This document shows, in pieces, positions 1 through 38,856 of a DNA stretch of 38,856 nucleotides; position 1 is the first letter of the stretch; every line of letters starts with the position of its first letter. The stretch is from the NCBI GenBank assembly GCA_947585915.1, contig CANPXJ010000003.1, positions 1-38,856 on the forward strand, written 5' to 3'. This DNA is from an uncultured Bacilli bacterium (GTDB lineage: Bacteria; Bacillota_I; Bacilli_A; RF39; UBA660). Both the position numbers and the translations under genes were made by a program. Under the pieces are notes generated by a model. The model was not told the DNA's origin. It did not search any database and worked only from the letters and a program-made list of their open reading frames with translations.

Positions 1-674
1 GGTTTAGTACTAAAACTAATAATACCATCTAAAGCATATTTTAAATTTGCTTTAAGCTTAAATTTAGATTCGCCATTATTTCTTTCTAAAACATCATATT
101 CCATATAATAAGTATTAAAACCTATCCAAGAAAATATACCTTTGGAAAAGCGATTTCTTTCATTAAGTTTTAATATTTCTTTTATAACATTACATCGGAG
201 CATTCTAAAATCACTCGCACCATCGACAAACTTTATATCGCTTAATTTATCTATAACTTTATAAAAGCATTTTTTAAAAAAGATAGTTAATTTTTTTTCT
301 TTTCTTTTTTTGTTTACCATAGCTACTTGATCATAATCATTGTTTTCTTCTAAAAAATTATACATTTTAGTTATATATTTTGGATGTTGTTGCATATCAG
401 CATCAATAATACATGTATATTTAGCATTACAATTTTCTAAACCAGCAAAAATAGCTGAATCTTTATTGAAATTACGAGAAAATCTTATTATTTTAATATG
501 TTTATCTTTTTTTGCTAAAACTTTAAGAATATTAAAAGTTTCATCACTACTACCATCATCTACATATATAACTTCATATTCAATACTTTTTAATTCAGTA
601 ATTAAAGTTTTATTAAATAGGTTTAAATTTCCTTCTTCGTTAAAACATGGAACAATAACACTAAGTTCTTTCAT
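1..674 (-). CDS. Glycosyltransferase family 2, CsbB/DPM1-like (C-terminus beyond window)
   Basis: This gene runs leftward and leaves the window, so only the first ~224 residues are present. They form a GT-A domain: start MKELSVIVPCFNEE, a nucleotide-binding VDDGSSDET near residues 38-46, the metal-binding DAD in IIDADMQQHP near 91-93, and FVDGASDFRML near residue 158. This layout matches polyprenyl-phosphate glycosyltransferases (CsbB, GtrB, DPM1), which normally carry two C-terminal membrane helices; those would lie outside the window. The family moves a sugar from a nucleotide donor to undecaprenyl phosphate on the inner membrane face. A YfhO gene and a GtrA gene lie to its right, as expected for such a system. 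No Shine-Dalgarno site is visible. In-frame ATG codons exist at 674 and 680 and a GTG at 683, so the start is uncertain by two or three codons. Confidence 0.85.
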   Translation of the reverse strand, partial: MKELSVIVPCFNEEGNLNLFNKTLITELKSIEYEVIYVDDGSSDETFNILKVLAKKDKHIKIIRFSRNFNKDSAIFAGLENCNAKYTCIIDADMQQHPKYITKMYNFLEENNDYDQVAMVNKKRKEKKLTIFFKKCFYKVIDKLSDIKFVDGASDFRMLRCNVIKEILKLNERNRFSKGIFSWIGFNTYYMEYDVLERNNGESKFKLKANLKYALDGIISFSTK

Positions 675-689
675 ATACATCACAATTCT

Positions 690-719
690 ATTATATTACA
701 TAATAAAGTTAGTTGTAAA
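690..719 (-). promoter_or_regulatory. Promoter of the leftward GT2 gene
   Basis: On the minus strand TTTACA (714-719) is followed after 18 bases by TATAAT (690-695). Transcription would start near 683, at or a base or two from the first possible start codon. The transcript would then be leaderless or nearly so, consistent with the missing ribosome-binding site. Confidence 0.6.
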
Positions 720-730
720 ACTTTTTAGAT

Positions 731-767
731 TAAAAAAAGATGTTAAATTTGTTAGGCAACATCTTTT
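731..767 (-). terminator. Rho-independent terminator of the Rpn-family gene
   Basis: A perfect 10-bp stem, AAAAGATGTT paired with AACATCTTTT (735-744 and 758-767), is followed on the minus strand by a T run. The stop codon of the Rpn gene (752-754) sits in the loop, so the hairpin overlaps the coding end. Confidence 0.75.
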
Positions 768-1561
768 AAAATATTTTCAAGTTCTTCTTCGCTTAAATTT
801 AATGATTTACTTATTATATCTTTGGAAACGCCATTTTTATAAAAATTGATAGCATTGGTAGAGATGGTAGTTCTCATTACATAATGTTCTCTTGAAATTT
901 TATCTAATCTTTCTTTTTCTTCTTTGTCATATAATGCCATTACCTCGGGGTCTCTACTTAATTTTTTTAATAATTCTACTGCTTCTCTTAAGCGTTGGTT
1001 ATCATATTTTTCCATATTCCACGATTCCCTCTCTTTTAATATTTCTATCCATTCTCTTAATTTTTTACTTATATTTCCTTCTTCTTTTAATGCTATCATG
1101 TATATCTGTAAGATATCACTTACATCTTTTTTGTTATTAGTGTTGATTAATTTATAACAATTTTTTATTGTTTTATAGTTTTCATCTTTATAATCTAAAA
1201 TGTTAATAGCTATATGTTTAGTTAGATTATCATAATTTTCTCCTTCTTCAAAGCTTCTTGTTATCATTTTAGAAAGATAGTAGATACTTCTTTTTAACAT
1301 ATCACCATTTTTACTTTTTTGCATTTCAATATTAATTTTAGTACCATCATTAAGCTCGGCAATAACATCTAATCTACTTTCTTTATTATTATCATACTCT
1401 TTTTGCATAGTGGTGTCTAGATAAATTAAATGATTAATAGGTATATTAAGTAAATCAGTTAAAAAAAGTTTTAAAATCTTTTCATTATGGAAGAAAGAAC
1501 GAAAGCAGCCATCAGAGACTACTGGAACGAAATAATCATTTTTTTCTTTAAGTTTAGTCAT
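752..1561 (-). CDS. Rpn family recombination-promoting nuclease / PD-(D/E)XK transposase-family protein
   Basis: A 269-aa protein of the Rpn/PD-(D/E)XK nuclease family (PF12784-like). The N-terminus has the family opening with a D-G-F-like turn (SDGCFRSFF, 17-25). The nuclease core shows D65 in SRLDVIAEL and E79-x-Q81 in NIEMQ, the expected D...ExQ arrangement. A conserved block about membrane-distal chain folding (YYLSKMI, ~95) follows, and the C-terminus has a short helical tail with EEELENIL. E. coli RpnA-E are DNA endonucleases that raise recombination; many homologues are called transposases, but no terminal repeats are visible here. The start has a good GGAGG site five bases upstream. 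The gene sits alone between the GT2 and YfhO genes and could have been inserted into a once-continuous glycosylation locus (inference). Confidence 0.85.
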   Translation of the reverse strand: MTKLKEKNDYFVPVVSDGCFRSFFHNEKILKLFLTDLLNIPINHLIYLDTTMQKEYDNNKESRLDVIAELNDGTKINIEMQKSKNGDMLKRSIYYLSKMITRSFEEGENYDNLTKHIAINILDYKDENYKTIKNCYKLINTNNKKDVSDILQIYMIALKEEGNISKKLREWIEILKERESWNMEKYDNQRLREAVELLKKLSRDPEVMALYDKEEKERLDKISREHYVMRTTISTNAINFYKNGVSKDIISKSLNLSEEELENILKDVA

Positions 1562-1883
1562 TATACCTCCCTGATAATTATTAAAATTTAAAAACTGCTT
1601 ATTAAGAACTACAATAATTTTTACATATTTAAATGCCTCCTTTTTTACCCCTTCACTTATATATTATAAATTTTTTCTCCATTTCCTTTTTTTTTAATAA
1701 AATTTTTGCTAAATTCAATAATATATTCAAAAATTACTATTTATAGTATAATGATAAAGAAGAAATAAGTAGTTAATAAGAGAGAAAAAAATATAGGATT
1801 AAATGATTATAAAATAATTTTAGCTGGAATGAGACTATAATTTTTGATATTATAGATAAAAATTTAAGTAAATGAGGAATTAG
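1562..1883. other. 322-base intergenic region between divergent genes
   Basis: This stretch separates the leftward Rpn gene from the rightward yfhO-like gene. It is almost entirely A/T. A TATAAT at 1747-1752 is the best -10 for the rightward operon, but its -35 is poor; another TATAAT lies at 1836-1841. On the minus strand a TATAAT (1663-1668) and an orphan AAGGAGG followed by ATG-TAA lie upstream of the Rpn gene. An AT-only hairpin occurs around 1840-1866. No convincing gene, RNA or repeat was found. Confidence 0.4.
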
Positions 1884-4064
1884 ATGAAAAAGAAATATTG
1901 GCTGTGGGCATTTTTATTATCACTTCTTTTAGGAGCTATAATTGTTATACCTAATATTATTTTAGGTGGCAAAGGAATATATACATTATTTGCTGATTTA
2001 AATTTTCAACAAATACCATTTAATAAAATGATTAATGAAGCTATTAAAAGTGGTAATATTCTATGGAATTGGCAAAATGAATTAGGTAGTAATTTTATAG
2101 GTACATTTAGTTTCTATAATTTGTTTTCTCCTTTTAATATTATTGGGTATTTATTTCCGGCTAAGTTTTTTCCTTATTTAATTGGACCTATTTTTATTTT
2201 GAAATATGCAGTAGCTGGCCTTACTTCTTATTTATTTTTAAAGCGTTATGTTAAAAACCCAAAATATGCTATCATTGGGTCATTACTATATAGTTTTTCA
2301 GGTTTTCAACTTACTAATATTATATTCTATCATTTTCACGATATTGTAGCTTTCTTTCCTTTACTTTTGTACACTTTAGATAATTTAATATATGATAATA
2401 AAAAAGGTGGATTTGCTTTAGTTTTAGCATTATGTGCTATAACTAATTGGTTTTTCTTTATTGGCCAAGTAGTATTTCTAGTTCTATATTTTCTAGTAAA
2501 AGTTATAACTAAAGAATATAAAATGAATAAAAAGAAATTTATACAATTAATAATTGAAGGTTTAATTGGGTGTGGAATAGCAGCCTTTGTATTAATTCCT
2601 TCCCTTTTATTTACTATGGGAAATCCTCGTGTTAATTCCTCTTGGACATTATCTAGTATGTTAAAACATGGAGGAACAACTTATTTAGAAATATTAAGAG
2701 CCTTAATTATGCCTCCTGAGATTATGAGTTATAGATCTATAATAACTCCAAGTAATTTTACTAGCATCGAATTATACTTGCCCTTCGTTGGTTGTGTTTT
2801 AGCATTTAGCTATTTAATTAAAAATTATAAAAAATGGGATAGTATTCTTTTGTTAATTTTATTTGTTTTTATGTTATATCCAATTTTAAATAGTACTTTT
2901 TTTGCATTTACTACTAATTACTACGCTCGTTGGTTTTATATGCCAATATTATTACTTTCTTTGGTAAGTATTAAAACTCTTGAAGAAAAAATTAAAATCA
3001 AAAAGGGAATCATTGCTACGATTATAATTGGGGGTTTATTTATTATTTTATCTATACATTGGTTTAAACATTCAGGAGCGAAAATTTTCATTTATGATAA
3101 ACCATATTTTATGGCAAGTATAATTTTAACGATAATAAGTATAATTGCTCTAATGTTAGTTAGTTTAATTAAAAAGGAAAATAAAAAGATAACTATTATA
3201 ATTATTTTAATATTTATAAGTGTTGCTTATTGGGGGAATTATCTAACTTATACTTATAAATTGAAAACCTTTAAAACAGAAGATAGTTATTATAATTATG
3301 TAACTGGCAAAGATAACTATAATGTAGATAAAAATGTTAGAACTAATAGTGTAGGGTGTTATTATAATAGTAGCTATTTATATGATGTTAAAAATTTATA
3401 TAATTGGAATAGTAATTTAAATAGCACTGATTTTGAATTCTATTATAGTTTAGATTATCCTAGAGTGATCCAAACTGAAATATCTGTTGAAGATAAATCT
3501 TTAAATGATTTCTTAGCCGTTCAATATATTTTTGATTGTTCAAAAATAAATATAGAGAATTATGGTTATAAACTTTCCAAAAAGGAAAATACGTATGATT
3601 TGTATGAAAATAAAGATGCAAAGCCGGTGGGATTTATTCTAAATTCATATATGTCGTTGTCAGAATTTAAAAATTTAATAACTATGGAAAAACCAAAAGT
3701 CCTTAATGAAAAAATAATTCTTAATAATGAACAAATAAAAAAATATAAAAATTTATTTGAAAAAGATACTAATTATACCAGTACTGATTTTAAATATTTA
3801 AAAAATAGTTTTAAATCGACTATTACTACCGATAAATCGGCTCTTGTTCTTTATACAATTCCTTATGATAAAGGATGGAAAGCGTTTAATAATAAAGAAG
3901 AGGTAAAAATTGAAAAAGTTGATAATGGTTTAATGGCTATAAAAGTAGCAAAAGGAAAAAATAATATTACTTTTAAATACTTCCCACCAGGCTTAAAAGA
4001 AGGATTAATTCTAACGATAATAGCATTTATTAGTTATTTAATATATATGAAGAAAAAAATTTAG
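1884..4064 (+). CDS. YfhO family polytopic membrane glycosyltransferase
   Basis: A 726-aa multi-pass membrane protein of the YfhO family (GT-C fold). It starts with a membrane helix, then the characteristic first outer loop (TLFADLNFQQIPF near 33-45, NILWNWQNELGS near 57-68, FYNLFSPF near 76-83), about a dozen hydrophobic helices to residue ~450, and a soluble domain ending in the family signature IPYDKGWKAF (~655-664) before a last C-terminal helix. In Bacillus subtilis, YfhO with CsbB and GtcA adds sugar to lipoteichoic acid outside the membrane; the acceptor here is unknown. The start has GAGG nine bases upstream. It leads an operon with a TuaH-like transferase and GtrA, and a second paralogue lies at 32165-34576. 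Confidence 0.9.
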   Translation: MKKKYWLWAFLLSLLLGAIIVIPNIILGGKGIYTLFADLNFQQIPFNKMINEAIKSGNILWNWQNELGSNFIGTFSFYNLFSPFNIIGYLFPAKFFPYLIGPIFILKYAVAGLTSYLFLKRYVKNPKYAIIGSLLYSFSGFQLTNIIFYHFHDIVAFFPLLLYTLDNLIYDNKKGGFALVLALCAITNWFFFIGQVVFLVLYFLVKVITKEYKMNKKKFIQLIIEGLIGCGIAAFVLIPSLLFTMGNPRVNSSWTLSSMLKHGGTTYLEILRALIMPPEIMSYRSIITPSNFTSIELYLPFVGCVLAFSYLIKNYKKWDSILLLILFVFMLYPILNSTFFAFTTNYYARWFYMPILLLSLVSIKTLEEKIKIKKGIIATIIIGGLFIILSIHWFKHSGAKIFIYDKPYFMASIILTIISIIALMLVSLIKKENKKITIIIILIFISVAYWGNYLTYTYKLKTFKTEDSYYNYVTGKDNYNVDKNVRTNSVGCYYNSSYLYDVKNLYNWNSNLNSTDFEFYYSLDYPRVIQTEISVEDKSLNDFLAVQYIFDCSKINIENYGYKLSKKENTYDLYENKDAKPVGFILNSYMSLSEFKNLITMEKPKVLNEKIILNNEQIKKYKNLFEKDTNYTSTDFKYLKNSFKSTITTDKSALVLYTIPYDKGWKAFNNKEEVKIEKVDNGLMAIKVAKGKNNITFKYFPPGLKEGLILTIIAFISYLIYMKKKI

Positions 4065-4117
4065 ATTATATAACATAACTTTCTATTTTATGATATTATT
4101 ATATAGAGGTTTTGACT

Positions 4118-5410
4118 ATGAAAGAAAAGGTTACTAAATTAATAAATGTTGTAAAAAAAGATGGTTTAATAAAAGGAATAAGCAAAATGGTAAGATATTA
4201 TTCAGCCAACTATTTAAGCAAAATAAATATTTTTGCTTCTTTAGATATAAAAAAAAATAAAGAAAAGTATTCTCAAGAATTAGAACAAATTTTAAAATCT
4301 AAGTATGATAGAATTATTTTGTGGCGTAGTAATTTTGGTTGGAATGTTCCTTTATATCAAAGACCTCAACATATGGCTGTTTCTATGGCAAAAAAAAATA
4401 CTTTGGTTTTATATGAGGTAACAACTTTTACTGATAAGGTTAAAACTATTAAAAAAGTTGATAAAAATTTATATTTAATTAATTTTAATAATAAAGAATA
4501 TGCTAAATTAGTCTTTGCTAAATTATCTAAAGTCAAAAAACCAAAATACGTGCAAGTATATTCAACTGAATGGTTAATGGGTGTTAGTGATTTAAAAGAA
4601 TATATAAATAATGGTTATAAAATTATTTATGAATATATTGATGAATTAACAGCCGATATTGCCGGGACTAAAGAAATACCTCAAAATATTATGGATAAAT
4701 TTAATTATGCCATTCAAAATAAAGAAGATGTCTATATTGTAGCTACAGCAGATAAATTATATAATGATATAACCCAAAAAAGAGGACAAACTAAATTAAT
4801 TTTTTCGACTAATGGGGTAGATTATGATTTTTATCAAAAATTTAGTAACTTTAAGTTAGAAAAAAGTTATTTAGATATTATCAAAAATGGCAAGATAAAT
4901 ATCGGTTATTATGGTGCTCTTGCTAAGTGGTTTGATTATGATTTAATTAAAAAAATTAGTAAAACCAATAAATATAATATAATTTTATTTGGGGTTAAGT
5001 ATGACGAAGCTTTTGATTTATCAAAAATAGAAAAAGAAGAAAATGTTTATTATATGGGTGTTAAAGAATATAAATATTTAAAATATTATGCTAGAAAAAT
5101 AGATATTTTAACTATTCCTTTTATAATAAATGATATAACTAAATCAACTTCTCCATTAAAATTATTTGAATACATGGCCCTTCATAAACCAATAGTGACA
5201 ACTAATATGAATGAATGTCAAAAATATAAATCAGTTTTAACTGCTAAAAATCATCAAGAGTTTATTAAAAAATTAGAGATTGCTTATGAAAATAAAGATG
5301 ATAAAAAATATTTAAACCTTTTAGATAAAGAAGCGTGTGAAAATTCATGGAATCAAAAAGCTGAAGCTTTAATAAGTTACTTGCAAGATGAAGAAAAGGA
5401 ATTATTATGA
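4118..5410 (+). CDS. TuaH-like glycosyltransferase (GT-B fold)
   Basis: A 430-aa cytoplasmic glycosyltransferase resembling teichuronic-acid TuaH and related GT-B enzymes. Seen: a helical N-terminus, the family-like QRPQHMA at about 81-87, YSTEWLMG near 148, FSTNGVDYDF (~230-239) at the end of the first Rossmann domain, and a second domain with NIGYYGALAKWFDY (~259-272) and STSPLKLFEYMALHKPIV (~345-362), whose E resembles the donor-binding Glu. The first in-frame codon is a TTG at 4112, but AGAGG at 4105-4109 is only two bases from it and eight from the ATG at 4118, so 4118 is chosen. It follows yfhO by 53 bases and overlaps gtrA by four, so it probably acts in the same envelope-glycan pathway. 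Its sugar and acceptor cannot be read from the sequence. Confidence 0.8.
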   Translation: MKEKVTKLINVVKKDGLIKGISKMVRYYSANYLSKINIFASLDIKKNKEKYSQELEQILKSKYDRIILWRSNFGWNVPLYQRPQHMAVSMAKKNTLVLYEVTTFTDKVKTIKKVDKNLYLINFNNKEYAKLVFAKLSKVKKPKYVQVYSTEWLMGVSDLKEYINNGYKIIYEYIDELTADIAGTKEIPQNIMDKFNYAIQNKEDVYIVATADKLYNDITQKRGQTKLIFSTNGVDYDFYQKFSNFKLEKSYLDIIKNGKINIGYYGALAKWFDYDLIKKISKTNKYNIILFGVKYDEAFDLSKIEKEENVYYMGVKEYKYLKYYARKIDILTIPFIINDITKSTSPLKLFEYMALHKPIVTTNMNECQKYKSVLTAKNHQEFIKKLEIAYENKDDKKYLNLLDKEACENSWNQKAEALISYLQDEEKELL

Positions 5411-5829
5411 TAAAAAAAGTGAAAAAATTATATAAAAAATATGATGAAATTATTAATTATTTAATAGTTGGAGTTTTAACAACTATTGTTAGTTTAATTA
5501 TTTATTATGGACTTGTTTATACTATTTTAAATCCTCAAAACGCCATCCAATTACAAATTGCTAATATCTTATCTTGGATTGGAGCAGTAGCTTTTGCTTA
5601 TATAACTAATCGAAAATATGTTTTTAAAAGCAAAAGTAAAAATATCAAAAAGGAAGCTGCATCTTTTGTTTCATCACGAATTCTTACTTTGCTTATGGAT
5701 ATGGGTGTAATGTTTTTAACAGTTACTATCTTTAAAATGAATGATAAAATAGCTAAGTTAATTAGCCAAGTAATTGTTACTATTGCTAATTATGTATTTA
5801 GTAAGTTATTTGTTTTTAAAAATAAATAA
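5407..5829 (+). CDS. GtrA family lipid-linked sugar flippase
   Basis: A 140-aa protein with four predicted membrane helices and family motifs: NYLIVGVLTTIVSL (~18-31), ILSWIGAVAFAYITNRKYVF (~54-73) and ANYVFSKLFVFKNK at the C-terminus, a classic GtrA ending. GtrA/GtcA proteins are thought to flip undecaprenyl-phosphate sugars made by a GtrB/CsbB-type GT2. The ATG overlaps the upstream stop by four bases (ATGA), indicating translational coupling. Together with the GT2 at the window edge and YfhO it completes a three-component glycosylation set. A strong terminator begins at its stop codon. Confidence 0.9.
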   Translation: MIKKVKKLYKKYDEIINYLIVGVLTTIVSLIIYYGLVYTILNPQNAIQLQIANILSWIGAVAFAYITNRKYVFKSKSKNIKKEAASFVSSRILTLLMDMGVMFLTVTIFKMNDKIAKLISQVIVTIANYVFSKLFVFKNK

Positions 5830-5880
5830 AGAATATTTAAAAACTTGTTAATTCTTTAAAAGTCTTTAAATATTCTTTTT
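5828..5880 (+). terminator. Terminator of the yfhO-gtrA operon
   Basis: A perfect 14-bp stem, AAAGAATATTTAAA (5828-5841) with TTTAAATATTCTTT (5865-5878), is followed by T residues. It begins in the gtrA stop codon and runs into the 3' end of the converging HD gene, whose stop (5837-5839) lies in the left arm. The 23-base loop is long. Confidence 0.7.
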
Positions 5881-6416
5881 CTACTTCTTTCATATCTCTA
5901 AAAGAGGTATCAATGTCTAACTCTCTTCTTAAATTTTTGGTGGCCCAATTATCTTTATTATTCATAAGAACTTTAGCCTCATTATATAAAACTTCATTAT
6001 CAGATATTTTAATAATTTGTTTTAAGGTTTCATTATAAGGTGGTAAATTAAATCTTTGTAAAATAGCTTCTTCAATTCTTTCCTCGTAAAATAGCTTCTT
6101 CAATTCTTTCCTCAGCTTTATTGTATTCAGGAATTGTCACTTTAAATGGTTTAGGTAAATCACTAATATAAACTTCTGTAGCATCGTGAAGTAAACCATA
6201 AAGTTGAATATTTTTATCATAACCTAAATCTTTTAAATCTTTACAAACATTTAAACAATGTTGTGCAACGCTATAAAAATGTTTGCATTGACCAGCATAA
6301 CGACAAATTAAAGACAACCCATGAGCAATGTCTTCAATATTAACATCTTCGCTTTGGGGGTCGAAGGCCCAAAATTCACCAGTATAAGTTTCTTGAACAA
6401 AACCATTTCTTTTCAT
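5837..6416 (-). pseudogene. HD-domain phosphohydrolase, frameshifted by a 28-bp duplication
   Basis: Two overlapping reading frames (6072-6416 and 5837-6103) are halves of one ~180-aa HD phosphohydrolase of the phage/YfbR-like type. The first half has GEFWAFDP, HFYSVAQHCLNV and LLHDATEVYISDLPKPFK, i.e. the metal-binding H...HD motif and family motifs. It should continue from EERIEEAIL into QRFNLPPYNETL, but a perfect 28-bp tandem duplication (6058-6113) shifts the frame and ends it at ...LRGKN. The second frame repeats EERIEEAIL and carries the missing C-terminus. Removing one copy restores a single frame. The start ATG (6416) is chosen for GGTGAT just upstream. The HD core itself is intact, so the truncated form may keep some activity; a phase-variable switch or an assembly error are alternatives to decay. 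Confidence 0.85.
6058..6113. repeat. Perfect tandem duplication, 2 x 28 bp
   Basis: Positions 6058-6085 and 6086-6113 are identical. The unit begins GTAAAATAGCTT and ends TTTCCTC. Because 28 is not a multiple of three it breaks the reading frame of the HD gene that contains it. Confidence 0.95.
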
Positions 6417-6482
6417 ACTTATCACCACTCTCATGATAATAATATCATACATATGTTTGCTAATCAACTAATATTTGCGATT

Positions 6483-7028
6483 TTACACACCAAATATTAA
6501 TTCCTGGGCTTTAGCCTTTATATAAATAGCAATTTCATCTAAACTTTGATTTATTTCTTTTTTAAAGTATTTAAATATTAAATTAATAGCTCCATCAGTA
6601 AAAAAGATGATATCTAATTCTTTATTTTTATTATTTAAAATTAAAGTTAGAGAATCATTAATTCTTTTACTAATCCAACCCATGAAAATTAAAGCTTCAT
6701 CCGAAAATAGTAATTTAGAATAGATACTTTCATTTTCTTTTAAAAAATGAAAAATATTATCAAAATATAAATTAATATCTTCTTTAGTATGAACGCTTTT
6801 TTTAAATTCAAAAACCTCTTTAGTAATTTCTTCTTGAAAAACTTGGGCAACATCATAAATATTATCAAAATGACTATAAAAAGCTCCTCTTGTCAAACCG
6901 GCTTTTTTAACAAGTTCGGTCACAGTTATAGCTCTAATTTCTCTTTTTTCTTCAATTAATTCGGCAAAGGCCTTTTTAATTAGTTCAATTGTTCTTTTCG
7001 AAGAAGAGTTAACACCTTTTAATTTCAT
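6483..7028 (-). CDS. TetR/AcrR family transcriptional regulator
   Basis: A 181-aa protein with a TetR-type N-terminal DNA-binding domain: helix-turn-helix ITVTELVKKAGLTRGAFYSH (~35-54) then FDNIYDVAQVF. The C-terminal ligand and dimer domain is all-helical and not conserved enough to name a ligand. Several in-frame starts are packed together (GTG 7040, GTG 7037, ATG 7034, ATG 7028); AAGGTGG at 7038-7044 is nine bases from 7028 but only three from 7034, so 7028 is preferred. It is divergent from the large MMPL exporter, the usual arrangement for a TetR repressor controlling an efflux gene, and a palindrome lies between them. Regulation of the exporter and itself is inference from that layout. 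Confidence 0.88.
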   Translation of the reverse strand: MKLKGVNSSSKRTIELIKKAFAELIEEKREIRAITVTELVKKAGLTRGAFYSHFDNIYDVAQVFQEEITKEVFEFKKSVHTKEDINLYFDNIFHFLKENESIYSKLLFSDEALIFMGWISKRINDSLTLILNNKNKELDIIFFTDGAINLIFKYFKKEINQSLDEIAIYIKAKAQELIFGV

Positions 7029-7077
7029 TTTCATCACCACCTTTATTATAACATAATTTTAACAAATAGTTATATAC

Positions 7078-7115
7078 TGTTTAAATTTAAACATTGTTCA
7101 CAAATTTGTTGTTCA
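7078..7115. promoter_or_regulatory. Candidate TetR operator in the tetR-MMPL intergenic region
   Basis: A perfect 16-bp palindrome TGTTTAAATTTAAACA (7078-7093) sits between the two divergent genes. Next to it is a 7-bp direct repeat TTGTTCA (7094-7100 and 7109-7115) flanking the palindrome ACAAATTTGT (7100-7109). These are upstream of the MMPL -10. Operator function is inferred from position and symmetry. Confidence 0.5.
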
Positions 7116-7123
7116 ACTTTTTT

Positions 7124-7129
7124 TATAAT
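7124..7129 (+). promoter_or_regulatory. -10 element of the MMPL exporter gene
   Basis: TATAAT lies 44 bases before the ATG, with a GAGGGAG ribosome-binding site in between. No good -35 is found at 16-18 bases; the candidate operators occupy that space, which would suit a regulated promoter. Confidence 0.45.
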
Positions 7130-7172
7130 AGGAGTAAACTAGAATAGTTGTAAAAAGAGGGAGTGTTTTGTA

Positions 7173-10100
7173 ATGAAAAAAATAACAAACTTTATTGTGG
7201 AAAAAAGATATTACTTTTTAGCTTTATTTATAATACTTGCTGGTATTTGTTTATTTTTAGCAACAAAAGTTAATATTAATGAGGATATTATAAAGTATTT
7301 GCCTAAAGATTCCGAAACTAAAATTGGTAAAGATATAATGGACGAAGAATTTGCTCAAGAAGATTCTTCGACTTTAAATGTTATGTTTAAAAATTTATCA
7401 AAAAAAGAAAAAGAGCAAACTTTAGAAGATTTAAAAGCTCTTGAAGGAGTTAGTTCGGTCGAATACGAAAATACTAAAGAATATAATAAAGATAAATATA
7501 CTTTATATGTTTTAAATGTTGCTGATTATAATGATTCTAAAAAAGCAACTAACGTTTATAATGAAGTTCAAGATAACTTTAAAACTGCTGGGATGAGTGG
7601 GTCAATATATGATGCTAATAAACCTGTTTTACAAACTTGGGTTGTTATTTTAGCAATAGCTTGTGCAATGGTAATTCTTATTATATTAAGTGATTCTTAT
7701 ATTGAACCATGGTTATATTTAATATCTATTGGTATAGCAGTTTTTATTAATAAAGGTACGAATATAATGTTTGATAGTGTTTCTTCTATCACTAATTCCA
7801 TTGTAGCTATTTTACAACTTGCACTTTCTATGGATTATTCAATTATGCTTTCTAATAGATATAAACAAGAAAAAGAAAAAAATCCTAATAAAATTGCTGC
7901 TATGAAAGAAGCCTTGTATCATTCATTTAAGGCAATTTCTAGTAGTTCGGTAACTACGATTGTGGGTCTTCTAGCTTTAGTGTTCATGAGTTTTACAATT
8001 GGTAAAGATTTAGGCTTTGTTTTAGCTAAAGGAGTACTTTTAAGTTTAGCTAGTATCTTCTTCTGTTTACCAGCTTTACTCTTAATTTTTGATAACTTAA
8101 TAGCTAAAACTAAGAAAAAAACACCAAAGTTTAATTTAACTAAATTAGGTAAATTTATTTATAAAACAAGATTTGTCCAAGCGGCTTTAATTATTGGTTT
8201 ATTTATAGCTGCTTACTTACTTAAAGGCAATATCAACATTTTATATACAGCTTCGGAACAAGATAAAGTTGGTAAAGTCTTCCCCGCTACCAATCAAATG
8301 GCTATTGTTTATAATAACAAATATGAAGATATAATTTCGAAATATTGTCATAGTTTAGAAAAAGACAAAAAAATAGATGAAGTCTTATGTTATTCGAATA
8401 CTCTTAATGAGAAATTAGCTTACGATGAATTAAATCAAAAATTTAAAGATTTAGGTCAAGATGTGGAAATAGATGATTATTTAATTAAAATTATTTACTA
8501 TAATTATTATAATCAAGATGAAAATAATAAAATGACTTTAGATGAGTTTATAACTTTTATAAAGTCAGATATTTATACTAATGATAATTTTAAAAACTCT
8601 CTTAATCAAAATATGAAAAATAGTATCAATACTTTAGAAAACTTTACTGCCCCATCTTTAATTAATAAGAATAGAACCCCAGAAGAAATTGCGAGTATTT
8701 TAGGAATGGAACAACAAGACGCTCAAAATATACTAATCTATTATAATAGTAAAAATTTAGATACGAAAATGACTATCAAAGAATTTGGAAACTTTATGTT
8801 AAGTGATGTAGCAAATGACCCTAAATATTCCGCTAGTATAGATAAGCAAACGCTAGCAAAATTGCAACAATTACAAAATTTCACTAATGTTTCGCAAATT
8901 AATAAACAAATGTCGGCAAAGGAAATAGCAAATATTTTTGATATAGATAAAAGTCTAGTAGAGCAGTTATTCTTATTTGCCAAAACTAATTCAGAAAGTA
9001 AGACAACTTTAACTTTAAATGAATTTGCTAACTTTGCTCTTGAAATGGCTAAAGAGCCTACTTATCAAAATATGTTTGATCAAAATACTCTTAATTCTCT
9101 AAATCTTTTAAAGACTTTAAGTGATGAAAACATTATCAATAATCCTCTAGATCAATCTAATATGCAAACTTTACTTAATAATCTAGGTTTTAATCTTGAT
9201 GTATCTCTTTTATATACTTTCTATACGGGAGTAAATAGTGATACAACTTTAACTTTAAATGAATTTGCTACAACGGCTCTTGCTATGGCTGATAATGGAT
9301 ATGACGCTTATTTTGATGTCCAGCAATTACAAGTTTTACAAAATTTAACAACTAAAGAAAAATTAACAAAAGAAGTTTTATATCAAACATTTAATATAAG
9401 TAAAGATACTTTAGGAGAAGTATTATTTAAAAAAATAGATGATGCTATAACTACTGATGAAATGACTCCTTCAGAATTTGCAAATACTCTTCAAGATTTA
9501 CTAAATAATCCTGATTTAGGTTTAAGTGAGGAACAAATAAATGCCTTAAAAGAAAGCTTAACAACAGCTCAAAAACTTATTAATGATATTACTTCTCATT
9601 CAAAAACTGAGATTGCCAGTATCTTAAAGCAAAATGAGACCATTGTTAGTATGATTTATGGGGTCCATGATGTAAATAATAAAGTTAAACCTATATCTTT
9701 AAAAGAATTAATTAATTTCTTAACTTTAAATAAAGATAATACTTTTATAAAACCATATTTAGAAAATAAAATAGATTTATTAAATTTAGCTTATATGATT
9801 GTAAACAATTCTCAAAATCTTTATAGTTATCAAGAAATAAGTAAAATAACTAATACAAATGTTGCTCAAGTTAAACAAATATATGGTGCTTATGACTATT
9901 ATCATGAAATAACCAAAATGACTCCTTTGGAATTTGCTAACTTAATTATTAATAATAAAGATAATACCCTATTAAAAGGAAAATTATCTAAATCAGCCTT
10001 AAGTGAATTAACTATGGTTAGAGAAGTTATGCTTGCTACTTTAAATCAAACTAAGTATTCGGTATCTAACTTAAGTTCATTACTAGGTATTAATAATGAT

Positions 10101-11243
10101 ACAATGAGTTTACTATTTAGCTTATATGATTCTAAATATATTAAAGCTCATGAAACAATATCCTTAAAAGATTATGTAAGTTTTATAATAACAGATGTCA
10201 TGAATAATCCTGAATATGCTTCTTCTTTTGATAATTCTAAAAAAGAAAAATTAACAACAATCAATAATATAATGATAAATTCTTTAAAAAAGGTAAAATA
10301 TACATCTAATGAAGCTTTTGGAATCCTTACTATTTTAAGTGATGATTTAGATAAAAATTTATTAGATTTAGTCTATATGTATTATGGTAGTAATAATGAA
10401 TATAATAATTCTTGGCAAATGACGATTGAAGAATTTGTTAATTATTTAAATAGTAATATTATTAATGATGAAAGATTTACGGATTTTATTAGTAAAGATA
10501 AAAGAAAAATAATAGTTGATGCTAAAAAAACAGTCGATAAATCTAAAAAGTTATTAGTATCTAATAAATATTCAAGAATAGTTCTTAATACCAAATATGC
10601 GGCGGAGGACAAAGAAACATATCAATTTATAAACAATTTACATAAAAAAATAGGTAATAAAGATGATATATATGTTGTAGGAGATTCACCTATGGCAGTA
10701 GAAATTAGTAAAACGTTTAATAAGGAATTAAATAAGATTACGATATTGACGATGATATTTATTTTCGTAGTTGTAGCCTTTACTTTTAGAGATTTAATTA
10801 TTCCTTTCGTTTTAGTTTTAATTATTCAAACTGCTGTTTATATTACTATGAGTGCTATATCTCTTTCAGGTGGTTCAGTATATTTTATATCTTTATTAAT
10901 AGTTCAAGCAATTTTAATGGGAGCCACTATTGATTATGCGATTGTTTATACCTCTTACTACCGGGAATCAAGATTAACAATGGGTATTAAAGATTCAATT
11001 ATAAATGCTTATAATAAATCGATTCATACAATTATTAGTTCATCTTCTATTCTAATTATTGTTACTCTTATTGTTGCTGGGTTTGCCTCAGCCATAGCTG
11101 CTAAAATATGTGAAACTATATCTGAAGGTACTTTAGCTTCTTTAATTCTAATATTATTTGTTTTACCGGGAGTTTTAGCACGTACAGATAAACTAATATG
11201 TAGAAAAGGTTATTATAAAGATAAAAAGAAAAATCATGATTAA
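7173..11243 (+). CDS. MMPL/RND family exporter with a large repeat-containing insert
   Basis: A 1356-aa membrane protein. Residues ~12-31 are the first helix; a short outer domain follows; helices 2-6 lie between ~154 and ~350 and include the MMPL-like ALSMDYSIMLSNRYK; the second helix cluster lies between ~1185 and ~1345 with GATIDYAIVYTSYYRE. This is the two-cluster RND plan of proton-driven lipid or drug exporters such as YdfJ or MmpL. Typical Firmicute members are about 700-1000 aa. The excess is a region of ~670 residues (about 440-1110) in the second outer loop made of about nine degenerate ~80-aa helical repeats, each centred on an M-T-x-x-E-F-x-x-F-like motif. The start has GAGGGAG upstream. 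Divergent TetR suggests repression. The substrate is unknown; the repeats may bind a partner or bridge the wall (inference). Confidence 0.88.
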   Translation: MKKITNFIVEKRYYFLALFIILAGICLFLATKVNINEDIIKYLPKDSETKIGKDIMDEEFAQEDSSTLNVMFKNLSKKEKEQTLEDLKALEGVSSVEYENTKEYNKDKYTLYVLNVADYNDSKKATNVYNEVQDNFKTAGMSGSIYDANKPVLQTWVVILAIACAMVILIILSDSYIEPWLYLISIGIAVFINKGTNIMFDSVSSITNSIVAILQLALSMDYSIMLSNRYKQEKEKNPNKIAAMKEALYHSFKAISSSSVTTIVGLLALVFMSFTIGKDLGFVLAKGVLLSLASIFFCLPALLLIFDNLIAKTKKKTPKFNLTKLGKFIYKTRFVQAALIIGLFIAAYLLKGNINILYTASEQDKVGKVFPATNQMAIVYNNKYEDIISKYCHSLEKDKKIDEVLCYSNTLNEKLAYDELNQKFKDLGQDVEIDDYLIKIIYYNYYNQDENNKMTLDEFITFIKSDIYTNDNFKNSLNQNMKNSINTLENFTAPSLINKNRTPEEIASILGMEQQDAQNILIYYNSKNLDTKMTIKEFGNFMLSDVANDPKYSASIDKQTLAKLQQLQNFTNVSQINKQMSAKEIANIFDIDKSLVEQLFLFAKTNSESKTTLTLNEFANFALEMAKEPTYQNMFDQNTLNSLNLLKTLSDENIINNPLDQSNMQTLLNNLGFNLDVSLLYTFYTGVNSDTTLTLNEFATTALAMADNGYDAYFDVQQLQVLQNLTTKEKLTKEVLYQTFNISKDTLGEVLFKKIDDAITTDEMTPSEFANTLQDLLNNPDLGLSEEQINALKESLTTAQKLINDITSHSKTEIASILKQNETIVSMIYGVHDVNNKVKPISLKELINFLTLNKDNTFIKPYLENKIDLLNLAYMIVNNSQNLYSYQEISKITNTNVAQVKQIYGAYDYYHEITKMTPLEFANLIINNKDNTLLKGKLSKSALSELTMVREVMLATLNQTKYSVSNLSSLLGINNDTMSLLFSLYDSKYIKAHETISLKDYVSFIITDVMNNPEYASSFDNSKKEKLTTINNIMINSLKKVKYTSNEAFGILTILSDDLDKNLLDLVYMYYGSNNEYNNSWQMTIEEFVNYLNSNIINDERFTDFISKDKRKIIVDAKKTVDKSKKLLVSNKYSRIVLNTKYAAEDKETYQFINNLHKKIGNKDDIYVVGDSPMAVEISKTFNKELNKITILTMIFIFVVVAFTFRDLIIPFVLVLIIQTAVYITMSAISLSGGSVYFISLLIVQAILMGATIDYAIVYTSYYRESRLTMGIKDSIINAYNKSIHTIISSSSILIIVTLIVAGFASAIAAKICETISEGTLASLILILFVLPGVLARTDKLICRKGYYKDKKKNHD
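8480..10480 (+). repeat. About nine tandem ~80-aa coding repeats inside the MMPL gene
   Basis: The motif M/L-T-x-x-E-F recurs at codons near 8530, 8767, 9004, 9244, 9459, 9690, 9915, 10155 and 10416, a spacing of about 215-260 bases. Copies 3 and 4 share an exact 28-base stretch (9003-9030 and 9243-9270), 240 bases apart, which points to recent duplication. Most other copies are diverged in DNA and recognisable only as protein. Confidence 0.8.
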
Positions 11244-11259
11244 ATTTTCATGATTTTTT
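11229..11259 (+). terminator. Terminator of the MMPL gene
   Basis: An 11-bp stem AAAAATCATGA (11229-11239) with TCATGATTTTT (11248-11258) and a T tail. The MMPL stop codon (11241-11243) is in the 8-base loop. The A-rich left arm may let it also act on the converging LysR gene. Confidence 0.8.
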
Positions 11260-11272
11260 GTTGTAAGAAGAA

Positions 11273-12160
11273 CTACTTTTTAATAAGTTCAATTAATTTT
11301 TTGGTACTAAAATTTGGTAAATGATTTTTAGATAAGGCAATGCCTATATATCTACTTGGTATTTTTTCTTTAATATTTAAAATAAATAGTTCTTTATTTT
11401 GTAATTCTTTAGAAATATAATTTTTAGTGACATATCCTATTCCCAACCCAATTTTGGCAAATTCTACAACTAAATTATAACTAGCTAATTCAATGTTTGG
11501 TTTTAATAAAACATGATTATTAAAAGCAATATTATCAATAAATTTTCGGGTGTTTGAGCCTTTAGCTTGTAATATTAGAGGGTATTTATTTAAATCATTT
11601 AAAGATAACTCTTGGTTTATTAAGTTTTTAAATTTAGAATTAACGACAAAGCAATCTTGAATTTTTTGGCATTTTATTATTTCAAAATCATTATCGTATT
11701 TAGAATTATTTAGATTTAAAACAACCATATCAATTAAACCATTACGTAATTTTGTAAATAAAACAGAACTTAAATTAGTATCAATTTGAATATTTATTTT
11801 GGGATATTTTTCGTGAAATTCTTCTAAAAAGGGAAGAAGGAATTCTTTTGTTAAAGTAGAACTTATACCTATTTTAATACAGCCAGTATCTAAATTAATC
11901 AGTTCTGTAAATTTATTTTCGGCACTTGTTATATAAGAAATAGCTTCTTTAATTAATTTATAAAATTCTTCTCCTTCGCTTGTTAAAATTACACCCCTTT
12001 TTGTCCTAGTAAAAAGTTGTCCTCCTAGTTGTTCTTCTAAATTTTTAATAGATTTACTTATAGCTGGTTGAGAAATATTTAACTCTCTAGCCGCCAATGA
12101 AATGTTTCCATTACGAGCAACGATATAAAAAATACGATATAATTCAAAATCAATATTCAT
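11273..12160 (-). CDS. LysR family transcriptional regulator
   Basis: A 295-aa LysR-type regulator. The N-terminal winged helix-turn-helix is clear (ISLAARELNISQPAISKSIK, ~20-39, then LEEQLGGQLFTRTKRGV), and the C-terminal two-lobed effector domain starts near residue 90 (CIKIGISSTLTKEFLLPFLE). Sequence style is close to the CysL/CbbR-like group, but no effector can be assigned. The start has CGGAGG six bases upstream. It is divergent from coaE with a 90-base gap, so it may regulate that operon or itself; LysR proteins often control divergent neighbours, but CoA genes are not typical targets, so this is only a possibility. Confidence 0.9.
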   Translation of the reverse strand: MNIDFELYRIFYIVARNGNISLAARELNISQPAISKSIKNLEEQLGGQLFTRTKRGVILTSEGEEFYKLIKEAISYITSAENKFTELINLDTGCIKIGISSTLTKEFLLPFLEEFHEKYPKINIQIDTNLSSVLFTKLRNGLIDMVVLNLNNSKYDNDFEIIKCQKIQDCFVVNSKFKNLINQELSLNDLNKYPLILQAKGSNTRKFIDNIAFNNHVLLKPNIELASYNLVVEFAKIGLGIGYVTKNYISKELQNKELFILNIKEKIPSRYIGIALSKNHLPNFSTKKLIELIKK

Positions 12161-12221
12161 AATAACCTCCGGTTATAATAGATATACAAAATATGCATTT
12201 TTATTATATCAGCCTTTAGAT

Positions 12222-12227
12222 TATAAT
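12222..12227 (+). promoter_or_regulatory. -10 element of the coaE operon
   Basis: TATAAT 24 bases before the coaE ATG, with AAAGGA between them. The -35 at 17 bases (TTTTAT) is weak, which would suit an activated promoter; the LysR gene is divergent. Confidence 0.45.
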
Positions 12228-12250
12228 ACAAGTAGAAAGGACGTGATTAG

Positions 12251-12805
12251 ATGATTATTTGTGTTTGTGGAAAATCAGCATCTGGTAAAACAACTTTATG
12301 CCAAGATATTCAAAAAATACAACCGAATTCAGTACATATAGATGTTGATAACATTTCTCACCAAGTATTAGAAATTAAAGAAGTTCAAAAATCTTTAGCT
12401 AATACTTTTGGCAAAGAGGTAGTAGTTAATCATAAAGTTAATCGTCAGAAGTTAGGTAACATTGTATTTAATAGTCAACAACAGATGGAAAAATTAACGT
12501 TAATTACATGGAAATATATGGAACAGATTATTGATAATTATATTAAAAAATATTCAGATAAATTAATAATATTGGATTGGTTATTATTACCTAAAACCAA
12601 ATACTTTGAACAAAGTAATTATAAAATTTTATTAGAAATACCTTTTGAAGAAAGATTAAAACGTGCTCTAAAAAGAGATAACATCAGCGAAGAAGCTTTT
12701 AGGCTTCGAGAAAAGGCTAGTTTAACATATGATAAAGAAGGTTTTGATTTAGTAATAAACAATTTAGAAAATAAAAAATATTTAAGAAAGTTGATGAGAT
12801 TATGA
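12251..12805 (+). CDS. coaE: Dephospho-CoA kinase
   Basis: A 184-aa P-loop kinase; Walker A GKSASGKT at 7-14, a DVDNISHQV segment at ~31-39 matching the DxD-x-x-x-H/R region of CoaE, and a lid with FEERLKRALKRD (~130-141). CoaE phosphorylates the 3'-hydroxyl of dephospho-CoA, the last step of CoA synthesis. It is slightly short for the family (about 195-205 aa) but has the main elements. Identification is strengthened by coaD directly downstream with a four-base ATGA overlap. AAAGGA lies nine bases before the start. Confidence 0.88.
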   Translation: MIICVCGKSASGKTTLCQDIQKIQPNSVHIDVDNISHQVLEIKEVQKSLANTFGKEVVVNHKVNRQKLGNIVFNSQQQMEKLTLITWKYMEQIIDNYIKKYSDKLIILDWLLLPKTKYFEQSNYKILLEIPFEERLKRALKRDNISEEAFRLREKASLTYDKEGFDLVINNLENKKYLRKLMRL

Positions 12806-13293
12806 GTAAAGTTATTTATCCAGGAAGTTTTGACCCAATTACTAAAGGCCATATGAATATTATTGACCAAGCTGGGAAAGTTTTTGAGGAAGTTATTATA
12901 GCTGTATTACAAAATTCTGATAAAAAACAAGGGATGTTTACTTTAGATGAAAGAGTAGAAATAATCAAGAAAGTTTATGAAAATAAACAAAATATAAGAG
13001 TAATTAAAGGAAGTGGGGCAACAGTTGATGTAGCAAGAGCAAATAATTGCCAAGCTATTGTTAGAGGTATTAGAAGTTTAACTGATTATGCGCAGGAAGT
13101 TTTATTAAAACAAGTAAATCAAGATATTTCTAATAATCAGATTCAGACAGTTTGTTTCCTAGCTGATTGTTGTTATCAATTTATTTCATCTTCAATGGTG
13201 AAAGAAGTTTTTGCTTTAAATAAGGATATTTCTTCCTATGTTGAGCCTTATGTAAAAAAAAGAATGTATGAAAAAAGAGGAGGCCAAAAATGA
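12802..13293 (+). CDS. coaD: Pantetheine-phosphate adenylyltransferase
   Basis: A 163-aa nucleotidyltransferase of the usual CoaD length. It opens with YPGSFDPITKGHMNII, containing the T/H-x-G-H signature (H17), followed by FTLDERVEII (~47-56), VRGIRSLTDYAQE (~88-100) and the ATP-binding ISSSMVKEV (~129-137). It joins AMP to 4'-phosphopantetheine, giving the substrate of CoaE, so two consecutive CoA steps are encoded together. Overlaps coaE (ATGA) and the downstream hydrolase gene by four bases each, indicating coupled translation. Confidence 0.95.
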   Translation: MSKVIYPGSFDPITKGHMNIIDQAGKVFEEVIIAVLQNSDKKQGMFTLDERVEIIKKVYENKQNIRVIKGSGATVDVARANNCQAIVRGIRSLTDYAQEVLLKQVNQDISNNQIQTVCFLADCCYQFISSSMVKEVFALNKDISSYVEPYVKKRMYEKRGGQK

Positions 13294-14048
13294 ATATTAC
13301 GATAATTCCTTTGGGCACTGTATCACCATTTTGTTATCAAAATATGAATTGTCCTGGTTTTTTAATAAAATATAAAGATTATAATATTTTACTAGATTGT
13401 GGAAACGGAGTGACGAGATATTTTGATGTTTTAAATGATTTAAAGAAACTTCATATTTTTATTTCTCATTATCATTTTGACCATTATAGTGATATTTACG
13501 CGTTGCAATATGCTTCTTTTGTAAATCATAATCTTGGTTTATTAAAGGAAAAAATTAATATTTACTTACCGAAAGATGATCTAAAACAAAGAAAACAGAA
13601 TATAAAAAATAATGAAGATAGCTTTGCTAATTATCACGATATAGATTATAATAAAAATTACTATTTTGATGATTTAAAGGTGAGTTTTGAAGATAATAAA
13701 TCTCATCCAATTAATTCATATATGACAAAATTAGAAAACGATGATTATAAAATTGTTTACACCGCTGATGTGGGAACAACTAATTTAGATGGAATAGTTG
13801 ATTTTAGTAAAAATGCTGATTTATTGATTTGCGAAGCTTCTTTACTTTTAGTGCATAACTCAAATAGTAAAACTCATTTAACGGCACATACAGCGGCCGA
13901 AATTGCTAAAAAAGCCAAGGTAAAAAAATTATTGCTAACTCATTTTTATCCGCTTGAAGATAAAAGGAAGTATTTAAAAGAAGCTCAAGAAGTATTTAAG
14001 GAAAGTTATGTAGCTTATGAAAATAAAAAAATAATTTTAAGGAGATAA
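13290..14048 (+). CDS. Metallo-beta-lactamase fold hydrolase, RNase Z/YhfI-like
   Basis: A 252-aa MBL-fold protein. The zinc motif H-x-H-x-D-H is ISHYHFDH (H60, H62, D64, H65). Further ligands fit SHPINSY (~137), the D of YTADVG (~158) and the H of LTHFYP (~218), the last typical of the RNase Z-related branch. It lacks the RNase Z exosite arm and resembles small uncharacterised B. subtilis YhfI-type proteins, so a phosphodiesterase or related activity is likely but the substrate is unknown. Overlaps coaD by four bases; the PHP gene follows six bases later. GAGGAGG is just upstream, inside coaD. Confidence 0.82.
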   Translation: MNITIIPLGTVSPFCYQNMNCPGFLIKYKDYNILLDCGNGVTRYFDVLNDLKKLHIFISHYHFDHYSDIYALQYASFVNHNLGLLKEKINIYLPKDDLKQRKQNIKNNEDSFANYHDIDYNKNYYFDDLKVSFEDNKSHPINSYMTKLENDDYKIVYTADVGTTNLDGIVDFSKNADLLICEASLLLVHNSNSKTHLTAHTAAEIAKKAKVKKLLLTHFYPLEDKRKYLKEAQEVFKESYVAYENKKIILRR

Positions 14049-14054
14049 AGTAAT

Positions 14055-14903
14055 ATGGAGAAGTTAATTGATTTGCACACTCATACAAATTTTTCAGATG
14101 GACAATATTCACCTAATGAATTAATAAAAAAGGCAATTGCTAATAATGTTAGCGTTTTGGCTATCACTGACCATGATACAATAGCGGGATTAGAATATAT
14201 TGATAGAAGTGATTTTGAAAATCAAATAAAAATTATAAATGGAATCGAATTATCTATTAAAGTAGATAAGGGAGCTATGCATATATTAGGGTTAGGAATT
14301 GATTATAAAAATGAACTTTTAAATCAAGTAACTAAAGAATTAAAAAAGAAAAGTATTAGAGCAACTTTTGCTATTATAGATAGGATTAAAAAAGATTACA
14401 ATATTATTTTTAATGAACAAGATTTAGAGACACTATTAAAGGCAAATAGGAATATAGGTAGACCAGATGTAGCTAAATTGTGTATTAAGTATGGGTATGC
14501 TAAAAGTGTAAGTGAGGCTTTTAAAAAATATTTAATTGATGCTTATAATAAAACTCGTAGTGTCGGAAAAGGATTGCGATATGATGAAGCTATTGATTTA
14601 ATTTTAAAAAGTGGGGGAATTCCCGTTCTTGCTCACCCTAAAACTTTAGAATTAGATAAAAAAGATTTTCTAATTTGTTTAAGAAAATTAATTTCTTGTG
14701 GTTTGAAAGGCATAGAAGTTTATCATTCAACTTTCTTACCAGAAGATATTGAATATTATACTAATATTGCTCGTGAATATAATTTATTAATGAGCGGGGG
14801 AAGCGATTATCATGGGCCAGATATTAAACCAGATATATCTTTAGGAACAGGTAAAAATAATAATTTACGAATAAAAAAATTAAGCATTTTAGATAAATTA
14901 TAA
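14055..14903 (+). CDS. PHP-domain phosphoesterase, TrpH/RNase AM-like
   Basis: A 282-aa protein with all PHP metal motifs: IDLHTHTNFSDG (H8, H10, D15), ITDHDT (D39-H40), E62-like in INGIELS, LAHPKT (~196) and GGSDYHGPD (~255). The length and the inserted helical domain match the YciV/TrpH group, for which nucleoside 3',5'-bisphosphate phosphatase and 5'-3' RNA exonuclease activity are known. A 3',5'-bisphosphate phosphatase would fit a CoA operon, because 3',5'-ADP is released when CoA donates phosphopantetheine (inference). It is last in the coaE operon, with AAGGAGA eight bases upstream. Confidence 0.85.
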   Translation: MEKLIDLHTHTNFSDGQYSPNELIKKAIANNVSVLAITDHDTIAGLEYIDRSDFENQIKIINGIELSIKVDKGAMHILGLGIDYKNELLNQVTKELKKKSIRATFAIIDRIKKDYNIIFNEQDLETLLKANRNIGRPDVAKLCIKYGYAKSVSEAFKKYLIDAYNKTRSVGKGLRYDEAIDLILKSGGIPVLAHPKTLELDKKDFLICLRKLISCGLKGIEVYHSTFLPEDIEYYTNIAREYNLLMSGGSDYHGPDIKPDISLGTGKNNNLRIKKLSILDKL

Positions 14904-14979
14904 AAAGAATCATGATTTTTTAAATATTGTTTAATTATAGAAACTATTCTTTCTTTTTCGATAATCCGTTAAGGATGTG

Positions 14980-15008
14980 TTGAAAAGGTGTTTAGGAAAG
15001 TATAAAAT
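14980..15008 (+). promoter_or_regulatory. Promoter of the 67-aa gene
   Basis: TTGAAA (14980-14985), 17 bases, TAAAAT (15003-15008). This gives the small gene its own transcript with a leader of about 44 bases. Confidence 0.5.
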
Positions 15009-15058
15009 ATATAAAAGTAATTGGTTAAAAAAATATTATCCTAGCTAGGAGGCTATTT

Positions 15059-15262
15059 ATGAAAGAATATGATTGGAGACCATCATTAATGGCAAGTAAA
15101 GTAAAGAAGGTTTTTCCCGAAAAAAAAGAAATCGTTTTTTTCGATGATGAAAAAGAACTGGCATGTAAAGTTCCCCTTGATATATTTCTTGAGCAACAAT
15201 TAAAAGCCGAGAAACCGCCAATTATAAAAAAAAGAGTTTATAAAGAAAATAAGTGGATATAA
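15059..15262 (+). CDS. Hypothetical 67-aa protein
   Basis: Not recognised. The 67 residues are charged and lysine-rich, with no signal peptide or membrane segment and no cysteine pair. It has an N-terminal EYDWRPS, a KEIVFFDDEKELACKV strand-like middle and a C-terminal PPIIKKR. Expression is credible: an AGGAGG site nine bases before the ATG, its own promoter at 14980-15008 and a terminator at 15319. It could be a small cytoplasmic binding protein; nothing more can be supported. Confidence 0.65.
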   Translation: MKEYDWRPSLMASKVKKVFPEKKEIVFFDDEKELACKVPLDIFLEQQLKAEKPPIIKKRVYKENKWI

Positions 15263-15318
15263 TTTCAATTTTAATTGATAGAAAAAAGAGAAAATATAAA
15301 AAGTCAAATTAATAATTT

Positions 15319-15351
15319 AAAGAAACTGCCAATTTAATTGGTAGTTTCTTT
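15319..15351. terminator. Bidirectional terminator between the 67-aa gene and the ThyX-like gene
   Basis: A 15-bp stem with one G-U pair and a 3-base loop: 15319-15333 against 15337-15351. Both flanks are A/T-rich, so it can serve both converging genes. The ThyX-like stop codon (15350-15352) overlaps the right arm. Confidence 0.7.
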
Positions 15352-16654
15352 AAAATTTCCTTCTTACTCGAGGATGACCACATGGAGTAGGGCAATTGTA
15401 ATCGGGATAAGCACATCTTAAACGATTAATATATGGTTCTAAAGCTTGAGCTAGTTCCAACTTTTCAGCTGCCAATAATCCAGCATAGATATCGGGAAGC
15501 ATTTGATTTGTAAACATATCTTGAGTTTCAGTAAAAGCTCGATCGCACGCACGTTCTTTTCCCACGTAATGAACTAAATTGCGCAAAGATCCGTTAATAT
15601 TAGTTTGCACCATTTTCCCTTGGGGATATAAATTATTAACACTTAACATATCATAATACCAATCATCTTCTAAATCTTTTTTGCCACTTAATAATAAAGG
15701 GGTATAAAATTGATATTCATTTTTATTAGGAGTAAGCATTTCAAAATCTATAGTACGATGACGATGAAATTGGGCAAAGCAAGCTAAAGATATTTGGGTA
15801 TTATAACTAAAAGCTGAATCATAACAATCAGGTAAATTAATACCACTAAATTTATTTCGCTCAGCAAATAGAGATAAATTTATATTTTTGTTATTGTGAT
15901 AAAAATAATCATCATTGTAAGGGACATCTACAATTCCTAACTCGGCAATTTTTTGATTAGTTATAACTACATCTAAATCTTTTAATTTTGCAATAAAATC
16001 TTTCATATAGGGAATAAGTAACTCTTCAAATTCATTTAAAGGGTTAGCAATTATTCTTTGCATATATAAACAAATCTTATTAATTTGCGCCAATGGTACA
16101 GTATAAGTTAAAGTAGTAGGAATAAAAACACTAGTCATATAACGAGCATTTTCTTGAGCAATTCTTTTAATAGCATTATAAGTTTTTTTCTTTGTTGCTT
16201 CCTCAGTCTTTCCTTGATTAAATTTCCAAAAAAAGTCATAATATTCTGTAGTTAAGATATTAGTAAAAATGTCAAACCATTTATCATATAAAGTGATTTC
16301 TTTATCTGAAATATAATTACTAGCAACAATTGGTGTATATCTTAAAGATCTTTCATCGGCAGCATACTCATGCTCATTATTTAAAATCATACAAAGTATT
16401 TTAGGAATGCCAGTAATTTCTAGGCTAACTGAAACTTGTTCACTAGGCGAGGTGTGATCACTTAATATTGTGTTTATTCCTCTTTTAATTAATTGCTCAT
16501 CACTTTCGGTTTCCCTAATCATTTGGGGAGTTATATCACCATTTTTAAAACACACTGCTGCTTTAACACCTGTTACCTTTAGAGCCTCTTTTAAATCCAA
16601 CTTCTTTTTATCCTTAGTTAAACACATCCCATTAGGATCTAAGTTTATTTCCAT
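15350..16654 (-). CDS. Double-length ThyX-like protein (FAD-dependent thymidylate synthase family)
   Basis: A 434-aa protein about twice the usual ThyX length (210-250 aa). Both halves look like ThyX. In the first, HTSPSEQ (~67-73) matches the H-x-T/S-P-x-E-H block and EYAADERSLRY (~96-106) aligns with the end of the ThyX signature RHRxxSxNxxSxRY, but RHR is replaced by NEH (93-95). The second half keeps the start of the signature (FHRHRTIDFEM, near residue 298) but not the S-x-R-Y end, and has a GKERACDRAFTETQDMF region like the substrate-binding C-terminal part. ThyX methylates dUMP using folate, FAD and NADPH, with sites at subunit interfaces, so a fused pseudo-dimer with complementary halves is plausible. 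Activity is not proven. GGAGG precedes the start. Convergent with the 67-aa gene and divergent from the SOD gene. Confidence 0.72.
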   Translation of the reverse strand: MEINLDPNGMCLTKDKKKLDLKEALKVTGVKAAVCFKNGDITPQMIRETESDEQLIKRGINTILSDHTSPSEQVSVSLEITGIPKILCMILNNEHEYAADERSLRYTPIVASNYISDKEITLYDKWFDIFTNILTTEYYDFFWKFNQGKTEEATKKKTYNAIKRIAQENARYMTSVFIPTTLTYTVPLAQINKICLYMQRIIANPLNEFEELLIPYMKDFIAKLKDLDVVITNQKIAELGIVDVPYNDDYFYHNNKNINLSLFAERNKFSGINLPDCYDSAFSYNTQISLACFAQFHRHRTIDFEMLTPNKNEYQFYTPLLLSGKKDLEDDWYYDMLSVNNLYPQGKMVQTNINGSLRNLVHYVGKERACDRAFTETQDMFTNQMLPDIYAGLLAAEKLELAQALEPYINRLRCAYPDYNCPTPCGHPRVRRKF

Positions 16655-16728
16655 TTTCTAAACCCTCCTTAAATTAAGTATAACATAAAATATGAAAATA
16701 TATATATATTTTAATGAAGGAGGAAAAA

Positions 16729-17340
16729 ATGTATAAATTAAAAGAACTACCATATCTTTATCAAGATTTAGAACCATATATTAAAACGCATACAATGGGT
16801 TTGCATTATCATAAACACGCCGAGAACTATCTTAATAAATTAAATCAAATACTTACCCAAAATAATTATAAGTTTAATTATCAATTAAACGAGCTTTTAT
16901 TTCATATTGATGAATTTCCTCAAGAAGTGCAAGAAGATATTTTATTTAATTTAGGAGGAGTTATAAATCATAACTTATATTTTTATAGTATAGGTAAAGA
17001 TAGTGCTAAACCAGAAGGCTTATTTAAAAGTTATTTAGAAAGAAAATATCAAAATTTGGATAACTTTTTTCAAAAATTAAAAGAAAAAGCCTTAAAATTA
17101 AAAGGCTCTGGTTATACTTTTTTAGTAATTAATGCAAAACAAGAATTAGATTTAATTAATTTACCAAATCAACAAACACCTTGGCTAATTGGTAATATTC
17201 CTCTTTTTTGTATCGATTTATGGGAACATGCTTACTATTTAACTTATGAAAATGATAAAGAAAAGTATATTGATAATTTTATTGAAATTGCTGATTTTTC
17301 TTTAGCCAGTAAAATATTTAATAATTATTTTAAAGCTTGA
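16729..17340 (+). CDS. Superoxide dismutase, Fe/Mn family
   Basis: A 203-aa protein with the Fe/Mn SOD pattern: [12 protein letters not shown], then [11 protein letters not shown] with the first metal ligand H26, [12 protein letters not shown] (second ligand His ~80), [10 protein letters not shown] and the [12 protein letters not shown] block giving the Asp and last His ligands. It converts superoxide to hydrogen peroxide and oxygen. Typical W-rich positions are replaced (YF for FW, GYTF for GWAW), so it is a diverged member; metal preference cannot be read. An upstream in-frame ATG at 16714 is itself part of the GAAGGAGG site, so the start is 16729. Its last 16 bases overlap the end of the converging collagen-like gene. 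Confidence 0.88.
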
Positions 17341-18788
17341 ATTATAATGGTAACTACTGGATTAATAAATGATGAATAACTGCTTATGTTAGCAATATTA
17401 GGAGCATTTAAGTAAAATGATTTATTACCTAAATTTACAAGTTCAAAAACATCATCAGTTGAAGCATTAAAGATTCCATGCCCAGCTATTTCTAAAACAG
17501 GTTCCGCAAAATTCCAAACAGAACGACCGGCATAAACTGTATCTTCGCCTACTTTTTTAAAACCTATGGCAATTATATCGGTAGTTGGATCAAAGTCTTG
17601 AGTTGTTGTATAAGAAGCATTAACGATAAAATCGATGCGATAAACTCCATCTTTATTAAAAGTTATAGTATTGTTATCAAGATTTATTTCGTTTCTTACA
17701 TCTAAGGACTTAATTTCAATTGGAATTCGACCTTTGCTTGGCACTTCAACACCTTGGGGTTTTTGATCTTCATCATGAAAAGTTACGAAGAAGGCGGCGG
17801 GAATTTCTAATGGTCCTTCAACGCCTTGGGGGCCCTGTGGACCAGGTTCACCCTTATCTCCTTTAGGCCCTTGTTCGCCTTTTTCTCCAGGTAATCCTTG
17901 TTCACCTCTTGGCCCTTGTGGTCCCATTGGTCCTGTATCCCCTTTAGGTCCATCACTCCCATTAATTCCTCTAGGAATAACAAAATCAAATATATGATTT
18001 AAACCGGCTTTACGATCGACGATTTTGGCAAAGGTACTAGCATCACCTGTAGAAACAATTCCTAAACTAATTGTTTCGCCTTCACCAGTGTCACCTTTAT
18101 CCCCCTTTGGTCCTTGAGGACCTGGTGGACCCATCTCACCTTTTTCGCCTTTCCAACCAGTAGGTCCTGGATCTCCTTTTTCGCCAGGAGGACCTTGAAT
18201 TCCTTGTGGTCCAGTATCACCTTTAGGACCGGGGTCACCTTGTGGTCCCATTGGACCTATATCTCCTTTAGGCCCTTGGGGACCTATATCACCTGTCTCC
18301 CCTTTTTCACCTGGAATTCCCTGTTCTCCTTTTTCGCCTTGCTCACCTTGAATTCCTTGTTCACCTTGCGGTCCTTGAGGTCCTCTTGGCCCTTGTAATC
18401 CTGTTTCCCCTTTAGGTCCAATTAAACCTTGCGGTCCAGTTTCCCCTTTAGGTCCACGAATATGACCAACATTTGCCCATTCATTTTCTTCTTCTGACCA
18501 AACATATAAATCATCACCAACTAAATACGACGAACCAATTGTGGAAGTAGGGTGATGAGCAATTAAATCATTATAAGAATCATAATTACCTAAAATTGTA
18601 ACACTAACACCGGCTGGTCCCTGTGGTCCAGTTGGACCTATTTCACCAGTGTCTCCTTTATCACCCTTCGGTCCAGTTGGACCTACACTAGGGGAGTATT
18701 GAGGATATGAATAACAATAGGGGGTACAATTACAATTTTTTTGGGCATTATTAATTTTATCTAAAGCTTTTTGATAACTATTATTCAT
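17325..18788 (-). CDS. Collagen-like G-X-Y repeat protein with C1q/TNF-like C-terminus
   Basis: A 487-aa protein. The N-terminus has a Cys cluster (CNCTPYC, 19-25) and no signal peptide. G-X-Y triplets occupy ~36-60, ~112-236 and ~272-328, rich in [10 protein letters not shown] and GPQGPQG units. They are broken by two inserts: ~61-111 with [19 protein letters not shown], of a type common in phage tail fibres and Firmicute surface filaments, and ~237-271 ending in [10 protein letters not shown]. The C-terminal ~150 residues (from ~335) look like a BclA/C1q beta-sandwich trimerisation domain. BclA-type proteins form glycosylated surface or exosporium filaments. A GT2 gene in the same orientation lies just upstream but is broken. 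AAAGGGATG precedes the start. Whether it is cell-surface or prophage-derived is open. Confidence 0.88.
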
Positions 18789-18835
18789 AAAAAATCATCC
18801 CTTTATAATAAGATATGATAATTTCGAAAATTAAG

Positions 18836-18874
18836 TTAAAAAAAGATAATTTCTTATTTCAAAATTATCTTTTT
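18836..18874 (-). terminator. Terminator of the interrupted GT2 gene
   Basis: A 13-bp stem AAAAAGATAATTT (18840-18852) with AAATTATCTTTTT (18862-18874), followed on the minus strand by T residues. The GT2 stop codon (18854-18856) is in the loop. Confidence 0.75.
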
Positions 18875-20050
18875 ATCATATTCATCAAGTAAATTTTTAT
18901 AATCTTTATTAGTATTTATAGAATTAATATGTTTTATTTTAAGCAAGTTAGAAGTAATTAAGAAGAAAATATAATCATTTAATTCACTACCTACGAATTT
19001 AGCTTTAAAGTATTTATTTTCTTGCCAATTAGGAATATATTTATCTAAAATTTGTAATATAAGTTGAGCAATTTCTTTTTTATTAACAATTTCCTTACTT
19101 TTAAGCACATTATATATTCTTTGATAGATTAGTTTAATAGATATAGAATTAAGCTCTTCTTCATAATCTTTAAGCATATTATCTTTAGCAAATTTATCTT
19201 TCATAGAAATAGTAGCATTAATTAATCCTTTAAGGCCATTTCCTTTTGTAATATCAAGACCTAAAGCAGATGTACTATTTTCTTCTTTACTACGCATGCA
19301 ATAATTATAAATAAGGTTATTGGTATGTAACATATAACGCTCTTTAGCTAAAACATAATAAACAAATTCTAAATCTTCATAAACTTTTTGATTAGATTTT
19401 TCGTTAAATAACGAAGCACAATCATAATGCCAAATTTTATCCCAAAGGGCACAAGTGGTATTACTAAGTTCCTTTTTATCATTTAAAAAATCTAAACTTG
19501 TTTTTGTCCACTTTCTACTTTTAAAAGGAATACTTAAATTAGGAAGATATACGGTGGTTCGACCATTTCCTACTTTATATTTAAAATAGTACATATCTTT
19601 GCAAAGATTAAAATAATTTTCAGTATTAATAAAATCATCACTATCAACAAAACTGAAATAAGGTGTGTTTACTAAATTAAGAGCTGTGAGTCTAGCTTGT
19701 TGTGGCCCTTGGTTTTTGGTGTGAATAACTTGAAAGTTGGTATGATTTTGACACGATTTAATTTTCAATAAGAATTTTGTGAAACATTATGAATTTTGAA
19801 AATTAAATCAAGGGTACAAGCCCCGCAATCTTGTTGCGAGGAATATAGCTTATGCAATACCTATTCAAGCCCCGATAATCTTGTTACGGGGTACTTGACA
19901 ATAAAAATCAATTAAATCACTAGACTTATCTGTAGAACCATCATCAACAACTATAACATTAATATTAGGATGATTTAAACTTTCTAAACATCTTAAAACA
20001 TAGTTTTGGGTATTATAAACAGGAACAATTATAGTTAGTAACTTTTTCAT
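18854..20050 (-). pseudogene. Glycosyltransferase family 2, interrupted by a 141-bp insertion
   Basis: The N-terminal part (19901-20050) reads MKKLLTIIVPVYNTQNYVLR, VVDDGSTDKSS and LIDFYC; the C-terminal part (18854-19753) continues QNHTNFQVIHTKNQGPQQAR with the catalytic FSFVDSDDFI. Joining them gives an intact ~349-aa GT2 of the cell-surface glycan or protein glycosylation type. Between them lies a 141-bp element with a duplicated TTGACA target. The insert plus duplication is 147 bp, so the frame is kept, but it carries at least four in-frame stops, the first a TGA after NKIIGA. The downstream fragment lacks the nucleotide-binding half and cannot be a working enzyme alone. A good promoter, terminator and GGGGG site remain, suggesting a recent event. 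The collagen-like gene just downstream may have been its target (inference). Confidence 0.9.
19754..19894. mobile_element. 141-bp non-autonomous (MITE/REP-like) insertion with 6-bp target duplication
   Basis: The element is flanked by TTGACA at 19748-19753 and 19895-19900, and deleting it plus one TTGACA restores the GT2 gene. It has no coding capacity. One end holds a perfect 14-bp inverted repeat GATTTAATTTTCAA (19755-19768) and its complement (19796-19809) around a 27-base loop. The other end holds two related hairpins with TCTTG loops: CCCCGCAA/TTGCGAGG (19821-19841) and CCCCGATAA/TTACGGGG (19870-19891), each preceded by CAAG, 49 bases apart. G/C-rich hairpins are unlike the surrounding sequence. 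There are no matching terminal inverted repeats, so the mobilising enzyme cannot be named; no second copy was seen in this window. Confidence 0.8.
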
Positions 20051-20078
20051 AATTAATCCCCCTTAAGACTTAGAAAAT

Positions 20079-20107
20079 ATCTTAGCAAACATAAATTTTA
20101 ATTTCAA
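20079..20107 (-). promoter_or_regulatory. Promoter of the interrupted GT2 gene
   Basis: Minus-strand TTGAAA (20102-20107), 17 bases, TAAGAT (20079-20084) with an extended TGC. It is followed by a GGGGG ribosome-binding site before the ATG at 20050. Confidence 0.6.
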
Positions 20108-20156
20108 TAGTAACAAATTTAAGTGAATAATAATCCGGTTTTTTATTTAAAGTAAT

Positions 20157-20186
20157 AAAAAAAGTTTACGATTTTACATAAACTTT
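20157..20186 (-). terminator. Terminator of the 94-aa gene
   Basis: Stem AAAGTTTA (20161-20168) with TAAACTTT (20179-20186), extendable by a G-U and a G-C pair on the minus strand, followed there by a run of T. It lies 12 bases beyond the stop codon. Confidence 0.65.
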
Positions 20187-20198
20187 ATTATTAAGTGG

Positions 20199-20483
20199 TT
20201 ATAGAGAAAGTGTTTTTTTTAGATACTTAATATTTGGTGTTCCCTCAATGTCGTCTTTAAATTTTTTTATCCAATAACTATCTCCACTATTAATAATTAC
20301 ATTTTTATGAGCAAGAAGATCTGCACCTTTGATATTAACAGCAAACCAATAACTTAATTTTGGAATTTGGGCATTTAAAATAGTTTTTTCAAAAGTATTA
20401 ACTACATTTTTGTCGCCAATTTCTATTCGTATGCTTTTAATCATTGTTATTACTTCATCTATTTTTTTATCTATTTCATTCAT
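20199..20483 (-). CDS. Hypothetical 94-aa protein
   Basis: Not recognised. A small soluble protein with an N-terminal amphipathic helix (KKIDEVITMIKSIRIEIG, ~5-22) and a conserved-looking middle AQIPKLSYWFAVNIKGADLL followed by SGDSYWIKKF. No signal, membrane segment or cysteine. GAGAGG lies eight bases before the ATG, a promoter lies at 20514-20542 and a terminator follows, so it is a stand-alone transcription unit. It is divergent from the DnaJ-domain gene. Confidence 0.65.
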   Translation of the reverse strand: MNEIDKKIDEVITMIKSIRIEIGDKNVVNTFEKTILNAQIPKLSYWFAVNIKGADLLAHKNVIINSGDSYWIKKFKDDIEGTPNIKYLKKTLSL

Positions 20484-20513
20484 ATTATAAATTTCCTCTC
20501 TAAAATCGTTCTT

Positions 20514-20542
20514 ATTTTAACATAGGCAACCCAAACACACAA
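20514..20542 (-). promoter_or_regulatory. Promoter of the 94-aa gene
   Basis: Minus-strand TTGTGT (20537-20542), 17 bases, TAAAAT (20514-20519) with an extended TGT. It is back to back with the dnaJ-like promoter, whose -35 starts at 20553. Confidence 0.5.
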
Positions 20543-20552
20543 TATATAAATA

Positions 20553-20580
20553 TTGATTTTAGTAAAAATAATGTTATAAT
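20553..20580 (+). promoter_or_regulatory. Promoter of the DnaJ-domain gene
   Basis: TTGATT (20553-20558), 16 bases, TATAAT (20575-20580) with an extended TGT. The expected transcript start near 20587 helps choose the GTG at 20609 over the TTG at 20597. Confidence 0.6.
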
Positions 20581-20608
20581 CAAAGCAAAGAAAAGTTTGG
20601 TGGTAGAA

Positions 20609-21310
20609 GTGATAGATTTTTATGAACTATTAGGAATAAGTAAAAATGCTTCCAATGAAGCTATCAAAACTGCCTATCGTTCTATGGTAAAAAAATATCA
20701 TCCCGATATTAATAAAACTGAAGAAGCTGAGGCAATCATCAGAAGTTTAAATGAAGCTAAAGATACTTTATTAAATGAAGAAAAAAGAAAAGAGTATGAT
20801 AAAACTTTAGATGAAATTAAATATTCTAAACAATTTTCAAGTAATAAAGAATCAACTTATAAAGCTAAAAAAGAAAAATATAAAGAGAACTATGCCGATG
20901 CTTATTTAACCAGATGGCAATTCTTTATTTATTACTTAAAACAAAGTCAAAATAAAATAATTTTTAAATTTTTAAAATCACTTTTAGTAGGTATAAATTT
21001 TTCGATTTTTCTTATAATTAAGGGAATAATTTTTGGTGTTTTATTTGTAGTTTATTTATTTAGTGACTTTATTGATTATGTAATTGGTTTATTTATGTTA
21101 ATTGCTTTATTAGGGTTATTTTTCTTAAGTCATGAACAAAGTCCTGATATAATTCCTTTATTACCAGCTAATATTGAATTTTTTGGCTTAATTTCCATTG
21201 GCTGTTTAATAATAGGTCTTTTAAAAAATACAATTATTACAAAATCGATTAATCTTTATGCCTTAATACAAGATTGGGAAGATTTTATCTTTTTAAAAAT
21301 TTTAAATTAA
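20609..21310 (+). CDS. Membrane-anchored J-domain protein
   Basis: A 233-aa protein with an N-terminal J domain: IDFYELLGISKNAS, AYRSMVKKYHPDINK with the HPD motif at 31-33, and a typical EEKRKEYDKTL end near 65-75. A charged linker follows, then hydrophobic segments at about 115-150, 155-175 and 185-215. It lacks the G/F, zinc-finger and C-terminal domains of DnaJ, so it is a class C J protein that would recruit DnaK to the membrane. Three start codons are possible (TTG 20597, GTG 20600, GTG 20609); GGTGG at 20599-20603 lies five bases before 20609, which is preferred. It is convergent with the holin-like pair through a shared terminator. Confidence 0.8.
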   Translation: MIDFYELLGISKNASNEAIKTAYRSMVKKYHPDINKTEEAEAIIRSLNEAKDTLLNEEKRKEYDKTLDEIKYSKQFSSNKESTYKAKKEKYKENYADAYLTRWQFFIYYLKQSQNKIIFKFLKSLLVGINFSIFLIIKGIIFGVLFVVYLFSDFIDYVIGLFMLIALLGLFFLSHEQSPDIIPLLPANIEFFGLISIGCLIIGLLKNTIITKSINLYALIQDWEDFIFLKILN

Positions 21311-21335
21311 AACAACCTTATTCTTGAAGGTTGTT
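21311..21335. terminator. Bidirectional terminator between the dnaJ-like and holin-like genes
   Basis: A 9-bp stem AACAACCTT (21311-21319) with AAGGTTGTT (21327-21335), T-rich on both exits. It starts directly after the DnaJ-protein stop and contains the holin stop codon (21318-21320). Confidence 0.75.
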
Positions 21336-21596
21336 ATTTGTTTCTTCTTCTTTTTTAAAAGTTTTTACTAAACCAGACATTCCTCCCGCTCCCATTGTGG
21401 CCGTAAAGCATAAGACGAAAGCTTGAATAAAGTTTGGTTCAAGTTTAGTAAAGAAGCAAATTAGAGTACTTATAATAGCAATAATAACGTTTTGAATTGG
21501 TATAAATTTATTAGGCACTTTATTCCATTTAAGTTTAGTTAGCGCTCCAAGGACATAGGTAATAATGGCAACAACAATGACATAAGTAACTTGCAT
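21318..21596 (-). CDS. Phage holin family protein (Hol44/holin superfamily V-like)
   Basis: A 92-aa membrane protein with two to three helices: VTYVIVVAIITYVLGALTK (~3-21), the family-like VPNKFIPIQNVIIAIISTLI (~27-46) and QAFVLCFTATMGAGGMSGL (~60-78), then an acidic tail. The K-x-V-P-N-K-F-I-P hinge and the Gly-rich third helix match phage_holin_5_2-type holins, which make membrane pores for endolysin release. The ATG (21594-21596) overlaps the upstream stop as TAATG, with GGAGG ahead, so the pair is co-translated. No endolysin or other phage gene is adjacent. Confidence 0.72.
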   Translation of the reverse strand: MQVTYVIVVAIITYVLGALTKLKWNKVPNKFIPIQNVIIAIISTLICFFTKLEPNFIQAFVLCFTATMGAGGMSGLVKTFKKEEETNNNLQE

Positions 21597-21952
21597 TAAA
21601 TTTTTCCCTCCTTTATTAATTTTTCCCAACGATCATGAACATAGGAGTTACCTCCTAAAGTCTTATAACGATCATAAAGTTCATACACATTTTGTTTCTG
21701 AATTGGGGATTTATATACTTCGTGTTCGATATCATTTATAAAATTAACTAAAATCATTTTTATTAATTGAAGCTCAATGTTATTTCTACCACTTGTTGAA
21801 ACTTCTTCTAAATGGTCAATTTTTTGATTAATTGGTTTTAGTAGTTTGGATATAAAAGCTTTAGAAAAGGCAATTAAACTCGTAATAGCTCCAATTATGA
21901 TTGTTAATATACTGATAAATCCCGCAATTTGTCCAATTGATATATTTCCCAT
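21596..21952 (-). CDS. Small membrane-anchored phage-type protein (holin-associated)
   Basis: A 118-aa protein with one N-terminal helix (IAGFISILTIIIGAITSLIAF, ~9-29), a coiled-coil-like stretch (INQKIDHLEEVS, ~42-53) and a C-terminal block ELYDRYKTLGGNSYVHDRWEKL (~91-112). The Y-x-x-Y-x-x-x-G-G-N-x-Y-x-x-x-x-W-x-x-L pattern occurs in small proteins encoded beside holins in Firmicute phages. Function is not established. AAGGA six bases before the ATG at 21952 favours this start over an upstream TTG at 21970. Its stop overlaps the holin start. Confidence 0.6.
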   Translation of the reverse strand: MGNISIGQIAGFISILTIIIGAITSLIAFSKAFISKLLKPINQKIDHLEEVSTSGRNNIELQLIKMILVNFINDIEHEVYKSPIQKQNVYELYDRYKTLGGNSYVHDRWEKLIKEGKI

Positions 21953-22040
21953 TTTTAATCCTTCTTTCAAAAATATATCTATAATAAAATATGAAGTTTT
22001 AGATAAATGAAATATAATATTTGTATCATAAAAAGGGGAC

Positions 22041-22069
22041 TTGACTTAAAAATATAGTCATTTTATAAT
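22041..22069 (+). promoter_or_regulatory. Promoter of the SGNH-like gene
   Basis: TTGACT (22041-22046), 17 bases, TATAAT (22064-22069); near consensus. A GGGGG ribosome-binding site lies between it and the ATG at 22097. Confidence 0.75.
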
Positions 22070-22096
22070 ACTAAAACAAACAAAGGGGGAACTTAA

Positions 22097-23047
22097 ATGA
22101 GTTTTTTAACAAAGATAACAAAAAATTATCAAATAATGTCTTTAGAAGAAGCACAATATAACATAATCAAAAAATCTAAAGAATTTTTGGAAATTACAGA
22201 AAGATATTTAAATTTAGTCAAAGCTAATAAAGTAAATTTTATTGGTTTAGGGAATTCTTTATCAGCCGGTTGGTCAGCTGTTAATCAAGATGTTCGACCT
22301 TTTATTTTAAAATTAAAAAAAATATTAGCTGAAGAAATAAATAATAGTGGTATCGATATTAATTTTTATAATTATGCTATTGCTGCAAATAATTCTAATC
22401 GTCAAATTTTAGATTTTATTAAACAAAATCCTACCGAAACTGATGTTAAAAATCATTTTATAGCTGATGTAAAACAATGGAAAAAAGAATTTGATAATAC
22501 TTTATTTGAAAATTATATTGATTTAAATGAAGCTGTAAAATTATATCCTAATTCTAATACTGAATTTTTAAGTAATTATAAAAATGATTCTTTAACTATT
22601 AATTTATTAAATGGATGTACAGGAGCGTTTTTAAATAATGTCACTGATCAGTTTAGTTTTGAAAATATTATAGAAGGATTTAAAGAAGATAAAGATAATT
22701 TAGTTTTATTAATTGAGTATTTAAAAAACTTAAAAGATGACGATAAAAATATGATTTTTATTGGTAATTTTCCGCATATTTCTACATCAGTTGGACTAAT
22801 TGCTAATCATTATCTTGATAAAATTATTAATAATGATATTAAGACTATCTGCGCGGAGAATAAGGTTAATTATTTTGCTAAAAATCAAATTGCTTTATTG
22901 CAACCTTTTATAAATCCGGTTACTAAAAAGAAAGGGATAAAAGTTGATAACCATCCTCGAATGGATGAGCAATATACGGTTTTATTTCATTACTTTTGTG
23001 ATGTAATAGCTACTTTGGAAAATAAAAGCAGAACATTGACTAAATAA
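22097..23047 (+). CDS. SGNH/GDSL-like hydrolase
   Basis: A 316-aa protein. The block I motif is FIGLGNSLSAGWS (~48-60), a GDSL variant with Asn in place of Asp and S54 as nucleophile. A Gly/Asn block fits YNYAIAANNSNRQ (~92-104), block III fits FIGNFPHIS (~221-229), and the C-terminal acid/base region is VDNHPRMDEQY (~282-292), where Asp and His are one residue closer than the usual D-x-x-H. No signal peptide, so it appears cytoplasmic. SGNH enzymes are esterases or deacylases for lipids, glycans or cofactors; the substrate is unknown. It has its own promoter and GGGGG site, and lies 50 bases before the LigD-like gene, whose promoter starts in its last codons. Confidence 0.62.
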   Translation: MSFLTKITKNYQIMSLEEAQYNIIKKSKEFLEITERYLNLVKANKVNFIGLGNSLSAGWSAVNQDVRPFILKLKKILAEEINNSGIDINFYNYAIAANNSNRQILDFIKQNPTETDVKNHFIADVKQWKKEFDNTLFENYIDLNEAVKLYPNSNTEFLSNYKNDSLTINLLNGCTGAFLNNVTDQFSFENIIEGFKEDKDNLVLLIEYLKNLKDDDKNMIFIGNFPHISTSVGLIANHYLDKIINNDIKTICAENKVNYFAKNQIALLQPFINPVTKKKGIKVDNHPRMDEQYTVLFHYFCDVIATLENKSRTLTK

Positions 23048-23064
23048 GTACATAAATATAAAAT
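23036..23064 (+). promoter_or_regulatory. Promoter of the LigD-like operon
   Basis: TTGACT (23036-23041), 17 bases, TAAAAT (23059-23064). It overlaps the end of the SGNH-like gene and makes the LigD-like gene independent of it. Confidence 0.65.
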
Positions 23065-23097
23065 ATTATCTCAGAATAAAAATGAGGTAATTTTTAT

Positions 23098-24477
23098 ATG
23101 AAAGATAAATTAAAAAAATATAATTCAAAAAGAGATTTTGCTAAAACAAAAGAACCAATTGGCAAAGAAAGAAAAAGTAAAAAGCAACCCATTTTTGCTG
23201 TGCAACATCACATGGCTACTCGCGACCATTATGATTTTCGTTTGGAATTTGAGGGAGTACTCAAAAGTTGGGCCGTTCCTAAAGGACCATCATACAATCC
23301 TCAAGATAAAAGACTAGCTATCTTGGTTGAAGATCATCCTTATGATTATCATGATTTTGAAGGAACTATTCCTAAAGGAGAATATGGTGGAGGAGAAGTC
23401 ATGCTTTTTGATGAGGGGACTTATCAAATAATAGGAGATTTTAAAAAATCTTGGCAAGATGGAGCTTTAAAATTTAAACTTAATGGTAAAAGGTTAAAAG
23501 GTAAATGGACTTTAATTAATATTGAAAAAGAAAATTGGCTTTTAATTAAAGAAAAAGATGAATATGTAAATTATAAAGATATAACTAAATTTAAGACTAG
23601 TATTAAAACGGGAAGAACAATGAAACAAATTAAAGAAGGAGTAAATAAAAAACAAAAAAGTTGTAATATTGAAATAACCAATCCTGATAAAATCATGTTT
23701 AAGCCCGACATTACAAAGATGGATTTGGTTAAGTACTATCAAAAAGTAGCTAAAAGGATGCTTCCCTTTTTAGAAAATCGTCTTATTAGTACTATTAGAT
23801 GCCCTGAAGGCATTTACAAAGAAAAATTTTTTAAGAAACATTTAGATAATGATTATTTAACCAAAGTCATTTTACCAAATAATGATAATAAAAAAGAAGA
23901 TTACTATTATATTACTGATGAAGATGGTTTAATTAGTGAAGTTCAAAGAAATAGTGTAGAATTTCATATTTGGGGAAGTAGAGCCGAGACTTTGGAAAAT
24001 CCTGATTATATGGTTTTTGATTTAGATCCAGATGAGAAACTAAGTATTAAAAAATTAAGAGATGGCGTTAGAGATTTAAAAAGTATATTAGAGGAGTTGG
24101 ATTTAAAAGCGTATTTGAAAACTAGTGGGGGAAAAGGGTATCATGTTGTAGTTCCTCTTAAATATGAAATATCTTGGGAGGAATTTCGAAAGGTTGCTAA
24201 AAATGTTGCAGAGTTAATGGCAACTAAATGGCCTGATAAATATGTTGATAACATGCGTAAGGTCAATAGAAAAGGAAAGATTTTTATTGACTGGGTAAGA
24301 AATACTAAATCTTCAACTAGTGTTGCTCCTTATTCTTTGAGAGCTCGTCCTAATGCTCCAGTTTCCATGCCGATAAAATGGAGTGAATTAGATAAAATAA
24401 AACCTAATGAAATAACAATTAAAACGGCTCTAAAAAGATTGCGTAATAAAGATCCATGGGAAGATTTCTTTAATTAA
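23098..24477 (+). CDS. LigD-type 3'-phosphoesterase plus primase-polymerase, no ligase domain
   Basis: A 459-aa fusion. Residues ~1-165 are the LigD phosphoesterase domain: FAVQHHMATRDHYDFRLEFE (~34-53) holds the His/Asp/Arg cluster of the metal site, followed by SWAVPKGPS, LVEDHPYDYHDFEG and IPKGEYGGGEV. Residues ~190-459 are the LigD-type AEP polymerase: FDLDPDE near 306-312 with the catalytic DxD, LKTSGGKGYHVVVPL (~340) and FIDWVRN (~398) then SVAPYSLRARPNAPVS. The ATP-dependent ligase domain of full LigD is absent. LigD works with Ku in bacterial end joining: PE trims 3' ends, POL adds (ribo)nucleotides. No Ku or ligase lies in the window. Promoter at 23036; GAGG before the ATG. The next gene, 36 bases on, is probably co-transcribed. 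Confidence 0.88.
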   Translation: MKDKLKKYNSKRDFAKTKEPIGKERKSKKQPIFAVQHHMATRDHYDFRLEFEGVLKSWAVPKGPSYNPQDKRLAILVEDHPYDYHDFEGTIPKGEYGGGEVMLFDEGTYQIIGDFKKSWQDGALKFKLNGKRLKGKWTLINIEKENWLLIKEKDEYVNYKDITKFKTSIKTGRTMKQIKEGVNKKQKSCNIEITNPDKIMFKPDITKMDLVKYYQKVAKRMLPFLENRLISTIRCPEGIYKEKFFKKHLDNDYLTKVILPNNDNKKEDYYYITDEDGLISEVQRNSVEFHIWGSRAETLENPDYMVFDLDPDEKLSIKKLRDGVRDLKSILEELDLKAYLKTSGGKGYHVVVPLKYEISWEEFRKVAKNVAELMATKWPDKYVDNMRKVNRKGKIFIDWVRNTKSSTSVAPYSLRARPNAPVSMPIKWSELDKIKPNEITIKTALKRLRNKDPWEDFFN

Positions 24478-24512
24478 TAAAAAGTGTTAAAATATTATTT
24501 GAGGACGTTAAT

Positions 24513-25424
24513 ATGGAAGAAATTATAAAAATTGATGAATATTTAAAAAGCTTAAAGGAATATTTAGAACAAAGAGGGATAAAAACCAATAAAATTATTT
24601 TAGATGATATAAAAGATAAGATGTATTCTCTTATTGCCTTATGGGAAGATAGAAATTTACGAAATGGTATTTTATTCTTTGCAAAAGAAATTGCCGAATT
24701 TTATGAGCCTAATGCTAATATTGGTATCAAATCATTTGTCGTAAGTACGGTTCGTAATTCTTATTTAGAAAGTGCTGGTTCTGAGTTTTATCAAAATTAT
24801 TATTTTGAAAATCAACTAACAGATGAAGATATGCCTAAAATAACTGGTTTTGCTATTAACTTTTTTAAAAAATTTGATTTTGTTAAGGCTTCTAAAGAGT
24901 TAATGGGTAAAGTAAATGATAATTACTATTTAAAAATAATTCAAAAATATCCTTTGGCTTGGAAAGTTATTGAAAGATTAGCTAATCTTAAAACGAGTGA
25001 AGCTTATTTTGATAAAATTCCTTTGAAAACTGATTTATTAAATCTTAGAACAATTGGTGGATTTAAACCAAAGACAAATAAAAAAGGGCAAATCATTGAA
25101 GATGGTAACTCTTTAGCATTTAATACGGAGCTTTTAAAACAGTTAGAAGATATTGCCCAAGCTAAGGGAGTCTTTTTTACTAATTCTTTTAAAACTTTAT
25201 CACGCAATTTTGAAAAAGTGTTAAAAACAATTGAGTATTTACTACAAAGAGATTGCATTTATGTAACAATGAATTACTATATTTCCAATGGTTATGTGTC
25301 TTGTCGCAAAAAGTTAATGCCTCCTCAACATGCTTCCAAAAGTGTAGCAATAAATTTTAATGATATATCTAAAAAACATAAAAAAGTTTTAGAGAGTTTA
25401 AAAAAACAAGGAGTTTTACTCTAA
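24513..25424 (+). CDS. Unknown 303-aa protein co-transcribed with the LigD-like gene
   Basis: Not recognised. A soluble, largely helical protein without membrane or zinc motifs. Notable stretches are ALWEDRNLRNGILFFAKEIA (~44-63), FVVSTVRNSYLESAGSEFYQ (~78-97), a linker RTIGGFKPKTNKKGQIIEDG (~178-197) and a C-terminal half with FFTNSFKTLSRNFEKVLKTI and a basic CRKKLMPPQH. It starts 35 bases after the LigD-like stop with GAGGA before the ATG and no promoter between, so it probably belongs to the same transcript and may act with it in DNA repair (inference). A Ku-like fold cannot be seen, but was not testable. A UUCG-type terminator follows. Confidence 0.7.
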   Translation: MEEIIKIDEYLKSLKEYLEQRGIKTNKIILDDIKDKMYSLIALWEDRNLRNGILFFAKEIAEFYEPNANIGIKSFVVSTVRNSYLESAGSEFYQNYYFENQLTDEDMPKITGFAINFFKKFDFVKASKELMGKVNDNYYLKIIQKYPLAWKVIERLANLKTSEAYFDKIPLKTDLLNLRTIGGFKPKTNKKGQIIEDGNSLAFNTELLKQLEDIAQAKGVFFTNSFKTLSRNFEKVLKTIEYLLQRDCIYVTMNYYISNGYVSCRKKLMPPQHASKSVAINFNDISKKHKKVLESLKKQGVLL

Positions 25425-25428
25425 TTAA

Positions 25429-25463
25429 AAATGATTATAGTTCGTTATAATCATTTATTTTTT
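25429..25463. terminator. Bidirectional terminator between the unknown 303-aa gene and the chaperonin gene
   Basis: An 11-bp stem AAATGATTATA (25429-25439) with TATAATCATTT (25446-25456), closed by a G-U pair on a TTCG loop, then T's on both sides. The chaperonin stop codon (25435-25437) is in the left arm. Confidence 0.8.
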
Positions 25464-26949
25464 GCATATTATTTTGATATTCATTAATAATTAAGGTGTT
25501 AGTTGTTAATAACATTCCTGCTATAGAAATGGCATTTTCTAAACAGGTAGTTAAAACTAAAGTTGAATCTAAAACATTCGTATTTTTACTATCTTCATAA
25601 GAATCAGTTTTGACATTATATAAAACATCATAATTTTTTTGCTTTATATTTTTGATAACTTTTTCTTTATCTAAAGCAGCATTATGCATAATTTGGGCAA
25701 AGGGTTTTTTTAAAGCTTGTTTAAATAAAATATTTTCCCAAGAATTATTATCTAGGCTTTCACTTATTTTATAGTAAGTCAAACCACATCCTAAAGATAC
25801 ACCTTTGCTGGCTGAAGAAATAGCACTTAAAGCATCATCAAAACGCATTTTAGCTTCTCTTCTTTCAGTTGTCGTTTTGCTTCCCACCATAATGTAGGCC
25901 ATTCCTTTTTTTAACATAGATAATCTTTGGTTATAAAATGGTAAATCTATTTTGTTATTAGTTTTAATTTCTTTTTTTATTATGTTAATTCTTTTTGTAA
26001 TTTCTAAGTTACTCGCAAAAGTTATTGTACATTTTTCTTGGGTAATTTTAATATCATCTACTTGATTATAAAAATTATTACCTAAAATTGCTTTTAAATC
26101 ATCAATTATAAGTTGTTCATTTATTCCATATTCTTCTAATTTTAAAAGAATTACATTAATATGTTCATTTAAATACAAAGAAACTAACTCATCTTTAATA
26201 TATTCATCATATTCACTAGCAATAATTACTAAACTTTTATTTTTAGAACTTATCTCATTTATATAGGAAGAAATAGTTTCGATATCATTTAGATTATCAA
26301 TTAAAAGTATATTTGGGTTATTAAGTAAAAGGGAAGATTTATCTTTTAAATAATATGGAGAAGAAAGGGTAATATTTATTGTGTAACCTTTTAAGAATTC
26401 TAATTTGTGATAATTATTTTCCCATTCTTTAATAAATATTGCATCTTTATTTTTAAGTTTTTGGTAGGCTTCCCATACTAATCTTCCCATTTCTAAATTG
26501 TTAGCTGAAGTACAAGCAATATTTAAAAGCTGAAGACTAGTCGGTTTATGACTTAATTTTATAATTTCTTCTACTAACTCACGTCCTTTTTCTGTTAATT
26601 TTTCTTTAACGATTAAAGGATTTTTTCCTTTTTCGATTTGTTTAAGTCCTTCTTTAAAAATACTTTGGAGTAACACCAAAGTAGTAGTTGTACCATCTCC
26701 TACTTCCTCATCAGTTTTAATGGAAGCTTCTTTAGTAAGTTGCAAAATAGTATTAACAATAGCATCTTCACTTTCAATATTAGAAGCAATAGTTACTCCA
26801 TCACTTGTGATAAAAGGACTAAAAGAAGAGTTATCAATTATAACATTACTGGATTTGGGTCCGAGAGTTACCTTAACATTATCACATAAGATATCTACAG
26901 CTTTGACCATTTGTTCTTTTAATTTTAAACCACTTATAATTTTTTTCAT
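25435..26949 (-). CDS. Divergent GroEL-like chaperonin
   Basis: A 504-aa Cpn60 family protein. ATP-site motifs are kept: KVTLGPKSSNV (~26-36), FITSDGVTIA (~47-56), VGDGTTTTLVL (~83-93) and RFDDALSAI (~372-380) with the catalytic-Asp region. The overall equatorial-intermediate-apical order is intact, with SSPYYL (~195) in the apical part. It differs from ordinary GroEL: it is shorter (about 540 usual), its apical domain is strongly diverged, the second GGG-type signature reads GVSLGCGLTYY, and the GGM tail is missing, ending in KINDYNEL. No groES is next to it. Its ATG overlaps the stop of a TIGR03915 DNA-metabolism gene (ATGA), so it is the last gene of a radical-SAM DNA-repair-type operon. 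Whether this is the cell's only GroEL is unknown. Confidence 0.85.
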   Translation of the reverse strand: MKKIISGLKLKEQMVKAVDILCDNVKVTLGPKSSNVIIDNSSFSPFITSDGVTIASNIESEDAIVNTILQLTKEASIKTDEEVGDGTTTTLVLLQSIFKEGLKQIEKGKNPLIVKEKLTEKGRELVEEIIKLSHKPTSLQLLNIACTSANNLEMGRLVWEAYQKLKNKDAIFIKEWENNYHKLEFLKGYTINITLSSPYYLKDKSSLLLNNPNILLIDNLNDIETISSYINEISSKNKSLVIIASEYDEYIKDELVSLYLNEHINVILLKLEEYGINEQLIIDDLKAILGNNFYNQVDDIKITQEKCTITFASNLEITKRINIIKKEIKTNNKIDLPFYNQRLSMLKKGMAYIMVGSKTTTERREAKMRFDDALSAISSASKGVSLGCGLTYYKISESLDNNSWENILFKQALKKPFAQIMHNAALDKEKVIKNIKQKNYDVLYNVKTDSYEDSKNTNVLDSTLVLTTCLENAISIAGMLLTTNTLIINEYQNNMQKINDYNEL

Positions 26950-27692
26950 AATTCATCTTCCATTTCTATTATATATTGCCAATATTTTTTAGGCATAAAA
27001 TTCATTCGACAACGTTCGTTTTTTCTTTCTTTTATACCAATTGTCTGATAAAAATTTTTCCATAAATCAGCAATTTGTTTTTCTTCTTGACTAGTTTCCA
27101 CTTCATTTAAATTAAAGTTATCTTCACTAATTAAATAAACTTCTTTTTTATCATATAAACTATAAATATTTCTTTTTTTATCTTTAATAATAAAATATTC
27201 ATGGGGAAGCCTTCTTTTAAAATGTAAAGCTAGTAAGTAAATGACATTGTTATCCGGAGCAATTTCAGCGTATAAAATATGATTTTTTAATTCTTTAAAT
27301 CTTAAAAAACCTTTCAATTTATGTGCTTCATTACCTACTTGTTTTGCTATTTTAAGAGCAAGATTTACACATCTTAAATTACGATGATATATAACATCTT
27401 GATGATATTTTAAAGTATTTAAGAAAAAATAATAAATAATAAGCTCTTTATTATCATGATTAGATAAATAAACTTCATACATAATTTTAAATATTCTATA
27501 ACTATAGTTTTTCTTTATTTTATTTATTATGTTACTATCTTCTTTAATTTTTAAGAAAATTACTTCATCTAAAAGTGTCGCATTATAACTTGTATCTTTA
27601 ATATTATCAGGTTTTATCTTATTTTTAAGTAAATAATCTATTAAGCATAGAAGACTAATAAAATTATCGTGATATAAATAAATAGTATTCAT
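26946..27692 (-). CDS. TIGR03915 family DNA metabolism protein (DUF4130)
   Basis: A 248-aa protein with the family layout: N-terminal IYLYHDNFISLLCLIDYLL, a central AHKLKGFLRFKEL (~133-145), HFKRRLPHEYFIIKDKKRN (~168-186) and the C-terminal signature IADLWKNFYQTIGIKERKN with RMNFMPKKYW (~205-242). The family is encoded almost always next to a TIGR03916 radical-SAM protein and sometimes fused to a uracil-DNA glycosylase domain, which is absent here. Proposed role: DNA repair or modification; the reaction is unknown. It overlaps the radical-SAM gene by four bases upstream and the chaperonin by four downstream, giving tight coupling of all three. Confidence 0.88.
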   Translation of the reverse strand: MNTIYLYHDNFISLLCLIDYLLKNKIKPDNIKDTSYNATLLDEVIFLKIKEDSNIINKIKKNYSYRIFKIMYEVYLSNHDNKELIIYYFFLNTLKYHQDVIYHRNLRCVNLALKIAKQVGNEAHKLKGFLRFKELKNHILYAEIAPDNNVIYLLALHFKRRLPHEYFIIKDKKRNIYSLYDKKEVYLISEDNFNLNEVETSQEEKQIADLWKNFYQTIGIKERKNERCRMNFMPKKYWQYIIEMEDEL

Positions 27693-28894
27693 TCAAAAAA
27701 ACTCAATTGCTTATTACTATTAATTGGGGGTATTTTATCTTCTAATACTAAATTAGCCTCAATAAAATTCTTCTTAAAATAAGATAGATTGGTAAAATAT
27801 TTATGGTTACAAGTTATAAAGTATTTGGCTCTTTTTAAGACGATGCCCATTGCTTTTAAATCTTTGAAAGTAATTTTAAAATGCTGACGGGAACTAATAA
27901 TCCTCCTAGCTCCCTTAACCCCAATCCCTGGCACTTTAAGAAGATCATAATAAGAGGCAGTATTTATTTCTTTGGGAAATTCTTCTAAATGATTTAAAGC
28001 CCAGAAAGCTTTAGGGTCGAGTAGTAAGTTTAAATTAGGGTGCTCTTCATCTAGAATATCTTTAGTTTTAAAATGATAATAACGAAGAAGCCAGTCGGTT
28101 TGATAAAGCCGATGTTCTCTAACAAGAGGTGGAGTAGTTAGGCTTGGTAATAATTTATCTTTATTAACAGGTATATAGGCAGAATAAAAAACTCTTTTTA
28201 AATTGTAGTTTTGGTACATGTTTTCACTTTTTTGCATGATATCTAAATCATTTTCCTTGGTAGCTCCAATAATCATTTGCGTACTTTGCCCAGCTGGCGT
28301 AAATTTGCGTGATTTATTATTTTTAATGTAACTCATGATATTTTCAACTTTTTTAGTTTCTTTGTTAGGAGCTAGTAATTTTAATGATTGTTCAGTAGGT
28401 AATTCAACATTAGCACTAAGTCGGTCCACTAATAAACCTAACTTTTTTAATAAAACTTCACTGCAATTGGGAATGGCTTTAGCATGAATATATCCACCAA
28501 AATGATATTTATGACGAAGTAAATGAATTGTTTTTATCATTAATTCCATTGTATAATCAGCATTTTTTATAATACCAGAGCTTAAAAATAATCCTTCAAT
28601 ATAATTACGACGATAAAAGTTTAATGTTATACTACAAATTTCTTCTGGTGTAAATAACGCTCGTTTTACATTATTGCTTTTTCGATTTAAACAATATTTA
28701 CAATCATAAATACAACAATTGGTCATAAGAATTTTAAGTAAAGAAATACATCTTCCATCAGCTGAAAAAGAATGACATATTCCACTAAAAGACGTGTTAC
28801 CAAAGGCATTTTGCCGCTTGCTCCCGCTGGAAGAGCATGAGGCATCATATTTAGCGCTATCAGCAAGTATTTGTAGTTTTTCTTTTATCTCCAT
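27689..28894 (-). CDS. TIGR03916 putative DNA modification/repair radical SAM protein
   Basis: A 401-aa radical-SAM protein. The 4Fe-4S motif is C-x3-C-x2-C in NCCIYDCKYC (C61, C65, C68). The N-terminal KYDASCSSSGS, GICHSFSADGRC, the TPAGQSTQMIIGA segment (~198-210) and a helix-hairpin-helix DNA-binding motif LLKVPGIGVKGARRI (~318-332) match TIGR03916, which pairs with TIGR03915 and is linked to uracil-DNA glycosylases. First gene of the operon, with its own promoter at 28912-28940. A GGTGA-type site precedes the ATG. The chemistry of the pair is not known. Confidence 0.92.
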   Translation of the reverse strand: MEIKEKLQILADSAKYDASCSSSGSKRQNAFGNTSFSGICHSFSADGRCISLLKILMTNCCIYDCKYCLNRKSNNVKRALFTPEEICSITLNFYRRNYIEGLFLSSGIIKNADYTMELMIKTIHLLRHKYHFGGYIHAKAIPNCSEVLLKKLGLLVDRLSANVELPTEQSLKLLAPNKETKKVENIMSYIKNNKSRKFTPAGQSTQMIIGATKENDLDIMQKSENMYQNYNLKRVFYSAYIPVNKDKLLPSLTTPPLVREHRLYQTDWLLRYYHFKTKDILDEEHPNLNLLLDPKAFWALNHLEEFPKEINTASYYDLLKVPGIGVKGARRIISSRQHFKITFKDLKAMGIVLKRAKYFITCNHKYFTNLSYFKKNFIEANLVLEDKIPPINSNKQLSFFE

Positions 28895-28911
28895 AATTAT
28901 TCACCATCTTT

Positions 28912-28940
28912 AGTATACCTCAAAATTATAAAATAAGCAA
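28912..28940 (-). promoter_or_regulatory. Promoter of the radical-SAM/chaperonin operon
   Basis: Minus-strand TTGCTT (28935-28940), 17 bases, TATACT (28912-28917). It gives a leader of about 10-12 bases before the ATG at 28894. Confidence 0.6.
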
Positions 28941-28997
28941 ACAAATGTTTATGGTTGTAAAAAAATGGAAAATATTATGCAGCAAACTTTACAAAAA

Positions 28998-29026
28998 TTG
29001 ACAAAAACGAAAAAATGTGCTATAAT
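28998..29026 (+). promoter_or_regulatory. Consensus promoter of the GDPD-like gene
   Basis: TTGACA (28998-29003), 17 bases, TATAAT (29021-29026) with an extended TGC. Both hexamers are perfect consensus. Transcription should start near 29033, leaving an ~85-base leader. Confidence 0.85.
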
Positions 29027-29030
29027 TTTA

Positions 29031-29097
29031 GCATCAGTGGGGATTGGGTAGCATATAAAAATTGTACTTATAAAGTCCTGATTGAAAGGATTTTTTC
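29031..29097 (+). promoter_or_regulatory. Leader with possible attenuator hairpin
   Basis: The 5' leader contains a terminator-like hairpin, AAAGTCCT (29072-29079) with AGGATTTT (29087-29094) and further T's, ahead of the ribosome-binding site at 29103-29109. An upstream GGGATT (29040-29045) can pair instead with AGTCCT (29074-29079), so the two foldings exclude each other, as in an attenuator or riboswitch. ATCAG (29033-29037) can also pair with CTGAT (29078-29082). It does not match a riboswitch class I recognise. Stems are short, so this is tentative. Confidence 0.4.
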
Positions 29098-29117
29098 TAT
29101 TTAAGGGGGAAAAGAAA

Positions 29118-29813
29118 ATGGAAATAATTGCTCATACTGCATTAACTGCTAAAACAAAAGAAGGATTAGAAAATTTAATTGCCGATGATAGATTTTCAAA
29201 AATAGAATTAGATTTTATTCCAACTAAAGATACAACTTTAGTCTGGGCACATGGTCTAAAAAAAGATAATCAAAAATTAAATCAAACAAATTATAAAGAT
29301 TTAAGCAATGTTTTAACTTTAGATGAAGTCTTAGAAATTGTAAATAATAGAAAGAAATTATTAATTGAAATTAAACATTTTATAGATTACAAACAAAAAT
29401 CGGAAGAGTTATTAAAGAAATTAGAACAATTAAAATATACAAAAGATAATGTGCAAATTCAAAGTTTTAATCAACATGTCATAAAATTTTTATTACAAAA
29501 CAAAGAAAATTTAAAAAATGTTGAAATAGGACTAATAATTAATTTATTTAAGACTTTTAATTATCGAAAAGGAAATATTGAAGGTTTAGAAAACGTGGAT
29601 TTTGTGTCTTTAGCTTCTGAATTATATGAATGGCCTGTTGTCGGAGAAGATTATAAATTATATAGAGATTTATTTTTAAATTCTAAACAATATGCATGGA
29701 CATGGGATTTAGTTTATAAAGAAACAGATAAACGTCTTAATAACTATATTGATAAAAAAGTAGATGGAATTATTACTTTAGCTCCTGAACTTATTTTAAA
29801 TCGTACTAGATAA
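29118..29813 (+). CDS. Glycerophosphodiester phosphodiesterase-like protein
   Basis: A 231-aa cytoplasmic protein with the GDPD barrel pattern: IIAHTAL at 3-9 where the family has AHRG, IELDFIPTKD (~32-41) for the metal-binding E-x-D, VWAHG (~46-50) for the second His, LTLDEVLEI (~71-79), LLIEIK (~86-91) and QSFNQHV (~116-122). GDPD enzymes cut glycerophosphodiesters to glycerol-3-phosphate and an alcohol. The Arg after the first His is Thr here, so substrate or activity may differ. An upstream in-frame ATG at 29082 lies in the leader; AAGGGGG eight bases before 29118 decides the start. Expression is driven by the consensus promoter at 28998 and may be attenuated. Confidence 0.75.
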   Translation: MEIIAHTALTAKTKEGLENLIADDRFSKIELDFIPTKDTTLVWAHGLKKDNQKLNQTNYKDLSNVLTLDEVLEIVNNRKKLLIEIKHFIDYKQKSEELLKKLEQLKYTKDNVQIQSFNQHVIKFLLQNKENLKNVEIGLIINLFKTFNYRKGNIEGLENVDFVSLASELYEWPVVGEDYKLYRDLFLNSKQYAWTWDLVYKETDKRLNNYIDKKVDGIITLAPELILNRTR

Positions 29814-29823
29814 AAATATTAAG

Positions 29824-29853
29824 TTTACTAAAGATATATTTATGTGTTATAGT
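29824..29853 (+). promoter_or_regulatory. Promoter of the 184-aa gene
   Basis: TTTACT (29824-29829), 18 bases, TATAGT (29848-29853) with an extended TGT. The short leader has a CCAT...ATGG mini-hairpin touching the GGAGG site. Confidence 0.55.
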
Positions 29854-29882
29854 AATAACCATTAATTGATGGAGGTTTTAAA

Positions 29883-30437
29883 ATGTTACACGATCTATTA
29901 GATAAAAAAATATATGAGGCAACTTTGATAGCTGTTGATGGCAATGAAATAGGTAATAAAAAAGAGGTAATTAAAAAAAGACTAAATTGTGATGGTTTTA
30001 AGGAAATTGAAAGATTAATTGTTCAAAAAACTAGTAATAAGGGAATATATCAAGAAATTATAACTGGTATATTAATACCAGCTTATGAGACTATTGATAC
30101 TAAAATTCCAATAATTCCTTCGCTTATAGATGAGAGCTGGATAATACATAAATATCCTAATAGCCCAACATGTGTTTTAATAAGTAAAGATATGTTTAAA
30201 GTAGCTAATACTAAAGCTAGTTTAGAAAGGTTAAAAGAATATTATAAAAAGCATCAAAATGTTGATGAATTTGCTGAATATTTAAATAATTTATTTCAAA
30301 TGAATGATGAAAAATTTGATAGAGAATTTAATCTATTTGCTAAAAAAGTTGAAGATAGGGAGAATAAGAAGCAACAAGATAAAGAAGAACTAAAACAATT
30401 ACTTAGAACTATCGAAAATAATAGAGTAAAAAACTAG
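29883..30437 (+). CDS. Hypothetical 184-aa protein
   Basis: Not recognised. A soluble protein: residues ~1-105 are mixed alpha/beta (LIAVDGNEIGNKKEVIKKRL, PIIPSLIDESWIIHKYPNS), and ~110-184 are helical and highly charged (NVDEFAEYLNNLF, then NKKQQDKEELKQLLRTIENN), likely a coiled coil. No signal peptide or catalytic motif was seen. GGAGG seven bases before the ATG, a promoter upstream and a terminator at its stop codon make it a single-gene unit. Confidence 0.65.
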   Translation: MLHDLLDKKIYEATLIAVDGNEIGNKKEVIKKRLNCDGFKEIERLIVQKTSNKGIYQEIITGILIPAYETIDTKIPIIPSLIDESWIIHKYPNSPTCVLISKDMFKVANTKASLERLKEYYKKHQNVDEFAEYLNNLFQMNDEKFDREFNLFAKKVEDRENKKQQDKEELKQLLRTIENNRVKN

Positions 30438-30458
30438 GAATCACTTCCTAATTTTTTT
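30435..30458 (+). terminator. Terminator of the 184-aa gene
   Basis: A 6-bp stem TAGGAA (30435-30440) with TTCCTA (30445-30450), a TCAC loop and a seven-T tract. The stem begins with the TAG stop codon itself. The converging SDR stop codon (30457-30459) lies at the end of the T tract. Confidence 0.65.
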
Positions 30459-31377
30459 ATCCCATAATTTGACCACCATTATTGTGAATTACTTGGCCGG
30501 TTACATAAGAAGAATCATCACTAGCTAGAAAGACAAAAGTTGGGGCAAGTTCATAAGGCATAGCTCCTCTAGCCATAGCAGCATCTGCTCCAAGTGACGG
30601 TATTTTTTCTTTTACCCAACAAGCAGGTTGTAAAGGGGTCCAATAAAATCCAGGAGCAATAGCATTAACACGTATATTTTTTAAAGCTAAATTTCGAGCT
30701 AAACTTCTCGTAAATCCTACAATTGCTCCTTTAGTAGTAACATAATCAATTAATTGCGGTTCGCCATAAAAGGTTGTAACTGAAGATAAATTTATAATGG
30801 ATGAGCCACTTTTTAAAAGGGGAAGAACTTCTTTAGTTAAATAAAACATACCATAGACATTAACTTTCATTGTATGGTCAAATTGTTCATCGGAAATACT
30901 TCCAAGTTCATCTTGTTGATATTGAACCCCCGCATTATTAACTAATATATCTATTTTACCAAATCTCTTTAAGGTTTCGTTGACAATGCGTTTAGAAAAA
31001 TTTTTATCAGCAATATCCCCACTTAAAAATAAACATTCGCCACCCATTTTTTCAATATAATTTTTCGTATCTTCAGCATCCTTATGCTCATCAAAATAAG
31101 GAATTACCACTTTAGCTCCCTCTTTGACAAAAGCAATAGCACAAGCTCTTCCTAGTCCACTATCACCACCAGTTATGATAGCAACTTTGTCTTGTAATTT
31201 AGAACTACCATGGTAATTAGGATTATCAAAAATTGGTAAAGGATGCATTAAATATTCCATACCTGGTTGCTTATCTTGAGATTGTTCAGGAGCTAATATT
31301 TTATATTTAGTGTATTTCACTCCATACTTTTTATCATATTTATATGCAGTATTACCATATGTATAATTATATTTCAA
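30457..31377 (-). CDS. Short-chain dehydrogenase/reductase (YhdF/GsiB-neighbour 'general stress protein 39' type)
   Basis: A 306-aa classical SDR with a ~60-residue N-terminal extension ending in the family-like PGMEYLMHPLPIF. Cofactor motif TGGDSGLGRACA (69-80), NNAG (~146-149), the catalytic Ser in INLSSVTTFYG and Y-x-x-x-K in YVTTKGA (~212-218), then APGFYWTPLQP and VTGQVIHNNGG. The extended group includes B. subtilis YdaD/YhdF and E. coli YghA, thought to be glucose/alcohol or aldehyde oxidoreductases in stress. The start is TTG: a GAGGTGA site lies six bases before it and no ATG exists until deep in the extension. It is a single gene. Confidence 0.9.
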   Translation of the reverse strand: MKYNYTYGNTAYKYDKKYGVKYTKYKILAPEQSQDKQPGMEYLMHPLPIFDNPNYHGSSKLQDKVAIITGGDSGLGRACAIAFVKEGAKVVIPYFDEHKDAEDTKNYIEKMGGECLFLSGDIADKNFSKRIVNETLKRFGKIDILVNNAGVQYQQDELGSISDEQFDHTMKVNVYGMFYLTKEVLPLLKSGSSIINLSSVTTFYGEPQLIDYVTTKGAIVGFTRSLARNLALKNIRVNAIAPGFYWTPLQPACWVKEKIPSLGADAAMARGAMPYELAPTFVFLASDDSSYVTGQVIHNNGGQIMG

Positions 31378-31454
31378 TTATAATCACCTCACTATTAGTA
31401 TATGTGGGCTTTTTAAATAGATTATATAATATTTGCAACATTAAATAAAAAGAC

Positions 31455-31480
31455 AAAAAAAAGAGTAAAAATTTTTACTC
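31455..31480 (-). terminator. Terminator of the 163-aa gene
   Basis: The perfect palindrome GAGTAAAAATTTTTACTC (31463-31480) is followed on the minus strand by eight T's (31455-31462). It lies 54 bases past the stop of the 163-aa gene. Confidence 0.7.
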
Positions 31481-31533
31481 CCGTCTTCCAACAAAATTTT
31501 TGATAGTAAATTACAAATATATATTTTAATCTC

Positions 31534-32025
31534 CTATTTTGTATACAATTTTCTTTTTGAAGACTTAATAACATTTTTTTCTTTTCTTTCTAGGTTAGAC
31601 TTTATTAGTTCTATTTCTCGTAATGTAAAGTTATCCAAAGTATTTATATTTAAAGATGGATATCCTTCTTTTAAAGATTCTGCCAAATCATCTTTCATTT
31701 TTAAATATATGTCATATTTTTTTAATTCTTGTATTTTTTCATCAAAGGTATATAAATAATTATAACTTGGTGAGTGAGATGAATTAAGGACTAATGATAA
31801 TAGAGCATATTTTTCTCTAGATTCAATGATATTCTTTAAAGTATCGTTTTGCTGCCTTTCTTTCGCTTGTTGAAACAATTTATCCTGAAGTTCTTCCTCT
31901 ATTTCTTTACTATAATCTAACACTTTACAAGTATTATCTAGATAATAGATTACTATTTTATTGTATAGTATTTCGTAATTTTTAATTAAATTGTTAAGAT
32001 TAGCATTTTTCCAACCAAATGTCAT
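31534..32025 (-). CDS. Hypothetical 163-aa protein
   Basis: Not recognised. A soluble, charged, mainly helical protein: TFGWKNANLNNLIKNYEIL at the N-terminus, an acidic EIEEELQDKLFQQAKERQQN helix (~40-59), and a basic tail KNVIKSSKRKLYTK. There is no membrane segment. AGGAGGG six bases before the ATG at 32025 decides the start over an upstream in-frame ATG at 32049. It has its own promoter (32054-32082) and terminator and is divergent from the second yfhO-like gene, so the two could share control. Confidence 0.65.
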   Translation of the reverse strand: MTFGWKNANLNNLIKNYEILYNKIVIYYLDNTCKVLDYSKEIEEELQDKLFQQAKERQQNDTLKNIIESREKYALLSLVLNSSHSPSYNYLYTFDEKIQELKKYDIYLKMKDDLAESLKEGYPSLNINTLDNFTLREIELIKSNLERKEKNVIKSSKRKLYTK

Positions 32026-32053
32026 TTTTTCCCTCCTCGTATAAAGCAAAAAT

Positions 32054-32082
32054 ATAATAGCAAATTTTTAGGACTTTTACAA
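32054..32082 (-). promoter_or_regulatory. Promoter of the 163-aa gene
   Basis: Minus-strand TTGTAA (32077-32082), 17 bases, TATTAT (32054-32059) with an extended TGC. Confidence 0.6.
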
Positions 32083-32105
32083 GAACTTTATCAAAAACTG
32101 GCAAA

Positions 32106-32134
32106 TTGCAAATACTACCTATATATGCTAAAAT
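32106..32134 (+). promoter_or_regulatory. Promoter of the second yfhO-GT2 operon
   Basis: TTGCAA (32106-32111), 17 bases, TAAAAT (32129-32134) with an extended TGC. AGGAAG precedes the ATG at 32165. Confidence 0.65.
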
Positions 32135-32164
32135 ATTTTTGAAAAAATTTGTAGGAAGTTAGTT

Positions 32165-34576
32165 ATGAAAAAAAATAGAAATAATTATTTAATATTAATA
32201 ATTTATGGATTAGGATTAATATTTTTGCTACTTGGGTTAAATCATGTTTATGGTTCAATAACAGATTGGTTTAATCAACATACAATTTTTCCTGATTATT
32301 TTCGTAACTTTTTTTATGAAACAAAACAAATATTACCAGACATGGCTTTTAACATTGGGGCTGGGCAAAATATTTATAATTTTTCTTACTATGGTTTTTT
32401 AAGTCCAATTATTCTCTTTTCTTATCTCCTACCTTTTTTGAATATGACAACTTATTTAATTCTTATTAATATAATATTATATTTATTATCAGGAATTTTA
32501 ATGTATAAATGGCTAAATAATAACTTTAAAAATAATAAATTATCTCTTTTTTCAGGTCTTATTATCCTAACTTTTAGTCCTCTTACTTATCAATTTCACC
32601 ATCACTTTATGTTTGTTTCCTATCTTCCTTTTTTACTTTTAGCTTTAATAGGAATAGATAAATATCTTAAAGATTCAAAGAATCTATTATTAATTATTAG
32701 TATTTTTTTAATTATCTTAACCAATTATTATTTTAGTATTAGTTGTTTATTTGCTTTAGGAATTTACTTTATTTATAAAGCTATATCTTTAAAAAAATTT
32801 AATTTTAAAACTTTAGGACAAGGAGCATTGCGAGTAGTAATAGCCATTTTTTTAGCTGGGGTGTTACTGCTTCCTACTATTCATACAATTTTATCAACAT
32901 CAAGAGTAGTTACTGAGGTCATTACCTTAAAAGATTATTTAGAAATTGATTTTTCTCGTTTTATGTACGCTCCTTTTGGTTTAGGAATCAGTGGGATGTT
33001 TATTGTTGCCTTATTTAGTAATATTTTTACTAGTAAAAAAAGCGAAGTTAAGTTTTTAAATATAGTCTTATTATTAATAATTAGTCTTCCTTTTATAATG
33101 TATATATTAAATGGACTTTTATATATTAGAGGAAAAGTATTAATACCTTTTATCCCTCTTTATATTTTGTGTTTAGTTGAGTTTATGAAAAATATAAAAA
33201 GTTTTAAATGGACTAACTTATATTTAATATTTTTTCTTTATTTATTGATATATACTTTACTTGATTTAACAAATATCTTATATGTTTTAGAAATTATTAT
33301 ATCTTTTCTATTAGTGTTGTTATTTAAAAATAAGAAGAAACTAATTTATATTTATATCTTTATTATCTTATTTTTAAGTTCTTTTATAACTAATATGACA
33401 GAGGATTATGTAAAAATAGATGAATATAAAAAAATAAATACGCAAGATATCAACTATCTTTTAAGAGAACGAGAAAAAGATAATTATTATCGAACAGATA
33501 TATTATATTATCCTAATAATAATTTAAATAAAGTTTATCAAAAAGATTATTATAGTACGACTTTGTATTCTTCTACTTATAATGAAAATTATTGGCAATT
33601 TTATAATAGTATTGGTAACAATATTAGGTTTCGAAATTATCTTATGAGTGCTGGAAGCAAAAATGATTTATTTAATACTTTTATGGGGGTAAAATATATT
33701 ATTGCCAAAGATTATAATAGTTTGTATTATCAAAAAGTTGCTAGTATGTCTGGTAAAGATAATTTGAATTTATATTATAATAAACACGCTTACCCGTTAA
33801 TATATGTATCTAATAATATTGGTTCGCTAAAAGAGTATAATAAATTAAGTTTTCCTTATAACCTAGAGTATTTAATGAATAAAACTGTTGTAGATTCTAA
33901 TGTTAAAGGGCAAAATACCACGAATATTAAACAATATGATTCAGTAAATATTAAAGATACTTATAAATTTAGTAATAATAAAAAGGAAGAAAAAATTTAT
34001 AAACTTCCTAGTGATTATCAAAATAAAATTCTTTACATTTCTTTTGATATGAATAAATCTAATAGTTGTAGTAAACAAGATACCTCTATAACTATTAATG
34101 GAATTACTAATACTTTAACTTGTAAAACTTGGCGTTATCATAATCAAAATTATCATTTTCAGTATGTTATTCCTCTTATTAATAATGAATTAAAAGTAAA
34201 AGTTTCTAAAGGGGATTTTGATATTACGAATGTTAATGTTGCTTATTCAGATACAATGTTTAACTCTTTAGAAGAATTAAATGAGTTAAAAATAAATCAA
34301 CAAAAAAGTACAATTACCGGAAATGTTTCTTTACAAGAAGATTCTTATTTAGTTACCTCTATTCCTTATGATGAAGGCTTTACTATTTATGTTAATGGAA
34401 AGATGCAAAAAAAAGAAAAAGTTAATGTAGCATTTTTAGGATGCAAATTAAAAAAAGGAAAAAATGATATTGTGATTAAATATACTGCTCCTTTAAAAAA
34501 GGAAGGGCTAGTATTGACAATTATAGGGTTATTTAGTTTAATAAGTTTGTATTTATGGGAAAAGAGGAAAAGATAA
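32165..34576 (+). CDS. YfhO family polytopic membrane glycosyltransferase (second copy)
   Basis: An 803-aa multi-pass protein of the YfhO family, paralogous to the one at 1884-4064. It has a first helix, then the outer loop (TIFPDYFRNFFYETKQILPD, ~39-58; GAGQNIYNFSYYGFLSPI, ~65-82), about twelve helices to residue ~420, a soluble domain and the family ending SIPYDEGFTIYVNGK (~735-749), GLVLTIIGLFSLI and a basic KRKR tail. It would transfer a sugar from undecaprenyl phosphate onto an outer-face acceptor such as lipoteichoic acid. The stop overlaps the ATG of a CsbB-like GT2 (TAATG), so donor synthesis and transfer are co-translated. No GtrA is in this operon; the one at 5407 could serve both. 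Confidence 0.88.
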   Translation: MKKNRNNYLILIIYGLGLIFLLLGLNHVYGSITDWFNQHTIFPDYFRNFFYETKQILPDMAFNIGAGQNIYNFSYYGFLSPIILFSYLLPFLNMTTYLILINIILYLLSGILMYKWLNNNFKNNKLSLFSGLIILTFSPLTYQFHHHFMFVSYLPFLLLALIGIDKYLKDSKNLLLIISIFLIILTNYYFSISCLFALGIYFIYKAISLKKFNFKTLGQGALRVVIAIFLAGVLLLPTIHTILSTSRVVTEVITLKDYLEIDFSRFMYAPFGLGISGMFIVALFSNIFTSKKSEVKFLNIVLLLIISLPFIMYILNGLLYIRGKVLIPFIPLYILCLVEFMKNIKSFKWTNLYLIFFLYLLIYTLLDLTNILYVLEIIISFLLVLLFKNKKKLIYIYIFIILFLSSFITNMTEDYVKIDEYKKINTQDINYLLREREKDNYYRTDILYYPNNNLNKVYQKDYYSTTLYSSTYNENYWQFYNSIGNNIRFRNYLMSAGSKNDLFNTFMGVKYIIAKDYNSLYYQKVASMSGKDNLNLYYNKHAYPLIYVSNNIGSLKEYNKLSFPYNLEYLMNKTVVDSNVKGQNTTNIKQYDSVNIKDTYKFSNNKKEEKIYKLPSDYQNKILYISFDMNKSNSCSKQDTSITINGITNTLTCKTWRYHNQNYHFQYVIPLINNELKVKVSKGDFDITNVNVAYSDTMFNSLEELNELKINQQKSTITGNVSLQEDSYLVTSIPYDEGFTIYVNGKMQKKEKVNVAFLGCKLKKGKNDIVIKYTAPLKKEGLVLTIIGLFSLISLYLWEKRKR

Positions 34577-35508
34577 TGGACTTAATTTCAGTAATTGTTC
34601 CTTGTTATAACGAAGAAGAAAGTATTCCTTTATTTTGTGAAGAAATGCATAAAGTAATAAAAAAAGTTAAGGTAAACTGGGAAATTATTTTTATTAATGA
34701 TGGCTCAACTGATAATACTTTAGAAGTTTTAAAAAAATTAGCTTCAAAATATAAACGAGTAAAATATTTTTCTTTCACCCGTAATTTTGGTAAAGAAGCA
34801 GCAATTATGGCGGGGATTGAAAAAGCCAAAGGAAACTATATTGGTTTAATGGATGTTGATTTGCAAGATCCTCCTCAATTTTTAGAAGATATGTATTATA
34901 TTTTAAAACATGAAGATTATGATTGTGTAAGAACTAGAAGAGCTACAAGAAAGGGAGAAGCTTTATTTAGAAGTATTTTTTCTAAAGCTTTTTATAAGTT
35001 AATAAATAAAATTTGTAATGTTAAAATAGTTGATGGAGCTAGAGATTATTGTTTAATGAAAAGGAGTGTAGCTAGCTCTATAATGGATTTTAAAGAAGTT
35101 AATCGCTTTTTTAAAGGAATAGTTAGTTATACTGGGTATAAAACGAAATGGTTAGAATTTGAAAATGTCGAAAGAGCAGCGGGAGAAACCAAATGGTCTT
35201 TATGGCAATTATTTAAGTATGCTATGGAAGCAATATTTTCTTTTTCCGTTTTTCCTTTAATATTAGCAACTATTATGGGTATTATTTGTTTTATTCTTTC
35301 TTTATTATTTATCGTTATTATTTTTATCAAAACAATTATTTTCTCTGATCCTGTTTCAGGATGGTCATCACTTGCCTGTATTATTTTATTTTGTTCAGGT
35401 GTGCAATTATTTTCTTTAGGTATTATCGGGGAATATTTAGCTAAAACGTATTATGAAACTAAGAAAAGACCACTATATATAATAAGGGAAAGTAGTGAAG
35501 AAAAATAA
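34576..35508 (+). CDS. Glycosyltransferase family 2, CsbB/GtrB-like with two membrane helices
   Basis: A 310-aa enzyme. GT-A domain motifs: SVIVPCYNEEESIP (~5-18), INDGSTDNT (~39-47), the metal-binding DVD in GLMDVDLQDPP (~95-105), and DGARDYCLMKR (~156-166). The C-terminus has two helices (~230-265 and ~270-300) and IGEYLAKTYYETKKRP, standard for CsbB/GtrB/ArnC-type polyprenyl-phosphate glycosyltransferases. It would load a sugar on undecaprenyl phosphate for the YfhO protein just upstream. GAGGAAAAG lies before the ATG at 34576; an in-frame ATG at 34555 inside yfhO lacks such a site. Confidence 0.9.
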   Translation: MDLISVIVPCYNEEESIPLFCEEMHKVIKKVKVNWEIIFINDGSTDNTLEVLKKLASKYKRVKYFSFTRNFGKEAAIMAGIEKAKGNYIGLMDVDLQDPPQFLEDMYYILKHEDYDCVRTRRATRKGEALFRSIFSKAFYKLINKICNVKIVDGARDYCLMKRSVASSIMDFKEVNRFFKGIVSYTGYKTKWLEFENVERAAGETKWSLWQLFKYAMEAIFSFSVFPLILATIMGIICFILSLLFIVIIFIKTIIFSDPVSGWSSLACIILFCSGVQLFSLGIIGEYLAKTYYETKKRPLYIIRESSEEK

Positions 35509-35513
35509 GCCTC

Positions 35514-35542
35514 TTTACATTGGTACAAATGTTTGCTATACT
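35514..35542 (+). promoter_or_regulatory. Promoter of the SNF2-family gene
   Basis: TTTACA (35514-35519), 17 bases, TATACT (35537-35542) with an extended TGC. A GGGGG site precedes the ATG at 35566. Confidence 0.7.
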
Positions 35543-35565
35543 AAACTGGTAAGTGGGGGATTATA

Positions 35566-38500
35566 ATGACAAATAAACTCTTTAATCAAGCGCGCAATTG
35601 TTTTTATAACTATCACATAAATCAGGCAAAAGCTTGTCGTGATAAATCTTTATTAGTGGGGAAAAGTCCATTAGATGATGGTTATGTTTATAAATTTTTA
35701 TTTCCTTTAAGAGGAGTAATAACAGGAATTTTTATTCTTAATAATAATTTAGAGGATTATTCGTGTACTTGTGATGAATTTAAACATCAACGCTCATGCA
35801 TGCATATTCCTTATATTTTGCTTAATAATAGTGATAAATTAGATATTAAAGATGAAAATTATATTAAGAAAAAGAGTAAAAGTATTTTAAATATGTTTGC
35901 TAAAAATGATGCAAGTGGTGTTATTAAAAAAGAACTAAATTTGGAACTTACTTTGGTAATTTATGAAAGTTATTGGGGAAAAGATATAAGACTTAAAATG
36001 AAAATAGGAAAAGATAAGTTGTATAGTGTATCCCAAAAATATAATCAATTTCGTGAATGTTTTTTTAATAACGAAGGAGTAATAGAATTTGGTAAGAATT
36101 TAACTTATGATCCAAAAAAATACTTTTTTTCTAAAGAAAATGAAAAAGTTTTAAACTTTATATTTGAAAATTGTGATAGTTATTATGGTCAAATTAGAAT
36201 TGATAATCGTGATTTAAAAACTTTCTTTAAACTTTTAAAAAATATTAATTTTTATATTGAAAAAATTGGTTTAATGGAAGGAATTAAAGAAGAATTACCT
36301 TTTACAATTGAACTTTTTAAAGAAAAAAATAATTATATTTTAAAAACGGATATAACTGATAATATCACTGAACTTACGGATGACTATGAATATATTTTAT
36401 ATGAGAAAAAAGTGTATAAATTAGATAAAGAATTAGCTAAATTTATTAAAGAAATTATTCAAGAAGATATCAAGGAATTAATGTTTGAAGAAAATGATTT
36501 AAAAGAATTTTCTAAAGGAGTTTTGCCAATTGTTAAAAGTCATTTAACTTTAAGTGATGAGTTAAGTAATTCTAATATGTTTAATAAACCGGATAGTAAA
36601 TTATATTTTGATATAAATAAAGATAATATTATTGCTAAAATAATTTTAATTTATAATAATGAGGAAATAGATTATTTTACTAAAAATACTAACATTATTA
36701 GAGATGTGGATTATGAAGCTAAAATTATTAATGCATTAGTTAAATATGGGTTTAAAGTAGAAAACGAGAAGTTTGTTTTAAATGATTTAGAACAAATGGT
36801 TGAATTTTTAGATACAGGTATAAATGAGTTAGCTAATTTATATAATATTTATACTTCGGAAAAACTTAAAAATACAAAGTTAATGAAAAAATTAATGATA
36901 ACCTCTACTTTTTCAATCGGCCAAGATAATATTTTGCGTTATGATTTTGATTTAAATGGGATTAATGAAAATGAACTATCTAGTGTTTTTGCTTCTTTAA
37001 AAGAGAAGAAAAAATATCATAAATTAAAAAGTGGAGATATTGTATCCCTTGAAGATGATTCTTTACAAGAATTAAGTGAATTAGTTAATGAGTTGGATAT
37101 TGACTATAAAGAATCAAGTGGGCAAATCCCTAAATATCGAGCAATCTATTTAGATAGTTTGAAGAAAAATAAATATAAAATAATTAAAACTGATAATCTA
37201 TTTGATAATTTTATTAATAATTTTAAAGAAAATAAAAACGCCATAGTTAATTTTAGTAAAAAAGATAAAGAAATTTTAAGACCTTATCAAATAACGGGAG
37301 TAGAATGGCTTTATAATATTTATAAATGTGATTTAGGCGGCATTTTAGCTGATGAAATGGGACTAGGAAAATCAATTCAAACGATATATTTTTTCAAAAA
37401 AATATTATTAGAAGATCAAGAAGCTAAGTTTTTAATAGTTTGTCCGACAGCTTTAGTTTATAACTGGTTAAATGAGTTTAAAAAGTTTGGAGAAGATATA
37501 TCTGTTGAGGTTTTAGTTGGTGAAAAGGAAAAAAGAAAAAATAAAATATCGGAAAGTAAAGCAACTGTGTTTATAACTTCATATGGAACTTTAAGAGAAG
37601 ATAGCTCTTTATATGAAGATAAAGAATTTAAAGTTTGTGTCATCGACGAGGCGCAGAATATTAAAAATCCTCTAGCTAAGAATACAAGAGTAGTCAAAAA
37701 AATAAAGGCGAGAACGCGTATTGCCTTAACTGGAACACCAATTGAGAATTCGATTGTGGAATTATGGAGTATTTTTGATTTTATAATGCCAGGTTTTTTA
37801 TCTTCTTTATCCAAATTTAATCAAAAGTATAAAGTGAAAGATATGGATGAGGCGGCTGAGACGCTTTTAAGCAATTTGAATTTATTAACATCACCTTTTA
37901 TTTTAAGAAGAAAAAAGCAAGAAGTAGCTACTGATTTACCAGATAAAATTGAAAATAATATTTATATAGATTTGGGAAAAAATCAAAGAAAGCTTTATGC
38001 TGCGGAAATTAAAAGAGTTCAAGAAGAAATGGACAAAATACTAGCCCATGAATCATTTACTAAAGCTAAATTTTTAATTTTACAATTGCTTACGAAATTA
38101 AGACAACTATGCATTGATCCAAGACTAGTTTTTGAAAATTATAAAGGAGAGAGCGCTAAATTAGAAAATCTAATAAAAGTTATAAAAGAATTAATTGATA
38201 ATAAACATAAAATTCTTTTGTTTTCTTCGTTTAAATCAGCCTTTGATTTAATAAGACCTTTATTTGAACAAAATGATATTTCCTATTATACAATAGATGG
38301 TTCAGTTCCTTCTAAAACGCGTCAAGAATTAGTTGATAAGTTTAATAATGATGAGACTAATGTCTTTTTAATAACTTTAAAAAGTGGGGGCACTGGCCTT
38401 AATTTAACGAGTGCTGATGTGGTAATCCATTTAGATTTATGGTGGAATCCCCAAGCTGAGAATCAAGCTACTGATAGAGCTCATAGAATAGGACAAACTA

Positions 38501-38682
38501 AAAAGGTTGAAGTAATTAAATTAATTTCTACGGGAACGATTGAAGAGAAAATTTTAGATTTACAAAAGAAGAAAAAAGTATTAAGCGATAAGCTAATTGA
38601 AAAAGGGGAAAATAGCTCTAATTTATATGAGTTAAATGAAAAAGATATCAAAAATTTACTTGCTTTTGATAATTCCTTATAA
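35566..38682 (+). CDS. SNF2 family DEAD-like helicase with SWIM zinc finger
   Basis: A 1038-aa protein. The SWIM finger is CTCDEFKHQRSCMH (C67, C69, C78, H80). A long middle region (~100-560) corresponds to the bacterial SNF2 N-terminal domain. The ATPase has RPYQITGVEWL (~571), Walker A DEMGLGKS (~595-602), Walker B VIDEAQN (~693-699), LTGTPIENS (~721-729), and the C-terminal lobe with SGGTGLNLTSADVVIHLD (~943-960) and QATDRAHRIGQ (~968-978). This is the usual SWIM-SNF2 DNA translocase of Firmicutes, proposed to remodel nucleoprotein or transcription complexes as RapA does. It is a single gene with its own promoter. No methyltransferase or nuclease partner is adjacent, so a defence role is not supported. 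Confidence 0.93.
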   Translation: MTNKLFNQARNCFYNYHINQAKACRDKSLLVGKSPLDDGYVYKFLFPLRGVITGIFILNNNLEDYSCTCDEFKHQRSCMHIPYILLNNSDKLDIKDENYIKKKSKSILNMFAKNDASGVIKKELNLELTLVIYESYWGKDIRLKMKIGKDKLYSVSQKYNQFRECFFNNEGVIEFGKNLTYDPKKYFFSKENEKVLNFIFENCDSYYGQIRIDNRDLKTFFKLLKNINFYIEKIGLMEGIKEELPFTIELFKEKNNYILKTDITDNITELTDDYEYILYEKKVYKLDKELAKFIKEIIQEDIKELMFEENDLKEFSKGVLPIVKSHLTLSDELSNSNMFNKPDSKLYFDINKDNIIAKIILIYNNEEIDYFTKNTNIIRDVDYEAKIINALVKYGFKVENEKFVLNDLEQMVEFLDTGINELANLYNIYTSEKLKNTKLMKKLMITSTFSIGQDNILRYDFDLNGINENELSSVFASLKEKKKYHKLKSGDIVSLEDDSLQELSELVNELDIDYKESSGQIPKYRAIYLDSLKKNKYKIIKTDNLFDNFINNFKENKNAIVNFSKKDKEILRPYQITGVEWLYNIYKCDLGGILADEMGLGKSIQTIYFFKKILLEDQEAKFLIVCPTALVYNWLNEFKKFGEDISVEVLVGEKEKRKNKISESKATVFITSYGTLREDSSLYEDKEFKVCVIDEAQNIKNPLAKNTRVVKKIKARTRIALTGTPIENSIVELWSIFDFIMPGFLSSLSKFNQKYKVKDMDEAAETLLSNLNLLTSPFILRRKKQEVATDLPDKIENNIYIDLGKNQRKLYAAEIKRVQEEMDKILAHESFTKAKFLILQLLTKLRQLCIDPRLVFENYKGESAKLENLIKVIKELIDNKHKILLFSSFKSAFDLIRPLFEQNDISYYTIDGSVPSKTRQELVDKFNNDETNVFLITLKSGGTGLNLTSADVVIHLDLWWNPQAENQATDRAHRIGQTKKVEVIKLISTGTIEEKILDLQKKKKVLSDKLIEKGENSSNLYELNEKDIKNLLAFDNSL

Positions 38683-38731
38683 ATAAAAGTAAAAAAGCGT
38701 GCATATGTTAGTAAAAAAGGGGTTAAAATGC

Positions 38732-38760
38732 TTGACTTCGACAAAATTAAATGATATATT
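38732..38760 (+). promoter_or_regulatory. Promoter of the tRNA gene
   Basis: TTGACT (38732-38737), 17 bases, TATATT (38755-38760) with an extended TGA. Transcription would start about 14 bases before the mature tRNA end. Confidence 0.7.
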
Positions 38761-38780
38761 TGATTATGTCCAAGCAAGAT

Positions 38781-38856
38781 GGGCGATTAGCTCAGTTGGT
38801 TAGAGCACCTGCCTTACAAGCAGGGGGTCATAGGTTCGAGTCCTATATCGCCCACC
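38781..38856 (+). tRNA. tRNA-Val (anticodon UAC), last base of CCA beyond the window
   Basis: A full cloverleaf: acceptor GGGCGAT with ATCGCCC, D arm GCTC/GAGC, anticodon arm CCTGC-CTTACAA-GCAGG with anticodon TAC, five-base variable loop and T arm ATAGG-TTCGAGT-CCTAT. Discriminator A is followed by CC at the window edge, so the CCA end is encoded and the final A lies outside. UAC reads valine GUA and, by wobble, other GUN codons. Confidence 0.96.

Follow-up and report, generated by a model that had tools for sequence, protein, structure and literature searches.

The window, the whole stretch of DNA that was analysed, comprises 38,856 nucleotides from an uncultured Bacilli bacterium of the rabbit gut. 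It contains a gene for a family-2 glycosyltransferase (18854–20050, minus strand), the coding region of which is disrupted by an inserted stretch of 147 bases that is without genes. The copy of the element occupies positions 19748–19900, with TTGACA at 19748–19753 and again at 19895–19900, and 141 bp between them. The element has no transposase gene, for which it is too short, and the open reading frames listed for it correspond solely to the severed ends of the disrupted gene. Removal of the element together with one TTGACA joins the flanks into a single reading frame of 349 amino acids, which matches Glycos_transf_2 with an E value of 3e-24. The ortholog in genome G006 (contig C59), which is 83% identical in DNA sequence over 494 bp, is continuous at the site and contains exactly one TTGACA (TTGACAATA); it is a true empty site. 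Related unoccupied TTGACA sites are located in G007 (L104) and near window position 28998. The interrupted gene adjoins a gene for a collagen-like protein with long G-x-y repeats (17325–18788, minus strand).

The host genome contains six copies of the element, and the sister species G002 and G003 have one copy each. Five copies contain two hairpins and are 152–154 bp long, including both TTGACA sequences. Two others have one hairpin and lengths of 105 and 108 bp (G002:C3 and G000:C1), and the C6 copy is cut by the end of its contig. The copies on C44 and C51, located at unrelated loci, have the same sequence throughout 152 bp, which suggests recent movement of the element. The C71 copy combines a left hairpin of the window type with a right hairpin of the C51 type. 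A search of 386 genomes of the family for the left-stem pattern gave matches in the genus only, and the named records that match the sequence of the element are rabbit-gut ('Lapin') assemblies of 'uncultured Bacilli'. No copies were found in IMG/VR viral contigs, plasmids, or phages. The preliminary description of the window had proposed a mobile element, the removal of which together with one TTGACA would restore the target gene. The 349-residue frame and the G006 empty site agree with this reconstruction, and the six host copies and single copies in G002 and G003 provide the further occurrences that were expected of a mobile element.

The element begins on the plus strand with the left cleavage site (CL, 19748–19753), which is composed of TTGAC followed by A and would represent sequence of the left flank left in place by the insertion. 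TTGACA forms the left edge of all seven fully read copies, the outer flanks of which differ, and is present once in the G006 empty site. An AT-rich stem-loop, identified by DNA folding (19755–19809), separates the left cleavage site from the left-end (LE) hairpin; its 14-bp stem is formed by positions 19755–19768 (GATTTAATTTTCAA) and 19796–19809 (TTGAAAATTAAATC). The LE hairpin (19821–19841) has the sequence CCCCGCAA-TCTTG-TTGCGAGG, is preceded by AGGGTACAAG, and matches the left ends of intact IS200-like relatives (AGGGTTTAATTCCCCG, AGGGTATAATTCCCCG). The CAAG at its 5′ foot (19817–19820) is a candidate left guide (GL), as judged from the position of GL in IS608 (PMC5934647). The right-end (RE) hairpin (19870–19891), CCCCGATAA-TCTTG-TTACGGGG, contains one bulged base. 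Its sequence varies among the copies (CCCCGATAA..TTACGGGG versus CTCCGT..ACGGGG), and the pairing is kept. The CAAG at the 5′ foot of the RE hairpin (19866–19869), which in the predicted fold forms base pairs with TTG in the right cleavage site, represents a candidate right guide (GR). The right cleavage site (CR, 19895–19900) is again TTGAC followed by A, and is invariant in the seven complete copies, in a putative parent copy in genome G431, and in two further IS200-like elements of the host genome.

The two G/C-rich hairpins share the TCTTG loop, are in direct order, and occupy subterminal positions at both ends, as indicated by folding and the alignment of copies. The alignment also demonstrates that terminal inverted repeats are absent (left end TTGACACG.. 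versus right end ..GTACTTGACA). When folded as single-stranded DNA, the whole element reaches z-scores of −5.3 for the top strand and −5.9 for the bottom strand, with no shuffled sequence as stable, and the two strands fold alike. The position of the AT stem between the left cleavage site and the left hairpin is unusual; the cleavage site is ~68 bases along the strand from the hairpin, a greater distance than in any other TTGAC element encountered. All of the features named in the preliminary description, the 14-bp inverted-repeat stem and the two G/C hairpins with TCTTG loops, are present, and the absence of terminal inverted repeats and coding capacity, also stated there, is borne out by the ends and the list of reading frames.

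The TTGACA sequences had originally been interpreted as a 6-bp target duplication. A duplication produced by a staggered cut would copy any target, whereas TTGACA is invariant at both edges of the seven complete copies; judging from the aligned copies, it is therefore a fixed cleavage and target sequence of a transposase of the IS200/IS605 type, and not a copy of an arbitrary target. For elements of the IS200/IS605 family, insertion takes place on the 3′ side of a fixed sequence of four or five nucleotides and produces no target duplication (PMC7290912). With TTGAC as the cleavage site on the left as well as on the right, the insertion mimics a 6-bp duplication. An apparent target duplication can thus come from a type of enzyme that makes none, which is a trap for annotation. 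The base following TTGAC is A at all ten sites, compared to a background of 37%. The base after the cut also matters in IS608 (TTAC|C, ~70%) and ISDra2 (TTGAT|G, ~90%), and the cleavage sites of IS608 are recognised not by the protein but by guide bases, located at the 5′ foot of each hairpin, that pair with them (PMC5934647). The CL/GL and CR/GR pairing described for IS608 (PMC5934647) is matched here at the right ends that were seen, where the final bases of the guide and of the cleavage site pair with each other, as G-C in the TTGAC elements and as A-T in the TTTAT and TTCAT relatives (L059–L063), the cleavage sites of which were assigned by position and not from empty sites.

The right end of the element is also found in genome G431 (contig C8), where a segment of 44 bp that includes the hairpin, 98% identical, immediately follows the region encoding the C-terminus of a Y1 (HUH) transposase. 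It lies ~24 nt past the stop codon of a 44-residue frame (GEFWSDGYWIVTVSKHGTEDVIREYVKNQG...), which runs off the end of the contig. The 44-residue C-terminus matches PF01797 with a score of 25 bits (cut-off 23), is 58% identical to an intact TnpA, and has relatives among the named IS200/IS605 transposases on plasmids. On the basis of the shared end, the Y1 transposase element of G431 is the likely parent of the element; the part of it that was seen is a C-terminal fragment at a contig end, and its left end is outside this part.

Intact relatives (L059, L060, L061, and L063) are present in the family and class. The intact TnpA of L059, the one that was tested, matches two transposases with solved structures, those of ISDra2 and IS608. 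The relatives share a pair of ends consisting of a left hairpin AGGGTWYAAttCCCCG and a right end TACCCCG..CGGGGTAGTT, or, when the variation among the four is included, a left hairpin [AC]GGG(T)..CCCCG and a right end TACC[CT]CG..CG[GA]GG(TA)GT. Because the intact relatives have the same ends, the first and second G/C hairpins of the element can be assigned as its left and right ends. The host genome contains four Y1 transposase genes. Two closely similar IS200-group elements, L007 and L008 (G000:C73 and C26), are inserted after TTGAC and end in GGTA[GC]TTGAC, and their hairpins are unlike those of the element. A TnpA of the parent subgroup was not found in the host genome, the assembly of which is 92% complete, and a search for the parent TnpA in 292 relatives yielded distant ones only. 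TnpB-type proteins (PF07282) gave no match over the cut-off in the genus; therefore, the element appears to have no tnpB partner.

The presence of several copies, the fixed TTGACA edges, the empty site, and the right end shared with a Y1 transposase element place the element in the IS200/IS605 family. It is very probably a non-autonomous member of the PATE (palindrome-associated transposable element) kind, with IS200 ends and the transposase gene lost, which is moved in trans by a TnpA of the parent type. In a mechanism modelled on the biochemistry of IS608 and ISDra2, the TnpA of a full-length parent would bind the two subterminal hairpins on single-stranded DNA and cut 3′ of TTGAC at both ends of the element to form a single-stranded circle. 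The circle would insert 3′ of TTGAC, here always TTGAC|A, with the target site read by pairing with the guide bases (CAAG at both hairpin feet), and TTGACA would remain next to the right flank. The AT stem would have to fold in order to bridge the ~68 bases between the left cleavage site and the left hairpin. The preliminary description had attributed the movement to a factor encoded elsewhere, and had suggested looking for a transposase or RAYT gene with matching hairpins. The shared right end supports the former, with action in trans being the probable mode; a Y1 transposase with a matching right end is present in G431, and the host genome yielded none that matches. The type of transposase can now be named for a repeat without genes in uncultured gut Bacilli.

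The 6-bp direct repeats flanking the element, and the relative with a single copy of the hexamer, would also be expected for a classical MITE of a cut-and-paste (DDE) transposase that produces a true duplication at a preferred TTGACA. Such an origin is very improbable, as TTGACA does not vary between copies, the element lacks terminal inverted repeats like those of a DDE transposon, and its right end is that of a Y1 transposase element, so that the G431 parent contradicts it. The hairpins and the Y1-type enzyme are compatible with a REP/RAYT-type repeat moved by a domesticated TnpA_REP, RAYTs being related to IS200 transposases. REP sequences are based on one tagged hairpin that is present in many copies, frequently as inverted pairs, and are accompanied by a single non-mobile RAYT gene. 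The element has six copies in the host, its two hairpins are in direct and not inverted order, TTGAC is fixed at either border, and an IS200-like right end of its own comes after the linked enzyme, which makes a REP/RAYT system hardly tenable. The earlier suggestion of a RAYT was nevertheless close, in that the enzyme is a related IS200-type Y1 transposase, but not a RAYT. The strong folding and the location of several copies upstream of promoters could point to a structured RNA or a regulatory hairpin kept for its function, such as a terminator or leader. We regard this as highly unlikely, given that the window copy disrupts a gene and both strands of the element fold alike. A search of Rfam with the element gave no family at the gathering score and only weak, chance-level matches.

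Sequences resembling the AT stem are present elsewhere in this group of genomes. L026 (G431:C23:72–141, reverse strand) is a lone 70-bp perfect palindrome (TTGACACGATTTAATTTTCAA..TTGAAAATTAAATCGTGTCAA) that has the same stem without IS200 hairpins and ends in TGTCAA. At L015/L032 (G006:C89, ~600–730), the right end of another IS200-type element is directly followed by a shortened AT stem and GGGCAC. The stems of L026 and L015 may derive from former left ends or may constitute a separate palindromic unit. If the element had a composite origin, its left 63 bp would be a separate palindromic mobile unit, bounded by terminal inverted repeats (TTGACACGATTTAATTTTCAA, like those of L026) and joined to IS200-like ends, for which the SMR elements situated in palindromes of Haloquadratum PATEs (PMC3119063) provide a model. 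The shared stem and loop of L026 and the stem behind a foreign right end at L015/L032 speak for this origin. However, L059 and L063 have weaker stems at the corresponding position, the L015 stem followed by GGGCAC looks like a decayed left end, and relatives of the palindrome were not found outside this group of genomes; we therefore consider the composite origin unlikely. It is a rival for the origin and not for the movement of the element, which as a whole would still move as an IS200-type element. In a more novel but rather unlikely reading, the AT stem would be either a palindromic unit that IS200 ends have captured, or a functional part of an IS200 subgroup that brings the distant TTGAC to the guide.

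The element suggests a strategy in which the TTGAC target overlaps the −35 box of promoters and is rebuilt upon insertion, so that promoters may survive. The right border certainly restores TTGACA, and the core of the promoter is thereby kept at sites where a −35 box was hit. A −10 box is located 16–17 bp downstream at 4 of 10 TTGACA insertion sites (C44, C1, G003:C24, and the G431 parent copy), compared to 17 of 108 other TTGACA sequences (p = 0.08). The bias of insertion toward promoters proposed previously is plausible but only suggestive, the difference not being significant on ten sites. If this reading of the AT stem is true, then together with TTGAC serving as both cleavage sites it would make the element a promoter-sparing inserter that rebuilds the −35 box. 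Separately, the window contains at 28981–29135 a repeated promoter-leader-terminator block of ~130 bp, which is also present in G000 (C1, C71, C62, and C54) and in sister genomes. The block consists of a conserved TCARTGGGGATTGGKTAGCA followed by a hairpin and a T run, precedes different genes across the genus, has no match in Rfam, and is a candidate cis-regulatory leader.

The element shares with IS608 (CL TTAC) and ISDra2 (TTGAT) a Y1 transposase, subterminal hairpins, guide bases at the 5′ foot, and insertion 3′ of a fixed short sequence with a preference for the +1 base, whereas its target is TTGAC|A, its left and right cleavage sites are the same, and it contains no transposase gene. REP and REPIN sequences moved by RAYTs are similar in having hairpins served in trans by an IS200-related enzyme, but their copy number, hairpin order, and borders do not fit. 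Among known systems the element comes closest to the PATEs of Haloquadratum walsbyi and to a remnant of IS605 in Halanaerobium that resembles PATEs (PMC3119063, PMC7290912), which are likewise short, non-coding, and devoid of terminal inverted repeats, and have near-terminal IS605-type palindromes and a targeting oligonucleotide at the border. Haloquadratum PATEs include copies shortened between the hairpins by repeat-mediated deletion (PMC3119063), and the one-hairpin copies on C1 and G002:C3 look like the core deletions of HqIRS46. The element differs from PATEs in its sequence and host, in the 14-bp AT stem before the left hairpin, and in its parent, which, by what is seen, is an IS200-group element with tnpA. 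The designation 'undescribed' in the preliminary description holds for the sequence itself but not for the kind and anatomy, which are those of PATEs (PMC3119063); the element adds a new member to a kind of passenger element that is already known.
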